The notes under the pieces were generated by a model that searched no databases, was not told where the DNA came from, and saw only the letters and a program-made list of their open reading frames with translations. Of a DNA stretch of 64,000 bases, positions 1 through 64,000 are shown one piece after another. A program made the translations under genes and the position numbers. Origin of the DNA: Flavivirga sp. 57AJ16 (GTDB lineage: Bacteria; Bacteroidota; Bacteroidia; Flavobacteriales; Flavobacteriaceae); NCBI RefSeq assembly GCF_028736925.1, contig NZ_JAQZAT010000002.1:1-64000 (forward strand), given 5' to 3'. How positions within the stretch are numbered: the stretch's first letter is position 1; the number at the start of each line of letters is the position of its first letter.

Positions 1-57
1 CCTTTAATGCCAAAATTAAAGCCTTTAGGGCACAGTTTAGAGGAGTTAGAAATGTAG
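1..57 (+). CDS. 3' end of an unidentified gene (partial)
   Basis: An open frame runs in from the left edge and stops at a TAG at 55-57. It encodes 18 residues ending in GHSLEELEM. The composition looks like a normal protein tail, but too little is present to name a family. It could equally be a chance open frame. Confidence 0.3.
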   Translation, partial: PLMPKLKPLGHSLEELEM

Positions 58-391
58 AATTCTTCTTATTTAGACTAACTAATATTTTTGCTTAATTCTA
101 AAATCCCACAACTTTTTGACTTGATCCACAGTGTGCCTTTTTGCGTCTTAGCGACTTTGCGAGAAAAAATAAAGTTATAATGTTTAGTCGCAGTTTACTA
201 TATTATAACATTTAGACATTTGTGGGAATTAGTGGAATTCGTGTCAAAAAGCATAAAATTTTATATTAAAATATTTGTATCTTCAATACCAGGGAAATAG
301 CTTCATGAGTCTCTGTGCCATAAAATTCATAATTCATAATCCTTAATTCGTAAAACCTCGTTATCTTTGCACTTTCTTAAAAATTAGAACA
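58..391. other. Intergenic region with the PPIase promoter
   Basis: No gene is seen. The stretch holds AT-rich DNA and a repeat-like segment around 222-250, related to the inverted repeat at 10829-10926 (shared ending in GGAATTCGTGTC / GTAATTCGTGTC). A Bacteroidota -7 box TATCTTTGC at 362-370 lies 21 bases before the PPIase ATG. No good -33 TTTG was found for it. Confidence 0.5.
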
Positions 392-1324
392 ATGCAAGAC
401 GGTTTATACGCAAAATTTAATACAACAAAAGGAGAGATACTTGTTGCTTTAGAATATCAAAAAACACCAGGAACAGTGGGTAACTTTGTAGCTTTAGCAG
501 AGGGTAATCTTGAAAATAAAGTAAAACCTCAAGGAACTCCCTATTACGATGGTTTAAAATTTCATAGAGTCATTCCGGATTTCATGATTCAAGGAGGTTG
601 TCCACAAGGGTCAGGTTCTGGAAATCCAGGATATCAATTTGATGACGAATTTCATCCAGATTTAAAGCATGATGCTCCAGGGGTTTTATCAATGGCAAAT
701 GCAGGACCAGGAACTAATGGAAGTCAGTTTTTTATCACTCATGTCGAAACACCATGGTTAGATAATAACCATACGGTTTTTGGTAAAGTAATAGAAGGTC
801 AGGATGTTGTTGATGCTATAGAGCAAGGCGATGCTATTGATAGTTTGGAAATTATACGTGTAGGTAGTGAGGCAGAAACTTATAATGCCATTGAATCTTT
901 TAGAACTTTTGAAGGATCTAGAGAAAAGAGATTGGCCGAAGCAAAACAAGCTGCCGAAGCGGAATTAGATAAAATAGCTACTGGTTTTAATAAAACAGAA
1001 AGTGGTTTACGTTACCAAATAATCCAGGAAGGAAACGGAGTCAATGCAGAGACAGGAAAAACAGTGTCGGTTCATTATAAAGGACAATTAGCAGATGGAA
1101 CGGTCTTCGATTCGTCATATAAACGTAATCAACCAATTGATTTTCCATTGGGTGTTGGTCAAGTTATTGCTGGTTGGGATGAAGGTGTTGGTTTGCTAAA
1201 AGTAGGCGATAAAGCACGTTTTGTAATACCAAGCCATTTAGGATACGGGAGTAGAGGAGCTGGAGGTGTTATACCACCAGATGCAACTCTTATTTTTGAT
1301 GTAGAGTTGATGGATGTAAAATAA
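392..1324 (+). CDS. Cyclophilin-FKBP fusion peptidyl-prolyl isomerase
   Basis: This protein catalyses cis-trans isomerisation of prolyl peptide bonds and so helps protein folding. It carries two unrelated PPIase domains. The N-terminal half (about residues 1-150) is a cyclophilin with FHRVIPDFMIQGG at residues 57-69 and a later GSQFFIT motif. The C-terminal part (about 205-310) is an FKBP domain with VHYKGQLADGTVFDSS and the ending VIPPDATLIFDVELMDVK. No signal peptide is visible, so a cytoplasmic location is likely. The ATG at 392 follows a -7-like box at 362-370 and is the natural start. This fusion is common in Flavobacteriaceae. A strong hairpin terminator lies at 1405-1432. The domain calls are certain; the client proteins are unknown. 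Confidence 0.93.
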   Translation: MQDGLYAKFNTTKGEILVALEYQKTPGTVGNFVALAEGNLENKVKPQGTPYYDGLKFHRVIPDFMIQGGCPQGSGSGNPGYQFDDEFHPDLKHDAPGVLSMANAGPGTNGSQFFITHVETPWLDNNHTVFGKVIEGQDVVDAIEQGDAIDSLEIIRVGSEAETYNAIESFRTFEGSREKRLAEAKQAAEAELDKIATGFNKTESGLRYQIIQEGNGVNAETGKTVSVHYKGQLADGTVFDSSYKRNQPIDFPLGVGQVIAGWDEGVGLLKVGDKARFVIPSHLGYGSRGAGGVIPPDATLIFDVELMDVK

Positions 1325-1404
1325 GCAGAGAATAAATTTTGGTTAACCCAAATTTAATGTATCTCTAACCCTGAGCATAGCCGAAGGATCTTAATATAAT
1401 AAAG

Positions 1405-1432
1405 AAAAACACCTAATTGTAGGTGTTTTTTT
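1405..1432. terminator. Rho-independent terminator after the PPIase gene
   Basis: An A5-CACCTA stem, a short loop and TAGGTG followed by seven T form a symmetrical hairpin with U-tract potential in both directions. It lies 80 bases after the PPIase stop. Confidence 0.75.
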
Positions 1433-1547
1433 ATGCAATAATTTAACTTTAATCCTTGCAATTATTGATTTCATCTTGTGGAGCACATATTTACTTTGTT
1501 TGTCGATTATTTTCATTTTTAAGTTTTTATAAGGATATTTTTGTGCC

Positions 1548-1970
1548 ATGGTTAGCATTAAGGACACAAGTTTATATTCAGAGGTTATCAAGGAATTCAA
1601 TCATTCTTTTGGTGATATGTTTGTATTTCAAGGATACATGGTTGTGGAGATCAAAGAAGGCATTGTTGTTAATTGGGAAGATCATGTAAAAGTTTTATCT
1701 ACTGACATAAAAAAATTTGCAGGAAATAAAGGAAGGGATTTTATTCTTATTTCTAATAGGATTAATTCTTATTCAGTTATCGCTTCAGACTGGCTAAAGT
1801 TTTTTGGAAATGGCTATAATTTAAAAGATTATCTTATAGTATCAAATGAAAAAACAGCGAATTTGGGTGTCATGACGGAGAATTTATTCTTCAATAAAAA
1901 AATTAAAAAATTTAATTCGTTGTATACAGCTGTCAATTATGTTAAAAGTGGTTTAATTGAAATTAAATAA
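1548..1970 (+). CDS. Hypothetical protein, 140 aa, possibly STAS-like
   Basis: I do not recognise this gene with certainty. It encodes a 140-residue soluble protein without signal peptide or membrane segment. Alternating hydrophobic strands and helices and a central GRDFILISNRINSY segment resemble small STAS/SpoIIAA-like proteins, which are frequent in Flavobacteriaceae, but no catalytic motif is visible. The ATG at 1548 is preceded by AT-rich DNA with no clear Shine-Dalgarno sequence, which is normal for this phylum. It ends 18 bases before the DinB-family gene and may be co-transcribed with it. The function is unknown. Confidence 0.7.
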   Translation: MVSIKDTSLYSEVIKEFNHSFGDMFVFQGYMVVEIKEGIVVNWEDHVKVLSTDIKKFAGNKGRDFILISNRINSYSVIASDWLKFFGNGYNLKDYLIVSNEKTANLGVMTENLFFNKKIKKFNSLYTAVNYVKSGLIEIK

Positions 1971-1988
1971 CTATTTATACATTTGCTT

Positions 1989-2534
1989 ATGACAAAGCAA
2001 CACATAGAAACACTTAAATACCCGATAGGGGTGTTTGAATGTCCAGCAAATATATCTAAGCAACATATTGAAAGTTGGATTTCTATATTAGAATATTTTC
2101 CAAGCCGTTTAGAAAACCTTGTTAAAAACTTAACAGACGAACAGTTGGATACGGCGTATAGGCCTGGAGGTTGGACAGTAAGGCAGGTCGTGCACCATGT
2201 GTCTGATAGTCACCATCATAGTTATACTAGGTTTAAATGGGCTTTGACAGAGGATAAGCCTGTTATAAAGGCCTATTTTGAAGATCGTTGGGCAGAACTT
2301 ATAGATTCTAAAACGGCTCCAATAGAGATGTCAATAAATCATATAAAAGCGATACACTTTAAACTCGTTTATTTACTAAAAATGTTATCTCAAGATGATT
2401 TGGACACCTGTTTTGTTCACCCTGAAACAAATTCAGATATATCATTGGGCTATAATATTGGAAATTACGCGTGGCATAGTAACCATCATTATGCACACAT
2501 AGAAAATTTGTTAAGAAGAAAAGGTTGGATTTAA
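1989..2534 (+). CDS. DinB/YfiT-family metal-dependent transferase or hydrolase
   Basis: A 181-residue four-helix DinB-superfamily protein of the YfiT type. The family binds a divalent metal through histidines and includes bacillithiol S-transferases. Histidine clusters are visible in VVHHVSDSHHH and near the C-terminus in WHSNHHYAH. The conserved RPGGWTVRQ segment precedes the first cluster. An in-frame TTG at 1983 lies two codons upstream, but the ATG at 1989 is the better start. The protein is predicted to be cytoplasmic. The exact substrate cannot be read from sequence, so bacillithiol transfer is a family inference only. Confidence 0.85.
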   Translation: MTKQHIETLKYPIGVFECPANISKQHIESWISILEYFPSRLENLVKNLTDEQLDTAYRPGGWTVRQVVHHVSDSHHHSYTRFKWALTEDKPVIKAYFEDRWAELIDSKTAPIEMSINHIKAIHFKLVYLLKMLSQDDLDTCFVHPETNSDISLGYNIGNYAWHSNHHYAHIENLLRRKGWI

Positions 2535-2575
2535 ATAAGAAATAGAAAAAGTCAAGACGAGTTCATTATTAAAAT

Positions 2576-2670
2576 GGACCGTTATACCATATAAGCAGCA
2601 ACTATACTTGCTCATTAAATAAAGATCCCATAGTTCGCGGGGGAATGATAGCTTGAATCGTTATGGTATA
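2576..2670. repeat. Short inverted repeat with TTATACCAT ends
   Basis: The ends TTATACCATA and TATGGTATAA form an inverted pair enclosing about 75 bases between the DinB-family gene and the GNAT gene. It resembles the degenerate ends of the other small palindromic elements here. No second full copy was found in the window. Confidence 0.4.
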
Positions 2671-2719
2671 AAAGGACGCTTTTAAAAACAGAAAACCATA
2701 AAGGAGAAAGTATTGAAAA

Positions 2720-3202
2720 ATGATTAGACCTTTACATTTAAATGATGCAGAAGAACTTTTGGATATTTACAATTATTATGTATTAAACTCTATAGTTACT
2801 TTTGATGATAAGGCTTTGTCTTTAGATGCTTTTAAAGATAAAATAGTACGTATAAATGCAGACTATCCATTTATTGTTTTTGAAGATAATAATGACATTC
2901 TGGGATATGCATACGGAAGCAGATGGCGCCCAAAACCTGCTTATAAACACACCGTAGAATCTACGGTATATGTGAAACATGATGCACTGGGAAAACAGAT
3001 TGGCACTAAATTATATACAGCACTATTATCCGAATTAAAGGCACAGGATTATCATATCGTTCTTGGGGGGTTAACTTTACCAAATGATGCAAGTGTCAAG
3101 CTTCATGAGAAATTTGGGTTCAAGAAAGTGGCTCATTTTAAAGAAGTAGGATTAAAATTTGGTAAGTGGTTAGATGTTGGCTTTTGGCAGCTAAATTTTT
3201 AA
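2720..3202 (+). CDS. GNAT N-acetyltransferase, phosphinothricin-acetyltransferase type
   Basis: This protein is predicted to transfer an acetyl group from acetyl-CoA to an amino group. The 160-residue protein opens with IRPLHLNDAEELLDIYN, the usual first strand and helix of the Pat subfamily. It has a central YAYGSRWRPKPAY segment, a STVYVKHDALGKQIGTKL acetyl-CoA loop (the GxxxG-like turn is degenerate) and the C-terminal LHEKFGFKKVAHFKEVG and GKWLDVGFWQ motifs. A good AAGGAG-like element lies shortly before the ATG. The acceptor is unknown; relatives act on methionine sulfoximine or similar amino compounds. Confidence 0.88.
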   Translation: MIRPLHLNDAEELLDIYNYYVLNSIVTFDDKALSLDAFKDKIVRINADYPFIVFEDNNDILGYAYGSRWRPKPAYKHTVESTVYVKHDALGKQIGTKLYTALLSELKAQDYHIVLGGLTLPNDASVKLHEKFGFKKVAHFKEVGLKFGKWLDVGFWQLNF

Positions 3203-3235
3203 AGGAAAGTCACTTTCTGAAACTTGCTTTGAGGA

Positions 3236-3397
3236 TATAGCTAAATCCATATAAAATAACATGAACCTTCAGAGTAAAAAACCGAATTTCTTCGTTAAAA
3301 ATACTCGCCGTAACTAAACTATGCCTGCGTTTTTCACCTTGAACTTCAATTTTTTATATCTAAATATTCTATGCCATTTTATATCGACTTAGCTATA
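3236..3397. repeat. MITE family A, copy 1 (uninterrupted)
   Basis: A 162-bp element with imperfect terminal inverted repeats of about 25 bases (TATAGCTAAATC.. and ..GACTTAGCTATA). The same sequence occurs at 47122-47284 in the same orientation, and in the opposite orientation at 18265-18620, where it is interrupted. Each copy is flanked by or ends in TA, consistent with a TA target. It has no coding capacity. Confidence 0.85.
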
Positions 3398-3416
3398 GTT
3401 TGTTTCAAGAAATTCT

Positions 3417-3977
3417 TTATTTATTTTTCCATTTAATATTGCAACCAATACTAGGTTTTTGTGGGGTCATGTTATCTTTGTTTTCAATTAAACAATCTAA
3501 AGCATGTCTTAAATCCTTACCAGTAACAGATATACCATTTCCTGGGCGAGAATCATCCAACTGGCCTCTATACGTTAGTTTTAAATTGGTATCGAAAACA
3601 TAAAAATCAGGAGTGCATGCTGCATCATAGGCCTTTGCTATATCTTGTGTTTCATCATATAAATAAGGGAATGGGTAGGCTTCGTTTTTTGCATGAATGG
3701 TCATGTTTTCGGGGCTGTCCTGTGGATAGTTAATAATATCGTTGCTAGAAATAGCGATAAAACCAATGCCCTTTTTTGTATACAAATTTGCAATTGAAAC
3801 TATTTCTTGGTTTACATGAACAACAAATGGACAATGGTTGCATATAAACATAATTACCGTAGCTTGACTGCCTTTTAATTGATTAAGGGATAAGGTGTTT
3901 CCAGATATCGTATCAAATAAATTAAACGAAGGGGCTTGAGTTCCTAGAGGAAGCATGTTGGATGGAGTTCTGGCCAT
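3417..3977 (-). CDS. Thioredoxin-like protein (AhpC/TSA-Redoxin fold)
   Basis: A 186-residue cytoplasmic thioredoxin-fold protein, probably a thiol oxidoreductase or peroxiredoxin-like enzyme. The active-site motif CNHC sits at residues 46-49 within MFICNHCPFVVHV, after a GTQAPSFNLFDT start typical of redoxins. CTPDFYVFDTNLKLTYRG downstream is the conserved cis-Pro strand and third cysteine region. There is no signal peptide. The gene is divergent from the CsaA-like gene, with about 105 bases between their starts. The exact electron donor and acceptor are unknown. Confidence 0.88.
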   Translation of the reverse strand: MARTPSNMLPLGTQAPSFNLFDTISGNTLSLNQLKGSQATVIMFICNHCPFVVHVNQEIVSIANLYTKKGIGFIAISSNDIINYPQDSPENMTIHAKNEAYPFPYLYDETQDIAKAYDAACTPDFYVFDTNLKLTYRGQLDDSRPGNGISVTGKDLRHALDCLIENKDNMTPQKPSIGCNIKWKNK

Positions 3978-4083
3978 AAGAAATTTAAATTTATCTCAAA
4001 GTTCGTTATTTAATACGAAATACACCTAAAAATAATTGCTAACGTTATTTTAAAATTCATTTGTTTAGTGGTATTTTTGAAAA

Positions 4084-4419
4084 ATGAATAATACCATAAC
4101 TTTTGAAGACTTCACTAAAGTTGATTTACGAGTAGGAACCATTATTGGTGTCGATGATTTTCCTGAGGCGAGAAACCCTGCCTATCAACTTACTATAGAT
4201 TTTGGTGATTTAGGAATTAAAAAATCGTCTGCACAAATCACAACGCTGTATAAAAAAGAGGATTTACAACAAAAACAAATAGTGGCAGTTGTGAATTTTC
4301 CTAAAAAGCAAATTGCTAAATTTATGAGTGAGTGTTTAGTGTTAGGAGCTGTAAATGGCAAAGATGTCATACTTCTAAACCCAGAAAATAAAGTAAAAAA
4401 TGGAACACCAGTAGCTTAA
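4084..4419 (+). CDS. CsaA-like tRNA-binding domain protein
   Basis: A 111-residue stand-alone OB-fold tRNA-binding domain, related to CsaA and to the C-terminal domain of methionyl-tRNA synthetase. VDLRVGTIIGVDDFPEARNPAYQL is the signature N-terminal strand set, and FPKKQIAKFMSECLVLGA is the conserved second half. CsaA proteins bind tRNA and have been described as export chaperones; which role applies here cannot be told from sequence. The protein is cytoplasmic. The ATG at 4084 is the only sensible start. Confidence 0.9.
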   Translation: MNNTITFEDFTKVDLRVGTIIGVDDFPEARNPAYQLTIDFGDLGIKKSSAQITTLYKKEDLQQKQIVAVVNFPKKQIAKFMSECLVLGAVNGKDVILLNPENKVKNGTPVA

Positions 4420-4571
4420 TCAGTTCGTTGTATCATTCAGTAAGAGGAACGATTGCAGAATCTTTAAATGGCATGATTAAAAGTGTGAGGTTTCTTGCAT
4501 GTGACAGGTAGGTTCGATTTGTTCTCAATGATAAATGATATTGATATATTAATAGTTTAAAAGTCGGACAT

Positions 4572-4602
4572 AAAAAAACCGCTTCAACTTGAAGCGGTTT
4601 TT
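4572..4602. terminator. Bidirectional terminator between convergent genes
   Basis: An ACCGCTTC stem, ACTT loop region and GAAGCGGT stem are flanked by A7 and T5. It separates the + strand CsaA-like gene from the - strand DUF3276 gene and can serve both. Confidence 0.85.
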
Positions 4603-4622
4603 ATAATAAAACAGTAGCTTAA

Positions 4623-5018
4623 TTATATATCATCAAAATCCACATCCGTAAAACTTTCGGTAGATTTATGTGTATTGTCATTTGTCGATGATTCTAATGT
4701 GTTTTCAACTTCATAGCTCTTTTTAAAGTCTTTTTGATGACGTTCGCTAATAACTTCGTTACCTTTCTTTTCTATGATATAGTCGGTCATTTCAGCTAAT
4801 ATATCCTTAAATTCAGAAAAGTCTTCTTTATAAATATATATTTTATGTTTTTTGTAATGAAACGATCCGTCATCGTTTGTGAACTTTTTACTTTCTGTAA
4901 TAGTTAGGTAGTAATCATCTGCTTTTGTTGCTCTTACATCAAAGAAGTAGGTACGTCTTCCTGCTCTTAATACTTTCGAAAAAATCTCTTCTCTCTCCAT
5001 TATATCATTATTATTCAT
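4623..5018 (-). CDS. DUF3276 (PUR-alpha-like) protein
   Basis: A small conserved Bacteroidota protein of 131 residues. The PUR-like domain occupies about residues 7-90, with IFSKVLRAGRRTYFFDVRAT and DYYLTITESKK, which match the strand-turn-strand repeats of the PUR nucleic-acid-binding family. The tail is acidic and probably disordered (ending TDVDFDDI). Two starts are possible: the ATG at 5018, or MEREEIF six codons later at 5000. The family is thought to bind single-stranded DNA or RNA, but its physiological job is not established. Confidence 0.85.
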   Translation of the reverse strand: MNNNDIMEREEIFSKVLRAGRRTYFFDVRATKADDYYLTITESKKFTNDDGSFHYKKHKIYIYKEDFSEFKDILAEMTDYIIEKKGNEVISERHQKDFKKSYEVENTLESSTNDNTHKSTESFTDVDFDDI

Positions 5019-5186
5019 AGTGTATAGAAATTTATTTAAATTATCGTTAAATTGGTTATCAAAAATCTAAAAAAAACCGATACTAACCAACAAATTATGA
5101 AGTTTCTTTTTTAAATGTTGTATTTTATTGCATTTAATAAAAAAAATAATATCAAGTTAAATGGTTAGAGTTTAGTAAATTTAAAA

Positions 5187-6950
5187 CTAGTTTGAAGTCG
5201 TTTCGCTCAATTGTTTTAAATACAAATCTTTGTAGTATCCATCTATATTTATAAGCTTGTCATGGGTTCCTTTTTGTACTATTTCACCATCGTCTAATAC
5301 AATAATTTTATCAGCATTTTTAGCAGAAGAAACTCTATGACTGACAATAATTGTTGTTTTTCCTTTAGAAATTTTATTAAGGTTTTTCAATATTTTTTCT
5401 TCGGTTTCAGTATCAACAGCAGATAGGCAATCATCAAAAAGTAATATTTTAGGTGATTTTATAATGGCTCTTGCAATGGAAACACGTTGCTTTTGTCCGC
5501 CAGAAAGGGTAATGCCCCGCTCGCCTAACACCGTATCATAACCATTATTAAATTTGACAATATTTTTATGTACTTGGGCATTTTTGGCAGCTTCAATAAC
5601 ATCATTGTCAGTTGCATTTTCTTTTCCAAATTTAATATTGTTCTTTATACTATCAGAGAATAAGAAAGCGTCTTGGGGTACATAACCAATGTTGTCCCTT
5701 AAATGATATAAATTAAGTTTGTCAATTTTTACTTCGTTAATGGTAATAGAACCTTCATCTATATCATAGAGTCGACCAATTAAATCTAAAATAGTAGATT
5801 TTCCAGATCCTGTTTTTCCTATAATAGCTAACGTATCACCCGATTTTATATTAAAACTAATCCCCTTTAGTGCCTGGATATTTGTATCATCGTACGTAAA
5901 AGAAACATTGTTAAAACTAATGTCCCCAGTGATTTCTGTATCTGTATCTGTATTTATGTTGTTTTTAATCTCTGGTTCGATCTTTAAAAACTCATTAATT
6001 CGTTTTTGGGACGCTTCTGCCTGCTGCACAATTGAAGTTACCCAGCCTACAGTTGCCACTGGCCATGTAAGCATATTTACATAAATAATAAATTCTGCGA
6101 TAGTTCCTACACTTTCAATTTCACCATTAATATATTGCATACCCCCAACATAAATTACCAGCAAATTACTTGTGCCAATAAGTAAAATCATCATTGGGAA
6201 AAACCAAGCTTGTACCCTGGCTAAATGGATCTGCTTTTCTTTACTTTCAAAGGCGAGTGATTTAAAGTTTGTAGATGTTTGTGGTTCTATACCGTAGGCT
6301 TTAATTACAGAAATACCGCTAAAAGATTCCTGTGTGAACGTAGAAAGTTTTGATAAATATTCCTGAACTATAGTACTGCGCTTATGTATTTCTTTGCTTA
6401 ACTTATATATTATAACGGAAAGAATTGGTAAAGGTAAAATGGTGTATAGTGTTAATTTTGGGGAGGCATTGATCATATAAATAATAACAACAACAAATAA
6501 TGCAAATGTGTTAATACTATACATGATAGCTGGCCCTGCATACATACGTACCCTTCCTACATCCTCAGTGATCCGGTTCATTAAATCTCCTGTCCTGTTC
6601 TTCTTATAAAAGTTTAAAGAGAGTTTTTGGTATTGATCGTAAACTTCATTTTTTAAATCGAACTCAATATAACGTGATACATTAATAATGGTTTGGCGCA
6701 TAAAGAAGGTAAGTATTCCACCTATTATAGCTGCTCCTATAATATAAAGAATGGCTTCTAATAATTCTGCTTTAAAAACCTCTCGGGAAATCGATCCGTC
6801 TAAAGCGTTTTCCACCACAATAAATATTTTTTTTACATAACGCGGTGTAAAAAGTAGAAAAATTCTAGCGACAACGGTAATGACCATACCTATTAAAAGG
6901 TGTGTCTTATATTTTAAGAAGTATTTATTTAAATGTTGTAATTCTTTCAT
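5187..6950 (-). CDS. ABC exporter, fused permease and ATPase (MdlB/MsbA type)
   Basis: A 587-residue half-transporter with an N-terminal six-helix exporter domain (about 1-310) and a C-terminal nucleotide-binding domain. Walker A is GKTGSGKST, the signature is LSGGQKQRVSIARA and Walker B is ILLFDDCLSAVD. The residue after the Walker B Asp is Asp instead of the usual catalytic Glu, as in one half of heterodimeric exporters such as the YheI/MdlA type. No partner gene lies next to it. It is an inner-membrane protein, probably exporting a drug, lipid or peptide; the substrate is unknown. The ATG at 6950 is followed by a conventional cytoplasmic N-terminal helix. Confidence 0.92.
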   Translation of the reverse strand: MKELQHLNKYFLKYKTHLLIGMVITVVARIFLLFTPRYVKKIFIVVENALDGSISREVFKAELLEAILYIIGAAIIGGILTFFMRQTIINVSRYIEFDLKNEVYDQYQKLSLNFYKKNRTGDLMNRITEDVGRVRMYAGPAIMYSINTFALFVVVIIYMINASPKLTLYTILPLPILSVIIYKLSKEIHKRSTIVQEYLSKLSTFTQESFSGISVIKAYGIEPQTSTNFKSLAFESKEKQIHLARVQAWFFPMMILLIGTSNLLVIYVGGMQYINGEIESVGTIAEFIIYVNMLTWPVATVGWVTSIVQQAEASQKRINEFLKIEPEIKNNINTDTDTEITGDISFNNVSFTYDDTNIQALKGISFNIKSGDTLAIIGKTGSGKSTILDLIGRLYDIDEGSITINEVKIDKLNLYHLRDNIGYVPQDAFLFSDSIKNNIKFGKENATDNDVIEAAKNAQVHKNIVKFNNGYDTVLGERGITLSGGQKQRVSIARAIIKSPKILLFDDCLSAVDTETEEKILKNLNKISKGKTTIIVSHRVSSAKNADKIIVLDDGEIVQKGTHDKLINIDGYYKDLYLKQLSETTSN

Positions 6951-7158
6951 TTACCTTGTAGTAATGGAAGAGCAAATATAATGTATTAATGAGAATAAAG
7001 TGGACGTATTGGTAACAGGTAATTGTTAAATATAGTTTAAAATTATTATACTAATAATTAAGATAAAATATAGAGTTACTTTTCAAAATAGTGTTATTTT
7101 TGCAGCAGAAAAAACAGTGAAACACATTCATACTTTTTAATTTAAGTTCTTTGTAATT

Positions 7159-8103
7159 ATGCTAAATAGAAGACATATTCGTGTAAAAGTAATGCAAACT
7201 CTATATGCCTTTAAAGGCGGGGAGAGTGATGATTTTACTAAAGATCAGAAATTTTTACTATTTAGTATAGATAATATGTACAACCTGTACCTCTTATTGA
7301 TCTCGTTATTGCTCGAAGTGCAAAAAAGAGCTGAAGACGATTTACAAAAAAAGAAAAAAAAGCATTTAGCTACTAAAGAAGATAGAGATCCTAACAAGAA
7401 ATTTGTAAATAATCAATTACTTAAATCTTTAAGGGATAATTTGCGGTTAAAAGATCAATTAGATTCCCATAAAATAAATGATTGGGAGTTGGATGATGAA
7501 TATGTAGATGTTATTTTTAAAGCAATTGTTAAAAGCGATTTGTACAAAGATTATATGCAAACCAGGGTATCCGACTTCAAAGAGGATAAAAACTTTATTG
7601 TAGATGTGTTTAAGGAGGTTATTGCGCCAAACGAGAAGCTTTATGAGTATTTAGAAGATAAAAACCTAACTTGGCTGGATGATCTTCCTACAGTAAACAC
7701 GACTATATTAAAATTATTAAGAAAGGTTAAAACAACTTCGGATGATAGTTATTTTACGCCTAAACTATATAAAGATTCAGAAGATCAGAAATTTGCTGTC
7801 GATTTGTTTAGAAAAACTTTGTTGAATAGGTCACTGATCAACAAAGAGATTGAAATGAAAACCAAAAATTGGGATTCGGAACGTATTGCTAATGTAGATT
7901 ATGTATTACTACAAATGGCCATTTGTGAATTAAAAAACTTTCCATCAATACCTGTTAAAGTGACTATTAATGAATGTTTAGAAATTGCTAAGGAATATTC
8001 CACGCCAAAAAGTAGCATATTTATAAATGGTATACTGGATAAATTGGTTAAAGAATATGATGCCGATGGAAGGTTAAATAAGATAGGTAGAGGATTGCTA
8101 TAA
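7159..8103 (+). CDS. nusB: Transcription antitermination factor NusB (long Bacteroidota form)
   Basis: NusB acts with NusE (S10) at boxA sites in transcription antitermination and in rRNA synthesis. The protein has 314 residues, about twice the length of E. coli NusB, which is usual for Bacteroidota. MLNRRHIRVKVMQTLYAF at the N-terminus and the C-terminal block NVDYVLLQMAICELKNFPSIPVKV and EYSTPKSSIFINGILDKL are the family signatures. A middle insertion is rich in Lys and Asp. A -7-like TATTTTTGC at 7095-7103 precedes the gene by about 55 bases. DUF1573 and yajC follow on the same strand, an arrangement conserved in Flavobacteriaceae. Confidence 0.95.
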   Translation: MLNRRHIRVKVMQTLYAFKGGESDDFTKDQKFLLFSIDNMYNLYLLLISLLLEVQKRAEDDLQKKKKKHLATKEDRDPNKKFVNNQLLKSLRDNLRLKDQLDSHKINDWELDDEYVDVIFKAIVKSDLYKDYMQTRVSDFKEDKNFIVDVFKEVIAPNEKLYEYLEDKNLTWLDDLPTVNTTILKLLRKVKTTSDDSYFTPKLYKDSEDQKFAVDLFRKTLLNRSLINKEIEMKTKNWDSERIANVDYVLLQMAICELKNFPSIPVKVTINECLEIAKEYSTPKSSIFINGILDKLVKEYDADGRLNKIGRGLL

Positions 8104-8172
8104 TTCTGTTAAAAGTTTTTAATAGATCAAATAATTACTATTTTTACATCGCAAATGACAAAAAAATTAACA

Positions 8173-8667
8173 ATGAAAAAAATAATATTAGGATTAAGTA
8201 CCTTATGTTTAATAGCATTTACTTCTTGTAAAGAAAATGCTGCTAAGAAAATTGATGATAAAAATGTAGCTGAAGCTGCAGCAAGGGATGCGAGTGCTTC
8301 TAAATTCCCGGTAATTGAGTTTGATAAAAAAGAACACGATTTTGGCGAAATAGAATCTAAAACAAAAGTTAAAACAGTTTTTAACTATAAAAATACTGGA
8401 GATGCTCCTTTGGTTATTACAGATATTAAAAGTACTTGTGGTTGTACAGTGCCTCAAGATTGGAGTAGAGAGCCTTTAGCACCAGGAGAGTCAAGTCAGT
8501 TTTCTGTTGAATTTAATGGAAGTGGAGCCAACAAGGTTTCTAAAACAATAACGATTACAGCAAACACAGAAAAGGGAACAGAAACTGTAAAAATTACAGC
8601 TTTTGTAAAACCAGATCCTAATGCAGCAGCCAAAAAACCTGCAACACCAACAATTAAAGCTCAATAA
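8173..8667 (+). CDS. DUF1573 lipoprotein
   Basis: A small exported protein with an ASH/MSP-like immunoglobulin fold. The signal MKKIILGLSTLCLIAFTSC ends in a lipobox with a Cys, so it should be membrane-anchored. The DUF1573 core is visible as EHDFGEIESKTKVKTVF followed by TGDAPLVITDIKSTCGCTVP. An ATG at 8155 would add six residues (MTKKLT) before this signal; I prefer 8173 because it gives a normal signal peptide. The C-terminal tail is Lys/Pro/Ala rich. The gene sits between nusB and yajC. The biochemical function is not known. Confidence 0.88.
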   Translation: MKKIILGLSTLCLIAFTSCKENAAKKIDDKNVAEAAARDASASKFPVIEFDKKEHDFGEIESKTKVKTVFNYKNTGDAPLVITDIKSTCGCTVPQDWSREPLAPGESSQFSVEFNGSGANKVSKTITITANTEKGTETVKITAFVKPDPNAAAKKPATPTIKAQ

Positions 8668-8675
8668 TAAATAAG

Positions 8676-8969
8676 ATGGGAGAAGGAATAGGGCAGTTTA
8701 TGCCATTTATATTAATGTTTGTAGTCGTATATTTTTTTATGATTGCTCCACAAATGAAGCGAGCAAAAAAAGAAAAGAAATTTGCTGCAGAATTAAAAAG
8801 AGGTGATAGAGTTATTACCAAAAGCGGATTGCATGGTAAGATCTTAGAGTTAAATGATAAAGATGGAAGCTGTGTTATAGAAACTATGTCCGGAAAAGTT
8901 AAGTATGAGCGTTCTGCTATTTCCATGGAAATGAGTTTAAAATTAAACGCACCAGCAACGAAAAAGTAA
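8676..8969 (+). CDS. yajC: Preprotein translocase subunit YajC
   Basis: A 97-residue single-pass inner-membrane protein associated with the SecDF complex in Sec-dependent export. The N-terminal membrane helix lies in FMPFILMFVVVYFFMIAP, followed by the conserved QMKRAKKEKKF and LKRGDRVITKSGLHGKI segments of the cytoplasmic domain. It begins eight bases after the DUF1573 stop, so the two are probably co-transcribed. A strong hairpin at 8992-9028 ends the unit. Confidence 0.95.
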   Translation: MGEGIGQFMPFILMFVVVYFFMIAPQMKRAKKEKKFAAELKRGDRVITKSGLHGKILELNDKDGSCVIETMSGKVKYERSAISMEMSLKLNAPATKK

Positions 8970-8991
8970 GCACTACTTTTATTGAAAATTG

Positions 8992-9028
8992 GAGGTCGCC
9001 TAAAAATTACTTTTAGGCGACCTCTTTT
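8992..9028. terminator. Strong terminator between yajC and oxyR
   Basis: A 14-bp stem (GAGGTCGCCTAAAA with TTTTAGGCGACCTC) around a five-base loop is followed by TTTTAG. It lies between the convergent yajC and oxyR genes and can act in both directions. Confidence 0.85.
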
Positions 9029-9056
9029 AGTTTATATAAAAATTATTTTATGGTCG

Positions 9057-10004
9057 TTATTTAGGTAAAGGACTAATAATTTTTACATTTTGAAATGCAA
9101 TGGCACCTCTAATAATACCAGATATAACATCTTGTAAAGCTTCAATAATTTGCATTTTTAGTTCACTTTTATGATATATAATACTTACTTCCCTGGCTGG
9201 AGAGGGTTCGGTAAAATGATGTAGATTTTCTTTTTCTTTATCGTTAATATCTAAAGTATGTAAATAGGGCAAGAGTGTCATCCCTAATCCTTCATTAGAA
9301 AGTTTTATAAGTGTTTCAATACTGCCACTTTCTAGTTGAAACTGATCATCTGTTTGGTTTTTAAATGCTTTACAAAGATTAATAACACCATCCCTAAAAC
9401 AGTGGCCATCTTCAAGTAAGAGCATATCATCAATATCTAAATCCGATACATCTATCGTTTTATGGCTGTGCAATCTATGGTTTTTAGGGATGTAACCCAT
9501 AAATGGTTCAAAATACAGGACACGTTCTTTTATGTTTTCATCTTCTAAAGGTGTAGCCGCTATAGCGGCATCTAAATGCCCGTCGTTAATTCTCGTAATG
9601 ATTTCTTCTGTTGTCAGCTCCTCAATTTTAAGCTTAACTTTTGGGTGCTTTTTTATAAAATTCTTTAAAAACATAGGCAGCAAGGTTGGCATGACAGTTG
9701 GTATGATACCGAGTTTAAACTCGCCCCCAATAAAGCCTTTTTGCTGGTCTACGATATCTTGAATTCTGTAAGATTCATTGACGATATTTTTTGCTTGTTT
9801 TACTATTTTTTTACCAACATCGGTTAATTCAATAGGTTTTTTTGAACGATCAAAAATAAGCACATCCAGTTGGTCTTCAAGTTTTTGAATCTGCATACTC
9901 AAAGTAGGTTGTGTCACAAAGCACTTTTCTGCGGCTTTAGTGAAATTCTGGTTTTCGGCGACTGCCAAAACATAATATAATTGGGTAATGGTCATAATAA
10001 TCAA
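9057..10004 (-). CDS. oxyR: LysR-family hydrogen peroxide sensor OxyR
   Basis: A LysR-type regulator of 315 residues with an N-terminal winged helix (TQLYYVLAVAENQNFTKAA, then CFVTQPTLSMQIQKLE) and a C-terminal sensing domain. LEDGHCFRDGVINLC matches the two redox cysteines of OxyR, which form a disulfide on peroxide exposure. The neighbour is dps, a classical OxyR target, transcribed divergently across 262 bases. Two ATG codons (10004 and 9995) are possible; the second gives MTITQLYYV, the usual OxyR start. The call rests on the cysteine spacing and the neighbour. Confidence 0.9.
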   Translation of the reverse strand: MIIMTITQLYYVLAVAENQNFTKAAEKCFVTQPTLSMQIQKLEDQLDVLIFDRSKKPIELTDVGKKIVKQAKNIVNESYRIQDIVDQQKGFIGGEFKLGIIPTVMPTLLPMFLKNFIKKHPKVKLKIEELTTEEIITRINDGHLDAAIAATPLEDENIKERVLYFEPFMGYIPKNHRLHSHKTIDVSDLDIDDMLLLEDGHCFRDGVINLCKAFKNQTDDQFQLESGSIETLIKLSNEGLGMTLLPYLHTLDINDKEKENLHHFTEPSPAREVSIIYHKSELKMQIIEALQDVISGIIRGAIAFQNVKIISPLPK

Positions 10005-10031
10005 TTTAGACTATAAAAGTATAAAAACCAT

Positions 10032-10046
10032 CGATAAAATTTATAG
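10032..10046. promoter_or_regulatory. AT-rich palindrome in the oxyR-dps intergenic region
   Basis: CGATAAAATTTATAG carries an ATAAAATTTAT dyad with flanking GATA/ATAG-like half sites. It lies 28 bases upstream of oxyR and 220 upstream of dps. OxyR sites in other bacteria are tandem ATAG-N7-CTAT motifs, so this is a weak candidate only. Confidence 0.3.
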
Positions 10047-10266
10047 AAGTAATTGTTAATTATAAATTAAATTTGTAGTAACACCAGTTATTGTTTGAAT
10101 TTATTGTAAAATAAAATGATGATTTTTTTCTTTATATAAAATACAAAAATAAAGTATAGCTGTTAGTTACGGTTTCTTTTTCTATTGAAATAGAAAGGAA
10201 AAAAGGGCGTTTTGTTACGATAAATTCAGATGATAAATGGTATAAACATTAAAAATAGATAAAAAT

Positions 10267-10746
10267 ATGGTATTAAATAGTTTAGGGTTAGACTCTAAAA
10301 AAACTAAAGATTTAACGGATGATTTGAATCATTTACTGGCTAATTTTCAAATATACTATCAGAATTTAAGAGGTATCCATTGGAATATAAAAGGGAAACG
10401 CTTTTTTGATTTACATGTGAAATTTGAAGAGTTATATACAGATGCCAATATGAAAGTTGATTTGATTGCAGAACGTATTCTAACATTAGGAGCAACACCT
10501 TTGCATACGTTCGAAGATTATGTAGGAAATGCAAAAGTACCAGTTGGTAAAAATATTTCCCAGGACGATAAAGCAGTACGCTTAATTGTAGATTCCCTAA
10601 CAGCACTTCTTAAAATAGAAAGACTCATTTTGGATAAGTCCGATGATGCGAATGATGAAGGCACCAATTCAATGGTGAGCGATTTTATTACAGAGCAAGA
10701 AAAAACAGTTTGGATGATGAAAGCTTGGTTAAACGAAACAGTTTAG
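10267..10746 (+). CDS. dps: Dps ferritin-like DNA-protection protein
   Basis: A 159-residue Dps/miniferritin that forms 12-subunit shells, oxidises Fe(II) with peroxide and protects DNA. Ferroxidase-site residues are visible in GIHWNIKGKRFFDLHVKFEE (His, His, Asp and Glu of the inter-subunit site), and the LIAERILTLGATPLHT segment is typical of the family. The protein is cytoplasmic. The start at 10267 follows a long AT-rich leader. Its divergent neighbour is oxyR, so peroxide induction is likely. Confidence 0.95.
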   Translation: MVLNSLGLDSKKTKDLTDDLNHLLANFQIYYQNLRGIHWNIKGKRFFDLHVKFEELYTDANMKVDLIAERILTLGATPLHTFEDYVGNAKVPVGKNISQDDKAVRLIVDSLTALLKIERLILDKSDDANDEGTNSMVSDFITEQEKTVWMMKAWLNETV

Positions 10747-10828
10747 GTTTTGTAAATAGAAGAAAAGCGATTTAAGTAATTACTGGGTTTACACCTATTG
10801 GTGTGTTGTAATGGATCATTAAAAGTTT

Positions 10829-10926
10829 AGACACGAATTACACGAATTTGCACGAATCATTGTCTGTAAAACTTGAAATCTGTCGGTAGACAGATTCATT
10901 AGTGAAAATTAGTGTAATTCGTGTCT
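10829..10926. repeat. Inverted repeat with AGACACGAATTACAC ends
   Basis: A 98-bp element whose ends AGACACGAATTACAC and GTGTAATTCGTGTCT are exact inverted repeats. A partial relative of one end occurs around 222-250. It lies between convergent dps and the DUF58 gene and could form a long hairpin in RNA. Confidence 0.7.
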
Positions 10927-10957
10927 CTTTAAAAAATGTGAATATCAGGTAACTATT

Positions 10958-12289
10958 TTAAAGTAATCCCCGAGCTTTTATTTCTAGGTATTTATTAATG
11001 GTGTTTATAGTCAGGTTTTCAGGGGTGGTTAAAATGGAATGGATCCCATACTTTTTTAATTCGTTTACAATAAGGCGTTTTTCAAATGCGAATTTTTCAG
11101 CAATGACTTTATCGTAAACTTGTTGTACTGTTTCTGCTTTATCGGTAATTAAGCTAGTCAATTCGGTATTCTTAAAGAAAACAACCACTAATAAATGACT
11201 TTTAGAAATGGCTTTTAAATAAGGTAATTGTCTATTTAAGCCATCAAGAGTTTCAAAATTAGTGTACATTAAGATAAGGCTTCTATGTGTAATGTGACGC
11301 TTTATACTTCCGTATAATCGGCTAAAGTCACTTTCAAAAAAATCGGTTTTAACATTGTATAGTGATTCTAAAATAAGCTGCATTTGTGAGCTTCTTCTTT
11401 CGGCAACTACTACATTATCTATGTGCTTGGAAAAAGAAAACATACCGGCTTTATCATGCTTTTTTAAAACAACATTGCTAATTACCAGAGCAGCATTAAT
11501 AGCGTAATCTAAAAGGCTTAAATTATTAAAGGGCATTTTCATTACGCGGCCCTTATCAATAATGGAATAAACTGGCTGTGATTTTTCGTCTTGAAACTGA
11601 TTGACCATCAATTGATTTTTCTTTGCTGTAGCCTTCCAATTTATAGTACGTAAATCATCCCCTAGAACATAATCCTTAATTTGTTCAAACTCCATAGTAT
11701 GTCCAAGTCGTCTTACTTTTTTAAGTCCGTATTCCAATGAATTCTGATTTATATTTAAAAGCTCAAACTTTTTTAATTGTTTAAAACTTGGGTAGGTGGG
11801 GACCATGGCTCCATCGTTGAAAGTAAAACGTTTAGCAACTAAGCTAATAACTGAAGATACATACACGTTTAAATGCCCGAAATGGTATTCACCACGCTCT
11901 GTCGGTTTTAAATTATATGGAATTAATTTTGATTTACGAGAAGCTATATGTTCTTTGATTTTGAAATCCCTAACTTGGAATTGTTCTGGAATTTCATCTA
12001 TGATTTCTAAATAAACCGAAATAGAATAATTATTGTCAATATTTAATTTTACTTGGTTTTTATCTCCGTTTGAAAATTTGTCCGGTAATATTCTGGTCGC
12101 TTCAAGTTTATTTTTTCCGATAAAAATGATTAGAAAATCTAAAAAGAATAAAAGCGCAAGCACTAATATAAAAAGTTGTGCAATGTTGAATAAAAGGGGA
12201 ATGAAATAACTTAAAGCAAACAATACCACAATGCCGATGCCTGCATAAAAAAAACGGGGTTGTATGTAGAATGGTTTAAAGAATTTCAA
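10958..12289 (-). CDS. DUF58 protein (MoxR-associated)
   Basis: A 443-residue membrane protein with two N-terminal helices (about 10-55) and a DUF58/VWA-like cytoplasmic domain. GDDLRTINWKATAKKNQLMV is the DUF58 hallmark. It is the last gene of the SpoIIM-DUF4129-DUF4350-MoxR-DUF58 cluster; MoxR ATPases act as chaperones for such proteins. The start appears to be a TTG at 12289, since no ATG lies nearby in frame. Eight heptamer repeats begin six bases upstream of that TTG. The precise function is unknown; relatives are linked to cell-envelope stress and to activation of extracellular enzymes. Confidence 0.88.
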   Translation of the reverse strand: MKFFKPFYIQPRFFYAGIGIVVLFALSYFIPLLFNIAQLFILVLALLFFLDFLIIFIGKNKLEATRILPDKFSNGDKNQVKLNIDNNYSISVYLEIIDEIPEQFQVRDFKIKEHIASRKSKLIPYNLKPTERGEYHFGHLNVYVSSVISLVAKRFTFNDGAMVPTYPSFKQLKKFELLNINQNSLEYGLKKVRRLGHTMEFEQIKDYVLGDDLRTINWKATAKKNQLMVNQFQDEKSQPVYSIIDKGRVMKMPFNNLSLLDYAINAALVISNVVLKKHDKAGMFSFSKHIDNVVVAERRSSQMQLILESLYNVKTDFFESDFSRLYGSIKRHITHRSLILMYTNFETLDGLNRQLPYLKAISKSHLLVVVFFKNTELTSLITDKAETVQQVYDKVIAEKFAFEKRLIVNELKKYGIHSILTTPENLTINTINKYLEIKARGLL

Positions 12290-12294
12290 GATTT

Positions 12295-12350
12295 GTTAAA
12301 AGTTAAAAGTTAAAAGTTAAAAGTTAAAAGTTAAAAGTTAAAAGTTAAAA
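12295..12350. repeat. Tandem heptamer GTTAAAA x8
   Basis: Eight exact head-to-tail copies of GTTAAAA lie immediately upstream of the TTG start of the DUF58 gene. On the coding strand of that gene the unit reads TTTTAAC. Slippage could change the spacing of the translation or transcription signals. Confidence 0.95.
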
Positions 12351-12410
12351 AGAGATTCTTCAACTCCGAATATATTCGGAATGTTCTGAATGACACGGTT
12401 TCTTATTTTT

Positions 12411-12452
12411 ACTGAACACTGAACACTGAACACTGAACACTGAACACTGAAC
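12411..12452. repeat. Tandem heptamer ACTGAAC x6
   Basis: Six exact copies of ACTGAAC, with a partial seventh (ACTG), lie 15 bases after the stop of the MoxR gene. It is a second 7-bp microsatellite only 60 bases from the GTTAAAA array but with an unrelated unit. Confidence 0.95.
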
Positions 12453-12467
12453 ACTGCGAACTGCCTA

Positions 12468-13535
12468 CTACCTCGGTACTTCAACAGTTTCAATAATTTG
12501 TTTTATAATTTGTTTACTTGAAACACCTTCCATTTCACGTTCTGGTGTTACAATAACCCTATGATGTAATACAGGAATAGCGGCTCTTTTTATATCTTCT
12601 GGTGTTACAAAATCACGACCAGACATGGCAGCAAATGCTTTACTGGATTTTAATATAGCAATAGAGGCTCTTGGGGATGCACCTAAATATAAAAATTGAT
12701 TGCTACGTGTAGCAACAATGAGTTCTGCGATGTATTTAAGCAAATGTTTTTCTACAACGATCTGACTTACCAAATTTTGATATTTTATAATTTGATCTCC
12801 AGTTAGAAATGATGTAATAACCTCTGTTTTAGATGTGTCTTTTAATTTGTGTTCTCGTGAAAGTATTTCTATTTCTTCATCCAGATTAGGATAATCTACA
12901 TCAATTTTAAACAAAAACCGGTCTAATTGAGCTTCGGGCAATCTATACGTTCCTTCTTGTTCTACAGGGTTTTGGGTTGCCAGAACGATAAAAGGGGCAT
13001 CTAGTTTAAATTTATTGCCATCAATGGTAATTTGTTGTTCTTCCATAACCTCGAATAAGGCAGCTTGCGTTTTGGCAGGGGCTCTATTAATTTCGTCAAT
13101 AAGGATCATATTCGAAAAAATAGGCCCTTTTTTAAATTCAAATTCCGATGTTTTTAAATTAAAAACAGAGGTTCCTAAAATATCACTAGGCATTAAATCC
13201 GGGGTGAATTGTATACGACTAAAATCGACACTTAGGGATTTTGCTAAGAGTTTGGCCGTAACTGTTTTTGCAACCCCAGGGACGCCTTCTATAAGGGCAT
13301 GTCCTTTTGCCAAAAGTGATGCAATTAACATATCGACCATATTTTTTTGACCGACAATAATTTTACCAACTTCTTGTTTTATTTTATTGACACTTTGTTG
13401 AAGTTCTGATAAATCCAAGCGGTTTTGAAATTGTAAATTATTGGTGTTTTCCAAGGCGCTACTATCAATTGATGATATAGCGTCTGATTTTGGTAAAAAA
13501 TCCTGATGGTCTTGAGATTCTCTATTTTCGTCCAT
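12468..13535 (-). CDS. MoxR-family AAA+ ATPase
   Basis: A 355-residue AAA+ ATPase of the MoxR/RavA clade, thought to act as a chaperone for assembly of membrane or VWA-containing complexes. Walker A is GVPGVAKT, Walker B is MILIDEINRAPAKTQAALFE, sensor 1 is ATQNPVEQEGTYRLPEAQLD and the C-terminal lid contains GASPRASIAILKSSKAFA. The first 45 residues are a charged, low-complexity extension. It starts two bases after the DUF4350 stop, so translation is probably coupled. Confidence 0.95.
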   Translation of the reverse strand: MDENRESQDHQDFLPKSDAISSIDSSALENTNNLQFQNRLDLSELQQSVNKIKQEVGKIIVGQKNMVDMLIASLLAKGHALIEGVPGVAKTVTAKLLAKSLSVDFSRIQFTPDLMPSDILGTSVFNLKTSEFEFKKGPIFSNMILIDEINRAPAKTQAALFEVMEEQQITIDGNKFKLDAPFIVLATQNPVEQEGTYRLPEAQLDRFLFKIDVDYPNLDEEIEILSREHKLKDTSKTEVITSFLTGDQIIKYQNLVSQIVVEKHLLKYIAELIVATRSNQFLYLGASPRASIAILKSSKAFAAMSGRDFVTPEDIKRAAIPVLHHRVIVTPEREMEGVSSKQIIKQIIETVEVPR

Positions 13536-13537
13536 AA

Positions 13538-14746
13538 TTATGTAGTATAAAAAGCTTCGATGAGCTTATTTAATTTGATTAGGTTTTCTTCAAAAAATTC
13601 ATTTTTTGATCTTAGCCAATTAATATAATTGATTAATTTTTTAACATCTTCTTTTTTCTTGCCGGTTTTGGCCGATAGCTTTACTATAAAATCATCATTT
13701 AAGGTAGACGTGTCTAAATTAAAATCAGTTCTTGTTTTTTCTAAAAAATACGTTATTTTTTTATCAATTAAGTTTTTATGGTCTTGAGTGTCAAAATATA
13801 AATTAGATACGGTTTTAACGAAAGCTATGGTGGTGTTTTGTAATGGTTTTATGGTTTTTATAATACGTTGTCTGCGTTTTGCATTAAATATCATGAATAA
13901 AATACCAAAAATAACGGCAGTATACCAAGCCCATCTAAAAGATAACTGTTCCAGAAACCAACTTAAATTAGATTCTTTTTCAACCTCACCATCATAGCCT
14001 GTTTGTATTTTTGTGTAAGAATCAAAATACACATTGTTTTCGGGTAAATAAGAGATGAGGCCTTCAACATATTTGTATCTGTCCTCCTTTAAAATGTTAT
14101 AATTTGTAAAAGCTTTTGGCTCGAGATGCAAATAGATGTTTCCGTTTCCAAAGGGGACTTGAATAAAATTAACATGCTTGTAATCAATTTTAGAATACCC
14201 AAGGATATTAAAGTTTATGGAATCGAAACGGGAAAAATAATAATCTCCTGCGTTTTTATCTATAATAGTACTTTCAATATCTATATATTTAAGGTATTGA
14301 TGTGAAATACTATCTTTCTTTTCATTTAAAATATATTCAACATCAATATCCAGGGTGTCATGAATTTTTTGAGAAAAATAATAATCGGATATGAACAATG
14401 TATTACCGGCGTCAACAAAATTTAATAATTCATCTACGGAATCATTTTCTAAATAATCTGAATTTCCAATAATTATATAGCTTCCCTTTGCAACATGCTC
14501 TCCATAACCGTTTTCAGAATGTGCTCTTAAATAACTGGCAGGTTGATGGAAAACCGTTCTAATTTTAAAATCCTTAAAAATATTTGATAACTCCTTATAA
14601 AATACACTAACACCGTAAGGTTCGTTGCTTTTTTCGTTAAAAGACTCTTCCCAATTAACGGTTTTAGTTTTCTTAATACCAACTAGCACAGCAGTAGTAA
14701 CTATCAGGGTAATAATTATAATGAGTATAGGTAAAATTTTCTTCAT
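13538..14746 (-). CDS. DUF4350 membrane protein
   Basis: A 402-residue protein with an N-terminal membrane helix (about 5-24), a large exported or periplasmic domain resembling DUF4350 (glutamine amidotransferase-like fold without visible catalytic residues), a second helix near 270-290 (FRWAWYTAVIFGILFMIFNA) and a C-terminal helical cytoplasmic tail. Its ATG overlaps the stop of the DUF4129 gene as TAATG, so the two are translationally coupled. It belongs to the MoxR cluster. Its biochemical role is unknown. Confidence 0.8.
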   Translation of the reverse strand: MKKILPILIIIITLIVTTAVLVGIKKTKTVNWEESFNEKSNEPYGVSVFYKELSNIFKDFKIRTVFHQPASYLRAHSENGYGEHVAKGSYIIIGNSDYLENDSVDELLNFVDAGNTLFISDYYFSQKIHDTLDIDVEYILNEKKDSISHQYLKYIDIESTIIDKNAGDYYFSRFDSINFNILGYSKIDYKHVNFIQVPFGNGNIYLHLEPKAFTNYNILKEDRYKYVEGLISYLPENNVYFDSYTKIQTGYDGEVEKESNLSWFLEQLSFRWAWYTAVIFGILFMIFNAKRRQRIIKTIKPLQNTTIAFVKTVSNLYFDTQDHKNLIDKKITYFLEKTRTDFNLDTSTLNDDFIVKLSAKTGKKKEDVKKLINYINWLRSKNEFFEENLIKLNKLIEAFYTT

Positions 14747-15480
14747 TATTTTACCAAATTTAAAAGCGTTATAAAATTACTTTTTGCCTTGTCATATTGC
14801 TCTATATTTAATGAGAATTTACCATACCAGATGTAATTGTATAAATAAGAAGTGTATGCAAATTTCTCACTAAAAGGCTTCTCTCTTATTTCGTTTAAAT
14901 ATTCACTATTGGTTTTGTCGTCTTCAAATTTTATATGGTTTTTTAAGCTGAGTGTTTTTAAGGCCAATAAATAATAATATCTAATGGCCAGTCTGTAATT
15001 ATTGTCATTTTCGGCATTTTTTATTAGAGCATGTATATCTGCATGTTCAATATTTTCTGCTGTGATGTCTTCATGATTATTAAGAGGTTTGTTTTTTCTT
15101 GAAGAAAACAATCCTGAACCACCTTCATTAAGTAATATATAAACCAGATAAACAACAGCAATACCTATAGCTAGATAAAACAGCCAACCTAAAGGACCAA
15201 GATTTATGGTTATATCATCTGTATTGTTCTTTTCCCTTTGTCTTGGCTTTTTGCTTTTATAATCTTCATATTTTTCATATTTGCCAGAACCCATTGGAGT
15301 TTTGGAGACTATTTTTCTTCCTTCGTAATTGTATTTGTCACTAGTATATCGGTCTTTAAAATGGTCATCAAAAGACCTTATTTTTTCAGGACCTTGTAGT
15401 ACGTTAGAGCCAAAAACAGTTTGAAAACAGCAAACCATAACAGCCAAAAAAAAGGTTATATGTAATTTGTTTATTTTCAA
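14746..15480 (-). CDS. DUF4129 domain membrane protein
   Basis: A 244-residue protein with an N-terminal signal or anchor (about 8-24), a charged linker, a membrane helix around LGWLFYLAIGIAVVYLVYIL and a C-terminal DUF4129-like region (NNYRLAIRYYYLLALKTLS, then YLNEIREKPFSEKFAYTSYLYNYIWYG). DUF4129 proteins are usual members of MoxR-DUF58 clusters. It starts directly at the SpoIIM-like stop, with no gap, and overlaps DUF4350 by one base. The function is unknown. Confidence 0.8.
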   Translation of the reverse strand: MKINKLHITFFLAVMVCCFQTVFGSNVLQGPEKIRSFDDHFKDRYTSDKYNYEGRKIVSKTPMGSGKYEKYEDYKSKKPRQREKNNTDDITINLGPLGWLFYLAIGIAVVYLVYILLNEGGSGLFSSRKNKPLNNHEDITAENIEHADIHALIKNAENDNNYRLAIRYYYLLALKTLSLKNHIKFEDDKTNSEYLNEIREKPFSEKFAYTSYLYNYIWYGKFSLNIEQYDKAKSNFITLLNLVK

Positions 15481-16467
15481 TTAAGAGTCGAACTTGATCA
15501 TTTGAAGTTGAGTAATTTTTTTCTGGACTTTGAAGGGATATATTAAATAATAATAACTAATAACACTTAACGTAATTAATATGATACCTGTCGATAACCA
15601 ATTAGGCATAATATTGGAATATCTCGTAATAAAACCTTCTAAAAATCCAGCAGAAAAAGTGAAAGGAAACGTACTTATTAATATTTTAATACCCGTTTTT
15701 GCACCTTGTTTAAAAGAGGTATATCTGGAATGTGTAGCAGGAAATAAAATGCTGGCGCCTAGAATAAGCCCAGCAGCAGCTTCAATAACTATAGCAAAAA
15801 TTTCCATGGCCCCATGTATCCAAATGCCACGAACACTCTCCCATAAAACACCTTTGTCATAAAAGAAATATTGAAACGACCCTAACATAATACAATTTTT
15901 AAACATAATGTAAAGTGTTCCAATCCCTAAGAAAACACCTAAAACAAAAGCAATAATACCAACGCGTAGATTGTTTATGGTAATGCCGATAAAGCTTCCC
16001 CAATTACTACCACTTTTATAGACAGCTACGGGATCTCCAGCTTCAATATTTTCTAAAGACATATTTACATAATTATCTCCTAATACAGAACGGACAAATT
16101 CACCATCATTAGCAGCAGAAATAACCCCTATAAAAGTAAATGCAAAAAAGACAGCAAAAGCGATATAAATAAATTTTCGGTATTGATAACAAATCAGAGG
16201 AACTTCAGTTTTCCAAAACCCAAAAATCCTATTAGTGTCTTCTCTTTTTGTTTTGTAAATTTTTTGAAAAGCTTTGGCCGCTAACTGATTAAGATATAGA
16301 ATGACCTTGCTTTTAGGATAATAGGTTTGGGCGTATGCTAAATCATTTATTAAGTGAATGTATTGTGACGCAAGCTCGTCGGGGTCTTCAAAGTCATTAT
16401 TAAAGACTGCCCTTTCAAAACTTAGCCATTTTTCTTTATTTTGCTTGATAAATGAAACTTCCCTCAT
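15481..16467 (-). CDS. SpoIIM/DUF95-family membrane protein
   Basis: A 328-residue polytopic inner-membrane protein of the stage II sporulation protein M (DUF95) family. It has a soluble N-terminus of about 105 residues and then five or six membrane helices, including a GSWGSFIGITINNLRVGIIAF-like core and GIWIHGAMEIFAIVIEAAAG. In Firmicutes SpoIIM is part of the engulfment machine. Here there is no sporulation, and the family is found first in MoxR-DUF58 operons. It is divergent from the RDD gene, with only 24 bases between starts. Confidence 0.88.
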   Translation of the reverse strand: MREVSFIKQNKEKWLSFERAVFNNDFEDPDELASQYIHLINDLAYAQTYYPKSKVILYLNQLAAKAFQKIYKTKREDTNRIFGFWKTEVPLICYQYRKFIYIAFAVFFAFTFIGVISAANDGEFVRSVLGDNYVNMSLENIEAGDPVAVYKSGSNWGSFIGITINNLRVGIIAFVLGVFLGIGTLYIMFKNCIMLGSFQYFFYDKGVLWESVRGIWIHGAMEIFAIVIEAAAGLILGASILFPATHSRYTSFKQGAKTGIKILISTFPFTFSAGFLEGFITRYSNIMPNWLSTGIILITLSVISYYYLIYPFKVQKKITQLQMIKFDS

Positions 16468-16491
16468 ATATTTGATAAAATAAAATATAAA

Positions 16492-17211
16492 ATGTCAGAG
16501 TTACAAATTAACACGACCCAAAATGTAAAAATAACGTTCAATGCTGCAGGTGGTGGAGAAAGATTGTTAGCGTTCATCCTTGATACGGTTATTAAAATGG
16601 GGTATTTACTAATATTAAATAAAATATTTGGTGTTTTTGAAGGGATGGACGAATGGTCTCAAATAGGTATTAATACGATTTTGAGTTTTCCTGTGATGTT
16701 TTATACTTTGGCATTGGAGTCTTTTTTTCAGGGACAAACTATTGGTAAGCGTGTTCTTAAAATTAGAGTTGTTAAAATTGATGGGTATCAAGCATCGCTA
16801 TCTGATTATGTAGTACGTTGGTTTTTTAGAATTGTTGATGTTTATATTTTTGGATTGGGCTTTTTCGTGATGTTATCTAATAAAAAAACACAAAGATTAG
16901 GGGACATGGCAGCAGGAACCGCTGTAATTGCATTAAAAGATCAGGTGAATATTAGCCATACTATTTTAGAGGATTTAAGACAAGACTATAAGCCTACCTA
17001 CCCTAATGTTATTAAATTGTCTGATAATGATGCACGTATTATAAAAGATACGTTTATTACGGCAAGAGCCTCAAAAGATCATCAAACATTAATAAAGTTA
17101 AGGTCAAAAATAATAGAAGTAGCTGGTATAAAGGAGGTGAAACAAGCAAATGACATTCAGTTTATTGATGTTATTTTAAAGGATTATAATTTTTACACCC
17201 AAGATATGTAA
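16492..17211 (+). CDS. RDD-family membrane protein
   Basis: A 239-residue protein with an RDD domain of three or four membrane helices. GERLLAFILDTVIKMGYLL contains the Arg and Asp that name the family, and FFQGQTIGKRVLKIRVVKIDG is the conserved second block. A cytoplasmic C-terminal region of about 90 residues follows. It is divergent from the MoxR cluster, a pairing conserved in Bacteroidota. Some RDD proteins act as ion exchangers, but no role can be assigned here. Confidence 0.88.
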   Translation: MSELQINTTQNVKITFNAAGGGERLLAFILDTVIKMGYLLILNKIFGVFEGMDEWSQIGINTILSFPVMFYTLALESFFQGQTIGKRVLKIRVVKIDGYQASLSDYVVRWFFRIVDVYIFGLGFFVMLSNKKTQRLGDMAAGTAVIALKDQVNISHTILEDLRQDYKPTYPNVIKLSDNDARIIKDTFITARASKDHQTLIKLRSKIIEVAGIKEVKQANDIQFIDVILKDYNFYTQDM

Positions 17212-17256
17212 GCAGAGAACCACTTTTTCTTTTTCAGAAAAAGTGTGTGAATCGCT

Positions 17257-17311
17257 TATCCTGAGCCTTTCGGTTTCGCTAAGACAGCTACGTCGACGTG
17301 TTTCAGGATAA
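17257..17311. repeat. Hairpin-forming intergenic repeat
   Basis: TTATCCTGA and TCAGGATAA form the two arms of an imperfect hairpin. Its interior contains GAGCCTTTCGG, the same short motif found inside the nested element at 18351-18535. It lies 45 bases after the RDD stop and may act as a terminator. Confidence 0.5.
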
Positions 17312-17377
17312 GGATATTGCATGTTTCTTAAGAATGGGGTTTTTGTTATGCCTGTCTGTTGAGAGGTGCCATATTAT

Positions 17378-17560
17378 GAAGTGATTTAAACTTTTTTGAT
17401 TGAAGCGAAAAATAGCTGATTTTTATTCATTTTGAAGTCTTTTTTGCACTCCATAGCAGCGTTACGAAGTAATAAAAAGACAAAAAAAAAGGGTGAAAAG
17501 GAGCATTCCTGCCTGCCGGCAGGCAGGTTGCACCCAATTGAAAAAAGTTTAAATCACTTC
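17378..17560. repeat. MITE family C, copy 1
   Basis: A 183-bp element. Its arms GAAGTGATTTAAACTTTTTT and AAAAAAGTTTAAATCACTTC are inverted repeats, followed inward by GATTGAAGCGAAAAATAG on the left. The interior carries the 20-bp perfect palindrome CCTGCCTGCCGGCAGGCAGG near 17507-17528, which is absent from copy 2, so a smaller repeat has inserted here. Other copies lie at 24501-24659 and 27580-27783. Apart from this and the hairpin at 17257, the 411-base gap between the RDD and TRIC genes holds nothing else I can identify. Confidence 0.85.
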
Positions 17561-17622
17561 TATATATAACAATTGAAAATAAAGATAGCTAGTAACAATT
17601 TTAAGATTAAATTAAAAATATT

Positions 17623-18234
17623 ATGTTTTATACCATAGATATTTTAGGAACCATTGCTTTTGCCATTTCAGGCGTATTGGTGGCAATTAATAAAAAAATG
17701 GATTTATTCGGAATCCTGATTATTGGATTTGTTACAGCTGTTGGTGGAGGTACACTTCGAGATTTACTTATAGGTAATGCTCCCGTAAGTTGGATGAAGG
17801 ATATCACTTATACCTATGTTATTATAGCGTCGGCAGTTTTTGCAATCCTTTTTAGAAGCAAGATTAACTATCTAAGAACGTCCCTGTTTTTGTTCGATAC
17901 TATTGGTATTGGATTATACACCTTAGTAGGAATTGAAAAAGGGTTGCATGCAGGCTTGCACCCAATAATCTGTATTGCTCTAGGAACTATGACAGCTAGT
18001 TTTGGGGGTGTGATACGTGATATTTTATGTAATGAAATCCCTGTTATTTTTAGAAAAGAAATTTATGCGACTCCTTGCATACTTGGCGGTATCATCTATT
18101 TTTTATTAAGAGAGCTACCAATAGAAAACAATATTGTTTTTATAATAGCAGGAATTGTTGTGATTGTAGTCAGGTTATTGGCCGTGAAGTTTAAGATAGC
18201 ACTACCAACGATTTACTCTGGTAATAAAAATTAA
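17623..18234 (+). CDS. TRIC/UPF0126-family cation channel
   Basis: A 203-residue inner-membrane protein of the bacterial TRIC (YicG/UPF0126) family, which forms trimeric monovalent-cation channels. Two repeated three-helix units are visible. Each contains the glycine-rich motif: VGGGTLRDLLIGNAPVSWM in the first, and ASFGGVIRDILCNEIPVIF in the second. A seventh helix closes the protein. The physiological role in bacteria is not settled; glycine uptake has been proposed for relatives. Confidence 0.92.
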   Translation: MFYTIDILGTIAFAISGVLVAINKKMDLFGILIIGFVTAVGGGTLRDLLIGNAPVSWMKDITYTYVIIASAVFAILFRSKINYLRTSLFLFDTIGIGLYTLVGIEKGLHAGLHPIICIALGTMTASFGGVIRDILCNEIPVIFRKEIYATPCILGGIIYFLLRELPIENNIVFIIAGIVVIVVRLLAVKFKIALPTIYSGNKN

Positions 18235-18264
18235 AAAAGGAAAAGAGATCAGTAAAAATGAATG

Positions 18265-18620
18265 TATAGCTAAGTCGCTATAAAATGGCATAGAATATTT
18301 AGAAATAAAAAATTGAAGTTCAAGGCAAAAAGCGTAGGCATAGCCTAGTTCAATGTCATTAAGTTAAGGCCGTAATGTCAGTCTGAGCCTTTCGGCTCCG
18401 CTCAAGACAGGCTAAAGTCGAAGACCAATTGGAATTCTAGTTTTTATTAGCATTTCGACTTTAGTTTATGCAGAGCGCAGCCGAAGTACTCAATGTGACA
18501 AATAAAGAACAAATTTCCTTAACTTAATGACATTGAGCCTAGTTACGGCGAGTATTTTTAACGAAGAAATTCGGTTTTTTACTCTGAAGGTTCATGTTAT
18601 TTTATATTGATTTAGCTATA
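18265..18620. repeat. MITE family A, copy 2, interrupted by another element
   Basis: This copy is in the opposite orientation to the ones at 3236 and 47122. Its left part runs 18265-18350 and its right part 18536-18620. The two halves join into a normal family A element once the 185-bp insert at 18351-18535 and one copy of the 9-bp duplication AGCCTAGTT are removed. With the insert, this element fills most of the 495-base gap between the TRIC gene and purL. Confidence 0.9.
18351..18535. mobile_element. 185-bp MITE with 19-bp perfect TIRs and 9-bp target duplication
   Basis: The left end CAATGTCATTAAGTTAAGG (18351-18369) and right end CCTTAACTTAATGACATTG (18517-18535) are perfect inverted repeats of 19 bases. 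The flanking sequence AGCCTAGTT is present on both sides (18342-18350 and 18536-18544), while the uninterrupted family A copy at 47122-47284 has it once (as its reverse complement). This is direct evidence of transposition. There is no transposase gene inside, so a related full-length element elsewhere must have moved it. Confidence 0.93.
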
Positions 18621-18729
18621 ATAGAAAATAAGTCGATAAAAGACCTATTTGCTATTGACATTAATTGTATTAAAAAAGCAAATTTTAAATCTATCCTGTA
18701 TAAGAATAGATGAAAAATTAAATTTTTAT

Positions 18730-21700
18730 TTATTTCTGAAGCCACTTTCTGGCATTAACAAAAGCTTCTAGCCAAGGAGATACCTCGTCTTGTCTTCCAT
18801 CGGGGTAGTTCGCCCAATTCCATTGGAACGTAGAACGTTCTATATGTGGCATGGTCACTAAATGTCTTCCGGTTTTATCGCACATCATAGCGGTATTAAA
18901 ATCAGATCCATTTGGATTATGTGGATACCCTTCATAACCATATTTAGCAACGATATGATATTTATCTTCAGCGTATGGTAATTTAAATTTCCCTTCACCA
19001 TGAGAAATCCAAACACCTAAAGTACTGCCTGCTAATGTTGAGAGCATCACAGAATTATTTTCCTGAATTTTTACAGAAGTGAATGCACTTTCGTGTTTAT
19101 GAGAGTCGTTATAATCCATTTTCCCATGTACTTCATGTTCTGGATTTACGAGGTTTAATTCCATCCAAAGTTGGCAACCATTGCAGATCCCAACAGATAG
19201 GGTGTCTTTTCTTGCAAAGAAATCTTTAATAACTTTATTAGCTTTTTCATTATATTTAATCGCACCGGCCCAACCTTTGGCAGATCCTAAAACATCAGAG
19301 TTACTAAAGCCGCCAACAGCACCTAAAAACTGAATGTCCTCCAAGGTTTCACGACCAGAAATTAAATCGGTCATATGCACATCTTTTACATCAAAACCAG
19401 CTAAATACATAGCATTTGCCATTTCACGTTCAGAATTACTGCCTTTTTCACGAAGAATGGCTGCTTTTGGAGCTCCTTCCCGACGTTTCCCTAAAGCAGC
19501 AGGGAGCTTTCCTGTAAACTGTTTTGGAAAAGTATATTGAAGCGGTTGGTTTTTATAGTTATTGAATCTATCTTCTGCTAAACCGTTTGCTGTTTGTTTT
19601 TGATCTAATAAGAATGATGTTTTGTACCAAACGTCACGCAATCTAGAAACGGTCATTGTGAATGTTTCAGCGTTATTAATAATACTTAAAGTATCGCTTT
19701 CTGTAACATTTCCAATGTTATGAAATTCAATATTAGCACCATTCAAAACAGATTCGATGGCATGATCTTTTGCTTGGATAACAATGCCTGGGTTTTCAGA
19801 AAATAATAATTTGAATGAATCTGGTTCATTTAAATTAGATAAATCTAACTCGGCTCCAAGATTAGAGTCGGCAAAGCACATTTCTAAAAGTGTTGTAACC
19901 AAGCCGCCAGAAGCGACATCATGTCCAGCGACGATTTTCTTATCTTTTATTAAATCTTGAATGGTATTGAATACGTTTTTAACGTAAGCAGCATCTTTTA
20001 CAAGAGGTGTTTCATTACCTATTTTATTGACTATTTGGGCAAATGAACTGCCTCCCAATTTAAAATGGTCTTGTGATATATTGATATAGTATATATCTCC
20101 ACCATTTTTGTTGAAAACAGGTTCCACGACTTTGGAAATGTCGTTGCAATTTGCTGCTGCCGAAATAATAACGGTTCCTGGAGAGATTACTTCTTCATTA
20201 GGGTATTTTTGTTTCATCGATAAGGAATCTTTCCCAGTTGGAACATTGATTCCCAAATCGATTGAAAACTCTGAAACCGCTTTTACGGCTTCATATAAGC
20301 GAGCATCTTCACCCTCATTTTTACAAGGCCACATCCAGTTTGCAGATAATGAAACCGATTGTAATCCATCTTTTAAAGGCGCCCAAATGATATTGGTCAA
20401 GGCTTCGGTAATAGAGTTTCTACTACCTGCAACTGGATCGATCAACCCAGAAATAGGGGAGTGACCAATAGATGTTGCAATACCCTCTTTTCCTTTATAA
20501 TCCAAAGCCATGACGCCAACATTATTTAAAGGCAATTGTAGGGAGCCTGCACATTGTTGCTTCGCAACTTTTCCACCAACGCATCTATCTACTTTATTTG
20601 TTAACCAATCTTTACAAGCTACTGCTTCTAATTGTAATACTTGATCGAGGTAATCGTAAAAATTATCAGAATTATAATTGACATCACTATATTTTCTGTC
20701 AACAGTTTTATCTGTCATGATTGTTTTGGGCGAACTACCAAACATGTCTTCCATAGCCAAATCCATTGGTTTGTTGCCTTTGGTTTTAGATTGGAAGGTA
20801 AACCGATCGTCTCCCGTTACATCTCCAACAGTATAGATTGGAGAACGTTCGCGATCTGCTATTTTGTTAAGTGTTTCTAAATGTTTTTCGGAAATTACCA
20901 AGCCCATACGTTCTTGCGATTCATTTCCGATGATTTCTTTATCTGATAATGTTGGGTCACCAACAGGTAAGGCATCTAAGTCTATTTTTCCCCCAGTATC
21001 TTCAACTAATTCAGAAAGGCAGTTTAAGTGGCCACCGGCACCATGATCGTGAATGGAAACTATAAAGTTTTCGTCGCTTTCTACCATGCCCCGTATGGCA
21101 TTTGCCGCTCGTTTTTGCATTTCTGGATTAGAACGCTGTACGGCATTTAATTCGATGCCCGAGGCAAACTCTCCAGTATCAGCACTAGAAACAGCAGCGC
21201 CCCCCATACCAATACGGTAATTTTCACCACCAAGGATAACTATTTTATCGCCTGTTTGTGGTGTGTCTTTTAATGCTTGTTCGCTTTTGCCATATCCAAT
21301 ACCTCCTGCTTGCATGATAACTTTGTCGAAACCGATTTTTCTGGCTTCTTCCTCATGCTCAAAGGTTAAAACAGAGCCACAAATAAGCGGCTGCCCAAAC
21401 TTGTTTCCAAAGTCAGATGCGCCGTTAGAAGCTTTTATTAAAATGTCCATAGGTGTTTGGTATAACCAATCGCGTTCTTCAACACCATTTTCCCAAGGTC
21501 TGTTTTCTTCCAATCGCGAATATGAGGTCATATAAACCGCAGTTCCAGCCAATGGAATAGAGCCTTTTCCACCTGCTAATCTGTCTCGAATTTCACCACC
21601 AGAACCAGTGGCAGCACCGTTAAAAGGTTCTACGGTTGTTGGGAAATTATGGGTTTCTGCTTTAAGCGAGATCACGGAATTGAAATCTTCTGTGGTATAG

Positions 21701-22395
21701 TAATCTGGAACATCGGCACGTTTAGGCGCAAATTGTTCCACTTTGGGCCCTTTTATAAAAGCCACATTATCTTTATAGGCAGAAACAATATCGTTTGGAT
21801 GTTGTTTTGATGTTTCTTTAATTAATTTGAAAAGCGATGTTGGTTTTTCTATACCATCAATAACAAAAGTGCCATTAAAGATTTTATGACGGCAGTGCTC
21901 GGAATTTACTTGGGAAAAACCAAAAACTTCAGAGTCTGTTAATGGTCGTCCTATCTTTTTGGAAACGCCTTCAAGATAAATGACTTCTTCATCACTTAGA
22001 GATAAACCTTCCTGTTTGTTATATGAAGCAATATCTTCAATATCAAGAATAGGCTCTGGTTGAATATCTATGGTAAAAGAATTTTGATTTAATCCATTGA
22101 ATTTTTCCGAAATCATAGGATCAAATGCTTTGAAATCCTTAGGGACTGCTTCAAATTCTTCAATCCTAATAATATCGGAAATTCCCATATTCTGGGTAAT
22201 TTCTACAGCATTGGTGCTCCAAGGCGTTATCATGGCTGCACGCGGACCAACAAAAAAAGCATCGAGAGATGCTTGTTCTATTTTTGGCTGGTTGCCAAAT
22301 AACCATACTAATTTTAAAGTGGTTTCAGTTGATAATTCTTTTGTTGTTTGAACAGCAAATACTTTGCTGGTTACGTTTCCAAAGAAATGAATCAT
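18730..22395 (-). CDS. purL: Phosphoribosylformylglycinamidine synthase PurL
   Basis: This enzyme converts FGAR, glutamine and ATP to FGAM in purine biosynthesis. The 1221-residue single-chain form has an N-terminal domain, two AIR-synthase-like ATP domains and a C-terminal glutaminase. Visible are SQVNSEHCRHKIFNG, KAETHNFPTTVEPFNGAATG, the second-half AGHDVASGGLVTTLLE, and the amidotransferase nucleophile in GICNGCQLW with WISHGEGKF downstream. The length matches the large proteobacterial-type enzyme. Transcription is monocistronic as far as can be seen. Confidence 0.97.
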   Translation of the reverse strand: MIHFFGNVTSKVFAVQTTKELSTETTLKLVWLFGNQPKIEQASLDAFFVGPRAAMITPWSTNAVEITQNMGISDIIRIEEFEAVPKDFKAFDPMISEKFNGLNQNSFTIDIQPEPILDIEDIASYNKQEGLSLSDEEVIYLEGVSKKIGRPLTDSEVFGFSQVNSEHCRHKIFNGTFVIDGIEKPTSLFKLIKETSKQHPNDIVSAYKDNVAFIKGPKVEQFAPKRADVPDYYTTEDFNSVISLKAETHNFPTTVEPFNGAATGSGGEIRDRLAGGKGSIPLAGTAVYMTSYSRLEENRPWENGVEERDWLYQTPMDILIKASNGASDFGNKFGQPLICGSVLTFEHEEEARKIGFDKVIMQAGGIGYGKSEQALKDTPQTGDKIVILGGENYRIGMGGAAVSSADTGEFASGIELNAVQRSNPEMQKRAANAIRGMVESDENFIVSIHDHGAGGHLNCLSELVEDTGGKIDLDALPVGDPTLSDKEIIGNESQERMGLVISEKHLETLNKIADRERSPIYTVGDVTGDDRFTFQSKTKGNKPMDLAMEDMFGSSPKTIMTDKTVDRKYSDVNYNSDNFYDYLDQVLQLEAVACKDWLTNKVDRCVGGKVAKQQCAGSLQLPLNNVGVMALDYKGKEGIATSIGHSPISGLIDPVAGSRNSITEALTNIIWAPLKDGLQSVSLSANWMWPCKNEGEDARLYEAVKAVSEFSIDLGINVPTGKDSLSMKQKYPNEEVISPGTVIISAAANCNDISKVVEPVFNKNGGDIYYINISQDHFKLGGSSFAQIVNKIGNETPLVKDAAYVKNVFNTIQDLIKDKKIVAGHDVASGGLVTTLLEMCFADSNLGAELDLSNLNEPDSFKLLFSENPGIVIQAKDHAIESVLNGANIEFHNIGNVTESDTLSIINNAETFTMTVSRLRDVWYKTSFLLDQKQTANGLAEDRFNNYKNQPLQYTFPKQFTGKLPAALGKRREGAPKAAILREKGSNSEREMANAMYLAGFDVKDVHMTDLISGRETLEDIQFLGAVGGFSNSDVLGSAKGWAGAIKYNEKANKVIKDFFARKDTLSVGICNGCQLWMELNLVNPEHEVHGKMDYNDSHKHESAFTSVKIQENNSVMLSTLAGSTLGVWISHGEGKFKLPYAEDKYHIVAKYGYEGYPHNPNGSDFNTAMMCDKTGRHLVTMPHIERSTFQWNWANYPDGRQDEVSPWLEAFVNARKWLQK

Positions 22396-22581
22396 TATGT
22401 CTTGATTTGTGTGTTTAAAGAAAGTGCAAATTTACTTCTTTTTAATCGAATTTCTTATAAAAATATAACGAGGAAAATGGAGAGTTATTCACGAGGTTTT
22501 AAACAAGGGGAACCACCTTGTTTTATAAAAAAAGCTAACTATTAGATTTGCTCTTATCTCTATATGTGATGAGGTACTATT

Positions 22582-22752
22582 TTAAACAGGAAGTGATTTA
22601 ATCTTACTTAATGTTTTTTTTGCTAATTTTATTTTTTCAGGAAACAGTTCTTTGCCTTTAATATCTTTGGCAATACTAGAGATTCTCTCTTTTGTCGCTT
22701 TAGACATTGAAAGTACCTTTGTTGCTTTTAATATTTGTTTTTTTCGTTCCAT
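22582..22752 (-). CDS. Small basic protein, 56 aa, downstream of the DUF6934 gene
   Basis: An ATG at 22752 opens a 56-residue frame beginning MERKKQILKATKVLSMSKAT and ending KKTLSKIKSLPV. It is Lys-rich, predicted helical, with no membrane segment. It begins 24 bases after the DUF6934 stop on the same strand, which suggests an operon. I do not recognise the family. The tight coupling and small size recall two-gene modules such as toxin-antitoxin pairs, but nothing in the sequence proves that. Confidence 0.55.
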   Translation of the reverse strand: MERKKQILKATKVLSMSKATKERISSIAKDIKGKELFPEKIKLAKKTLSKIKSLPV

Positions 22753-22776
22753 AATTATTTGCTATACAAATTTAGG

Positions 22777-23319
22777 TTATTTTTTCTTAAACACCAAAAT
22801 ACCAACATATTCATTATCAGTAGTATATTGTGCTAAAGTAGCTTTTTTTTCATTTGTTAATCCAAAAAACAGATACTCTTTACTTAATTCGGTAAAATGT
22901 CTATTTACATAGTATCTGTAAGTTTTAATTCTTCTATTAAAATTTTTGCAAATGTTTTCACAGTTCTTTTTACAGGCAGTTTCACAAAGTTCCTTGAAAT
23001 CATCTGCACTATCACTACCTTGAACCCAAATAGCAGCGTTTTCATGTTCTTTAAAGAACTTAGGGATGGTATTTAAAACGGTACTGAATACTTTTCTCAT
23101 ATCGCCATTATTACTATTTGAATCGTCAAAGATGTTGCCGTTTTCTTCGTTGAAGTCTCCAAACCCTAAATTATAGATTACTTTTCCATTTCTTTTGGCA
23201 ACTGGCGTATATTCAATGGCCTTAATTATTGATTTGCGTCCTTTACTTTCAAATAAGTACTGAATTTTTCTTGTTCTGGATTTAAGCTGTTCGGTTTTAT
23301 AAGCTGGTATACTGTTCAA
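22777..23319 (-). CDS. DUF6934-family protein
   Basis: A 180-residue soluble protein with the features of DUF6934, a family found in many copies in Bacteroidota genomes. Visible are the N-terminal strand-rich domain (RTRKIQYLFESKGRKSIIKA, VIYNLGFGDFN), the conserved DMRKVFSTVLNTIPKFFKEH helix, the GSDSADDFKELC segment and the C-terminal EYLFFGLTNEKKATLAQYTT block. There is no signal peptide. It is followed by a 56-residue partner gene. The function is unknown; the family's repeated occurrence near mobile or accessory DNA is what makes it notable. Confidence 0.7.
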   Translation of the reverse strand: MNSIPAYKTEQLKSRTRKIQYLFESKGRKSIIKAIEYTPVAKRNGKVIYNLGFGDFNEENGNIFDDSNSNNGDMRKVFSTVLNTIPKFFKEHENAAIWVQGSDSADDFKELCETACKKNCENICKNFNRRIKTYRYYVNRHFTELSKEYLFFGLTNEKKATLAQYTTDNEYVGILVFKKK

Positions 23320-23396
23320 TAGTTGAGGCTTTTATACGACATTTTATATTCAAATTGGTATTATATTCAAAGGTAATACTTTTTGTACGTTTTTAA

Positions 23397-23469
23397 TTCC
23401 TGCGCAGGTAGGAATCCATTTTTGTATTTTCAGTTTTAATCTATAAGATCCCTGCCTGCGCAGGAATTT
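23397..23469. repeat. Pair of CTGCGCAGG palindromic repeats
   Basis: Two inverted copies of a CCTGCGCAGG-type palindrome (ATTCCTGCGCAGG and CCTGCGCAGGAAT) bracket about 45 bases upstream of the DUF6934 gene. They are relatives of the CCTGC..GCAGG palindromes around the GIY-YIG genes at the right end. Confidence 0.65.
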
Positions 23470-24328
23470 AAAAATACTTTTTCAAGATAGAAGCTACAGA
23501 ACCATAATAAGAACGACCAAATAAATTTAAATGGACCAAAAGGTAATACAGTTGATAGATTTCTATTCTATGAAAAGTATTTTTGTCTCTTGTAAAGTGG
23601 GCGTTATACGCATCGTAAAAAGAGTCATTAAAACCACCAAACAATTTAGTCATGGCAATATCTGTCTCGTGGTGCCCATAATAAATGGCAGGGTCTATGA
23701 GGTATGGCACACCATCTTTGGAAATTAAGTAATTGCCACTCCATAGGTCGCCATGTAATAAAGCTGGTTTTATATCTTTAAATATAGGTTTTAGGGCCTC
23801 TTTTATTTCTTGTACACGCGGACATATATCTGTAGAAAGCAATTGTTTTTGTTTAGCCAATTCCAGTTGCGGTAGCAAACGTTCTGTAGCATAAAACTCT
23901 AACCAGGTGGTATTGGGTTTATTGCTTTGTTGCAAACTCCCAATAAAATTATCTCGATCTAAACCAAAATACTCAGAAGTACATGTGTGCAATTGTGCTA
24001 ATTGATGTCCTAGATTTTTAAAATCTGTAGGCGATGGTGATTTGTTTTCAATAAACTCCATAAGCAAAAAAGCACTGTCTTGAAAAGTGTCGCAAGCTAT
24101 AACCCCAGGTGTTTTTATGGTATTTGTTTTTCTAATCAATTGAAGTCCATAAACTTCAGTTTGAAACATCCTTGCAGCATTTAGAGCTTTGTTTAGTTTT
24201 AAGAAGTAGCCATTGTTTGGGGTTTCGATTCTGTAAGCATTTGAAATATCACCGCCATGAAGAGCCGAGATTTTAGTAATAGATTCGTTTAAGAGGCTTG
24301 AAAGATGTGTTTTTAAGTCCTTATTCAT
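23468..24328 (-). CDS. Fructosamine-kinase-family phosphotransferase
   Basis: A 286-residue kinase-fold protein of the fructosamine/ketosamine-3-kinase family, which phosphorylates glycated amines so that the sugar can be removed. The catalytic loop is LLHGDLWSGNYL and the metal-binding motif is LIDPAIYYGHHETDIA, with the FGGF continuation normal for the family. GLDRDNFIGSLQQ and WLEFYATERLLPQ are further conserved blocks. The protein is cytoplasmic. The actual substrate is not shown by sequence. Confidence 0.9.
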   Translation of the reverse strand: MNKDLKTHLSSLLNESITKISALHGGDISNAYRIETPNNGYFLKLNKALNAARMFQTEVYGLQLIRKTNTIKTPGVIACDTFQDSAFLLMEFIENKSPSPTDFKNLGHQLAQLHTCTSEYFGLDRDNFIGSLQQSNKPNTTWLEFYATERLLPQLELAKQKQLLSTDICPRVQEIKEALKPIFKDIKPALLHGDLWSGNYLISKDGVPYLIDPAIYYGHHETDIAMTKLFGGFNDSFYDAYNAHFTRDKNTFHRIEIYQLYYLLVHLNLFGRSYYGSVASILKKYF

Positions 24329-24359
24329 GACTTAAAAATAAGGAAGTTTTATCTAAACA

Positions 24360-24435
24360 ATACCAGTTCTGATTTAAATTTACTCAAAAGAAAAGATGCC
24401 GTTTTATGGCGTAAATTTAAGTTAGAAATGGTATA
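24360..24435. repeat. Short inverted repeat with ATACCA ends
   Basis: A 76-bp element whose arms (ATACCAGTTCTGATTTAAAT and its imperfect complement ending AAATGGTAT) enclose a small loop. It lies just upstream of the fructosamine-kinase-like gene. A sequence resembling one arm occurs near 33735. Confidence 0.5.
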
Positions 24436-24500
24436 AGATCCCGAAAGATATGGCGAGTACTTCTAGTCGCTAAGGAGAATCAAAGATTAATGAATTCATT

Positions 24501-24659
24501 GAAGTGGTTTAAACTTTTTGATTGAAGCGAAAAATAGTGATTTTATTCCCAAATGAATGCTTTTTTGCACTGCATAGCATCGCTACGGAGTAATAAAAAG
24601 ATAAAATATGGGGATAAAAGGACATTTTGCAGCCAATTATAAAAAGTTTAAACCACTTC
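24501..24659. repeat. MITE family C, copy 2
   Basis: A 159-bp copy with arms GAAGTGGTTTAAACTTTTT and AAAAAGTTTAAACCACTTC. Compared with copy 1, one base differs in the left arm (A to G) and the matching base differs in the right arm (T to C), so pairing is kept. It lies just downstream of the rRNA methyltransferase stop. An 85-codon minus-strand open frame here is repeat-derived and not a gene. Confidence 0.85.
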
Positions 24660-24671
24660 ATTATAAAAAAC

Positions 24672-25886
24672 TTAACCCTTTCTCTCCAACAAAGCCATAT
24701 AGAACCCATCAAATCCAGATTTATGTGCGAACACTTTATTCTCTTTGATAAGCGTAAAATTAGCACCAGCTTCCGATTTTAAGAATGTTTTTATCTGTTC
24801 CTGGTTTTCGGAAGGTAGTACCGAGCACGTAGCATAAACCAGTTTGCCCTCCGGTTTCACCATTTTGGAATATTGTTGTAATACTTCTTGTTGAGTCACT
24901 CTGATATTATCTAAAAACTCAGGTTCCAATTTCCACTTAGCATCTGGGTTTCTGCGCAAAACACCCAATCCAGAACAAGGGGCATCAATTAAAACACGAT
25001 CTGCTTTATTATGTAATTTTTTAATGGGCTTAGTAGAATCAATAACTTTCAACTCCACATTGTGAACACCATTTCGCTTGGCTCTAATCTTTAATTTTTT
25101 AAGCTTACTTTCGTAAATATCCATGGCAATAATCTGGCCTTTATTTTCCATCAATGAGGCCATGTGCAGGGTTTTACCACCAGCACCGGCACAAGTATCA
25201 ACGACTTTCATGCCTGGCTTTATGTCCAGAAAATCGGCCACTAATTGCGATGATGCATCCTGAACTTCAAAAAATCCATTTTTAAAAGCATCTGTCACAA
25301 AAACATTGGCACGTTCTGTTAGTTTAAGTGCTGCATCGTAACCTTTTATGAATTCGGTCTCAATACCTTGATCATGCAAGACATCTTGTAATTTTTCTTT
25401 AGTAATTTTAAGTGTATTGGTTCTTAAAATAACGTCTGCTTGTTCGTTTTGCATGGCTATTTCCTTGGTCCACGTAGCTTCACCCAATTCCTTTAAGCCT
25501 ACATTGTCAATCCAATCTGGAATGGATTCCCTAATCTTTCTAATTTTAGATAGTTCATCAAAACGCCCCTTGATTTTTCGAGTCGGTGTGCTTTCAAAAT
25601 ATTTCCAATCGGGTAATTTTATACCTTTTAGGGTCGCCCAAACAGCAAATAAGCGCCATAGATTGTCTCTGTCAAAAGGTTCTTTTACTTCAGCAATTTC
25701 GGCATACAAGCGTTTCCACCGTACAATATCATAAGTAGTTTCGGCAACAAAAGCTCTATCTCTAGCACCCCAACGTTTATCTCTTTTTAGTAGTTGTTGA
25801 ATGACTTTATCGGCATATTTACCTTCATTAAAAATTAAGGTGAGTCCGTCTATAACAGAAAAACAAAGGTTTCTATGTAATCGCAT
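24672..25886 (-). CDS. RsmB/NOP-family rRNA (cytosine-5) methyltransferase
   Basis: A 404-residue SAM-dependent RNA m5C methyltransferase, probably acting on rRNA. The SAM site is VVDTCAGAGGKTLHMASLM, motif IV is DAPCSGLGVLRRNPDAKW and motif VI is YATCSVLPSENQ. The two cysteines needed by this class are therefore present. The N-terminal part (about 1-130) is helical and resembles a NusB-like RNA-binding region (KRWGARDRAFVAETTYDIVRW). The exact target position is not predictable. Confidence 0.93.
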   Translation of the reverse strand: MRLHRNLCFSVIDGLTLIFNEGKYADKVIQQLLKRDKRWGARDRAFVAETTYDIVRWKRLYAEIAEVKEPFDRDNLWRLFAVWATLKGIKLPDWKYFESTPTRKIKGRFDELSKIRKIRESIPDWIDNVGLKELGEATWTKEIAMQNEQADVILRTNTLKITKEKLQDVLHDQGIETEFIKGYDAALKLTERANVFVTDAFKNGFFEVQDASSQLVADFLDIKPGMKVVDTCAGAGGKTLHMASLMENKGQIIAMDIYESKLKKLKIRAKRNGVHNVELKVIDSTKPIKKLHNKADRVLIDAPCSGLGVLRRNPDAKWKLEPEFLDNIRVTQQEVLQQYSKMVKPEGKLVYATCSVLPSENQEQIKTFLKSEAGANFTLIKENKVFAHKSGFDGFYMALLERKG

Positions 25887-26067
25887 TTTTTAGTTTTCTG
25901 TGTTCAGTATTCAGCAAGCGGTTACAAAGGCTAAACTAAAGTAGAACGATTTAAAATTATTAAGGCTGCAAAGTTACGTTTTAAATGTGTATTTGTTCAA
26001 TCGTTGATAAGTTAATTGGTAATGCCTCCATATTTTATATAAATTTGAAAACTCCTTATGCCATGGT

Positions 26068-26094
26068 GTAAGTTTTCATTTTAAGATATCTAAA
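26068..26094 (+). promoter_or_regulatory. Candidate ECF-sigma promoter upstream of the sigma gene
   Basis: GTAAGTTTT at 26068-26076 and TCTAAA at 26089-26094 are 12 bases apart and lie 27 bases before the TTG start of the sigma gene. A very similar pair (GCAAGGTTTT and TCTAAA, 13 bases apart) lies at 27849-27877. Extracytoplasmic sigma promoters often have TCTAA-like -10 boxes, so autoregulation is plausible. Confidence 0.4.
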
Positions 26095-26121
26095 CTTACA
26101 AAAGTTTAACACTGTAATTTT

Positions 26122-26700
26122 TTGACTGAAAGCGAATTTATTAAAGGACTACAAAATCATAATGCTAATGCGTATGGTAAGCTGATTGATGATTTTCAGG
26201 ATAAAATATTTGCTACTTGTTTATCGTTTGTGCCCAATAAAGAAGATGCCGAAGATATTGCTCAGGATGTTTTTGTTGAGGTTTTTAATTCGATTGGAAA
26301 ATTTAAAGGAAATTCTAAGTTATCAACCTGGATATATCGTATTGCAACCAATAAATGTTTAGAGTTTATAAGGAAAAAGAATACTAAAAAACGGTTTGCC
26401 TTTTTGCAATCTATAATGGGTAACGACATACCTATGGATAAAAGTAAATACTTTACAGAGATGAATCACCCTGGGATTATTTTAGAAAATAAGGAAAAGA
26501 GCGCAACATTGTTTCTTGCCATAAATCAATTGTCGGAAGAACAAAGAACCGTATTTACACTTAGTAAGATTGACGGGATGAGCCACAAAGAGATAGGAGA
26601 AATTATTAATAAAAGTGTGTCTTCGGTTGAATCTTTAATGTTTAGAGCGAAGAAAAATTTACAAGAATTATTACAAAATTTTTATAAAAATGAAAAGTGA
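26122..26700 (+). CDS. RNA polymerase ECF-type sigma factor, cluster 1
   Basis: A 192-residue sigma-70 family factor with region 2 (DKIFATCLSFVPNKEDAEDI, then LSTWIYRIATNKCLEFIRKK) and region 4 (LSEEQRTVFTLSKIDGMSHK, then KSVSSVESLMFRAKKNLQEL). The only in-frame start before region 2 is a TTG at 26122, since a TAA at 26107 closes the frame upstream. It is followed by a small membrane protein and a ZraP/CnrX-like periplasmic protein, the usual order for a metal- or envelope-responsive sigma system. Confidence 0.92.
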   Translation: MTESEFIKGLQNHNANAYGKLIDDFQDKIFATCLSFVPNKEDAEDIAQDVFVEVFNSIGKFKGNSKLSTWIYRIATNKCLEFIRKKNTKKRFAFLQSIMGNDIPMDKSKYFTEMNHPGIILENKEKSATLFLAINQLSEEQRTVFTLSKIDGMSHKEIGEIINKSVSSVESLMFRAKKNLQELLQNFYKNEK

Positions 26701-26742
26701 CGCAAGATTTTATAAATTATTGCATCTAACACTATATATACT

Positions 26743-27054
26743 ATGGAAGTAAATAAAGACATAAAGAACAAGGTTGTCGATACTTTAAATGCTATGGATG
26801 TCACTGAAGCTGTACAAGTATCTCCTTTTTTCAAGGATAAAACCATGCAAAGGTTGTTTGTTGGGCAAGAAGATGAGTCATTAGTTTGGTCTTGGTTTTC
26901 TCCTAAGTTACAATTGGCAACGTTAGTCTGTATTGTTGTTTTAAATGTGCTGGCGTTTACGCAGCTAAATTCTAACAAATATGATAGTAATATCAATGAG
27001 TTTGCAGAAACATATGGATTGTCTTCAGGGTTAGGTACATCATTGTTTAATTAA
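26743..27054 (+). CDS. Small single-pass membrane protein, putative anti-sigma partner
   Basis: A 103-residue protein with a soluble N-terminus (about 1-55), one membrane helix (KLQLATLVCIVVLNVLAFTQ) and a short exported tail. It lies 42 bases after the sigma gene and 10 bases before the ZraP-like gene. Size, topology and position match the anti-sigma slot of such clusters, but no known anti-sigma motif is visible, so the role is inferred from context. Confidence 0.7.
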   Translation: MEVNKDIKNKVVDTLNAMDVTEAVQVSPFFKDKTMQRLFVGQEDESLVWSWFSPKLQLATLVCIVVLNVLAFTQLNSNKYDSNINEFAETYGLSSGLGTSLFN

Positions 27055-27064
27055 ATAAAGCATT

Positions 27065-27577
27065 ATGAAAAAAAACTTACTCTTATATGTTTTATTAGTC
27101 TTCTTAGTTGTGGTTAATGGGGTTTTCCTATTTAATTATTTGGGAGGCTCTAATGAAACAGAAAGTAGAAATAGACCTAGAGGAAAGGGACCTGCTAATT
27201 TTATTGTTAAAGAATTGGATTTTAATAACGATCAAATGTTTCAATTTGAAAGCATTAATAGAGAACATCATCATAAAATGAGGCGTATTGGTGGTGAGAT
27301 CAAGCAATTAAAGGATGCCTTGTTTAATCAAATATTTAATAAATCATTAAGTGAAAATACCATAGATTCTATTACGAACTTAATAGGTGAAAAAGTTAAA
27401 GAAAGAGATATAGAAACTTTTTATCATTTTAAAAGCATTGAAGCATTGTGCCATGATAAACAAAAAGAAAAGTTTAAGAAAATTATTAATGATGCACTTC
27501 ATAAAGCAGGAGAAAAAGAACAAAGACCTCCTTTGGGAAGCGGGGGTAAGGACCACAGACCACCGCCAAGGTATTGA
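27065..27577 (+). CDS. ZraP/CnrX-like periplasmic metal-sensor protein
   Basis: A 170-residue membrane-anchored periplasmic protein. An N-terminal anchor (about 4-25) is followed by helical segments typical of the Spy/CpxP/ZraP/CnrX group, with a histidine cluster REHHHKMRRIGGEIKQLKD and a Pro/Gly-rich end containing HRPPPRY. Family members sense metal or envelope stress and signal to an ECF sigma factor. The setting behind a sigma gene and a small membrane protein supports this. Which metal is sensed is not known. Confidence 0.75.
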   Translation: MKKNLLLYVLLVFLVVVNGVFLFNYLGGSNETESRNRPRGKGPANFIVKELDFNNDQMFQFESINREHHHKMRRIGGEIKQLKDALFNQIFNKSLSENTIDSITNLIGEKVKERDIETFYHFKSIEALCHDKQKEKFKKIINDALHKAGEKEQRPPLGSGGKDHRPPPRY

Positions 27578-27579
27578 TA

Positions 27580-27783
27580 TTAAAGTAGCTTAAGTTTTTT
27601 TTGATTGAAGCGAAAAATAACCATTTCCTGCCTGCCGTACAGATATTTTCCATTTGAAGGCTTTTTTGAATGGCATAGCTCGCTACGGAGTAATAAACAG
27701 ACAAAATGTAGGGGTGAAAGAGCATTTTGTAGCCAATTATAAAAACAGGTGCCCAGCTTGCTGGGTAGTTTAAATCACTTTAT
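27580..27783. repeat. MITE family C, copy 3 (degenerate)
   Basis: A related copy with left arm AAAGTAGCTTAAGTTTTTTT and right arm ending TTTAAATCACTTTA. It shares the interior motifs GATTGAAGCGAAAAATA and CGCTACGGAGTAATAAA. The right arm carries an extra hairpin (GCCCAGCTTGCTGGG). It lies directly after the ZraP-like stop. A 79-codon minus-strand open frame over it is repeat-derived. Confidence 0.75.
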
Positions 27784-27848
27784 TATACCAATCCGTAATG
27801 GCTTTCAAACAATGAGAGCCTTTTTTTTGAAAAAAAATAAAATTTCGC

Positions 27849-27877
27849 GCAAGGTTTTAAGATGGAATGCATCTAAA
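27849..27877 (+). promoter_or_regulatory. Candidate ECF-sigma promoter upstream of the YHYH operon
   Basis: GCAAGGTTTT at 27849-27858 and TCTAAA at 27872-27877, 13 bases apart. They match the pair upstream of the cluster 1 sigma gene in sequence, spacing and distance to the next start (22 bases to the small ORF at 27900). Confidence 0.4.
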
Positions 27878-27899
27878 AAGACAAATCTCAAATAAAGTA

Positions 27900-28001
27900 A
27901 TGAAAATTAAAAGAAGAGCCTTGATAATTAGTATTTCACTTTTAGTAATTTCTATGTTGATATTAAACCTTTTGGTTATTTTTTCATCGAAATCATCTTG
28001 A
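27900..28001 (+). CDS. Candidate 33-aa small membrane peptide
   Basis: An ATG at 27900 opens 33 codons ending in TGA. The peptide has a basic start (MKIKRRALI) and one long hydrophobic helix (SISLLVISMLILNLLVIF). It lies 22 bases after the candidate ECF promoter and 75 bases before the YHYH gene. It may be a real small membrane protein or a leader; nothing proves translation. The rest of the 499-base gap is taken by the family C repeat. Confidence 0.4.
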   Translation: MKIKRRALIISISLLVISMLILNLLVIFSSKSS

Positions 28002-28076
28002 CTTTATGTGTTTAACCAAAAATTCAGGAAATAGAAAAAGTCAAGGCGAGCGTATCATATTAAAAAGAATAGACCT

Positions 28077-28856
28077 ATGAAAAATTTAAAAACTTTATTA
28101 ATTCTACCTTTATTAACTATAATTATTTTCATAGCATGTTCTAATGGAGACGATGCAACAGCCGTACCTGGTGAAGATGAGAAGGAGCAACCAGCTGATA
28201 CAGATTATGATATAAGTATTATTCTTTCAAAATTTGAAGGAACAGGATTATCCTATGCTGTAAATGGGAATACCGTTACATTTACGACACAGGATTTACC
28301 TAATCACACAAGTCCATATTGGCCGACAAACGATCCATTATACGAAGCTTATAATGGTACGAATTCTAATTGGAGAATAAATCCAAACACTATTAGCGAG
28401 CAAAATATAGTCTTTACAATATCACTAAATCCATCTGAGGCTTTAAATAAGCAAGCAACAGGTTTAGGACCCATTGGTATTTCAAGAAATGGCGTGGTGT
28501 TTTTTAATCAGTACGCGGGACCAGATCAGCCATTAACAAATGAAATAGATTCATTCGACCAATGGTTGGGGCACCCTCAGCGCACTGGACAATATCATTA
28601 TCATATGGAACCCATTTATTTGACACAACAGTTTGGAGAAGATGCCTTTTTAGGCCTTTTAGCTGATGGATTTCCTGTTTATGGCCCACTGGAAGATGGT
28701 AAAACAATTACTAATGATGATTTAGATAGCTATCATGGGCATACGTCTGCTACTGCAGATTTCCCCGATGGCATCTATCATTACCATATTACGAGTCAAG
28801 ACCCATATATTAACGGGAATGGCTATTTTGGAACTCCTGGAAATATTTCAAATTAA
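28077..28856 (+). CDS. YHYH-domain lipoprotein
   Basis: A 259-residue exported protein with lipoprotein signal MKNLKTLLILPLLTIIIFIA followed by CSNGD. The YHYH family motif appears as GQYHYHMEP and again as GIYHYHITSQDPY, with FLGLLADGFPVYGP between them. These histidine patterns suggest metal binding, although no activity has been established for the family. It is followed without gap by a YwqK-like lipoprotein gene and then by an SCO gene, and is probably transcribed from the ECF-like promoter upstream. Confidence 0.85.
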   Translation: MKNLKTLLILPLLTIIIFIACSNGDDATAVPGEDEKEQPADTDYDISIILSKFEGTGLSYAVNGNTVTFTTQDLPNHTSPYWPTNDPLYEAYNGTNSNWRINPNTISEQNIVFTISLNPSEALNKQATGLGPIGISRNGVVFFNQYAGPDQPLTNEIDSFDQWLGHPQRTGQYHYHMEPIYLTQQFGEDAFLGLLADGFPVYGPLEDGKTITNDDLDSYHGHTSATADFPDGIYHYHITSQDPYINGNGYFGTPGNISN

Positions 28857-29426
28857 GTGTTAGGTAAATTAGTATATATAATTTTTGTTTTTGGTGTCCT
28901 TTATGCTTGCGATGCCATAGCCCCCGTAGGGATTATTGAAGCATCAAACCCCAATTTAAAACTTGATAATGGTATTTTATTATATAAAAAAGTGCCCTTT
29001 ACTGGTCATTTGCAAACGTATTATGTTGACAAAAATTTAAAATCTGATATTGAATATGTAGAAGGTAAAAAGGAAGGTTACGAGAAGCATTGGTTTAAGA
29101 ATGGTTCAATATCGATGGAACGCTATTATATAAAAGGACTTAAATCCGGAATTCATAAAGCTTGGTGGAACGATACCGTTCTTAAGTTTGAATATCATTT
29201 TAATGAAAAAGGGGAATATCATGGTATGGTAAAAGAATGGTATAAAACCAAGCAGTTGTATAGAGATTTTAACTATTTAAATGGAAAAGAAGTTGGTCGT
29301 CAACGTCTTTGGAAACTTAATGGTACCATTAAAGCGAATTACGAAGTGGTTCATGGAGAACGGTTTGGATTAATAGGATTAAAAAAATGTTATACGGTGA
29401 CCACAAACAGCGACGAGGTTAAATGA
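28857..29426 (+). CDS. MORN-repeat (YwqK-like) lipoprotein
   Basis: A 189-residue protein starting at a GTG placed directly after the TAA of the YHYH gene, so translation is likely coupled. A hydrophobic start (KLVYIIFVFGVLYAC) looks like a lipoprotein signal. The body consists of short MORN_2-type repeats such as KKEGYEKHWFKNGSISMERY, GLKSGIHKAWWND and GEYHGMVKEWYKTKQLYRDF. Databases often label such proteins YwqK-family antitoxins, but the exported signal and the neighbours argue against a toxin-antitoxin role here. It overlaps the SCO gene by four bases. Confidence 0.8.
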   Translation: MLGKLVYIIFVFGVLYACDAIAPVGIIEASNPNLKLDNGILLYKKVPFTGHLQTYYVDKNLKSDIEYVEGKKEGYEKHWFKNGSISMERYYIKGLKSGIHKAWWNDTVLKFEYHFNEKGEYHGMVKEWYKTKQLYRDFNYLNGKEVGRQRLWKLNGTIKANYEVVHGERFGLIGLKKCYTVTTNSDEVK

Positions 29427-30052
29427 AATATTCTATTTTAGTACTATTGGCTTTTATGATGGCATCTTGTAAAGATAAGCAAGCGGAAAGTTATGGGATC
29501 ACACAATTGCCCTATTTTAACAGTACAGACTTTACTCCCGAATGGGGCAAGGCGACACATAAAATTCCAGAGTTTTCTTTTATAAATCAAAATGGAGAGA
29601 CTGTTACCAATAAAACTTATAAGAGCAAGATTTATATAGCCAATTTCTTTTTTACCAGCTGCCCCGGTATTTGTCCAAAACTTACCAAAAATATGAGCCA
29701 TCTTCAGGAGTCGTACAAAAATGATAAGGACATTATGTTACTTTCACATACGGTGATGCCTTGGAAAGATTCGGTTGCTGTTTTAAAAGACTATGCTACT
29801 AAAAATAATGTAGATGTTACAAAGTGGCATCTGGTAACAGGTGACAAAGATGCCTTGTACCATATTGCAAGAACGGGTTATTTTGCAGATGAAGATTTTA
29901 TAAAAACGCAAGATGAAAGCAATTTTATACACACCGAAAATTTTATTTTAATAGATAAACAAGGTTACATACGAGGTGTTTATAATGGTACTTTAGAAAT
30001 TGATGTAGATCGCTTAAAACGGCATATAGGGATTTTAAGAAAAGAAATTTAA
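29423..30052 (+). CDS. SCO1/SenC-family copper chaperone-like protein
   Basis: A 209-residue lipoprotein (MKYSILVLLAFMMASC) with a thioredoxin-fold SCO domain. The copper-binding CxxxC is in FFFTSCPGICPKLTKNM, and the distal His region follows at DESNFIHTENFILID. SCO proteins bind copper and help assemble the CuA centre of cytochrome oxidase or act as thiol redox proteins. Its start overlaps the previous gene by four bases. The presence of this gene suggests that the cluster serves copper handling in the envelope. Confidence 0.9.
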   Translation: MKYSILVLLAFMMASCKDKQAESYGITQLPYFNSTDFTPEWGKATHKIPEFSFINQNGETVTNKTYKSKIYIANFFFTSCPGICPKLTKNMSHLQESYKNDKDIMLLSHTVMPWKDSVAVLKDYATKNNVDVTKWHLVTGDKDALYHIARTGYFADEDFIKTQDESNFIHTENFILIDKQGYIRGVYNGTLEIDVDRLKRHIGILRKEI

Positions 30053-30062
30053 CGATCTCTTA

Positions 30063-30223
30063 TACCAATTATGAATTAAAATGAGCAACAGAAAACGACA
30101 TAGCTTATTTGTTTTAGCCTGCTGCGAGTTATTTGCATAGCCTAAGCTATGGAAATGAAGAGTAAAGAGAAAAAACGAATTAATGAATGAGTTTGAATAG
30201 CGTATTTTAATTCATAATTGGTA
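30063..30223. repeat. MITE family B, copy 1 (161 bp, TTA duplication)
   Basis: A 161-bp element with 20-bp inverted ends TACCAATTATGAATTAAAAT and its complement. It is flanked on both sides by TTA (30060-30062 and 30224-30226), a 3-bp target duplication. A closely matching copy in the opposite orientation is at 54954-55114. It fills half of the 335-base gap after the SCO gene; the rest is AT-rich DNA without a recognisable gene. Confidence 0.9.
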
Positions 30224-30387
30224 TTATTGCATGCTCACTTTATTTCATAAGCTTTACGGATTTATGTCATATTTTATTTCGATATGAGTTGTGTACATAA
30301 ACATAAATATTTTATTGGCAATTATTTTATTACAAAGTTCCATGATTCTTCACAAAGCTTTTCTATTTTTATAGAAATTTAGGTTTT

Positions 30388-31458
30388 ATGAAAAAAGCAT
30401 CTGTATTATTAATAGTCATGATTCTTCTTTTTGGATTTAAAAAGAGTTATTTATTTGAGTCCCGAAATATTAATAATGTTGAAATAAAAACGATTATTAA
30501 AGATTCACTATTAAATGTAAGGGCCTTAGAGATTATTGAAGACGCCAATGTTTGTGTTTTTTTGGATTCTAACGGAAACATGGGGGTTGTGTCAACGGAC
30601 GATGGTGCATATTCTGAAAGCGATGTCATGTATCCCATTAAGGTTAAGAGCGATTCGGTGACGCCTAATTTTAGAGCTTTAGCGGGAACCAGGAAGCAGG
30701 GGTATGGTTTAAGTGTAGGTTCTCCTGCTTTATTGTTTAAATTGAAAGTAGGAAAAGATACCATAGTATATAGAGAAGACCACCCTAAGGCTTTTTACGA
30801 TTCTATGGATTTTTGGAATGCCAAAGAAGGTATTGCCATAGGAGATCCTACAGATAATTGTATGAGTATTATCATTACTCGGGATGGTGGGCAAACATGG
30901 GAAAAATTATCATGCGATTCTTTGCCCAAAGCAGAAGAAGGGGAAGCCGCTTTTGCGGCCAGTGATACTAATATTGCTATAGTTGGGGACCATACTTGGG
31001 TCGCCACAGGAGGAAAATCAAGTAGAATTTTATATTCCCCCGATAAAGGAAAAACTTGGGAAGTTTACAATACCCCCATAGTTCAAGGTTTGGAAACTAC
31101 AGGTATGTATTCTGTTGATTTTTATGATGCCCATATTGGTTTTGCTATTGGTGGTGATTATACAAAACCGAATGATAATTCGGCTAATAAAATAAAAACG
31201 GTTGATGGTGGTAAAACTTGGGAGTTGGTTGCTCAAAATGAAAACCCAGGCTATAGGAGTTGTGTACAATATATCCCAAACAGCGCAGGGAAGGAGCTAG
31301 TTGCTATTGGTTTTAAAGGAATCGATTACAGTAACGATTCTGGAAATTCGTGGAAACATTTAAGCGATGAAGGTTTCTATACCATTCGATTTTTAAATGA
31401 CTCAATTGCTTATGCGGCTGGTGCAGGAAGCATATCTAAATTAACTTTTAGGGAATAA
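30388..31458 (+). CDS. Ycf48-like beta-propeller exported protein
   Basis: A 356-residue exported protein with an N-terminal signal or anchor (about 3-18). It contains repeats of the BNR/Ycf48 kind: TRDGGQTWEKLSCDS, SPDKGKTWEVYNT, TVDGGKTWELVAQNE and SNDSGNSWKHLSDEG, each the Asp-box blade motif of a beta-propeller. It is often annotated as an oxidoreductase or a photosystem II assembly-factor homologue, but no catalytic residue is visible. The function is unknown. Confidence 0.82.
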   Translation: MKKASVLLIVMILLFGFKKSYLFESRNINNVEIKTIIKDSLLNVRALEIIEDANVCVFLDSNGNMGVVSTDDGAYSESDVMYPIKVKSDSVTPNFRALAGTRKQGYGLSVGSPALLFKLKVGKDTIVYREDHPKAFYDSMDFWNAKEGIAIGDPTDNCMSIIITRDGGQTWEKLSCDSLPKAEEGEAAFAASDTNIAIVGDHTWVATGGKSSRILYSPDKGKTWEVYNTPIVQGLETTGMYSVDFYDAHIGFAIGGDYTKPNDNSANKIKTVDGGKTWELVAQNENPGYRSCVQYIPNSAGKELVAIGFKGIDYSNDSGNSWKHLSDEGFYTIRFLNDSIAYAAGAGSISKLTFRE

Positions 31459-31497
31459 AATAAAAGCTAAAAATTTGTTGGATCGAATGCGCATTAT

Positions 31498-31947
31498 TTA
31501 TTTCCCACCTCTTTTTTGATACCCATTATTTTTAAAACGTTCTAACATTTTTCTTTTAAAATCATCTTCAGCTATTTTTAATAAAATTATTTTTTTAGGA
31601 GGAATGATTTTTAATAATTTAGCTGATAACTCCATGCGCTGCTCATGGAGCTCACTTTCAGATTCATTTAACTTAGTAATTAAATCCCTGGCTTTTTCAT
31701 CTGTTAGGGTATTAATGTTTTTTCTAATTTCTTGACGGATACTTCTAATTTCTTCATGTCTTATTCTAGAATAAGCTTTATAGTAGTCATTATAAATGGG
31801 CCAGAATTTTTGGGCTTCTTGCTCTGTTAAATCTAACTTTTCTGTGATAAATGAAATTTTAAGCGCTTTTATTTTCTCTCTATTGTGCTGTGCTAAAGCA
31901 TTTAGCGAAAATAAAAATAGCAATATGGGAAATATGATTTTTTTCAT
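31498..31947 (-). CDS. Spy/CpxP-like periplasmic protein, cluster 2
   Basis: A 149-residue secreted helical protein with the signal MKKIIFPILLFLFSLNALAQ. The LTEQEAQKFWPIYNDYYKAY segment is the LTxxQ-type motif of the Spy/CpxP group, and DEKARDLITKLNESESELHE is a second amphipathic helix. It lies downstream of an ECF sigma gene and a membrane protein on the same strand, and is often described as a sensor of ECF-type sigma factor. A 260-base spacer with a palindromic repeat separates it from the membrane gene. Confidence 0.82.
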   Translation of the reverse strand: MKKIIFPILLFLFSLNALAQHNREKIKALKISFITEKLDLTEQEAQKFWPIYNDYYKAYSRIRHEEIRSIRQEIRKNINTLTDEKARDLITKLNESESELHEQRMELSAKLLKIIPPKKIILLKIAEDDFKRKMLERFKNNGYQKRGGK

Positions 31948-32029
31948 ACGTTTAAATCTTTATAATTATTTGATTTGATGTCAATTATAAAATTGAGAAC
32001 GTATGCAACCGCTACGCTCTCACATTAAA

Positions 32030-32049
32030 CCTGCCTGCCGGCAGGCAGG
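32030..32049. repeat. 20-bp palindrome CCTGCCTGCCGGCAGGCAGG
   Basis: A perfect palindrome within the leader of the Spy-like gene. The same palindrome is found inside MITE family C copy 1 near 17507-17528, and a half copy is near 33640. It is a mobile or spreading short repeat. Confidence 0.8.
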
Positions 32050-32207
32050 AATTTTAAACATTATCTTCTGTGAAAAAATGACTAAAATTTATTAATGCTC
32101 GTTTCATGTGTTTATAATATTTATTTTTTATCGGTCACATGTAGCTTCCATTTAGTCACTTCTTTGTACACCGACTGTTCGTTATGGAAGTTGCACGTGT
32201 TTATGCT

Positions 32208-32705
32208 TTATTCAAGAATAATGTCCTCAACATCTAGATAGTCTAAGATATAGGTTTCTACGGTTTCTTCCACTACTTGATAATCTACAAAGTTTTCTTC
32301 TAAGAGGTCTTCTTCAGATAGTAATGATGCAATTTCATAAGAACCAATATTTTCATTCATAATATAGTTTTCAACTGTTTCAAAATCTAAAGAATTAAAA
32401 GTTGGTTTATTTTGAAATATTGAAAGATTGAACAAAAGTAATACCGCTGCGGCAATACCAGATATGTAAATTAAAGCTCTTTTTCTAAATAAGGGAACAA
32501 CTTTTGTGGATGCCTTTATTGAAACTTTGTCTATAATAGTATTTTCCAAAGTACTAAAATAGCCTTCAGGTAATTTAAAGCCAGAGTCACTTGCCATTTT
32601 TTTAAGCTTTATATCACTTAAAAGAGCATCTTCTAAAGCGTTAAAATAACCATCTGGAACATTAAATCCGGTTTCTTTGATGTTATGTAGTTTATCCTGT
32701 TTCAT
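32208..32705 (-). CDS. Membrane protein with GYF-repeat cytoplasmic domain, putative anti-sigma
   Basis: A 165-residue protein with a duplicated N-terminal motif: GFNVPDGYFNALEDALL and then GFKLPEGYFSTLENTII. One membrane helix follows near 88-106 (ALIYISGIAAAVLLLFNLSI), then an acidic exported tail. It lies 36 bases after the ECF sigma gene. The topology and position fit an anti-sigma factor with the GxxxP-GYF repeats facing the cytoplasm. This is inferred from context; no ZAS domain is visible. Confidence 0.75.
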   Translation of the reverse strand: MKQDKLHNIKETGFNVPDGYFNALEDALLSDIKLKKMASDSGFKLPEGYFSTLENTIIDKVSIKASTKVVPLFRKRALIYISGIAAAVLLLFNLSIFQNKPTFNSLDFETVENYIMNENIGSYEIASLLSEEDLLEENFVDYQVVEETVETYILDYLDVEDIILE

Positions 32706-32741
32706 TATCTTATTAATAAGACTTATAATTTTAATAAAGGT

Positions 32742-33284
32742 TTAATTTTTAGTTAAATACGCTTCAATTTTCTTAACAGCGATATGGTAAGAGGCTTTTA
32801 ACGCACCTTCACTGGTTTCTAGGATGTCTGCCATATCTTTATATTTAATGCCTTCAAAATATTTCATATTGAATACTAACTGTTGTTTTTCTGGTAATGT
32901 AGCAATAGCCTTTTGCAATTTTAATTGAATGGCATCCCCTTCAAAATAGACATCTGATGTTAAATTGTTTATAGCTAATTGTTGTGCTTTTTCATTGGTC
33001 ACTTGTAATCGTTTAGCATTTTTATTAATAAATGTGATGGATTCGTTAGTGGCAATCCGATATAACCATGAAAACAATTTACTATCTCCTTTAAAGTTAT
33101 CAATATTTTTATAAACCTTAATAAAAACATTTTGGAGTACATCATCGGTATCATCATGCGACTTTACTATATTACGAATGTGCCAATATAAACGTTCTTT
33201 ATAAAGCGTAATAAGTGCTCTAAAAGCTTTGTCCTTTTGATTTTCTGACTTTAATTGGTCTAATAATTGTGTTTCGTCGATCAC
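32742..33284 (-). CDS. RNA polymerase ECF-type sigma factor, cluster 2
   Basis: A 180-residue sigma-70 family factor. Region 2 is YWHIRNIVKSHDDTDDVLQ, then FSWLYRIATNESITFINK. Region 4 is LPEKQQLVFNMKYFEGIKYK, then ILETSEGALKASYHIAVKKI. The start is a GTG at 33284 since no ATG lies upstream in frame. The next genes are a putative anti-sigma membrane protein and a Spy-like protein. It is distinct from the cluster 1 sigma factor, with different spacing and partners. Confidence 0.92.
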   Translation of the reverse strand: MIDETQLLDQLKSENQKDKAFRALITLYKERLYWHIRNIVKSHDDTDDVLQNVFIKVYKNIDNFKGDSKLFSWLYRIATNESITFINKNAKRLQVTNEKAQQLAINNLTSDVYFEGDAIQLKLQKAIATLPEKQQLVFNMKYFEGIKYKDMADILETSEGALKASYHIAVKKIEAYLTKN

Positions 33285-33517
33285 AAAAACGGTTTAGTTT
33301 TTAGACTAATAAATATATAGAAAGTTTAAACTTTATTTTCAGTTTTATTTAAAAATATTAATATATTGATAATCAATTATTTGTATTAAAAAACATCGAT
33401 GAAAAGTATGAAAATTACGATTAAATGCGTTTTTTCTTGGTTTAATTCGTTTTTTGTTTTATGTTTGTATCAGAAACCTATTTATGTTGTTAGTCGTCCC
33501 CAAGTCTATCAATGAAC

Positions 33518-33556
33518 AAAAAAAAGGATAGAAACCCAAATCTCTATCCTTTTTTT
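33518..33556. terminator. Terminator between the sigma cluster and the exporter operon
   Basis: An A-rich AAAAAAGGATAGA arm and TCTATCCTTTTTT arm form a hairpin with a T-tract on either strand. It sits in the 486-base gap between the cluster 2 sigma gene and the exporter gene. Confidence 0.75.
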
Positions 33557-33690
33557 ATTAGTCCACGCATATTGCGTGGCAGGAAAACTCAATTTTGAGT
33601 AGTCTGTAAAAGATGCACTCAAAATTGTAAGTTGAACCTGCCGGCAGGCAGGCTAATCCCGCTTCCTGTGCTGAACTTGTTTCAGTATCA
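33553..33690. repeat. Dispersed repeat D, copy 1 (TTATTAGTCCACGC)
   Basis: This stretch begins TTATTAGTCCACGCATATTG and contains CAGGCTAATCCC and TGTGCTGAACTTGTTT. A second copy with the same order of blocks lies at 47832-47963. The GTCCACGC/GCGTGG arms form small hairpins. The remaining gap DNA on both sides is AT-rich without a gene. Confidence 0.7.
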
Positions 33691-33770
33691 GCGGGATCTC
33701 AGGTTTTATGTTTTAATTCCTTTTCACCCTATATTTGAGTAGTTTTAAATCAGAATTAGTACCTATGACA

Positions 33771-35606
33771 TTACCCGAAACTTTGCATCTCTACTAGTTT
33801 GTAGTAAACGCCCTTTTTGCTAATAAGATCTTGGTGTTTGCCTTGTTCTACTATCTTACCTTTATTTAAAACTATGATCTCATCTGCATTTTGAATGGTA
33901 GATAACCTATGGGCAATAACAATAGAGGTTCTGTTTTTCATCATGTTTTCTAAAGCCACCTGTACAAGTCGTTCGCTTTCGGTATCGAGAGCAGAGGTCG
34001 CCTCGTCCAAAACCATAATAGGTGGGCTTTTAAGGACTGCCCGAGCAATACTTAACCGTTGTTTTTGACCCCCGGAAAGCTTGTTTCCCGCATCTCCAAT
34101 ATTGGTGTTAAGGCTTTCAGGTAAATCTTTAACAAACTCCCAGGCATTAGCTACTTTTAAAGCTTCAATTATTTGTTCATCTGTAGCTTCGTCATTGCCT
34201 AATTTCATGTTGTTTTTAATACTATCATTGAAAAGAATAGCATCTTGGGTTACAATACCTAATTGAGCCCGTAAAGAGCTTGTCGTTAAATCACGAATAT
34301 CTATACCGTCAATTAAGATCTGACCTTTATTTACATCATAAAAACGCGTAATTAAGTTAGCTATAGTTGATTTTCCACTACCAGATTGCCCAACTAGCGC
34401 TACTGTCTTACCTTTAGGAATGGTCAATGAAAAGTTTTTTAACACATATTCATTTTCATATTTAAACGAAATATCATCGAACACGATATTGGTCTCAAAT
34501 CCTTTTTTATCGATGGCACCTTCTTTGTCTTTTAAAGGGTTTTTGGTATCGATAATTTCCTGTATTCTTTCGGCTGCGGCACCTCCTTTTTTAATATTAT
34601 ATAAGCCCCTTGAAATAGCTTTTGCAGGGGTTAGTACATTATAGGATAACCCCATATATACAAGAAACATACTGCTATCTAAACTAGAGGAAGCGCCATT
34701 TAATACTAAATTTCCTCCATACCATAAAATAATAGCTATAATACAAATTCCCAAAAACTCGCTAGTTGGTGATGCCAGGTTTTGACGGTTGAGTAATTTG
34801 TTTGAGAAATGGTAAAAACGCGACGTAGATTCTTGAAATTTATTGTTGAATTTCTCTTCGGCGTTAAATCCTTTTATAATGCGTAATCCTGTTAAGGTTT
34901 CTTCTAACGTTGAGAGAAAAGTGCCTTGTTCTTTTTGAACACGGTCTGATTTTCTTTTTAAGCTTTTACCTATTTTGGAAATAACGAATCCCATTATCGG
35001 AATAAATACAAAAACAAATAGGGTTAGTTGCGGGCTTATATAAAGCATGACCGTTATAGTGAAAATAATAGTAAGGGGTTCTCTAATGATAAGTTCTAAA
35101 ACAGACAGAAATGAATATTGTAAATCTAAAACATCACTTGTTACCCTGGATAGAATGTCTCCTTTTCTTTTTTCTGAAAAATAAGAAAGCGGTAGCTCAA
35201 CTGTTTTTTTATAGACCTCATTTCTAAGGTCTCTTATAACCCCATTACGTAAGAATACTAAAAAATAATTAGCAAAATAGCCAAAAATATTTTTTAATAA
35301 AAACATCACTATAATCAGGCTAACAACAAAAATAAGCGCTTTAGAGTTGTCTCCATTTGTATAGTAATTCATTTGAAATGCTAAATAGTCTTTAGTATAG
35401 TCACCCATGTCCATTAATCCAGACCATGCAGGTTTCACAGTTGGAACACGGTCCTTTGTTTGCTTAAAGATAACATCTAGCATAGGTTTTAAAGCCACGA
35501 ATGATAAGGTGCCGAATAAAGCAAAAAAAATGTTACAAATTATATGCCCGATAGCAAATCGCTTATACGGTTTTGCATACCGTAAGATATTTACAAAATG
35601 ATTCAT
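33771..35606 (-). CDS. MsbA-like ABC exporter
   Basis: A 611-residue half-size ABC exporter. The N-terminal six-helix domain (about 1-340) is followed by a canonical ATPase: Walker A GQSGSGKST, signature LSGGQKQRLSIARA and Walker B IMVLDEATSALD, with the catalytic Glu present, unlike the other exporter in this window. It probably acts as a homodimer on lipids or drugs. Its ATG overlaps the stop of the phosphomutase gene (TAATG), so the two are translationally coupled. Confidence 0.93.
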   Translation of the reverse strand: MNHFVNILRYAKPYKRFAIGHIICNIFFALFGTLSFVALKPMLDVIFKQTKDRVPTVKPAWSGLMDMGDYTKDYLAFQMNYYTNGDNSKALIFVVSLIIVMFLLKNIFGYFANYFLVFLRNGVIRDLRNEVYKKTVELPLSYFSEKRKGDILSRVTSDVLDLQYSFLSVLELIIREPLTIIFTITVMLYISPQLTLFVFVFIPIMGFVISKIGKSLKRKSDRVQKEQGTFLSTLEETLTGLRIIKGFNAEEKFNNKFQESTSRFYHFSNKLLNRQNLASPTSEFLGICIIAIILWYGGNLVLNGASSSLDSSMFLVYMGLSYNVLTPAKAISRGLYNIKKGGAAAERIQEIIDTKNPLKDKEGAIDKKGFETNIVFDDISFKYENEYVLKNFSLTIPKGKTVALVGQSGSGKSTIANLITRFYDVNKGQILIDGIDIRDLTTSSLRAQLGIVTQDAILFNDSIKNNMKLGNDEATDEQIIEALKVANAWEFVKDLPESLNTNIGDAGNKLSGGQKQRLSIARAVLKSPPIMVLDEATSALDTESERLVQVALENMMKNRTSIVIAHRLSTIQNADEIIVLNKGKIVEQGKHQDLISKKGVYYKLVEMQSFG

Positions 35607-37336
35607 TAATTAAGTTTCATATCTTTTAAAATGGCATCTATTTTAGATTCTAGTTTCGCTTCTGTTTCATTAAAAGCATCAACAGATTCCAAACGGTCAT
35701 TGACACTAATGTAGAATTTTATTTTAGGTTCTGTTCCACTAGGTCTTAGTGCTATTTGGCTACCATCTTCTGTATAATAGATCAATACATTCGATTTTGG
35801 AATGTCAATGGTGCTTTCTTCACCAGAAATCATGTTTTTGGTAATAGATAATTGATAATCCTCAACTTTCACAACTTTCGATCCATTGACTACCGTTAAT
35901 GGGTTTTCGCGTGCATCAACCATCATTTGCTTAATTTCTTCTGCGCCTTCAATACCTTTTTTGGTGAGAGAAACTAAACGTTCTTTATAGAATCCATGTT
36001 CAGCATATAGTTTAATGAGCTCGCTATAAAAAGAACTTCCAATGGCTTTAGACTGCGCAGCTATTTCGCAAGCTAAAAGCGTTGACGTTACGGCATCTTT
36101 GTCTCGAACAAAATCACCGACCATAAAACCAAAACTTTCTTCACCACCACCAATAAAATTAAGTTCGGGAAAATCTTTTATCAGCTTAGCAATCCATTTA
36201 AAGCCTGTTAAAACAATTTTGCTATCTACTTTGTAGGCTTTAGCAAGTTTGCTCAACATTGGTGTTGATACTATGGTTGAGGCAATAAACTCCTTTCCTT
36301 TAATTTTTCCTTCGTTTTGCCATTGTTTTAGTAGGAAATCCGTCATCATCAGCATGGTTTGATTTCCGTTGAGTAGCTGTAATTTATTTTCAGAATTACG
36401 CACTGCAACACCCAATCTGTCACAATCGGGATCTGTGCCTATAACAATATCCGCATTTACTTTTTCGGCCAGTTCTAATGCCATTTTTAATGCTGCTGGT
36501 TCTTCTGGATTTGGTGATGCCACCGTTGGAAAATCGCCATCAGGAACTTCTTGTTCTTTTACGATATGAACATTTTTGTACCCAGCACGTTTTAAAGTTT
36601 CAGGAACCGCTGTAATTGAAGTGCCATGAAGTGATGTAAAAACAATATTTAAATGGTCTTTGGCTTCTTGTGAAGCCCCACAACTTCCATTTTCTACTGA
36701 AGCATTAATAAACACATCATCAACATCTTTTCCTATATAATGAATAAGATCGTTGTTGGCTTCAAATTTTATATCGGCATAATCGAGGTCATTTATAATT
36801 TGTATTAAAGCATCGTCATGTGGTGGTACTAATTGACCGCCATCTTGCCAGTACACTTTATATCCATTGTATTCAGGTGGATTATGTGATGCTGTTAAAA
36901 CGATACCACAATGGCAGTTTAAATGTTTAACGGCAAAAGACAATTCTGGTGTAGCCCTTAAATCCTCAAATAAATAAACGTCAATATTATTTGCGGAAAA
37001 AACATCAGCAACAACTTTAGCCAGGGTTTTGCTATTGTGTCTACAATCGTAAGCAATAACCGCTTTTGGATTTTCATTTGGAAAGGACTTACGTAAATAA
37101 TTACTCAACCCCTGAGTGCTTTTTCCAAGGGTATACTTATTTATACGATTAGTTCCAACCCCCATAACACCACGCATACCACCTGTTCCGAATTCTAAAT
37201 CTTTATAAAAGCTTTCTTGAATATCCTTTGGGGTATTTGCAATACTATCTTTAATGAAAGTTTGTGTATCATCATCAAAAGTTGGTGTTAACCATGTATT
37301 TATTCTATCTAAAATCTTTGGTTCTATATAAATCAT
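35606..37336 (-). CDS. Phosphoglucomutase/phosphomannomutase
   Basis: A 576-residue alpha-D-phosphohexomutase that interconverts hexose 1- and 6-phosphates, feeding glycan and envelope sugar synthesis. The active-site serine is in [16 protein letters not shown], the metal-binding loop is [12 protein letters not shown], and [10 protein letters not shown] and [12 protein letters not shown] are the sugar- and phosphate-binding motifs. The length matches the PGM2/yeast-type form common in Bacteroidota. The enzyme is cytoplasmic. It is coupled to the MsbA-like gene and followed upstream by a GT2 glycosyltransferase gene on the same strand. Confidence 0.95.
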
Positions 37337-37479
37337 ATGTCAATTAAATAAGTGCAAAAATAATCAATTAGTCAGATAATGTCTTCGTTTTTTTAACCGA
37401 ACTAATATTTAATAACGCAAACGTTTTAGTGTTTTATAAAGCTTTGCGATGCTACGTTTTTGGAGAAAAAGTTATAATT

Positions 37480-38430
37480 CTAATTAAAGTTTAGTTCATT
37501 TTTAATAGAATAACGCTTTTTATCCTGTTTGGTACGCAAAATAATTTCACCCAAAAAGCCAGCAACAAAAAATTGTGTACCAATGATCATGGTTGAAAGT
37601 GCAATATAAAATTGGGGCCGTTGCGTGATAAGTCTGCCCGTTGGATTTAAAAACAATTTATCTATGCCCAGATAGAATGAGAACCCGAAACCGATGGTAA
37701 ACATAATAAACCCTAAAGCACCAAATAAATGCATGGGACGTTTACCAAAGTGTGATAGGAACCAAATGGTAATTAAATCCAAAAAACCATGGATAAAACG
37801 ATTCATTCCAAATTTTGTTTCACCATATTTTCTGGCTTGGTGCTGTACTACTTTTTCGCCAATTTTTGTAAACCCGGCATTTTTGGATAGTACAGGGATG
37901 TAACGATGCATTTCACCATTGACATCAATATTTTTAACAACATTTATACGATATGCTTTGAGACCGCAATTAAAATCGTTTAATTTTACCCCTGAGGTTT
38001 TTCTTGCGGCCCAATTAAATAGTTTTGATGGTAAATTTTTGGCAATAACAGAATCGTAACGCTTTTTTTTCCATCCGGAAACCAAATCAAAACCATCATT
38101 CGTAATCATGTTGTAAAGTTCCGGGATTTCATCAGGATTGTCTTGCAAATCTGCATCCATAGTAATGACCACATCGCCTTTTGCTTTTTCAAAACCGGCA
38201 TGAAGTGCTTGTGATTTTCCGAAATTTTTAAAAAAACGAATCCCTTTTACATAATTGTCTTGAGACGCTAGTTGAGAGATAATTTGCCAGGAATTATCAG
38301 TACTACCGTCATCAATAAAAATAATTTCGTATGAAAAATGATTGGATTGCATCACTTTTGCAATCCAATCGTGTAATTCCATTAAAGAGTCTTGTTCGTT
38401 TAGTAGCGGTATAACTACGGATATATTCAT
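37480..38430 (-). CDS. GT2 glycosyltransferase, GtrB/DPM1-like, with membrane tail
   Basis: A 316-residue family 2 glycosyltransferase. The nucleotide-sugar site is MDADLQDNPDEIPEL with FIDDGSTDNSW upstream, and two C-terminal membrane helices lie around 235-300. Such enzymes move a sugar from a nucleotide donor to a polyprenyl phosphate carrier at the inner membrane. It ends 143 bases upstream of the phosphohexomutase gene. The donor sugar is unknown. Confidence 0.9.
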   Translation of the reverse strand: MNISVVIPLLNEQDSLMELHDWIAKVMQSNHFSYEIIFIDDGSTDNSWQIISQLASQDNYVKGIRFFKNFGKSQALHAGFEKAKGDVVITMDADLQDNPDEIPELYNMITNDGFDLVSGWKKKRYDSVIAKNLPSKLFNWAARKTSGVKLNDFNCGLKAYRINVVKNIDVNGEMHRYIPVLSKNAGFTKIGEKVVQHQARKYGETKFGMNRFIHGFLDLITIWFLSHFGKRPMHLFGALGFIMFTIGFGFSFYLGIDKLFLNPTGRLITQRPQFYIALSTMIIGTQFFVAGFLGEIILRTKQDKKRYSIKNELNFN

Positions 38431-38486
38431 TTATGAAATTTCAAAATTTGATACTTCAAAAATACTGAATTTATTTGACCAATATT

Positions 38487-39002
38487 CTATGCTTCACGTT
38501 TCATTACTAATCCACCGATAAGAGAATAAATTAACCCAAATACAGCACTTAATGCCACCCAAATGGTGCTCCCTAAAAATGGATTAGAAAATTTTTCCAT
38601 CATTTCTATGGCTTTATTAGCAGCTTCTTCTGTCATGTTTGGATTTTCCAGCATTTTATCCTTGGTAACTTCCATCATTTTACCTATAAATTCAGGATCT
38701 ATAAGGTAATTGAAAATAATATTATATACAGCAAAAATTAAAGCACTAATTATGGCGGTAATCAATCCAACTTTTAACGCTTCACTTAAGCTGAGGAGAC
38801 CTAGGTTATTTTTCTTAAACTGACTAATAGCATATATTATTACTACTGGAAATATAATGTAGTATAAGTACATAGGCCATTGTTCACCCTCAAGTTGCAT
38901 GCCGGTAAAATACATGATGATGCTTATTAGGATTAGGATTAACCCTAAAATGAGCCCATAATTAGTAGCAAATTTACCAGGTGTAACGCTTTTTGTTTCC
39001 AT
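38487..39002 (-). CDS. DUF4199 membrane protein
   Basis: A 171-residue four-helix membrane protein of the DUF4199 family, which is restricted largely to Bacteroidota. Helices are near 14-32, 42-60, 72-95 and 145-165, with a conserved SLSEALKVGLITAIISALIF block and a cytoplasmic-looking amphipathic loop (MMEVTKDKMLENP) between helices three and four. Its function is unknown. It lies next to the GT2 gene on the same strand. Confidence 0.85.
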   Translation of the reverse strand: METKSVTPGKFATNYGLILGLILILISIIMYFTGMQLEGEQWPMYLYYIIFPVVIIYAISQFKKNNLGLLSLSEALKVGLITAIISALIFAVYNIIFNYLIDPEFIGKMMEVTKDKMLENPNMTEEAANKAIEMMEKFSNPFLGSTIWVALSAVFGLIYSLIGGLVMKREA

Positions 39003-39094
39003 AAATATTTTATTTAAAAATGTTAGTTGATCTGTTAGTATCCAAATATACTAAAACGTTACATACGGGATAAAATAAAAAATAATAAAAAGTA

Positions 39095-39125
39095 TTGCCC
39101 ATTTATAAAAAATACTTAAATTTGC
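39095..39125 (+). promoter_or_regulatory. Bacteroidota promoter of rpmE2
   Basis: A TTG at 39095-39097 and TAAATTTGC at 39117-39125 are separated by 19 bases, which matches the -33/-7 pattern of the housekeeping sigma factor. The rpmE2 start lies 37 bases downstream. Confidence 0.65.
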
Positions 39126-39161
39126 ACTTCCAAAATTGTAAAGAATAAAAAGCATTTAGCG

Positions 39162-39413
39162 ATGAGAAAAGGTATACATCCAGAAAATTATAGATTAGTA
39201 GCATTTAAAGATATGTCTAATGAAGATGTGTTTTTAACAAAATCTACAGCAGATACTAATGAAACAATAGAGGTTGATGGCGTTGAGTATCCACTTGTTA
39301 AAATGGAGATATCAAGAACATCACATCCATATTATACTGGTAAATCTAAATTAGTAGATACAGCTGGTCGTATTGACAAATTCAAAACTAAATACGCTAA
39401 ATTTAAGAAATAA
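39162..39413 (+). CDS. rpmE2: Ribosomal protein bL31, type B
   Basis: An 83-residue large-subunit ribosomal protein. [19 protein letters not shown] and [20 protein letters not shown] are diagnostic. The zinc-binding cysteines of type A L31 are absent, so this is the zinc-independent type B form. A promoter is visible upstream and a terminator at 39437-39469, so it is a single-gene unit. Confidence 0.96.
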
Positions 39414-39436
39414 AATTAGCTTAATAAATATAATCT

Positions 39437-39469
39437 AAAGCCTTTCGGAATTCTGAAAGGCTTTTTTTT
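39437..39469 (+). terminator. Terminator after rpmE2
   Basis: AAAGCCTTTC, loop GGAATTCT and GAAAGGCTTT are followed by a run of T, 24 bases after the stop codon. Confidence 0.85.
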
Positions 39470-39583
39470 ATGCCTTTTTTTAGTGTTCTCGAACACAACG
39501 ACCAGCTGCTATTTTAATTGGTGAAATGCATTACACATACAGGTTCTATTGTCTATATTTGGCGTTTATAAATTAAATAAAAA

Positions 39584-40759
39584 ATGAATTACATTCTTTT
39601 TGATGGCCCTTCCCGTAATAATTTGTTACCCTTTACATTTACTAGACCTGTAGCAGATATAAGAGTTGGGATTTTAACCATTCGCGAAAAGTGGGAAACT
39701 TTTTTAAAGACAACAACGACTACTATTACGGAAGACTATTTGTCTGATAAATATCCCATGGTTGAAATGGAAGAAAATGTGATGATTAACGCATCTTGCC
39801 TTCCAAATTTGGAATTGGTTGAAATGATAAAAGATTTAAAAGAAAATCAAGCCATTTTTAAAGATGAAGCTATTATTGCATTTTTTGCTAAAGAAGCCCA
39901 AGACGATATTGATTTTAACAGTTTTGAAACATTCGAATTTAGAGCACCTATTATAAAGATTGAAAATACTTGGGACATATTTTCTAAAAATGGTGAGGCT
40001 ATTCAAGAAGATTTTAACTTAATCACAAAAGATAGAATATCACAACCCATACCACCAAGTAATAATATTATAGCTCCAGAGAATATTTTTATAGAAGCGG
40101 GGGCTACATTGGAATTTACCACGCTTAACGCCAGTAAAGGTCCTATTTATATTGGTAAAAATACTGAAATAATGGAAGGGGCTACCATACGGGGCTCTTT
40201 TGCTTTATGTGAACATGCCGTTGTAAAATTGGGTACGAAAATTTATGGGCCAACAACGGTTGGACCTTATTGCAAAGTGGGAGGAGAGGTTACGAACTCT
40301 GTTTTGTTTGCCAACACAAATAAAGGTCATGAAGGTTATTTAGGAAATTCTGTTTTGGGAGAATGGTGTAATCTCGGTGCAGACACGAACACCTCTAATT
40401 TGAAAAATAATTACGCAGAAGTGCGTTTGTGGGATTATGAAACCGAAAGTTTTGCTAAAACAGGATTGCAATTTTGCGGATTAATGATGGGAGATCACAG
40501 TAAATGTGGTATCAATACGATGTTTAATACAGGTACAGTTGTAGGGGTAAGTGCCAATATTTTTGGTAGTGGATTTCCAAGAAATTTTGTGCCAAGTTTT
40601 AGTTGGGGAGGTAGTAGTGGCTTCACAACGTATTTAACTAAGAAAGCGTTTGAAGTAGCCAGTGTTGTGATGTCCAGACGTAAAGAGCAATTCACAGAAC
40701 AAGATCGCGCTATTTTGGAATGTATATTTGAAAAAACCAAGGCATACAGAAGAGACTAA
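39584..40759 (+). CDS. GlmU-like sugar nucleotidyltransferase family protein
   Basis: A 391-residue protein of the GlmU-family type conserved in Bacteroidota. The N-terminal domain begins MNYILFDGPSRNNLLPFTFT and lacks the full GlmU nucleotide-binding loop. A left-handed beta-helix follows from about 165 with hexapeptide repeats (GPIYIGKNTEIMEGATIRG, VKLGTKIYGPTTVGPYCKVG). It is predicted to be cytoplasmic and possibly involved in cell-wall sugar activation, but catalysis is uncertain. Confidence 0.85.
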   Translation: MNYILFDGPSRNNLLPFTFTRPVADIRVGILTIREKWETFLKTTTTTITEDYLSDKYPMVEMEENVMINASCLPNLELVEMIKDLKENQAIFKDEAIIAFFAKEAQDDIDFNSFETFEFRAPIIKIENTWDIFSKNGEAIQEDFNLITKDRISQPIPPSNNIIAPENIFIEAGATLEFTTLNASKGPIYIGKNTEIMEGATIRGSFALCEHAVVKLGTKIYGPTTVGPYCKVGGEVTNSVLFANTNKGHEGYLGNSVLGEWCNLGADTNTSNLKNNYAEVRLWDYETESFAKTGLQFCGLMMGDHSKCGINTMFNTGTVVGVSANIFGSGFPRNFVPSFSWGGSSGFTTYLTKKAFEVASVVMSRRKEQFTEQDRAILECIFEKTKAYRRD

Positions 40760-40768
40760 TTGGTATTA

Positions 40769-40960
40769 TACCAATTAAACCCCAAAAGGGTGACACATAT
40801 AATTTGCTTCTTTTTCACTTATATTTCTTCAAAGAATAGAACTATAACCTTGGCTATACTTAGATTTTTTTAAATCACTTCATCTAAGCAAAAAAACTGT
40901 GCTGAAATTATTTCAGTATATTTCAAATTATTTATGCGTCATTTTGAAATTCGATTGGTA
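40769..40960. repeat. MITE family B relative (192 bp, TTA duplication)
   Basis: Its ends TACCAATT and GATTGGTA are inverted, and both sides are flanked by TTA (40766-40768 and 40961-40963). The interior differs from the 161-bp copies. The left flank AATTGGTA is itself an element end, so two elements may abut here. Confidence 0.65.
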
Positions 40961-41027
40961 TTAGCAATAGACAATTGTAATAGGTTTGAATTCAAATGAT
41001 TATATTTGTTTATAGCACATTGCTCTT

Positions 41028-41942
41028 ATGTCAAAGTTAATTCATTACATAATCTTTTTAATTGGACTGATAAGTTTTTCCCAAACCAAAGACTACAGTG
41101 TTACGAACGTAGAAATTAACACAAAATATCCGCATTTTGGTTTGATGAAGATTAGCGATTCAAAAATTATTTTCACGTCGTATTTATTAGATAAAAAGAA
41201 GAGGTTAGAACGATTTGAAGGGAAGCCTATATTAACTATTTATCAAGGTGACTTTTTAGATGGAGGCCGTATAGTTAATGTGAAGCCTATAGAAATCGAT
41301 CCTAAGCAGCATATATCCCATATTACAAGTGCCACTATGTCCCCAGATGGGAAGCGCATTTATTTAGCTACTAATTATACTAGAAAAAATATGCCGAAAG
41401 GCCATTTTAACGAAGCTAATTTTCATATTGCAGTAGGCGAATTTAAAGCAGGTTTAGGCTGGACTAACTTTAAAGTGTTACCATTCTGTAAACTTAAATA
41501 TTCTTATGCGCACCCTGCTTTAAGTAAAGATGGAAAAACTTTATATTTTACGGCAAATATTAGAGGTGGTAAAGAGACCACAAGGGGAGGTTCTGATATT
41601 TTTAAGGTAAATATCCTTGATGATGGTATTTATAGCGAACCAAAAAATTTAGGAAGTAAAATCAATTCTTATAGTCGAGATATGTTTCCTTTTATAAGTG
41701 CTGATAACACATTGTATTTTGCATCGAATAGACCCAATGGTTTTGGTGGATTCGATATTTATAAAAGTACGATGAATGTCGATGGGACTTTTGAAAAAGC
41801 TATAAAGTTACCGCAGCCAATAAATAGTAAGCAGGACGATTTTTGTTTTATTATTGATGCTGAGAATAAAACAGGCTATTTTTCGTCGAAACGTTCTGGA
41901 GGTAAAGGCGATGATGATATTTATTATTTTCAACAAAACTAA
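41028..41942 (+). CDS. PD40 (WD40-like) exported protein
   Basis: A 304-residue secreted protein with signal MSKLIHYIIFLIGLISFSQT and a beta-propeller of PD40/TolB-like blades: ATMSPDGKRIYLATNY, PALSKDGKTLYFTANIRGG, PFISADNTLYFASNRPNGFGG and IIDAENKTGYFSSKRSGGKG. Such domains occur in OmpA-associated envelope proteins, but no OmpA domain is present here. A membrane protein gene follows after eight bases. Confidence 0.82.
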   Translation: MSKLIHYIIFLIGLISFSQTKDYSVTNVEINTKYPHFGLMKISDSKIIFTSYLLDKKKRLERFEGKPILTIYQGDFLDGGRIVNVKPIEIDPKQHISHITSATMSPDGKRIYLATNYTRKNMPKGHFNEANFHIAVGEFKAGLGWTNFKVLPFCKLKYSYAHPALSKDGKTLYFTANIRGGKETTRGGSDIFKVNILDDGIYSEPKNLGSKINSYSRDMFPFISADNTLYFASNRPNGFGGFDIYKSTMNVDGTFEKAIKLPQPINSKQDDFCFIIDAENKTGYFSSKRSGGKGDDDIYYFQQN

Positions 41943-41950
41943 AAATATTT

Positions 41951-42292
41951 ATGTTAGGGATTTTACTTATTTATTTTATTGGAAAAAGATTTTATGATTT
42001 ATCTGAAGCATATAACCAAAATAAATGGCTGTATGCAATATTGAGTATTGTCGTTTATTATGCTGGAAGCTTTTTTGTTGGATTAGTTTTAGGGGTTTTA
42101 GTCATGTTGGAAATAATGGATGTCGATCTGGAAAATAGCCTTATGATAAATATAATAGCGATTCCGTTTGGACTTGGTGCCGTGTATTTATTTTACATTT
42201 TGCTAGAGAGAAAATGGGAAAAAGCAGTCGTTGTCGTAAAAGATGAAATCAATAATATTGGGAAGGATATTGAAAGACCATCATTAAAATAG
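41951..42292 (+). CDS. Small polytopic membrane protein, 113 aa
   Basis: A hydrophobic protein with three membrane helices (about 1-12, 28-52 and 66-88) and a short charged C-terminus. It is probably co-transcribed with the PD40 gene. I do not recognise a named family, although proteins of this kind are common in Flavobacteriaceae. Confidence 0.7.
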   Translation: MLGILLIYFIGKRFYDLSEAYNQNKWLYAILSIVVYYAGSFFVGLVLGVLVMLEIMDVDLENSLMINIIAIPFGLGAVYLFYILLERKWEKAVVVVKDEINNIGKDIERPSLK

Positions 42293-42465
42293 GAGCCTAT
42301 TATAGTTATGGGTATAGCTACTATCTATTAAACTCATCTTGTGTTAGGAAATCTAATGACATTCTATTTGAAGGGAATTGGCAGTTATAATCCTATTTTC
42401 TATATTAGCTATGGTTTACAGATTTTAAAATCTGTAGATTTGTTATTGCCCCTAAAAAATAAACT

Positions 42466-43167
42466 GTGTTACATACTTTAAAAAATGAGAAAAAGGCCAG
42501 TATTCTTTTCTTTGTTATATTGACTATGGATATTTTGGTTAAACTAAATCTTAGTGCTTTTCCATATCGATATATTTCCAAGCCACCTTTAATGCTACTT
42601 TTGTTTTTTTATTACTGCATTAATACTAACGAGAAGCGAAAGAAAAAAAAGCTATGGGTCATTCTGGCATTGTCTTGCTTTTTAATAGGGGATGTACTGG
42701 TTATAAAACATACTGATATTATTTTTTTGAGCACTAGTTTGCTTTTTTTTGCTTTGGCAAAAATCTTTTTAAGTTTGAGACTTTCCCATGAATCAGATTT
42801 TAATATTATAAGACTATTACCCTTTTCTATTGTGATATTTGCCTATACGGTTTTTATAGTAAGTTTTCTTTACAATAGCTTAAAGGCCTTTTTTGTGCCA
42901 GCATTAGTTAGTTTTTTTATATCATTATTACTTATTCAATTTGCTTTTTTAAGAAAAGAAGTTGTTGGTAGGGCTAGCTATTTATATGTGTTTTTTGGAA
43001 TTATTTTTTATATACTTTGTGAGAGTATGATGGCGATAAAAACGTTTAAAATGGATTTGCCAATGCAGGATATTTTAATTATGCTGTTTTATGGTATAGC
43101 AGTGTACCTTATTATTTTTGGAATTGTAAAAGAGCATAAAAAAGAGCATGGCATCAATTCTTTTTAA
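42466..43167 (+). CDS. YhhN/TMEM86-like membrane protein (lysoplasmalogenase family)
   Basis: A 233-residue polytopic membrane protein with seven to eight helices. KPPLMLLLFF and FLIGDVLVI (the Gly-Asp of the YhhN motif) support membership, although the second conserved block is degenerate (YILCESMMAIKTF). Human TMEM86 members hydrolyse lysoplasmalogen; activity here is not certain. The start is a GTG at 42466. Its end overlaps by 14 bases with the tail of the convergent peptide-binding lipoprotein gene. Confidence 0.6.
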   Translation: MLHTLKNEKKASILFFVILTMDILVKLNLSAFPYRYISKPPLMLLLFFYYCINTNEKRKKKKLWVILALSCFLIGDVLVIKHTDIIFLSTSLLFFALAKIFLSLRLSHESDFNIIRLLPFSIVIFAYTVFIVSFLYNSLKAFFVPALVSFFISLLLIQFAFLRKEVVGRASYLYVFFGIIFYILCESMMAIKTFKMDLPMQDILIMLFYGIAVYLIIFGIVKEHKKEHGINSF

Positions 43168-44779
43168 CGCGTCTTAAGTCTAATAAATTAATGGGGTTAA
43201 TACCAAGTCCAGAAATATTTTTTCTTGTAAATCGCACCACTTCATCATAATACAAGGGTACTATAATAGCATTTTGCATGGCTAGGGAATCCATGGTGGT
43301 ATATAAATGTTTTCTTTCTTCAATATTGGTAACAGTAAAGGCCTTATTGTATAAACTATCGAATAATGTGTTTTTAAAGTGAAAATAGTTTGAGCCGCTA
43401 GGTGCAAAATTTTTACTATAGAATATAGATAAATAGTTTTCGGCATCCAGATAATCGGCAATCCAAGAACTTCTAAACATGTCTACTTTTCCATTTGATC
43501 TCGCCGACCTTAAAGTCGCTTCTGGCATAACATCGACATGAATTGTCAATCCAGTTTTCTGAAGTTCCCGTTGTATAAATTCACAAAAATCCAAATAATT
43601 ACTTGTTGTTACTAACGTGATTTCTGGATTTGCAATACCGCTTTCTTTTTTAAATTGCTTTACCAATTGTTTTGCTTTTTCTGGTTGGTAAGAAAAACCA
43701 ATAGATTTACTGTAACCGGCCAAGCCCATAGGAATAAAACCACCATTGGCAGGATTGCCAATACCATTACGTAAATAGATCATCATTTTTTTTCTGTTAA
43801 ACCCATAATTAATAGCCTTGCGTATTAATTCAGATCGAATTTCAGGGGTTTTAGAATCTAAATAGAAGCCTAAATACTCTGTGTTTAAATAAGGGCCACG
43901 AATCATATTTACAGTTTCACTATAGGAATCCCGCAAGTGGCCATCTGCTGTTAATAGTTCGTCTTTATACGAGGCATCTAAACCAGATACAAAATCTATA
44001 TTACCTTGGGCAAATTGTAAAAACTCACTTTGTTTGTCTGGTAAAAAAGTAAGTGCTACGGCCTCTAAATAAGGTAAGGATGCACCAGTTTCGTCTTTTT
44101 CAAAGTAATTCTGATTTTTTCTAAAAACAAGTTTAATGTTTTCTTCCCAACGTTTGAATTTAAAAGGACCAGTACCAATAGGGTGGGACCTAAATTCTGT
44201 ACCAAAGTGTTCAACAATTTCTTTTGGGACAACCGAACAGTATTTCGTGGTCAATAAGCCAATAAAAGCAGGGAATGGCTGCTTTAAGGTAATCTGAAAA
44301 ATACTATCATTAATAGCTTTAAAATAATCCACTTTATTTAAAACCCAACTACCAGGTGCAGCGATTTTTTTATCTTTTAAACGATGGAGACTATATTCAA
44401 AATCTTTGGCATTGACTGTTCTGGTTGAATCCTTTCCAAATAACGCATGCTTGTGAAAATAAACGTCATTTCGTAATGTGAATTTGTAAGTAAGGCCGTC
44501 TTCTGAAGTATTCCAGTTTTTAGCTATACACGGTAGGATATTCAAATTACTATCTAATTGTACAAGGCCATTAAATAACTGATTGCAAACAGAATTGTCT
44601 TGTAAAGTTCTAGAAAATGCAGGGTCTAAAGTATTTATGTTCGCATATTCATTATACCTAAAAACTAAATGATCTTTATTTTTGTGTGTATTATCTGCAC
44701 ATGCGCTTAATAATAAAATAATATATACTACAATTAAGTAGGGTGTTGAATATTTTATATTGGTTTTTATAAGTTTCAC
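43154..44779 (-). CDS. Peptide/solute-binding lipoprotein, ABC family 5 (OppA/DppA-like)
   Basis: A 541-residue extracytoplasmic solute-binding protein with lipoprotein signal ending LLLSAC. The family 5 signature is visible as LNTLDPAFSRTLQDNSVCNQ-type N-terminal sequence, WNTSEDGLTYKFTLRNDVYF, DFEYSLHRLKD and HPIGTGPFKFKRW. It should bind peptides or similar solutes for import. No ABC permease or ATPase gene is adjacent, so it works with components encoded elsewhere. Confidence 0.92.
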   Translation of the reverse strand: MKLIKTNIKYSTPYLIVVYIILLLSACADNTHKNKDHLVFRYNEYANINTLDPAFSRTLQDNSVCNQLFNGLVQLDSNLNILPCIAKNWNTSEDGLTYKFTLRNDVYFHKHALFGKDSTRTVNAKDFEYSLHRLKDKKIAAPGSWVLNKVDYFKAINDSIFQITLKQPFPAFIGLLTTKYCSVVPKEIVEHFGTEFRSHPIGTGPFKFKRWEENIKLVFRKNQNYFEKDETGASLPYLEAVALTFLPDKQSEFLQFAQGNIDFVSGLDASYKDELLTADGHLRDSYSETVNMIRGPYLNTEYLGFYLDSKTPEIRSELIRKAINYGFNRKKMMIYLRNGIGNPANGGFIPMGLAGYSKSIGFSYQPEKAKQLVKQFKKESGIANPEITLVTTSNYLDFCEFIQRELQKTGLTIHVDVMPEATLRSARSNGKVDMFRSSWIADYLDAENYLSIFYSKNFAPSGSNYFHFKNTLFDSLYNKAFTVTNIEERKHLYTTMDSLAMQNAIIVPLYYDEVVRFTRKNISGLGINPINLLDLRRVKKN

Positions 44780-45065
44780 ACGTTTAATTTTTGTAATTAT
44801 TTAAATAGCGGTTTATCCTTCAGGAAGTGCTTTCTATTTTTTTATCACCCCAGAATAAATATAAATTAATTCTGAAAAGGACATAACTCCTATATCTATT
44901 TAAACTGTCCAATAAATTGAAACAAATTATATGCGTCATCCTTTTAAGGTTTAATTCTAAATAATTCCCCGAAGGCTCTGCCTCGAGCCTGTCTGCCGAC
45001 TAGGTAGGGATAGTCTGTTTCAAGAATTTTTTTATTTGGCTTTAGTTCAAGTCTTCGCACTTAGA

Positions 45066-45097
45066 TTGTATTACTTGTAGCAATTATGTAAATTTGC
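45066..45097 (+). promoter_or_regulatory. Bacteroidota promoter of mtaB
   Basis: A TTG at 45066-45068 and TAAATTTGC at 45089-45097 are separated by 20 bases, and the mtaB start lies 68 bases downstream. The upstream part of this 386-base gap (44780-45060) holds a repeat-like stretch near 44965-45030 but no gene. Confidence 0.55.
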
Positions 45098-45165
45098 AGG
45101 CTTATAAGTTAGAAGGCATGTAAATATAAATACATTTCCATCATAAAGGAAATGAAAAGGAATAA

Positions 45166-46506
45166 ATGAAGAAAAAAGTTGCATTTTATACTTTAGGTTG
45201 TAAACTAAATTTTTCAGAGACGTCAACTATTGCCAGGAATTTTACAGATGAAGGTTTTGAGCGCGTGGACTTTTCTGAAAAAGCAGATCTTTATGTGATT
45301 AATACCTGTTCGGTTACCGAGAATGCAGACAAACGTTTTAAAACGATTGTCAAGCAAGCTCAGAAGGCAAATTCAGAAGCGTTTGTTGCAGCGGTAGGTT
45401 GTTATGCACAATTAAAGCCCCAAGAATTGGCCGATGTAAACGGTGTTGACTTGGTTTTAGGGGCTACTGAAAAATTCAATATTACAAGCTATATTAATGA
45501 TTTGTTAAGTCATCCCGAGCGGAGTCGAGGGGTTGGACAAGTACATTCTTGTGAGATAGAAGAAGCAGATTTTTATGTGGGCAGTTATTCCATTGGAGAT
45601 AGAACGCGCGCTTTTTTAAAAGTCCAAGATGGGTGCGACTACAAATGTACTTATTGTACCATACCGTTAGCCCGTGGTATTTCACGAAGTGATACCATGG
45701 AAAATGTTTTAAAAAATGCTCAAGAAATTTCCAAGAAGAATATAAAGGAAATTGTGCTCACTGGGGTTAATATTGGTGATTATGGTAAAGGGGAGTTTGG
45801 TAACAAAAGGCACGAACATACTTTTTTGGATTTAGTTACCAAGTTAGATGATGTCGAAGGTATTGAACGATTAAGAATTTCATCCATAGAGCCTAATCTT
45901 TTAAAAAACGAAACGATAGATTTAGTATCTAAATCGAGAGCCTTTGTACCTCATTTTCACGTTCCATTGCAGTCTGGAAGTAACGAAATTCTAAAAAAAA
46001 TGAAACGTCGTTATATGCGGGAATTGTATGTAGATCGTGTTTCTAAAATAAAAGAGGTGATGCCTCATGCTTGCATAGGTGTAGATGTTATTGTTGGTTT
46101 TCCAGGAGAAACAGACGAACACTTTTTAGAAACGTATCATTTTTTAAATACATTGGATATTTCATATTTACATGTATTTACATATTCTGAGCGTGATAAT
46201 ACAGAAGCTGCAGAAATGAATGGGGTAGTGCCTAAAAATGTAAGAAGTAAGCGCAGTAAAATGCTGCGAGGTTTATCGGTTAAAAAACGTCGTGCTTTTT
46301 ATGAAAGCCAAATTGGTACTACAAGGACAGTATTATTTGAAAGTGAAAATAAAGAAGGCTACATTCATGGATTTACCGCGAACTACGTAAAAGTAAAAGC
46401 ACCTTGGGATCCTGAATTGATGAATACATTGCACCGGGTGCATCTTACCAAAATTGACACAGATGGCTTAGTAAGGTTTGAATTTGTAAAAGCTTTTTCA
46501 AGCTAG
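45166..46506 (+). CDS. mtaB: tRNA t6A37 methylthiotransferase MtaB
   Basis: A radical-SAM enzyme that converts t6A37 to ms2t6A37 in tRNA. The 446-residue protein has three cysteines of the N-terminal UPF0004 cluster (C12 in TLGCKLN, C48 in INTCSVT, C79 in VGCYAQL), the radical-SAM motif DGCDYKCTYC with C157, C161 and C164, and a C-terminal TRAM-like region. Residues 115-123 (SHPERSRGV) are encoded by a short REP-like sequence inserted in frame. This insert lies in the linker between the two domains, so activity is probably kept. Confidence 0.95.
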   Translation: MKKKVAFYTLGCKLNFSETSTIARNFTDEGFERVDFSEKADLYVINTCSVTENADKRFKTIVKQAQKANSEAFVAAVGCYAQLKPQELADVNGVDLVLGATEKFNITSYINDLLSHPERSRGVGQVHSCEIEEADFYVGSYSIGDRTRAFLKVQDGCDYKCTYCTIPLARGISRSDTMENVLKNAQEISKKNIKEIVLTGVNIGDYGKGEFGNKRHEHTFLDLVTKLDDVEGIERLRISSIEPNLLKNETIDLVSKSRAFVPHFHVPLQSGSNEILKKMKRRYMRELYVDRVSKIKEVMPHACIGVDVIVGFPGETDEHFLETYHFLNTLDISYLHVFTYSERDNTEAAEMNGVVPKNVRSKRSKMLRGLSVKKRRAFYESQIGTTRTVLFESENKEGYIHGFTANYVKVKAPWDPELMNTLHRVHLTKIDTDGLVRFEFVKAFSS

Positions 46507-46616
46507 AAAACCATAATTGCCATACATATTAGCCAGAGTTTCACTCACTTTAACTTATTTATTGTGTAAATAGAGTTGCTCACTTTACATTTACAGGGAT
46601 TAACCATGCCCCAAAT

Positions 46617-47120
46617 ATGAGTAAATTACTTTTTATTTTATGCTTTGCATTATTATTGTTTACAAGTTGTTCTAGTGAGGATAATGATGATTTGTCGGTT
46701 GTAGGTACCTGGAAACTTACAGCTTGGGATGTAGTAGGCGGGTTTGATATTAATAATGATGGTACTGTTAGCACTAATATTTTAGATGAAATTGAATGTG
46801 TAAATAATGAAACTTTAATTTTCGAGCCTAATGGCGTTATGTCTTCAAATAAAACCTTTAGTCTGGATATTGATATTACTTTATTAGAGGGAACTACAGA
46901 TGAGTATGTGTTTAACGTCATGTGCGATCAAGAAGGTGTTATTGGCTTTGCAACGACATATTCCCAAAATGGAGATACATTAATATTTAATGATAAAGAA
47001 TCTACTATAAAAGGAGATCAATTATTTAGGGTATTGAAAGAAGCCATAACCATATATAATACAGGTTTTACAGAAGTATTGGCTACTAAGGATTTAACAT
47101 TGGTTTATACGAAGCAATAA
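46617..47120 (+). CDS. Lipocalin-like lipoprotein
   Basis: A 167-residue lipoprotein with signal MSKLLFILCFALLLFTSC followed by SSED. The core (VVGTWKLTAWDVVGG, TLIFEPNGVM, YSQNGDTLIFND) fits a lipocalin-like domain common in Bacteroidota. It is predicted to be surface- or outer-membrane-attached. The ligand is unknown. Confidence 0.82.
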   Translation: MSKLLFILCFALLLFTSCSSEDNDDLSVVGTWKLTAWDVVGGFDINNDGTVSTNILDEIECVNNETLIFEPNGVMSSNKTFSLDIDITLLEGTTDEYVFNVMCDQEGVIGFATTYSQNGDTLIFNDKESTIKGDQLFRVLKEAITIYNTGFTEVLATKDLTLVYTKQ

Positions 47121-47121
47121 A

Positions 47122-47284
47122 TATAGCTAAATCCATATAAAATAACATGAACCTTCAGAGTAAAAAACCGAATTTCTTCGTTAGAAATACTCGTCGTAAC
47201 TAGGCTATGCCTACGCTTTTTGCCATGAACTTCAATTTTTTATATCTAAATATTCTATGCCATTTTATATCGACTTAACTATAT
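47122..47284. repeat. MITE family A, copy 3 (uninterrupted)
   Basis: A 163-bp copy, near-identical to the one at 3236-3397. It provides the unbroken target (GTAACTAGGCTATGCC) that proves the nested insertion at 18351-18535. It lies directly after the lipocalin-like gene. Confidence 0.88.
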
Positions 47285-47335
47285 ATACTGAACGCGAACG
47301 GAGATCTATTATTTCTTTAAAAAAGTTCAGAAAAT

Positions 47336-47368
47336 AAAAAATCCGAAGCTATTAACTTCGGATTTTTT
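47336..47368. terminator. Bidirectional terminator
   Basis: ATCCGAAG and CTTCGGAT arms flanked by A6 and T6 lie just downstream of the small acetyltransferase-like gene on the minus strand. Confidence 0.8.
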
Positions 47369-47389
47369 ATTAATTTTTTGTTTTAAAAA

Positions 47390-47686
47390 TTAAATTCTTA
47401 CTCCAACAGGAAGCATGCGTTTGTATTTTCTATTGCTTCTTACAAACTTAGCAATTTCAGGACTTGTAGGTACAACGCTTAAATTACGTTCTTCAATTTG
47501 TTCGAAAACAGCTACTAGAAATTCTTTGCTAAACTCTTGGTCTTTAATGCCTTCTGGGATAATTAACTTCGTTAGGAAAATCTTTCGCTCTTGTAAAGAG
47601 TATTCAACCTTAGCTAATTGGTCATCAATTTTTATTTCAAACTGACGTAAAAAATCATTATCAATTAGTTCTGCAGCTTCAACCAT
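47390..47686 (-). CDS. Small GNAT-like (YidJ-type) protein
   Basis: A 98-residue soluble protein. The central RKIFLTKLIIPEGIKDQEFS strand-turn-helix and the C-terminal SPEIAKFVRSNRKYKRMLPV match the short GNAT-related N-acetyltransferase family (YidJ-like). A complete acetyl-CoA loop is not obvious in so short a protein, so the enzymatic role is tentative. It is conserved in Flavobacteriaceae. Confidence 0.6.
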   Translation of the reverse strand: MVEAAELIDNDFLRQFEIKIDDQLAKVEYSLQERKIFLTKLIIPEGIKDQEFSKEFLVAVFEQIEERNLSVVPTSPEIAKFVRSNRKYKRMLPVGVRI

Positions 47687-47831
47687 GGTTATTTTTGTTT
47701 TATTTCTTTAGGAATCTTAAATAGTGAGTACTATTTATATAACTTTGTTTTGCAAAAGTACAAAAAATATTTGTCATTCTAAAGAGAAATCAAGGTTAAT
47801 ACCTTATAAAATAAACCGTTAGGGGGTAAGT

Positions 47832-47963
47832 TTTATTAGTCCACGCTTATAGCGTGGGAAAAGTTGCGAAGCCATGCGTTCAAAACAGGTTAGTTGATCC
47901 ACGCCTTTGTCGTGGCAGGCTAATCCCACTTTATGTGCTGAATTTGTTTTGGTATTTTAGATC
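47832..47963. repeat. Dispersed repeat D, copy 2 (TTATTAGTCCACGC)
   Basis: Shares TTATTAGTCCACGC, GGCAGGCTAATCCC and TGTGCTGAA-TTGTTT blocks in the same order as 33553-33690. An extra GATCCACGCC hairpin is inside. It fills much of the 396-base gap before the hydrolase gene; no gene was seen in the remainder. Confidence 0.7.
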
Positions 47964-48082
47964 TCTCGTGGGCTTTTTGGATCAAATATCCCGAACTTGT
48001 TTCGAAATTTTTTAAATTATTTTTCTATATTATGCTTTGTGAGTTTGTTCAGAGGTGATTTACTAAATTCTTTACAATAGAA

Positions 48083-48748
48083 ATGGAAGAAGAAATAATA
48101 CATGTTTATTTAATGCCGGGGATGGCAGCAAACCCTACAATTTTTGAGTATATAAAATTACCGGAAAATCAATTTGAGATTCATTGGCTTGAGTGGATGT
48201 TGCCCATTAATGATGAATCTATTAACGATTATGCATTACGAATGATAAATAATATAAAGCATAAAGATATTGTGTTGATAGGTGTGTCATTTGGAGGTGT
48301 TTTGGTTCAAGAAATGAGTAAACATATACATGTTAGAAAACTCATTATAATATCTAGTGTTAAATCAAAACACGAATTACCCACGCACATGATCTTGGCT
48401 AAAAAGACCAAGGCCTATACCTTAGTGCCAATACAATTGGCCAGTAATATTGATTTACTGGCAAAATATGTTTTTGGTGGCATTATAAAAAAACGTATAG
48501 ATTTGTATAAGAAATATTTATCTGTGAATGACAGCAAATATTTAAGTTGGGCTATTAAGCAAATGGTCTGTTGGGACCAAAACGAAAACCTACCAGGTAT
48601 TGTACACATTCATGGAGATAATGATGCCGTGTTTCCCATTAAAAATATAACGAATTGCATCACCATAAAAAATGGCACACATATTATGATTATAAATAAA
48701 TATAAATGGTTTAATAAGAATTTACCACATATAATTTTAGAAACCTGA
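48083..48748 (+). CDS. Alpha/beta-hydrolase-fold protein
   Basis: A 221-residue cytoplasmic alpha/beta hydrolase. The nucleophile elbow is GVSFGG within IVLIGVSFGGVLVQE, the acid is in HIHGDNDAVFPI and the histidine is in NGTHIMI. The fold is clear but the substrate is unknown. It sits 35 bases upstream of a lytic transglycosylase gene, and the two may be co-transcribed. Confidence 0.85.
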   Translation: MEEEIIHVYLMPGMAANPTIFEYIKLPENQFEIHWLEWMLPINDESINDYALRMINNIKHKDIVLIGVSFGGVLVQEMSKHIHVRKLIIISSVKSKHELPTHMILAKKTKAYTLVPIQLASNIDLLAKYVFGGIIKKRIDLYKKYLSVNDSKYLSWAIKQMVCWDQNENLPGIVHIHGDNDAVFPIKNITNCITIKNGTHIMIINKYKWFNKNLPHIILET

Positions 48749-48783
48749 ATAAAAATTTTACCTTTAAGCAAAACTTATTAAAA

Positions 48784-49713
48784 ATGAAGACAGTACAGAA
48801 ATTATTAGCGTTTGTGGGATTATTAAGTTTATCGGCCCTGTTTATTTATGCCCTACAAGACGCTCCAACGGATGAGAATTTTGAAAAAAAACTAATTAAT
48901 GATTATAATGTTTATGCATTGCAAGTCCCAGATGACTTAAATTTTGCAGGAGAACAGATGCCGCTTAAAAATCCTGATATTTTAGAGCGAATGGATAGAG
49001 AATTATTAGTTAACACCTATTGGCAATCTAACGGATTATTAATGTTTAAACGTGCCAAAAAGTATTTCCCAATTATAGAGCCTATTTTAAAAAAACATGG
49101 TATTCCGGATGATTTTAAATATTTAGCGGTTATAGAAAGTGGTTTAACTAATGCAGTGTCTCCAGCTGGAGCCAGAGGTGTTTGGCAAATTATGAAAGCT
49201 ACAGGAAGAGAAAATGGTTTGGAAGTTAATGATAATGTTGATGAACGCTATCATTTAGAAAAAGCTACCGAAGTAGCCTGTAAATACTTATTAAAATCTA
49301 AAGAGGAATTAGGTTCGTGGACTTTGGCAGCAGCAGCTTATAATGCGGGTAATGCGGGGGTTTCTAGAAGACTGAAAGAGCAAAATGTGTCTAATTACTA
49401 TGATTTACTACTGGGAGAGGAAACGGGACGTTATATATTTAGAATAGTGGCATTAAAAGAAATTTTATCAAATCCTGCTAAGTATGGTTTTAATTTTAGG
49501 GAAAAGGATCTGTATGCAAATGTTCCTACTTATGAAGTTACTGTTGATACGGCAGTGACCGATTTCTCTAAATTTGCTGAAGGTTTTGGTATTAACTACA
49601 AAATATTAAAATTACATAATCCTTGGTTACGCGAACCACATTTAAATAATAAAACAAGAAAATTATACACTATAGATATACCTAAAGCGGGGTATTATCA
49701 TGATGTACAATAA
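48784..49713 (+). CDS. Lytic transglycosylase, MltD/SLT-type
   Basis: A 309-residue exported peptidoglycan lytic transglycosylase. It has an N-terminal signal (about 5-24), an SLT domain with the catalytic Glu in AVIESGLTNAVSPAGARGVW and the conserved AAAAYNAGNAGVSRRL. No LysM repeat is present. It cleaves glycan strands to form anhydromuropeptides, helping wall turnover or insertion of envelope machines. Confidence 0.93.
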   Translation: MKTVQKLLAFVGLLSLSALFIYALQDAPTDENFEKKLINDYNVYALQVPDDLNFAGEQMPLKNPDILERMDRELLVNTYWQSNGLLMFKRAKKYFPIIEPILKKHGIPDDFKYLAVIESGLTNAVSPAGARGVWQIMKATGRENGLEVNDNVDERYHLEKATEVACKYLLKSKEELGSWTLAAAAYNAGNAGVSRRLKEQNVSNYYDLLLGEETGRYIFRIVALKEILSNPAKYGFNFREKDLYANVPTYEVTVDTAVTDFSKFAEGFGINYKILKLHNPWLREPHLNNKTRKLYTIDIPKAGYYHDVQ

Positions 49714-49929
49714 AAAAACCGCTAAGGATTTAAAGTTTATAGTTTTTAACAAAAAGAACGCAATTCTTTTTTACTGAACAAAGCTTGTTATTCCTGCTTT
49801 TCGTTTAGGTTCAAGATAAACTCCAGTAGGATCTATATGTCAAGTGCGGGGATGATAAAATTGCGGTTAAAAATTTATTGAAACGAAAGTAATTTCAATG
49901 AAATTGCAGGGTTTTGAAAATAAAAGGAA

Positions 49930-50505
49930 TCAACCTCTTCTTTTCTGTGCTCTTAAAGAACCACCGCTACCATAATGTTGGTTAGGCATTTGAGAACGTT
50001 TCATATTTTGTTTCATCATTTTTATCTGATCGGTTAACATCCCCTGTTTATCTAGCTTTTGAGCTTCAGATAGTAGTTTTTGGGCTTCTTGTTTTCTACG
50101 TTTAGAAAAAGCAATACCAGATAAATTTAATTTTGCCATGGCTAGATCATGATCCATAGATAACCCTAAAGAAATGGCTTTTCTAAAATATTTTTCGGCT
50201 TCATTCATATTGCTTTGCGATACCATAATACCATGCAAATAATTATAATAGCCTTGCTGTTTTTTTACCAGAGCAGATTCAGGGTTTTTAATTTTGTTAA
50301 GCCATTTTTTTGCACCGTCAAAATCTTGTTTGCGCAATCTTAAAAAAGCTAATAAAATAAATTCATTTTTGAAGTAAAGGAATACAAAAATTAAAGAGAG
50401 GAGTATAAGCATAATGCCATTACCTATATAACCTTCAGTAAATTGATATACAGCATAAGCAATAATACCAGCTGCTATAATTAGTTTTATAATTTTATTG
50501 TACAT
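49930..50505 (-). CDS. DUF2892/TPR-type membrane protein
   Basis: A 191-residue protein if started at the ATG at 50505 (an upstream in-frame ATG at 50550 adds 15 residues of low value). Two membrane helices are near 5-20 and 27-46, followed by a cytoplasmic region with TPR-like helices (QQGYYNYLHGIMVSQSNMNE, AEKYFRKAISLGLSMDHD). The C-terminus is basic. No function is known. Confidence 0.75.
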   Translation of the reverse strand: MYNKIIKLIIAAGIIAYAVYQFTEGYIGNGIMLILLSLIFVFLYFKNEFILLAFLRLRKQDFDGAKKWLNKIKNPESALVKKQQGYYNYLHGIMVSQSNMNEAEKYFRKAISLGLSMDHDLAMAKLNLSGIAFSKRRKQEAQKLLSEAQKLDKQGMLTDQIKMMKQNMKRSQMPNQHYGSGGSLRAQKRRG

Positions 50506-50708
50506 TTTAATAAGTTTATAAATAAGAATAGACGTTATTTTTATATTCAAATAAGGTCTCTTATGTTTTCTATTGCAAAGAAACTAAATTTTTATTAAAA
50601 CCAACCCATAGATATTTAACAAAAAAGGAGTGGTTAGCCCAAATAAATAAAGGTGTTGTTGGAATATTTTAATCAAAAAAATAATTAAAAATATTTTTTT
50701 AAAAATGG

Positions 50709-50740
50709 TTTGCAAAGTAATAAAGGCTTTGTATATTTGC
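50709..50740 (+). promoter_or_regulatory. Bacteroidota promoter of rpmH
   Basis: TTTG at 50709-50712, 19 bases, then TATATTTGC at 50732-50740: an almost perfect consensus. The rpmH start lies 64 bases downstream. Confidence 0.75.
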
Positions 50741-50804
50741 CCTCGGTTTTGGAGGAAGCCCAAACTAAAGAAAAATACAATTTCAGATTTAAAGATACAA
50801 GATA

Positions 50805-50966
50805 ATGAGTAAAAGAACATTTCAGCCTTCTAAAAGAAAGAGAAGAAACAAACACGGTTTCAGAGAAAGAATGGCTTCTGCCAATGGTAGAAAGGTATTA
50901 GCTCGTAGAAGAGCTAAAGGAAGAAAAAGAATATCTGTGTCATCTGAAATAAGACATAAGAAATAA
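50805..50966 (+). CDS. rpmH: Ribosomal protein bL34
   Basis: A 53-residue highly basic large-subunit protein. [20 protein letters not shown] and [19 protein letters not shown] are diagnostic for L34. It has a near-consensus promoter upstream and a terminator downstream at 50990-51021, so it forms its own transcription unit. Confidence 0.97.
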
Positions 50967-50989
50967 TGATTAACAATTGTTTATAATTT

Positions 50990-51021
50990 AAAGGTGTTAC
51001 TTAAGTGTAACGCCTTTTTTT
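50990..51021 (+). terminator. Terminator after rpmH
   Basis: AAGGTGTTAC, loop TTAA and GTGTAACGCCTT with T6 form a stable hairpin including one G-U pair. Confidence 0.8.
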
Positions 51022-51078
51022 ATATCTACCGAATATTATATTGTAACAAATTATATTATACGACATAACTAGTAAAAA

Positions 51079-53931
51079 ATGCCAAAAAATTCAAATCTAA
51101 AATCGATACTCATTATAGGATCTGGTCCTATAGTAATTGGACAAGCATGTGAATTTGATTATTCTGGAACACAAGCGTTGAGATCGCTTAGAGAAGATGG
51201 GATTGAAACCATTCTTATCAATTCCAATCCAGCAACAATTATGACCGACCCTTCTATGGCGGATCATGTCTATTTGCTTCCGCTTAATACAAAATCGATT
51301 ATTAAAATCTTAAAAGATCATCCACAAATTGATGCCGTTTTACCAACAATGGGAGGTCAAACAGCTTTAAATTTATGTATAGAAGCTGATGAAAAAGGTA
51401 TTTGGAAAGATTTTGATGTTGAAATTATAGGTGTTGATATTGATGCCATAAACATTACTGAAGACAGGGAACAATTTAGGGAATTGATGCTTAAAATTGG
51501 TATCCCGATGGCCCCTCAAGCAACAGCGACATCTTATTTAAAAGGAAAAGAAATTGCTCAGGAATTTGGTTTTCCTTTAGTTATTAGAGCATCATATACC
51601 TTAGGGGGAGCAGGGGCATCTTTTGTACATAAACAAGAAGAATTTGATGAGTTGTTAACCCGTGGTTTGGAGATCTCTCCAATTCATGAGGTTATGATAG
51701 ATAAAGCATTGATTGGTTGGAAAGAATATGAATTAGAGTTACTTAGGGATGCTAATGATAATGTGGTCATTATATGTTCTATCGAGAATATGGATCCCAT
51801 GGGAATTCATACAGGGGACTCTATTACAGTAGCACCAGCTATGACATTAAGCGACAGAACGTATCAAAAAATGCGTGATATGGCTATTCATATGATGCGT
51901 AGTATTGGAGATTTTGCAGGTGGTTGTAATGTACAATTTGCCGTAAGTCCAGATGAAAAAGAAGATATTATTGCTATTGAAATCAACCCTCGAGTATCAC
52001 GTTCTTCAGCATTGGCAAGTAAAGCGACGGGATATCCAATTGCGAAGGTTGCTGCTAAATTGGCTATTGGTTATCATTTAGATGAATTAGAAAACCAAAT
52101 AACAAAATCTACATCGGCTTTATTTGAACCTACTTTAGATTATGTGATCGTAAAAATACCGCGTTGGAATTTTGATAAATTTGAAGGATCGGATAGAACT
52201 TTAGGGCTTCAAATGAAATCTGTTGGAGAAGTTATGGGAATTGGTCGTTCGTTTCAGGAAGCGCTCCATAAAGCAACTCAGTCATTAGAAATTAAACGTA
52301 ATGGACTTGGTGCCGATGGAAAAGAAAATAAGAATTACGACCAAATTATAGAGAAGCTTACTTATGCGTCTTGGGATCGTGTATTCATTATTTATGATGC
52401 TATTAGAATGGGGATTCCATTAAGTCGAATTCATGAAATCACAAAAATTGATATGTGGTTCTTGAAGCAGTACGAAGAGCTGCATTTCCTTAACAATGAA
52501 ATTTCTACTTTTAATATTGATACGATAGAGAAAGATTTATTGCTGGAAGCAAAGCAAAAAGGTTATGGTGATAGACAAATAGCGCATATGTTAGGTTGTT
52601 TGGAAAGTGAGGTTTATAATAAGCGCGAAACTTTAGGTATTAATCGTGTTTACAAATTAGTTGATACCTGTGCTGCTGAGTTTACAGCTAAAACACCGTA
52701 TTATTATTCAACGTTTGAAAGTGATATGGAAACAGCAGATGGTAAACGCTATGCTGATAATGAAAGTATCGTTTCAGATAAAAAGAAAATTATTGTTTTA
52801 GGATCGGGACCAAATAGAATAGGACAAGGTATTGAGTTTGATTATTGTTGTGTACATGGTGTACTGGCAGCTGCAGAGTCTGGGTACGAAACTATTATGA
52901 TTAACTGCAACCCTGAAACCGTTTCCACAGACTTTGACACCGCTGATAAGTTATATTTTGAACCTGTTTTTTGGGAACATATTTACGATATCATTAAGCA
53001 TGAGAAGCCAGAAGGGGTTATTGTGCAATTAGGAGGTCAAACGGCTTTAAAACTTGCAGAAAAACTCTCGAGATACGGTATTAAAATATTAGGAACTAGT
53101 TTTGAATCCCTTGATTTAGCAGAAGATAGAGGGTTGTTTTCAAACCTTTTAAAAGAGAATAATATTCCTTACCCTGAATTTGATATAGCTACGACTGCGG
53201 ATGAAGCGGCAGCAATAGCAGATGTATTGGATTTTCCGATTTTGGTACGCCCTTCATACGTACTTGGAGGTCAAGGCATGAAGATTGTCATTAACAAGGA
53301 AGAATTAGAAAAGCATGTGGTTGACCTGTTAAGTAGAATGCCTGGGAATCAGTTACTATTAGATCATTATTTGGATGGTGCTATAGAAGCTGAAGCTGAT
53401 GCTATCTGTGATGGCAAGGATGTCTATATCATAGGTATTATGGAGCACATAGAACCATGCGGTATACACTCTGGAGATAGTAACTCGACGTTACCACCAT
53501 TTAATCTTGGTGATTTGGTAATGCAACAAATAATAGACCATACTAAAAAAATTGCTTTAGCATTAAATACGGTAGGATTAATAAATATTCAATTTGCAAT
53601 TAAAGATGACACTGTTTATATTATTGAAGCGAATCCTAGAGCTTCTAGAACAGTACCTTTTATAGCAAAAGCATATGGTGAACCTTATGTGAATTATGCA
53701 ACTAAAGTGATGTTAGGCGAAAAGAAAATCAAAGATTTTGATTTTAACCCTCAATTGGAAGGTTATGCTATTAAACAGCCTGTATTCTCATTTAATAAAT
53801 TCCCTAATGTTAATAAGAAATTAGGACCAGAAATGAAGAGTACTGGAGAAAGTATATTGTTCATAGATAGTTTAAAAGATGATGAATTCTACGATTTGTA
53901 TTCCAGACGAAAAATGTATTTAAGTAAATAA
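51079..53931 (+). CDS. carB: Carbamoyl-phosphate synthase large subunit, short form
   Basis: This enzyme makes carbamoyl phosphate from glutamine-derived ammonia, bicarbonate and two ATP, for pyrimidine and arginine synthesis. The 950-residue protein has two homologous ATP-grasp halves (SGPIVIGQACEFDYSG near the N-terminus, and GSGPNRIGQGIEFDYCCVHG at the start of the second half) and an oligomerisation region between. It ends EMKSTGESILFIDSLKDDEF shortly after the second synthetase domain. The roughly 120-residue C-terminal MGS regulatory domain of other CarB proteins is absent. A terminator follows at 53933-53959. The small subunit is not in this window. Confidence 0.96.
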   Translation: MPKNSNLKSILIIGSGPIVIGQACEFDYSGTQALRSLREDGIETILINSNPATIMTDPSMADHVYLLPLNTKSIIKILKDHPQIDAVLPTMGGQTALNLCIEADEKGIWKDFDVEIIGVDIDAINITEDREQFRELMLKIGIPMAPQATATSYLKGKEIAQEFGFPLVIRASYTLGGAGASFVHKQEEFDELLTRGLEISPIHEVMIDKALIGWKEYELELLRDANDNVVIICSIENMDPMGIHTGDSITVAPAMTLSDRTYQKMRDMAIHMMRSIGDFAGGCNVQFAVSPDEKEDIIAIEINPRVSRSSALASKATGYPIAKVAAKLAIGYHLDELENQITKSTSALFEPTLDYVIVKIPRWNFDKFEGSDRTLGLQMKSVGEVMGIGRSFQEALHKATQSLEIKRNGLGADGKENKNYDQIIEKLTYASWDRVFIIYDAIRMGIPLSRIHEITKIDMWFLKQYEELHFLNNEISTFNIDTIEKDLLLEAKQKGYGDRQIAHMLGCLESEVYNKRETLGINRVYKLVDTCAAEFTAKTPYYYSTFESDMETADGKRYADNESIVSDKKKIIVLGSGPNRIGQGIEFDYCCVHGVLAAAESGYETIMINCNPETVSTDFDTADKLYFEPVFWEHIYDIIKHEKPEGVIVQLGGQTALKLAEKLSRYGIKILGTSFESLDLAEDRGLFSNLLKENNIPYPEFDIATTADEAAAIADVLDFPILVRPSYVLGGQGMKIVINKEELEKHVVDLLSRMPGNQLLLDHYLDGAIEAEADAICDGKDVYIIGIMEHIEPCGIHSGDSNSTLPPFNLGDLVMQQIIDHTKKIALALNTVGLINIQFAIKDDTVYIIEANPRASRTVPFIAKAYGEPYVNYATKVMLGEKKIKDFDFNPQLEGYAIKQPVFSFNKFPNVNKKLGPEMKSTGESILFIDSLKDDEFYDLYSRRKMYLSK

Positions 53932-53932
53932 T

Positions 53933-53959
53933 AAAAATGCCGCTTTTAGCGGCATTTTT
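53933..53959 (+). terminator. Terminator after carB
   Basis: AAAAATGCCGC, a TTTTA loop and GCGGCATTTTT form a symmetric hairpin with A and T tracts, starting two bases after the stop codon. Confidence 0.88.
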
Positions 53960-54105
53960 ATTTAGGCTTTTTAAAACCAAAATACAAAATTTCGATTTTT
54001 GAGCCTGAGGCCAAAACTTTGTGGGCAATCAAGACAAACTAAAGACGAAGTGTCCAGAATAACAGTTTCCAAGTTTTTAGTACCAGTAGAAAATGATTCG
54101 TGAAA

Positions 54106-54450
54106 CTAATCTTCCAGAAGCCCATCATCTTTCCATTTTTCAATAAGTTCTATGTTTTTAGACAGCATTTGCCCAGTAGGAGGCATAGGACTGGAAGCAC
54201 TTTTAATTCGAGGTAATATATCATCTATTTTATTTTTAACCTGGGTGTATGTCACCAAAGAAAAAGGAGCACCATTTGCTGTTGGGTTTCCATGACATTG
54301 TAAACAGTTACTGGCTATAATACTTTTTATATTCGCATTGTAGGTGATTTTTGCATTTGGATCTGGTTGGGATACTGTATCGTCACTCCCGTTAGAACAA
54401 CTAAATACTAGTATGGTAGTGAATAAATAAATGCCGTTTTTAAAATTCAT
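54106..54450 (-). CDS. Cytochrome-c-like lipoprotein
   Basis: A 114-residue exported protein. The signal MNFKNGIYLFTTILVFSC fits a lipobox. One heme c site CLQCHGNPTANG is present and the axial methionine is likely in MPPTGQMLSKNIELIEKW. It resembles the small DUF1588/PCxx-type cytochromes of Bacteroidota. It is predicted to be an envelope electron carrier or heme protein. It is monocistronic as far as can be seen. Confidence 0.88.
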   Translation of the reverse strand: MNFKNGIYLFTTILVFSCSNGSDDTVSQPDPNAKITYNANIKSIIASNCLQCHGNPTANGAPFSLVTYTQVKNKIDDILPRIKSASSPMPPTGQMLSKNIELIEKWKDDGLLED

Positions 54451-54547
54451 AGGATTTGGGAGTTAAAATGGGATAATATACTTTTAAACAAATATACGAT
54501 TTAGAATAATGATTTAAATTGAGTTAGGTTTTTGTATTTATAACTAA

Positions 54548-54775
54548 TACCAATTATGACTCAAAACAACCCCTATAATTTGTTTAGTTCACAGATCTAA
54601 TTTGATAAGGAGTTCATGAATCTTCGATTACAATTTTGCTCATATTTCAATATAAAACATGAGCTCAGCTCGACTGGGTATAAAACCATAACTAAGGCTA
54701 TGATTGAATTTTCTATCTTATCTGATCAAAATATAATTCAAATTATTTATAGCTCATTTTAAATAATAATTGGTA
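54548..54775. repeat. MITE family B relative (228 bp)
   Basis: Ends TACCAATTAT and ATAATTGGTA are inverted repeats, with interior sequence different from the 161-bp copies. Flanks are TAA and TTA, so no exact target duplication is seen. It lies immediately upstream of the TonB-receptor remnant. Confidence 0.65.
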
Positions 54776-54799
54776 TTACACCTTGAATTCACCTAATAA

Positions 54800-55271
54800 A
54801 ATGTGTCTTTTTACACTACATGTCGTTATCCTACAACGAGACCTGTTATTGGTAATGAAATTATTGATGGTCAGCTCAATAACATTATACTTACATCGAA
54901 CTCACGTTAAGATTAGATGTTTCTGTGCTTTATGATTTTAAACGAGGTAATAATACCAATTATGAATTAAAATACGCAATTCAAACTCATTCATTAATTT
55001 GTTTTATCACTTTACTCGTCATTTCCATAGCTTAGTCTATGCAAATAACACGCAGCAGGCAAAAACAAATAAGCAATGTCGTTTTCTGTAGCTCATTTTA
55101 ATTCATAATTGGTATAAGACAAAAGCCAACATAGGTATTTCTATTTGGAATTTACTAAGTACAGAAAATGAGATTAATAATTTTTATTGTATAAATGATC
55201 ATGTGGTAAACGAAACCATTTGGCAATCTTTAGGAATCATACCTAATGCCATTTTAAGATTACATTTTTAA
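54800..55271 (+). pseudogene. C-terminal remnant of a TonB-dependent receptor, interrupted by a MITE
   Basis: Three coding pieces in the same direction resemble the final 100 residues of a TonB-dependent outer-membrane receptor: PTTRPVIGNEIIDGQLNN, then (after a frameshift near 54904) TLRLDVSVLYDFKRGN, then KTKANIGISIWNLLSTENEI through ALGI-like GIIPNAILRLHF ending in the TAA at 55269-55271. The second and third pieces join exactly in frame (GNKTKAN) once the 161-bp element at 54954-55114 and one TAA are removed. The rest of the gene is missing from this 817-base gap. The pseudogene is tail to tail with the thioesterase gene. Confidence 0.8.
54954..55114. mobile_element. MITE family B, copy 2 (161 bp, TAA duplication), inside the receptor remnant
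   Basis: Ends TACCAATTATGAATTAAAAT are perfect 20-bp inverted repeats. TAA flanks both sides (54951-54953 and 55115-55117). The interior is the reverse complement of the copy at 30063-30223, with the same length. Removal of the element and one TAA restores the receptor reading frame. Confidence 0.92.
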
Positions 55272-55804
55272 TATTCTACTTTGGTATTATGGCCTTTTAG
55301 AAGATCTAGATAATCGTTAATTTTAAACTCAGAAGCTTTAAAACGATTAGATCTGTTCTTTGCTTGTTCTTGCCTTGCAATACTTCTTGAAAAACGACGG
55401 ATACTTTGTTCTGAATCTAATATAATACCAGGTACTGGAGCGTTTTTTCCATTTTTGTCTTTGGCAACCATGGTAAAGTAAGAAGAATTGCAATGTTTTG
55501 TATGGCCTGTTTGGATATTTTCCGATTCAACGCGAACCCCAATAACCATAGAAGTTCTACCTGTATAATTAACGGATGCTTTTAATGTTACCAATTCGCC
55601 AACCTCGATAGGGTTTAAAAAATCTACTTTATTTACAGATGCAGTCACACAATAGTTTCTGGAATGTTTCGAAGCACAGGTAAATGCGATTTGATCCATC
55701 AAGTTTAAAATATAGCCCCCATGGATTTTGCCACTAAAGTTTGAGTGCGATGGTAGCATGAGTTCCGAGATGGTAATTTGAGATTCTTTTATATTTTTAA
55801 ACAT
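55268..55804 (-). CDS. Acyl-CoA thioesterase (hotdog fold)
   Basis: A 178-residue hotdog-fold thioesterase of the YciA/BACH type that hydrolyses acyl-CoA. HSNFSGKIHGGYILNLMDQI holds the conserved active-site region (Gly-Gly and Asp), and VDFLNPIEVGELVTLKASVN is the second signature. The protein is cytoplasmic. The start lies five bases after the DUF3307 stop, so it may be read from the satD operon. Confidence 0.92.
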   Translation of the reverse strand: MFKNIKESQITISELMLPSHSNFSGKIHGGYILNLMDQIAFTCASKHSRNYCVTASVNKVDFLNPIEVGELVTLKASVNYTGRTSMVIGVRVESENIQTGHTKHCNSSYFTMVAKDKNGKNAPVPGIILDSEQSIRRFSRSIARQEQAKNRSNRFKASEFKINDYLDLLKGHNTKVEY

Positions 55805-55809
55805 ATACT

Positions 55810-56511
55810 TTAAGTTAACACAGTGTAGATAATACCTGTAATTATTGCTATTCCAAAACTAATTAAAGTGCCTATTAAAATATACTCGGTTAGCTGTCTA
55901 TCTTTGGATTCTTTTAAATCACCGAATCTAAAAACCGACTTAGCAGTAATTAAAAAACCAACGGCTTCCCAATGGTTTAAAATTATAAATATAAACACTA
56001 AAATGCGCTCTAAAATACCAATATATTTACCTGCATCCTTAAGCGACTCATTATTTTTAGTGAGTTCTGAAATATTCCACTTAAAAAAAATAGTTTTCAT
56101 AATTATAGAGACCGGGATTGTTAAAAATGCCAAACAGGTTAATAGTAAAAGGTTGTTCTCGTTTATAAAAGCCTCTAGATGAAATGTATGGTTTGTATAG
56201 AGAAAATAAGATCCCATAATCACTAAAATGTGAAGTAACTGATCTATAAAAAATAACAATCGTTTTGTTTTTTTCTTTTGAATAATCAACTTTAAACCAT
56301 CAATTAAAAGGTGTGAAACACCTATAGTTACCACAATGGGCCACAGGGATGTATCCCAAAGTAGTACTATTATTAGAACCACATGGATTAATATGTGCAA
56401 ATACAGTTTTGGGGATTTTAATTTTTTCTTTTCTTTTTCCCGAACCCATTTTTGAGGTTGCAGAAAAAAATCACCAATTAAATGTGCCAATAAAAGTTTA
56501 AGTAGTATCAT
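55810..56511 (-). CDS. DUF3307 membrane protein
   Basis: A 233-residue polytopic membrane protein of the DUF3307 family. It begins LLKLLLAHLIGDFFLQPQKW, the conserved first helix with the AHLxGDFFLQP motif, and contains GVSHLLIDGLKLIIQ and RLLFFIDQLLHILVIMGSYF further on. Its ATG overlaps the satD stop by four bases, so the two are translationally coupled. The SatD-DUF3307 pair is conserved in several phyla, but its function is not known. Confidence 0.88.
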   Translation of the reverse strand: MILLKLLLAHLIGDFFLQPQKWVREKEKKKLKSPKLYLHILIHVVLIIVLLWDTSLWPIVVTIGVSHLLIDGLKLIIQKKKTKRLLFFIDQLLHILVIMGSYFLYTNHTFHLEAFINENNLLLLTCLAFLTIPVSIIMKTIFFKWNISELTKNNESLKDAGKYIGILERILVFIFIILNHWEAVGFLITAKSVFRFGDLKESKDRQLTEYILIGTLISFGIAIITGIIYTVLT

Positions 56512-57137
56512 GTTAAAGTATCTATTTTTTTTCTGTACATAAGGTCTAGCGCCATGAGTTCGTCTAAGTGGGCCCGTTTTTGTCTAGAACTTATAGCATT
56601 TTGATTAATGCCGATAAGCTTACCTAATTCACTTTGTAGTATATTGGGGTTTTCGATGGTTAGTTTAACTATTTCGGCAGAATTGATGGTCCAACTATCC
56701 ATAGTTATTAACGCTAACTTGAAATATAAATTTAATATTTCGTCAATTTCATGATTATTGGTTTTTATACGTAAATTTTGCTTTTCCTTTTTCAAGGTTT
56801 CCAGTGTTTCTCCAGAAAACACAAAGGCTTCTCCATTAGATTCCGTTACATTTTCACCTTCGTAGGTTTTATTGCCTATGCCAATGGCCAACCTAACATC
56901 TAAACCGTGAATGGATTTTATACAGGCTTTTATGTATAATGCGGCTATAAAACTAGAACGAATATCTTTAATCTCTATTTGAAAACTATCGCCACGGTAT
57001 ATTTCCCAGTACGCTTTATCTTTACTTAAATAGGATAACGCCTCCTTAAGTACTTTTATCCATACTTCGGGGTTTATCTGATCTCTGGACTTGATAATGT
57101 CGCCTGTTAGGACACTTGTTATGGTATTAGATATCAT
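56508..57137 (-). CDS. SatD-family protein with C-terminal HTH
   Basis: A 209-residue soluble protein. The first 150 residues show the SatD pattern: VLTGDIIKSRD (Asp13), IYRGDSFQIEI (Asp50), VRLAIGIGNKTYEGENVTES and NGEAFVFSGETLETL. The order resembles class III nucleotide cyclase domains, although the usual transition-state Asn and Arg are not seen. The end (NILQSELGKLIGINQNAISS, then RAHLDELMALDLMYR) is a helix-turn-helix. Four palindromes with 28-bp spacing lie directly upstream, so autoregulation is likely. It is coupled to DUF3307. Confidence 0.85.
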   Translation of the reverse strand: MISNTITSVLTGDIIKSRDQINPEVWIKVLKEALSYLSKDKAYWEIYRGDSFQIEIKDIRSSFIAALYIKACIKSIHGLDVRLAIGIGNKTYEGENVTESNGEAFVFSGETLETLKKEKQNLRIKTNNHEIDEILNLYFKLALITMDSWTINSAEIVKLTIENPNILQSELGKLIGINQNAISSRQKRAHLDELMALDLMYRKKIDTLT

Positions 57138-57138
57138 A

Positions 57139-57242
57139 TATCACGTTTTTATGTGATAAACAAATATATCACGTTTTTATGTGATAAACAAATATATCAC
57201 GTTTTTAGATGATAAATAGTGATATCACGCTTTTATGTGATA
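57139..57242. promoter_or_regulatory. Four phased palindromic operators upstream of satD
   Basis: Sites at 57139-57158, 57167-57186, 57195-57214 and 57223-57242 each read TATCAC-N8-GTGATA (site 3 has ATGATA at its right end). Their spacing is exactly 28 bases. The minus strand between sites 1-2 and between sites 2-3 reads TATATTTG, which fits a Bacteroidota -7 box, so the sites overlap the likely promoter. They begin one base before the satD ATG and end 12 bases before the rmuC stop. Confidence 0.85.
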
Positions 57243-57253
57243 AAATAAGGAGC

Positions 57254-58573
57254 TTATTTATCATCTTCTGCACGTTTTATAATGGCTTCTGGTAGGGCTT
57301 TTTTAGCTTTAGCACCCATTTTTTTAAGTTTTTCGACACTTGTAACCAGATTACCTTTACCATCAACCAACTTGTTCATGGCTGCGGAATAATCGGTTTT
57401 TGCAGCATCGATTTTTTTACCGACACCTGTTAGATCTTTAACCAAACCTTCAAACTTATCATATAAGGCGCCTGCTTGTCGGGCTATTTCTATAGCATTT
57501 CGTTGTTGCTTTTCATTGTTCCACATGGTATCGATTGTTCGAAGGGTGGCTAGTAAAGTAGAAGGCGTTACAATAACAATATTTTTCTCGAAAGCTTTAT
57601 TGTATATGGTATTGTCCTCGTTTACAACAACAGCAAAAGCAGGTTCTATAGGGATAAACATGAGCACAAAATCTGGCGATTCTATATCGTACAGATCTTG
57701 ATAGTTTTTTTCTGAAAGCTGGTCGACATGTTTTTTAATAGAGTTAACATGTGCTTTTAAAAAAGGTATTTTATCATCATCTTCAGCATTTACCAAACGT
57801 TCGTAATCCGTTAATGATACTTTAGAATCGATTATCATCTTTTTATTATTGGGAAGATGTAAAACAACATCGGGTAAGACCCTGGAACCATTCTCTAAAG
57901 TGAAACTCTGTTGTACAAAATATTCTCTATCTTTTTCTAATCCAGATTTTTCAAGAACACGCTCTAAAACCAATTCGCCCCAATTTCCTTGCATTTTGCT
58001 ATCGCCCTTTAGGGCCTTGGTTAAGTTGGTAGCTTCTTTGGCCATTTGTTGATTAAGATCTTTTAAGCCTAACAACTGTTCTTTTAAAGCAGAATGCATA
58101 CTAATACTTTCTTTTTGTGATGCTTCTACTTTTTTCTCAAAACCTTGTATTTTTTCTTGTAAAGGGTTTAAGATGTTTTTGATGTTCTCTTTATTCTGAA
58201 GTGTGAATTTTTCAGATTTTTCTTCTAATATTTTAGTGGCCAATAATTCGAAATCCTTGCGCAATTGTTCTTGGCGTTCTTCTAGCTCTTTATCGCGTTT
58301 TAAGTTTAATTGCTGAAGGTTTTCGTACTCGGTATTTTTTCTGATTAATTCAGCATTTAAAAACTCTTTTTCCCTTCTTATGTCTTCACGTTCATTTTTA
58401 GTTTTATCTAAGTTTTGCTTTAACTCATCAATTGTTAATTGCATTTGATTTTGGCGTTCTTCCAGAGTACTTTTTTCGCTTTTACTTTTTAATCTGGTAA
58501 ATAAGATGCCTAAATAACCTCCAATGGCTGCAGAAATGAGTATGGCTATTATAAGAATGGGATGGTCGTTCAT
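57254..58573 (-). CDS. rmuC: RmuC-family DNA recombination protein
   Basis: A 439-residue protein with one N-terminal membrane helix (about 5-24), a long coiled coil (about 30-165) and a C-terminal nuclease-like domain. QGNWGELVLERVLEKSGLEK and MIIDSKVSLTDYERLV (the PD-(D/E)xK-like Asp and Lys) are the family motifs. RmuC limits inversions at short repeats in E. coli. The membrane anchor is usual in this family. Confidence 0.93.
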   Translation of the reverse strand: MNDHPILIIAILISAAIGGYLGILFTRLKSKSEKSTLEERQNQMQLTIDELKQNLDKTKNEREDIRREKEFLNAELIRKNTEYENLQQLNLKRDKELEERQEQLRKDFELLATKILEEKSEKFTLQNKENIKNILNPLQEKIQGFEKKVEASQKESISMHSALKEQLLGLKDLNQQMAKEATNLTKALKGDSKMQGNWGELVLERVLEKSGLEKDREYFVQQSFTLENGSRVLPDVVLHLPNNKKMIIDSKVSLTDYERLVNAEDDDKIPFLKAHVNSIKKHVDQLSEKNYQDLYDIESPDFVLMFIPIEPAFAVVVNEDNTIYNKAFEKNIVIVTPSTLLATLRTIDTMWNNEKQQRNAIEIARQAGALYDKFEGLVKDLTGVGKKIDAAKTDYSAAMNKLVDGKGNLVTSVEKLKKMGAKAKKALPEAIIKRAEDDK

Positions 58574-58656
58574 TTATTTTAAAAATATATAACCAAAGAT
58601 AATTTTTTTGAACGGAAGATAGAAGGTGGGTACTAAATATTTTGGAATTTAGAATT

Positions 58657-59451
58657 TTATTTCTTCACCCGAAAGCTCCCCGTTTTATCATCAAAAATTA
58701 TTAAATCTTTTGGAAACAAATCATTAAAAACATTTTTTTCGATCAGGTTACATGGTTGGTCTGTAATAACGGTATCTTTAGTCATCACAATTAAAGTATC
58801 ACATAATTGAATGGCTAAATCTATCTCATGAGAGGAAAAAAGAATGGTTTTGTTTGTTTCTTTGGCCAGTTTTTGAAGTAGTTTTAAAATATAGGCTTTG
58901 TGGTACATATCCAGATGTGTGGTAGGTTCATCTAGAATAATTAAATCGGTATCTTGAGCCAAAGCACGAGCAATCATAACCTTTTGTAGTTGACCGTCAC
59001 TTAACTCATAACATTTTTTGTGTTTTAAACTATCCATATTTGTTTGAAGCAAACATTGCTTTATAATTTGAAAATCGTCGCTGGTTAAATTTCCAATCCA
59101 ATTGGTATAAGGTTGGCGACCTAGAGCTACCAATTCAAAAACAGTCAGGTTTTTAGATCCTAGAGATTCTGTAAGTACCAAGCTTAATGTTTTGGCTAAA
59201 TTAATATTCGAATAGTTTTCTAAAGAGGTATTATTAATGGTAATGCTCCCACCTAGTTTACGCTGAACATTTGTAAGTGTTCGTAACAAAGTGGACTTTC
59301 CAATACCGTTTGCTCCAATAAGCCCAACAAGTTTTCCTTTATGTAATTCAACATTTATGTTAGAAGCTATAACGGTTTTTACTTTTTTAGAAGTATAGCC
59401 AATGGCCAGATCCTGGGTTTTTAAAACGATATGTGATTCATTTTTTGTCAT
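58657..59451 (-). CDS. ABC transporter ATPase, FecE/BtuD type
   Basis: A 264-residue ATPase for a metal-chelate or vitamin B12 importer. Walker A is GANGIGKST, the signature is LSDGQLQKVMIARALAQ (Asp in place of the second Gly), Walker B is LIILDEPTTHLD and the H-loop is LFSSHEIDLA. The ATG at 59451 gives MTKNESHIVL; an upstream ATG at 59481 adds ten doubtful residues. It follows the permease gene by 80 bases. Confidence 0.92.
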   Translation of the reverse strand: MTKNESHIVLKTQDLAIGYTSKKVKTVIASNINVELHKGKLVGLIGANGIGKSTLLRTLTNVQRKLGGSITINNTSLENYSNINLAKTLSLVLTESLGSKNLTVFELVALGRQPYTNWIGNLTSDDFQIIKQCLLQTNMDSLKHKKCYELSDGQLQKVMIARALAQDTDLIILDEPTTHLDMYHKAYILKLLQKLAKETNKTILFSSHEIDLAIQLCDTLIVMTKDTVITDQPCNLIEKNVFNDLFPKDLIIFDDKTGSFRVKK

Positions 59452-59531
59452 AAATTCCAATAGGAAAACTCCAAATTTCAAATATTTACAATAGGGGTCT
59501 TTTGTCTTGTGCCTTTCATTTTTTATCTATT

Positions 59532-60563
59532 TCAGAACATCATTTTTCGTTTTCTAACTAATAACCAAATAATAACGGGAGCTCCAAATAAAGAAGTTAT
59601 GGCATTAATTGGTAAGGTCAGGTCACTCGATGGCAACTGTGCAATGCTATCACAAATAAGCATCACAATAGCACCAAATAAAAAAACTGCGGGCAATAAT
59701 ATTTTATGGTTGGAGGTGTTAAAAATTTGCCGCGTCATATGTGGGATAGCTAATCCTATAAATACTATAGGTCCCGCAAAAGCTGTAATGGTTCCTGCTA
59801 ATAAGCTGGTAGCAATAATTATAAACAATCGGCTTGTTTTTATATCCAACCCTAAGCTTTTTGCATAATTTTCTCCTAATAATAATGTGTTTAATGCTTT
59901 TATGGAGACCAAACTCATTAATATGCCTAATATATAAATTATAAATAAAATAAATAATTCATGCCATGTAAGATTCCCTATGCTACCAAACCCCCAAAAA
60001 ATATATTGTTGTAACTCTTCCGCAGAGCTAAAATAAGAGAGCACACTAACTGTAGCTGTGGTAATGCTGCCAAACATTAAGCCTATAATTAATATGGCCA
60101 TGGTGTCCCTAATTTTATTAGATATTATTAGAACAAATAGAAGTACTATAAAACTACCTAAACTGGCGGCAATGACAATGCTCCATTTAGAAACAAGTAT
60201 TTCGGCAAAAGTACCGCCAAAAATCGATGCGCCCATAATAACTAAAGCCACCCCCAGACTCGAACCGGATGTAATTCCTAAAACAAAAGGACCAGCTAGT
60301 GGGTTTCTGAATAATGTTTGCATGAGCAGGCCGGAGATGCCCAAGCCAGAACCAACGATAATGGCTGTAAATGCTTTTGGTAACCTGTATTCATGAATAA
60401 TATGTTGCCAGGATTCATTTCCTGTTGGATTCCCAATTAAGCCATTAAAAACATCTTGGAAAGGGATAAAAACAGAACCTAAACTAATGTTTACACAAAA
60501 ACACAGGAAAAGTAATAGGATTAATACTATAAATGAACGTTTATATGTTTTAGTATGTGGCAA
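59532..60563 (-). CDS. FecCD/BtuC-type ABC permease
   Basis: A 343-residue inner-membrane permease with ten helices. The FecCD family is shown by GSGLGISGLLMQTLFRNPLA and PLAGPFVLGITSGSSLG, with FVGLAIPHMTRQIF near the C-terminus that contacts the ATPase. It starts directly at the stop of the substrate-binding protein gene. Such systems import iron chelates, heme or cobalamin. Confidence 0.93.
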   Translation of the reverse strand: MPHTKTYKRSFIVLILLLFLCFCVNISLGSVFIPFQDVFNGLIGNPTGNESWQHIIHEYRLPKAFTAIIVGSGLGISGLLMQTLFRNPLAGPFVLGITSGSSLGVALVIMGASIFGGTFAEILVSKWSIVIAASLGSFIVLLFVLIISNKIRDTMAILIIGLMFGSITTATVSVLSYFSSAEELQQYIFWGFGSIGNLTWHELFILFIIYILGILMSLVSIKALNTLLLGENYAKSLGLDIKTSRLFIIIATSLLAGTITAFAGPIVFIGLAIPHMTRQIFNTSNHKILLPAVFLFGAIVMLICDSIAQLPSSDLTLPINAITSLFGAPVIIWLLVRKRKMMF

Positions 60564-61706
60564 TTATTCTAAGCGTTTAAAAAAGAAAAGTTCATAATCA
60601 TTTAATAGCTCTGGGTGTGCCATTTTTATAACGTCTTTTAAAATTAAATCAGGGCGTAAAGTTCCCAGTTCGTAATAGAGCAGTCCACCCTTCTCACCTT
60701 TCTTTTCGGTATAGGTATATACATGGTTATTTTTATAAGCATTAAAAAAGGCATAGCCTTTGTGATCTTGTAGCATTTCTTTTTTAGTATCAAAGTTTCC
60801 AGCACCTATCCATAGTTCTACATTTTGAGCTTTTTCCAATACATTTTCAAAGTTTAAATGTAGACTTCCATTATTATTGTTTTCTTTCCAAATATAATCG
60901 GTATTAGCATCTTCTAAATATTTCGCAAGAAAACTTTTGCCACCAGGAACATGCCATACATCTTTAAATGTAGATCCTGACATGACTGTTGGTTTTCTGG
61001 CTATCTTTTTTGCTGTCTCTTTTGCTTTTAAGTAATTGTATTCTATAGTTTTAAAAACAGAATCGGCTTCTTTTTCTTTATTGTAAAATGCCGCTACAAA
61101 TTTTATCCATTCAGCTTTTCCCAAAGGGTGTTGCTCTGTCCAAGCACCATCAAGGACAACAGGAATACCTAATTTCTCTATTTGATCTAATTTTTTATGG
61201 ACGCCATTAACAGAAAAGCCCATTACTAAATCTGGATTTAGCTCTAAAAGTAATTCGATATTGAGTTCCAAATCGTTGCCTAGTTCTCTAATGTCCCCAT
61301 TATCAACTCGCTCTCTGGTTTTTTTAGAGCAAATGTATTTTGTGTTAGGAAAACCAATTAAACTACGGTCCACTCCTAAATATTCTAAAGCAGGAATATT
61401 GGTTGTGGAAACAGCAACAATTGTTTTAATAGGTACTTCTATTATTTTGGCATTTGCATCTTGTGCCGGCAGTTTTTTGCCTTTATTTACTAAAAAATAA
61501 GTAAAGGTTTTATTGCTATTTGGCCATGCTGAATTAACAACTACTTTTTTGTAATCTTTATATTTAGTTATAGAGAAACCTTCAGCATAGCGTATAATTT
61601 CTTCTATTCCTTCTGATTTGTTTATGGAAGCTACTGTTTGCTTTTTTTCCTCTTTACAGGAAGTAAGGAGTACGGAACATGTTACTAAAAGGGTTAAAAA
61701 ACGCAT
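60564..61706 (-). CDS. ABC substrate-binding lipoprotein, FecB/BtuF type
   Basis: A 380-residue lipoprotein (MRFLTLLVTCSVLLTSC) with a TroA-like two-lobe binding domain. Visible are YFLVNKGKKLPAQDANAKII, TTNIPALEYLGVDRSLIGFP, ELLLELNPDLVMGFSVNGVH and TLRPDLILKDVI. The substrate is an iron chelate, heme or cobalamin. The neighbour across the divergent promoter is a Dph6-like gene, which in Bacteroidota is often linked to cobalamin uptake. No B12 riboswitch fits in the 93-base space upstream. Confidence 0.9.
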   Translation of the reverse strand: MRFLTLLVTCSVLLTSCKEEKKQTVASINKSEGIEEIIRYAEGFSITKYKDYKKVVVNSAWPNSNKTFTYFLVNKGKKLPAQDANAKIIEVPIKTIVAVSTTNIPALEYLGVDRSLIGFPNTKYICSKKTRERVDNGDIRELGNDLELNIELLLELNPDLVMGFSVNGVHKKLDQIEKLGIPVVLDGAWTEQHPLGKAEWIKFVAAFYNKEKEADSVFKTIEYNYLKAKETAKKIARKPTVMSGSTFKDVWHVPGGKSFLAKYLEDANTDYIWKENNNNGSLHLNFENVLEKAQNVELWIGAGNFDTKKEMLQDHKGYAFFNAYKNNHVYTYTEKKGEKGGLLYYELGTLRPDLILKDVIKMAHPELLNDYELFFFKRLE

Positions 61707-61799
61707 GAAAAAGTAATTAAGGTCTAAAGGTCTTTATTTTTTTTGTAAAACTAGAATCTTCTGGTAATTAAACCTATTTTTGATGCTTTAAAATAAATT

Positions 61800-62456
61800 A
61801 TGAGTCATTTTTTGTGTTCCTGGAGTGGGGGGAAAGATAGCTGCTATGCCTTTTATAAAGCGATGAGATTAGGATATAAACCAACAGTTTTATTAAATGT
61901 AATGAATGAATTTGGAGATCGTTCCCGTTCCCATGGTATTACAAAACCAATTTTAAAGGCGCAGGCTGAGGCTCTGGATTTACCAATTCATTTTTTTAGC
62001 AGTTCATGGACAGATTATGAAGTAAAGTATATCAAAAACCTAAAACAACTGGTTAAGGATTACCCAATAACACATACTGTTTTTGGAGATATTGATATTG
62101 AATCGCATCGATCCTGGGAAGAAAAAGTGTCTAATGCCTCAGGTTTAGAGGCTATTTTGCCTTTGTGGCAACAAAATAGAAAACAATTGGTCTTAGATAT
62201 GATTTCGGATGGCTTAGAAGCTATTATTGTATCTTGTAATAACGATTTGGGATCCGACTTTTTAGGAAGAACTATTGATGTATCCATTATTGAAACCTTT
62301 GAATCTATGGGTATTGATGCTTGTGGAGAAAATGGAGAATACCACACACTGGTTACCAACGCCCCTTTTTTTAAGAATAGGATTGATGTGGAAGTTATTA
62401 AAAAGGCGGTTTCCAGTAATTATAATTTTGCTGAATTAGTGCTTATTGAGGATTGA
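61800..62456 (+). CDS. Dph6-like ATP pyrophosphatase (diphthine-ammonia ligase family)
   Basis: A 218-residue PP-loop ATPase with SGGKDSCYAF at the N-terminus and the conserved ACGENGEYHTLVTNAPFF near the end. Eukaryotic Dph6 amidates diphthine; bacteria lack diphthamide, so the reaction must differ. It is divergent from the uptake operon, whose substrate may be cobalamin. The protein is cytoplasmic. Confidence 0.9.
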   Translation: MSHFLCSWSGGKDSCYAFYKAMRLGYKPTVLLNVMNEFGDRSRSHGITKPILKAQAEALDLPIHFFSSSWTDYEVKYIKNLKQLVKDYPITHTVFGDIDIESHRSWEEKVSNASGLEAILPLWQQNRKQLVLDMISDGLEAIIVSCNNDLGSDFLGRTIDVSIIETFESMGIDACGENGEYHTLVTNAPFFKNRIDVEVIKKAVSSNYNFAELVLIED

Positions 62457-62642
62457 TTTTGGAAGATTATTGTTTTCGGTATACGTGTGGATTCCTGCCT
62501 CCGCAGGAATGACAAGTTTTAGCAATAAGGAATAATGACACAATAACACTGTTTAATATTTAACCTTCTTTTTACGAAGCTCAAAATTTTGAGTTTTGTC
62601 ATTCCTGCGGAGGCAGGAATCCACTGGTTTAATAAATATTTT

Positions 62643-62954
62643 ATGTATAAAACAATTCACCAATACTACCTTTACATTTTAACAAATAAAACTTGTGGGA
62701 CTTTGTATATCGGGGTAACAAATGATTTGGAACGCCGTATGTTTGAACACAAAAATAAATTGGTCAAGGGCTTTACACAGAAATATGGCTTATACAAATT
62801 GTTGTATTTTGAAACTTATCAATATGTTGATGATGCTATTAAAAGGGAAAAGAACATGAAGAAATGGAAGCGTCAATGGAAAATAGATTTAATAGAAAAA
62901 GAGAATCCAAATTGGAAAGACCTGTCTAAGGATCGGACTTATTTGATTGAATGA
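62643..62954 (+). CDS. GIY-YIG nuclease family protein, copy 1 (intact)
   Basis: A 103-residue single-domain GIY-YIG nuclease of the UPF0213/YhbQ type. The motif is YLYILTNKT (first strand) then LYIGVTNDLERRMFEHKN at residues 21-38, with catalytic Tyr22, Arg31 and Glu-35/His-36 present; AIKREKNMKKWKRQWKIDLI follows. An in-frame TTG at 62589 would translate the palindrome as VIPAEAGIHW; I prefer the ATG at 62643. No partner domain is seen. It is likely to cut DNA, but substrate and role are unknown. Confidence 0.85.
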   Translation: MYKTIHQYYLYILTNKTCGTLYIGVTNDLERRMFEHKNKLVKGFTQKYGLYKLLYFETYQYVDDAIKREKNMKKWKRQWKIDLIEKENPNWKDLSKDRTYLIE

Positions 62955-63145
62955 CAAATAAAGGAAATATTATTGTTTTCGGTATACGAGTGGATTCCTG
63001 CCTCCGCAGGAATGACAAGTTTTAGCAATAAGGAATAATGACACAATAACACTGTTTAATATTTAACCTTCTTTTTACGAAGCTCAAAATTTTGAGTTTT
63101 GTCATTCCTGCGGAGGCAGGAATCCACTGGTTTAATAAATATTTT

Positions 63146-63457
63146 ATGTATAAAACAATTCACCAATACTACCTTTACATTTTAACAAATAAAACTTGTG
63201 GGACTTTGTATATCGGGGTAACAAATGATTTGGAACGCCGTATGTTTGAACACAAAAATAAATTGGTCAAGGGCTTTACACAGAAATATGGCTTATACAA
63301 ATTGTTGTATTTTGAAACTTATTAATATGTTGATGATGCTATTAAAAGGGAAAAGAACATGAAGAAATGGAAACGTCAATGGAAAATAGATTTAATAGAA
63401 AAGGACAATCCAAATTGGAAAGATCTGTCTAAGGATTGGACTTATTTGATTGAATGA
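63146..63457 (+). pseudogene. GIY-YIG nuclease copy 2, truncated by a nonsense mutation
   Basis: Same length and sequence as copy 1, but CAA at codon 60 has become TAA (63323-63325), leaving the catalytic part without its C-terminal helices. The rest of the frame remains open to a TGA at 63457, so the mutation is recent. Other changes are few and mostly silent or conservative. Confidence 0.85.
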
Positions 63458-63653
63458 CAAATAAAGGAAATATTAATGTTTTTGGTATGCGAGTGGATTC
63501 CTGCTTCCGCAGGAATGACAAGTGTTGTTTTGGCAATAAGGAATAATAACACAATAACACTGTTTAATCTTTAACCTTCTTTTTACGAAGCTCAAAATTT
63601 TGAGTTTTGTCATTCCTGCGGAGGCAGGAATCCACTGGTTTAATAAATATTTT

Positions 63654-63965
63654 ATGTATAAGACAATTCACCAATACTTCCTTTACATTTTAACAAATAA
63701 AACTTGTGGGACTTTGTACATCGGGGTAACAAATGATTTGGAACGCCGTATGTTTGAACACAAAAATAAATTGGTCAAGGGCTTTACACAGAAATATGGC
63801 TTATACAAATTGTTGTATTTTGAAACTTATCAATATGTTGATGATGCTATTAAAAGGGAAAAGAACATGAAGAAATGGAAGCGTCAATGGAAAATAGATT
63901 TAATAGAAAAAGAGAATCCAAATTAGAAAGACCTGTCTAAGGATTGGACTTATTTGATTGAATGA
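63654..63965 (+). pseudogene. GIY-YIG nuclease copy 3, truncated near its end
   Basis: Codon 91 (TGG in copy 1) is TAG at 63924-63926, removing the last 13 residues. The conserved core is intact apart from Tyr9 to Phe. It may still fold and act, since the lost tail is not conserved. The following 35 bases begin the next unit before the window ends. Confidence 0.75.
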
Positions 63966-64000
63966 AAAATAAAGGAAATATTAATGTTTTTGGTATGCGA

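What the first reader, a model, noticed from the sequence alone, without database searches (positions are those of the whole stretch)
62467..64000. Tandem GIY-YIG nuclease cassettes bounded by 27-bp inverted palindromes
Seen: three full units with periods of 503 and 508 bp, each with one GIY-YIG gene placed between a right palindrome and the next left palindrome. Left and right palindromes are exact reverse complements (27 bp), so a nuclease gene plus its flanking palindromes has the form of an element with terminal inverted repeats. Family knowledge: RAYT transposases are tied to REP palindromes, and homing GIY-YIG nucleases cut at defined sites. Inference: this nuclease may recognise its own palindrome and drive copying or spread of the unit, a GIY-YIG analogue of the REP/RAYT system.
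Basis: partly seen in the sequence, partly recalled or inferred. Interest (0 to 1): 0.75.

Follow-up and report, generated by a model that had tools for sequence, protein, structure and literature searches.

The report
Nuclease gene carried between mobile hairpins
A small DNA-cutting enzyme gene sits between two mirror-image hairpin repeats, and the same arrangement recurs in many bacteria at changing genome positions, which suggests that this enzyme is the missing partner of a common class of bacterial repeats.

Summary
Units of 503 and 508 bp each carry a tagged hairpin (TGTC-ATTCCTGC-GGAG-GCAGGAAT-CCA), a GIY-YIG gene and an inverted hairpin. Only copy 1 is intact. The host, a Flavobacteriaceae genome, has 92 such hairpins, most without a gene.

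The arrangement is general but not universal. Of 102 GIY-YIG genes examined, 69 have a hairpin within 100 nt upstream, 68 downstream and 21 neither. Tags mostly point outward, and hairpin sequence follows the nuclease's protein identity, not the host genome. In relatives the window's site is empty, or holds one hairpin, one unit or the three-unit array. A trpB-trpA site in Winogradskyella shows clean empty sites and two kinds of unit.

The hairpins fit the published CGTC-tagged REPs, which "apparently lack a dedicated transposase" (PMC3733652). In species named there (Sinorhizobium meliloti, Novosphingobium aromaticivorans) a relative of this nuclease lies between inverted CGTC hairpins. Best reading: a REP-like mobile unit whose partner enzyme is a GIY-YIG nuclease, probably of the Ssn type (recalled). 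Cutting and movement were not tested. A sister nuclease class sits beside tRNA genes with duplicated tRNA pieces.

The parts
62463..62965 (+). repeat unit 1 (503 bp): hairpin(-), joint, hairpin(+), intact GIY-YIG gene
62966..63473 (+). repeat unit 2 (508 bp), gene interrupted by TAA
63474..64000 (+). repeat unit 3 (runs to the window end; closing hairpin at contig 64003-64026), gene interrupted by TAG
62489..62512 (-). tagged hairpin (CGTC-type REP), left edge of the array
62599..62622 (+). tagged hairpin upstream of gene copy 1 (22 nt from hairpin core to start codon)
62643..62954 (+). GIY-YIG nuclease gene copy 1, 103 aa from ATG, intact; the longer TTG start at 62589 would translate the hairpin itself
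62992..63015 (-). inverted tagged hairpin downstream of gene copy 1
63102..63125 (+). tagged hairpin upstream of gene copy 2
63146..63457 (+). GIY-YIG gene copy 2, broken (TAA at 63323-63325)
63495..63518 (-). inverted tagged hairpin downstream of gene copy 2
63610..63633 (+). tagged hairpin upstream of gene copy 3
63654..63965 (+). GIY-YIG gene copy 3, broken (TAG at 63924-63926)
61800..62456 (+). left neighbour gene (218 aa ORF), anchor of the site comparison; the right anchor is the ORF beyond the window (L052 4114-4767, minus strand)

Best explanation
This is a small mobile unit of the REP kind. One tagged hairpin, a ~100-residue GIY-YIG nuclease gene and an inverted second hairpin travel together. 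The nuclease most likely recognises its own hairpin as single-stranded DNA and cuts near the unpaired TGTC/CGTC foot. Breaks made there, repaired or recombined with other copies, would spread the unit and its gene-less derivatives (solitary hairpins and inverted pairs). Shown here: the architecture, its recurrence, nuclease-hairpin co-variation, presence or absence at shared sites, purifying selection on the gene. Inferred: hairpin recognition, cutting, and that cutting causes spread. The three-fold array in the window is a later tandem duplication; two copies are dead.
For: Hairpin within 50 nt upstream of 60/101 and downstream of 63/101 GIY-YIG genes, against 14/72 and 7/58 for other ORFs in the same loci (Fisher 2e-7 and 3e-10). 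Tag direction: GTC before the upstream hairpin in 35 of 69 and GAC after it in 0; GAC after the downstream hairpin in 32 of 68 and GTC before it in 6. 80 named loci: hairpin upstream 61, downstream 64, both 52, neither 7; outward tags 42 of 61 and 47 of 64, the opposite way 7 and 8. Hairpin similarity follows protein similarity over 65 genes (Mantel rho 0.42, 0 of 2000 permutations; 37 genes with paralogues: 0.82 to the nearest homologue elsewhere against 0.58 to same-genome paralogues). Genomes rich in hairpin A carry nuclease A: 7 of 16 against 4 of 183; hairpin B: 4 of 10 against 2 of 189 (see caveats in the full report). Same-site variation in the genus and at trpB-trpA. In the own genome 20 close hairpin pairs are +-, 12 of them outside tandem arrays; the 7 -+ pairs all lie inside the two arrays. 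dN/dS 0.02-0.24 in 13 of 14 hand-picked gene pairs, the 14th saturated. Y11, Y22, G24, R32, H36, Y48, E69 invariant in 16 sequences (catalytic role recalled).
Against: No cleavage data. 33 of 102 and 19 of 80 relatives lack a detected upstream hairpin, 21 and 7 lack both; in the own genome L002, L003, L006, L013 and L018 show none and L014 only a downstream one. 9 of 16 genomes with at least 10 hairpins A lack the close nuclease, so hairpins can persist without it. Some nuclease clusters stay at one site across genera (clusters 1 and 3), which looks resident rather than mobile. No target-site duplication was recognised. In Neisseria dRS3 is reported as the integration site of a filamentous phage whose integrase may move it (PMC3898611, passages), a different mobiliser. 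GIY-YIG enzymes hydrolyse DNA (recalled), so the unit cannot rejoin DNA by itself. Co-variation can also arise from shared descent.
Confidence: 0.68

Rival explanations
1. Simple tandem duplication of a chromosomal segment that happens to hold a GIY-YIG gene between repeats; the repeats have nothing to do with the gene.
For: The repeat copies are 99% and 85% identical to copy 1 over 300 nt without gaps, two gene copies are dead, and the joint between copies repeats the right flank (my reading). 43 of 92 hairpins are solitary.
Against: The gene-between-hairpins unit recurs singly in many genomes, with mostly outward tags and co-varying stems.
Confidence: 0.08
2. The hairpins are regulatory or terminator elements of the nuclease gene, and gene plus hairpins spread passively by recombination; the nuclease has an unrelated DNA-repair role.
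For: Many hairpins lie 10-40 nt before the start codon or just after the stop, where RNA hairpins could act. Hairpins are also abundant without any gene.
Against: Mostly outward tags on both sides, dispersed copies tied to the matching nuclease, and asymmetric but conserved end pairs.
Confidence: 0.12
3. A host uptake-control nuclease of the Ssn kind: it cuts incoming single-stranded DNA at hairpins and so limits natural transformation; the hairpins are kept by the host rather than being selfish.
For: Recalled: Ssn of Neisseria meningitidis, a GIY-YIG single-strand nuclease acting on a repeat in hundreds of copies and modulating transformation (Nat Commun 2025, not held in the library). A relative with 45% identity lies among dRS3-type hairpins in a Neisseria gonorrhoeae record.
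Against: Units at different sites and different units at one site point to spread of their own. The two roles are not exclusive.
Confidence: 0.12

Closest known systems
CGTC-tagged REPs (Di Nocera et al. 2013, PMC3733652; abstract and passages seen)
   Same: Unpaired CGTC/TGTC tag, 8-9 bp stem mostly beginning AT, loop 4-5, CCA tail, inverted dimers; the paper equates Neisseria dRS3 with CGTC-1 and names S. meliloti, N. aromaticivorans and A. lipoferum as hosts.
   Different: That paper reports no associated transposase gene; the word GIY does not occur in it. Here a GIY-YIG nuclease gene lies between inverted CGTC hairpins.
REP/REPIN with RAYT transposase (PMC3116915, search listing only; passages of PMC3733652)
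   Same: Tagged hairpins, inverted pairs, dispersed gene-less copies, a partner gene flanked by the hairpins.
   Different: GTAG tag and tyrosine transposase there; CGTC/TGTC tag and GIY-YIG nuclease here.
Ssn nucleases and their NTS repeats (recalled, Nat Commun 2025; not found in the library)
   Same: Small GIY-YIG protein with a cognate repeat in the same genome; the Neisseria relative sits beside dRS3-type hairpins.
   Different: ssDNA cutting not tested here. Unit structure, empty sites and co-variation are separate evidence, and I cannot say whether that paper reports them.
UPF0213-type GIY-YIG proteins (PDB 1zg2, 1ywl)
   Same: Best solved relatives by sequence (E 9e-7 and 2e-5).
   Different: Deposited as hypothetical proteins; no repeat association stated in the listing.
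GIY-YIG homing endonucleases (features recalled)
   Same: A nuclease gene inside a unit that is present or absent at a given site; weak match to a group I intron endonuclease model.
   Different: No intron or intein recognised; the flanks are repeated hairpins.

Membership tests
CGTC-tagged REP | unpaired CGTC or TGTC tag at one end | tested here: met
   TGTC before the stem; 45 copies of the tagged pattern at up to 1 mismatch in the own genome, control 0
CGTC-tagged REP | 8-9 bp stem starting AT, loop 4-5, tail CCA | tested here: met
   ATTCCTGC/GCAGGAAT, loop GGAG, tail CCA
CGTC-tagged REP | dispersed copies and inverted dimers | tested here: met
   92 places; close pairs 20 +-, 7 -+, 4 ++, 2 --; HH or TT naming not resolved
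CGTC-tagged REP | no associated transposase gene (published state of knowledge, not a structural criterion) | tested here: inconclusive
   a GIY-YIG nuclease, not a transposase by sequence, is flanked by the hairpins in hosts named there
REP/RAYT | tyrosine (HUH) transposase | tested here: not met
   the only Pfam match of the gene is GIY-YIG
REP/RAYT | GTAG tag | tested here: not met
   tag is TGTC
Ssn nuclease (features recalled) | small GIY-YIG protein with intact catalytic residues | tested here: met
Ssn nuclease (features recalled) | cognate repeat in many copies in the same genome | tested here: inconclusive
   many copies and co-variation shown; recognition not shown
Ssn nuclease (features recalled) | site-specific cutting of single-stranded DNA | not testable with these tools
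   needs purified protein
Ssn nuclease (features recalled) | homology to the Neisseria protein | tested here: inconclusive
   45% identity to an N. gonorrhoeae protein among dRS3-type hairpins; that it is Ssn was not verified
Transposon with terminal inverted repeats | empty sites in relatives | tested here: met
Transposon with terminal inverted repeats | target-site duplication | tested here: inconclusive
   none recognised by eye at trpB-trpA; flanks too diverged at the window site

The most novel reading that the evidence does not exclude
Small GIY-YIG nucleases are the general partner enzymes of CGTC-tagged REPs, so the repeats said to lack an enzyme have one. A sister class uses tRNA genes the same way, with duplicated tRNA pieces in place of REP hairpins. 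Together they would form one superfamily of hairpin-addressed, homing-like elements that move through single-stranded DNA cutting and host repair.
Probability: 0.45. Interest if true: 0.9.

Novelty: new variant of a known kind. Interest (0 to 1): 0.75.

Why it matters
CGTC-tagged REPs occur in several phyla and include the ~700 dRS3 copies of Neisseria meningitidis (PMC3733652, PMC3898611, passages). The 2013 survey left open what mobilises them. A nuclease gene found between inverted CGTC hairpins, with matching stems and empty sites in relatives, makes that question directly testable with one purified 103-residue protein and short oligonucleotides. Several nuclease-hairpin pairs within one genome could also be a ready set of sequence-specific nucleases.

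Tried and rejected
Chance: rejected by shuffles and the reversed-pattern control. Plain tandem duplication as the whole story: rejected by single units elsewhere. RAYT partner: no such domain in the gene. Defence family: only a weak homing-endonuclease match in PADLOC (E 0.0026). Phage carriage: no match at E 1e-5 in the phage collection. Target-site duplications: none recognised. Literature: searches listed no paper on a nuclease-repeat link, but searches showed only 20 of 538, 69 and 42 papers; a guessed DOI was not held. The Ssn paper is from recall. The library holds open-licence papers only, so this is no proof that nothing is in print.

Full report
OBSERVATION. The window end holds three direct repeats at 62463, 62966 and 63474. 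Each carries hairpins in opposite orientation and one GIY-YIG gene. The window has 7 hairpin matches against 0 expected from 100 shuffles. The array closes with a hairpin at contig 64003-64026, followed by unrelated genes. Only copy 1 is an intact gene; copies 2 and 3 have in-frame stops. That the host is a Flavobacteriaceae rests on named close relatives (Mariniflexile gromovii 86%) and on genomes of the same family group whose loci are identical to named ones (L086 = L178, Ichthyenterobacterium magnum; L063 = L168, Kordia periserrulae).

THE HAIRPIN IN THE GENOME. The 4.9-Mb host genome has 93 matches at up to 3 mismatches (one place read on both strands, so 92 places) and 0 for the reversed control. 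49 have a neighbour within 450 bp and 43 are solitary. Neighbouring pairs are 20 +- (tag outward, as around the gene), 7 -+, 4 ++ and 2 --. The 7 -+ pairs all lie inside the two tandem arrays (window and C45); 12 of the 20 +- pairs lie outside them.

OTHER GIY-YIG GENES OF THE SAME GENOME. Of 21 matches, L001, L010 and L012 sit directly behind another hairpin copy or type, and L005 lies between an inverted pair of another type. L002, L003, L006, L013 and L018 show none by the scan, L014 only one downstream. The three large GIY-YIG proteins (L019-L021) show no perfect hairpin in the fetched flanks. L004, L007, L015 and L016/L017 lie beside tRNA genes.

RELATIVES. 89 of 199 family genomes have a relative at E 1e-15. 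I analysed 104 loci (15 own, 89 from relatives; further listed matches were not fetched). L015 and L016 gave no tblastn hit, leaving 102 (13 own), one of them present twice (L054, L083). 69 have a hairpin within 100 nt upstream, 68 downstream, 56 both, 21 neither; the 69 include L007, a terminator-like hairpin, and L004, in tRNA-derived sequence. The first 50-nt bin holds 60 hairpins over 101 loci upstream and 65 over 102 downstream; beyond 300 nt bins hold 1-6 and 0-9. Counted by locus, 60 of 101 and 63 of 101, against 14 of 72 and 7 of 58 for other ORFs. Tags are outward in 35 of 69 and 32 of 68, inward in 0 and 6; the rest have no GTC/GAC foot. Some clades have two different ends conserved as a pair (ATTTCCGC left, ATTCCCTC right).

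CO-VARIATION. Over 65 genes with an upstream hairpin closer than 80 nt, mean hairpin similarity rises with protein identity from 0.43 to 0.91. In 37 genes with paralogues, hairpins resemble those of the nearest homologue elsewhere (0.82) more than those of paralogues in the same genome (0.58; Wilcoxon 9e-6); Mantel 0 of 2000. Copy counts over 199 genomes: hairpin A at 10 or more copies in 16 genomes, 7 with the close nuclease, against 4 of 183; hairpin B at 5 or more in 10 genomes, 4 with the matching nuclease, against 2 of 189. Caveats: the cut-offs were set after seeing the counts; carriers were assigned by hand. Type A means at least 73% identity, leaving out G157 (74%, other ends; counting it gives 5 of 183). 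Type B was assigned by the hairpins at the gene itself, so it is partly circular. Nine of the 16 hairpin-A-rich genomes lack the close nuclease.

MOVEMENT. Window site in 12 genomes of the genus. Six share both neighbour genes: own genome, three-unit array; G202, one unit; G206, one unit in reverse plus further hairpins; G200 and G203, a single fused hairpin; G019, nothing (152 bp without hairpin). G201 has one unit but no detected left neighbour gene. G199, G204, G205, G207 and G208 had no hit to the left neighbour; the gaps between their flank matches are 29-127 nt, too short for a unit, and were not read. Related units lie elsewhere in G019, G200, G203 and G207. Over 182 loci, the window's protein cluster (single linkage at 68%, 90 loci) falls into 12 two-sided site groups plus 55 unmatched loci. 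Unmatched loci are not proven to be separate sites; some share one flank (L056, L057, L060, L154, L159, L161), and some groups are one locus fetched twice. One trpB-trpA site (15 loci) holds four protein clusters; clusters 1 and 3 stay at one site. In Winogradskyella (68 genomes; genus by the 100% match of G266 to L163) 30 loci were read; 11 did not include trpA. Of 19, 5 have only 1-3 nt between trpB and trpA, 2 hold a type A unit, 3 a unit with ATGCTGAAC-type ends and a gene 67-76% identical to L140, 2 a gene-less hairpin remnant, 7 other sequence of 84-99 nt.

BREADTH AND THE PUBLISHED REPEATS. Hairpins: upstream 61, downstream 64, both 52, neither 7; outward tags 42 and 47, the opposite way 7 and 8. 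Di Nocera et al. [quoted passage not shown] The window hairpin meets each structural feature. Of 34 plasmid-collection records with a relative I read 12 (here within 150-170 nt). Seven have a CGTC hairpin upstream, six an outward pair around the gene: S. meliloti, N. aromaticivorans, A. lipoferum (these three named in that paper), Rhizobium CIAT894, Shinella, Sphingobium. Aeromonas has hairpins on both sides in one direction, the upstream one tagged CGTC. N. gonorrhoeae has dRS3-type hairpins on both sides, but not as an outward pair. Planktothrix, Photobacterium and R. tumorigenes show none; Sinorhizobium K101 only untagged ones upstream. The S. meliloti hairpin matches 335 places in 130 records of that collection.

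PROTEIN. GIY-YIG is the only Pfam match. Best solved relatives 1zg2 and 1ywl. Of 14 hand-picked pairs, 13 gave dN/dS 0.02-0.24 and one was saturated.

MECHANISM. Shown: the unit, its recurrence, pairing of nuclease with hairpin type, presence or absence at fixed sites, selection on the gene. Inferred: the enzyme binds its hairpin as single-stranded DNA, cuts near the tag, and repair or recombination copies the unit; gene-less hairpins are non-autonomous products. Recalled support: the Ssn nuclease of Neisseria meningitidis. Against: in Neisseria a phage integrase is also reported to use dRS3 (PMC3898611, passages).

SISTER CLASS. Relatives of L015 occur in 39 of 199 genomes. 30 loci were scanned: 26 contain a tRNA gene (three of the four without are shortened stretches). 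The nearest or best-supported tRNA lies within 200 nt of the gene in 24 of 26, and all 30 tRNA entries that I compared (27 from these loci, 3 own) are on the gene's strand. 14 of the 26 carry an exact tRNA piece of 20 nt or more on the other side of the gene, and so does L016; some form tandem units of about 300-350 bp. Of 56 loci of the hairpin class scanned, 2 contain a tRNA, both over 1 kb away.

Noticed in passing
L263-L292, L004, L007, L016; own genome G000:C52:208430 and C12:251277-251812: A sister class of GIY-YIG genes sits beside tRNA genes on the same strand; 14 of 26 loci carry an exact duplicate of part of the tRNA (5' part before the gene or 3' part after it), some in tandem units of about 300-350 bp.
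   Followed up: partly
trpB-trpA intergenic site: L012, L080, L163, L189, L129 and others: One site holds four different GIY-YIG clusters in different genera, and in Winogradskyella ranges from 1-3 nt to full units of two kinds.
   Followed up: yes
G000:C45:117177-118584 (L036): Five tandem gene-less inverted hairpin pairs with similar spacers.
   Followed up: no
L012, L080, L094, L096, L108: Left and right hairpins differ from each other but are conserved as a pair across genomes, like distinct left and right ends.
   Followed up: no
L190 against L182: A MAG labelled Candidatus Nitrotoga has flanks about 89% and 85% identical to a Flavobacteriaceae MAG, which suggests a misbinned contig.
   Followed up: no
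L002, L003: Two GIY-YIG genes lie behind another repeat (CCCTGAGCTTGTCGAAGGG) that the hairpin scan did not score.
   Followed up: no
L015: The tRNA-class protein has weak PADLOC matches to PDC-S14 models (best E 7e-5).
   Followed up: no
NZ_CP119140.1: A 2.17-Mb Neisseria gonorrhoeae record in the plasmid collection is probably a chromosome.
   Followed up: no
window 62589: The longer TTG-started ORF translates the hairpin (VIPAEAGIH); automatic annotation of such genes may extend into the repeat.
   Followed up: no
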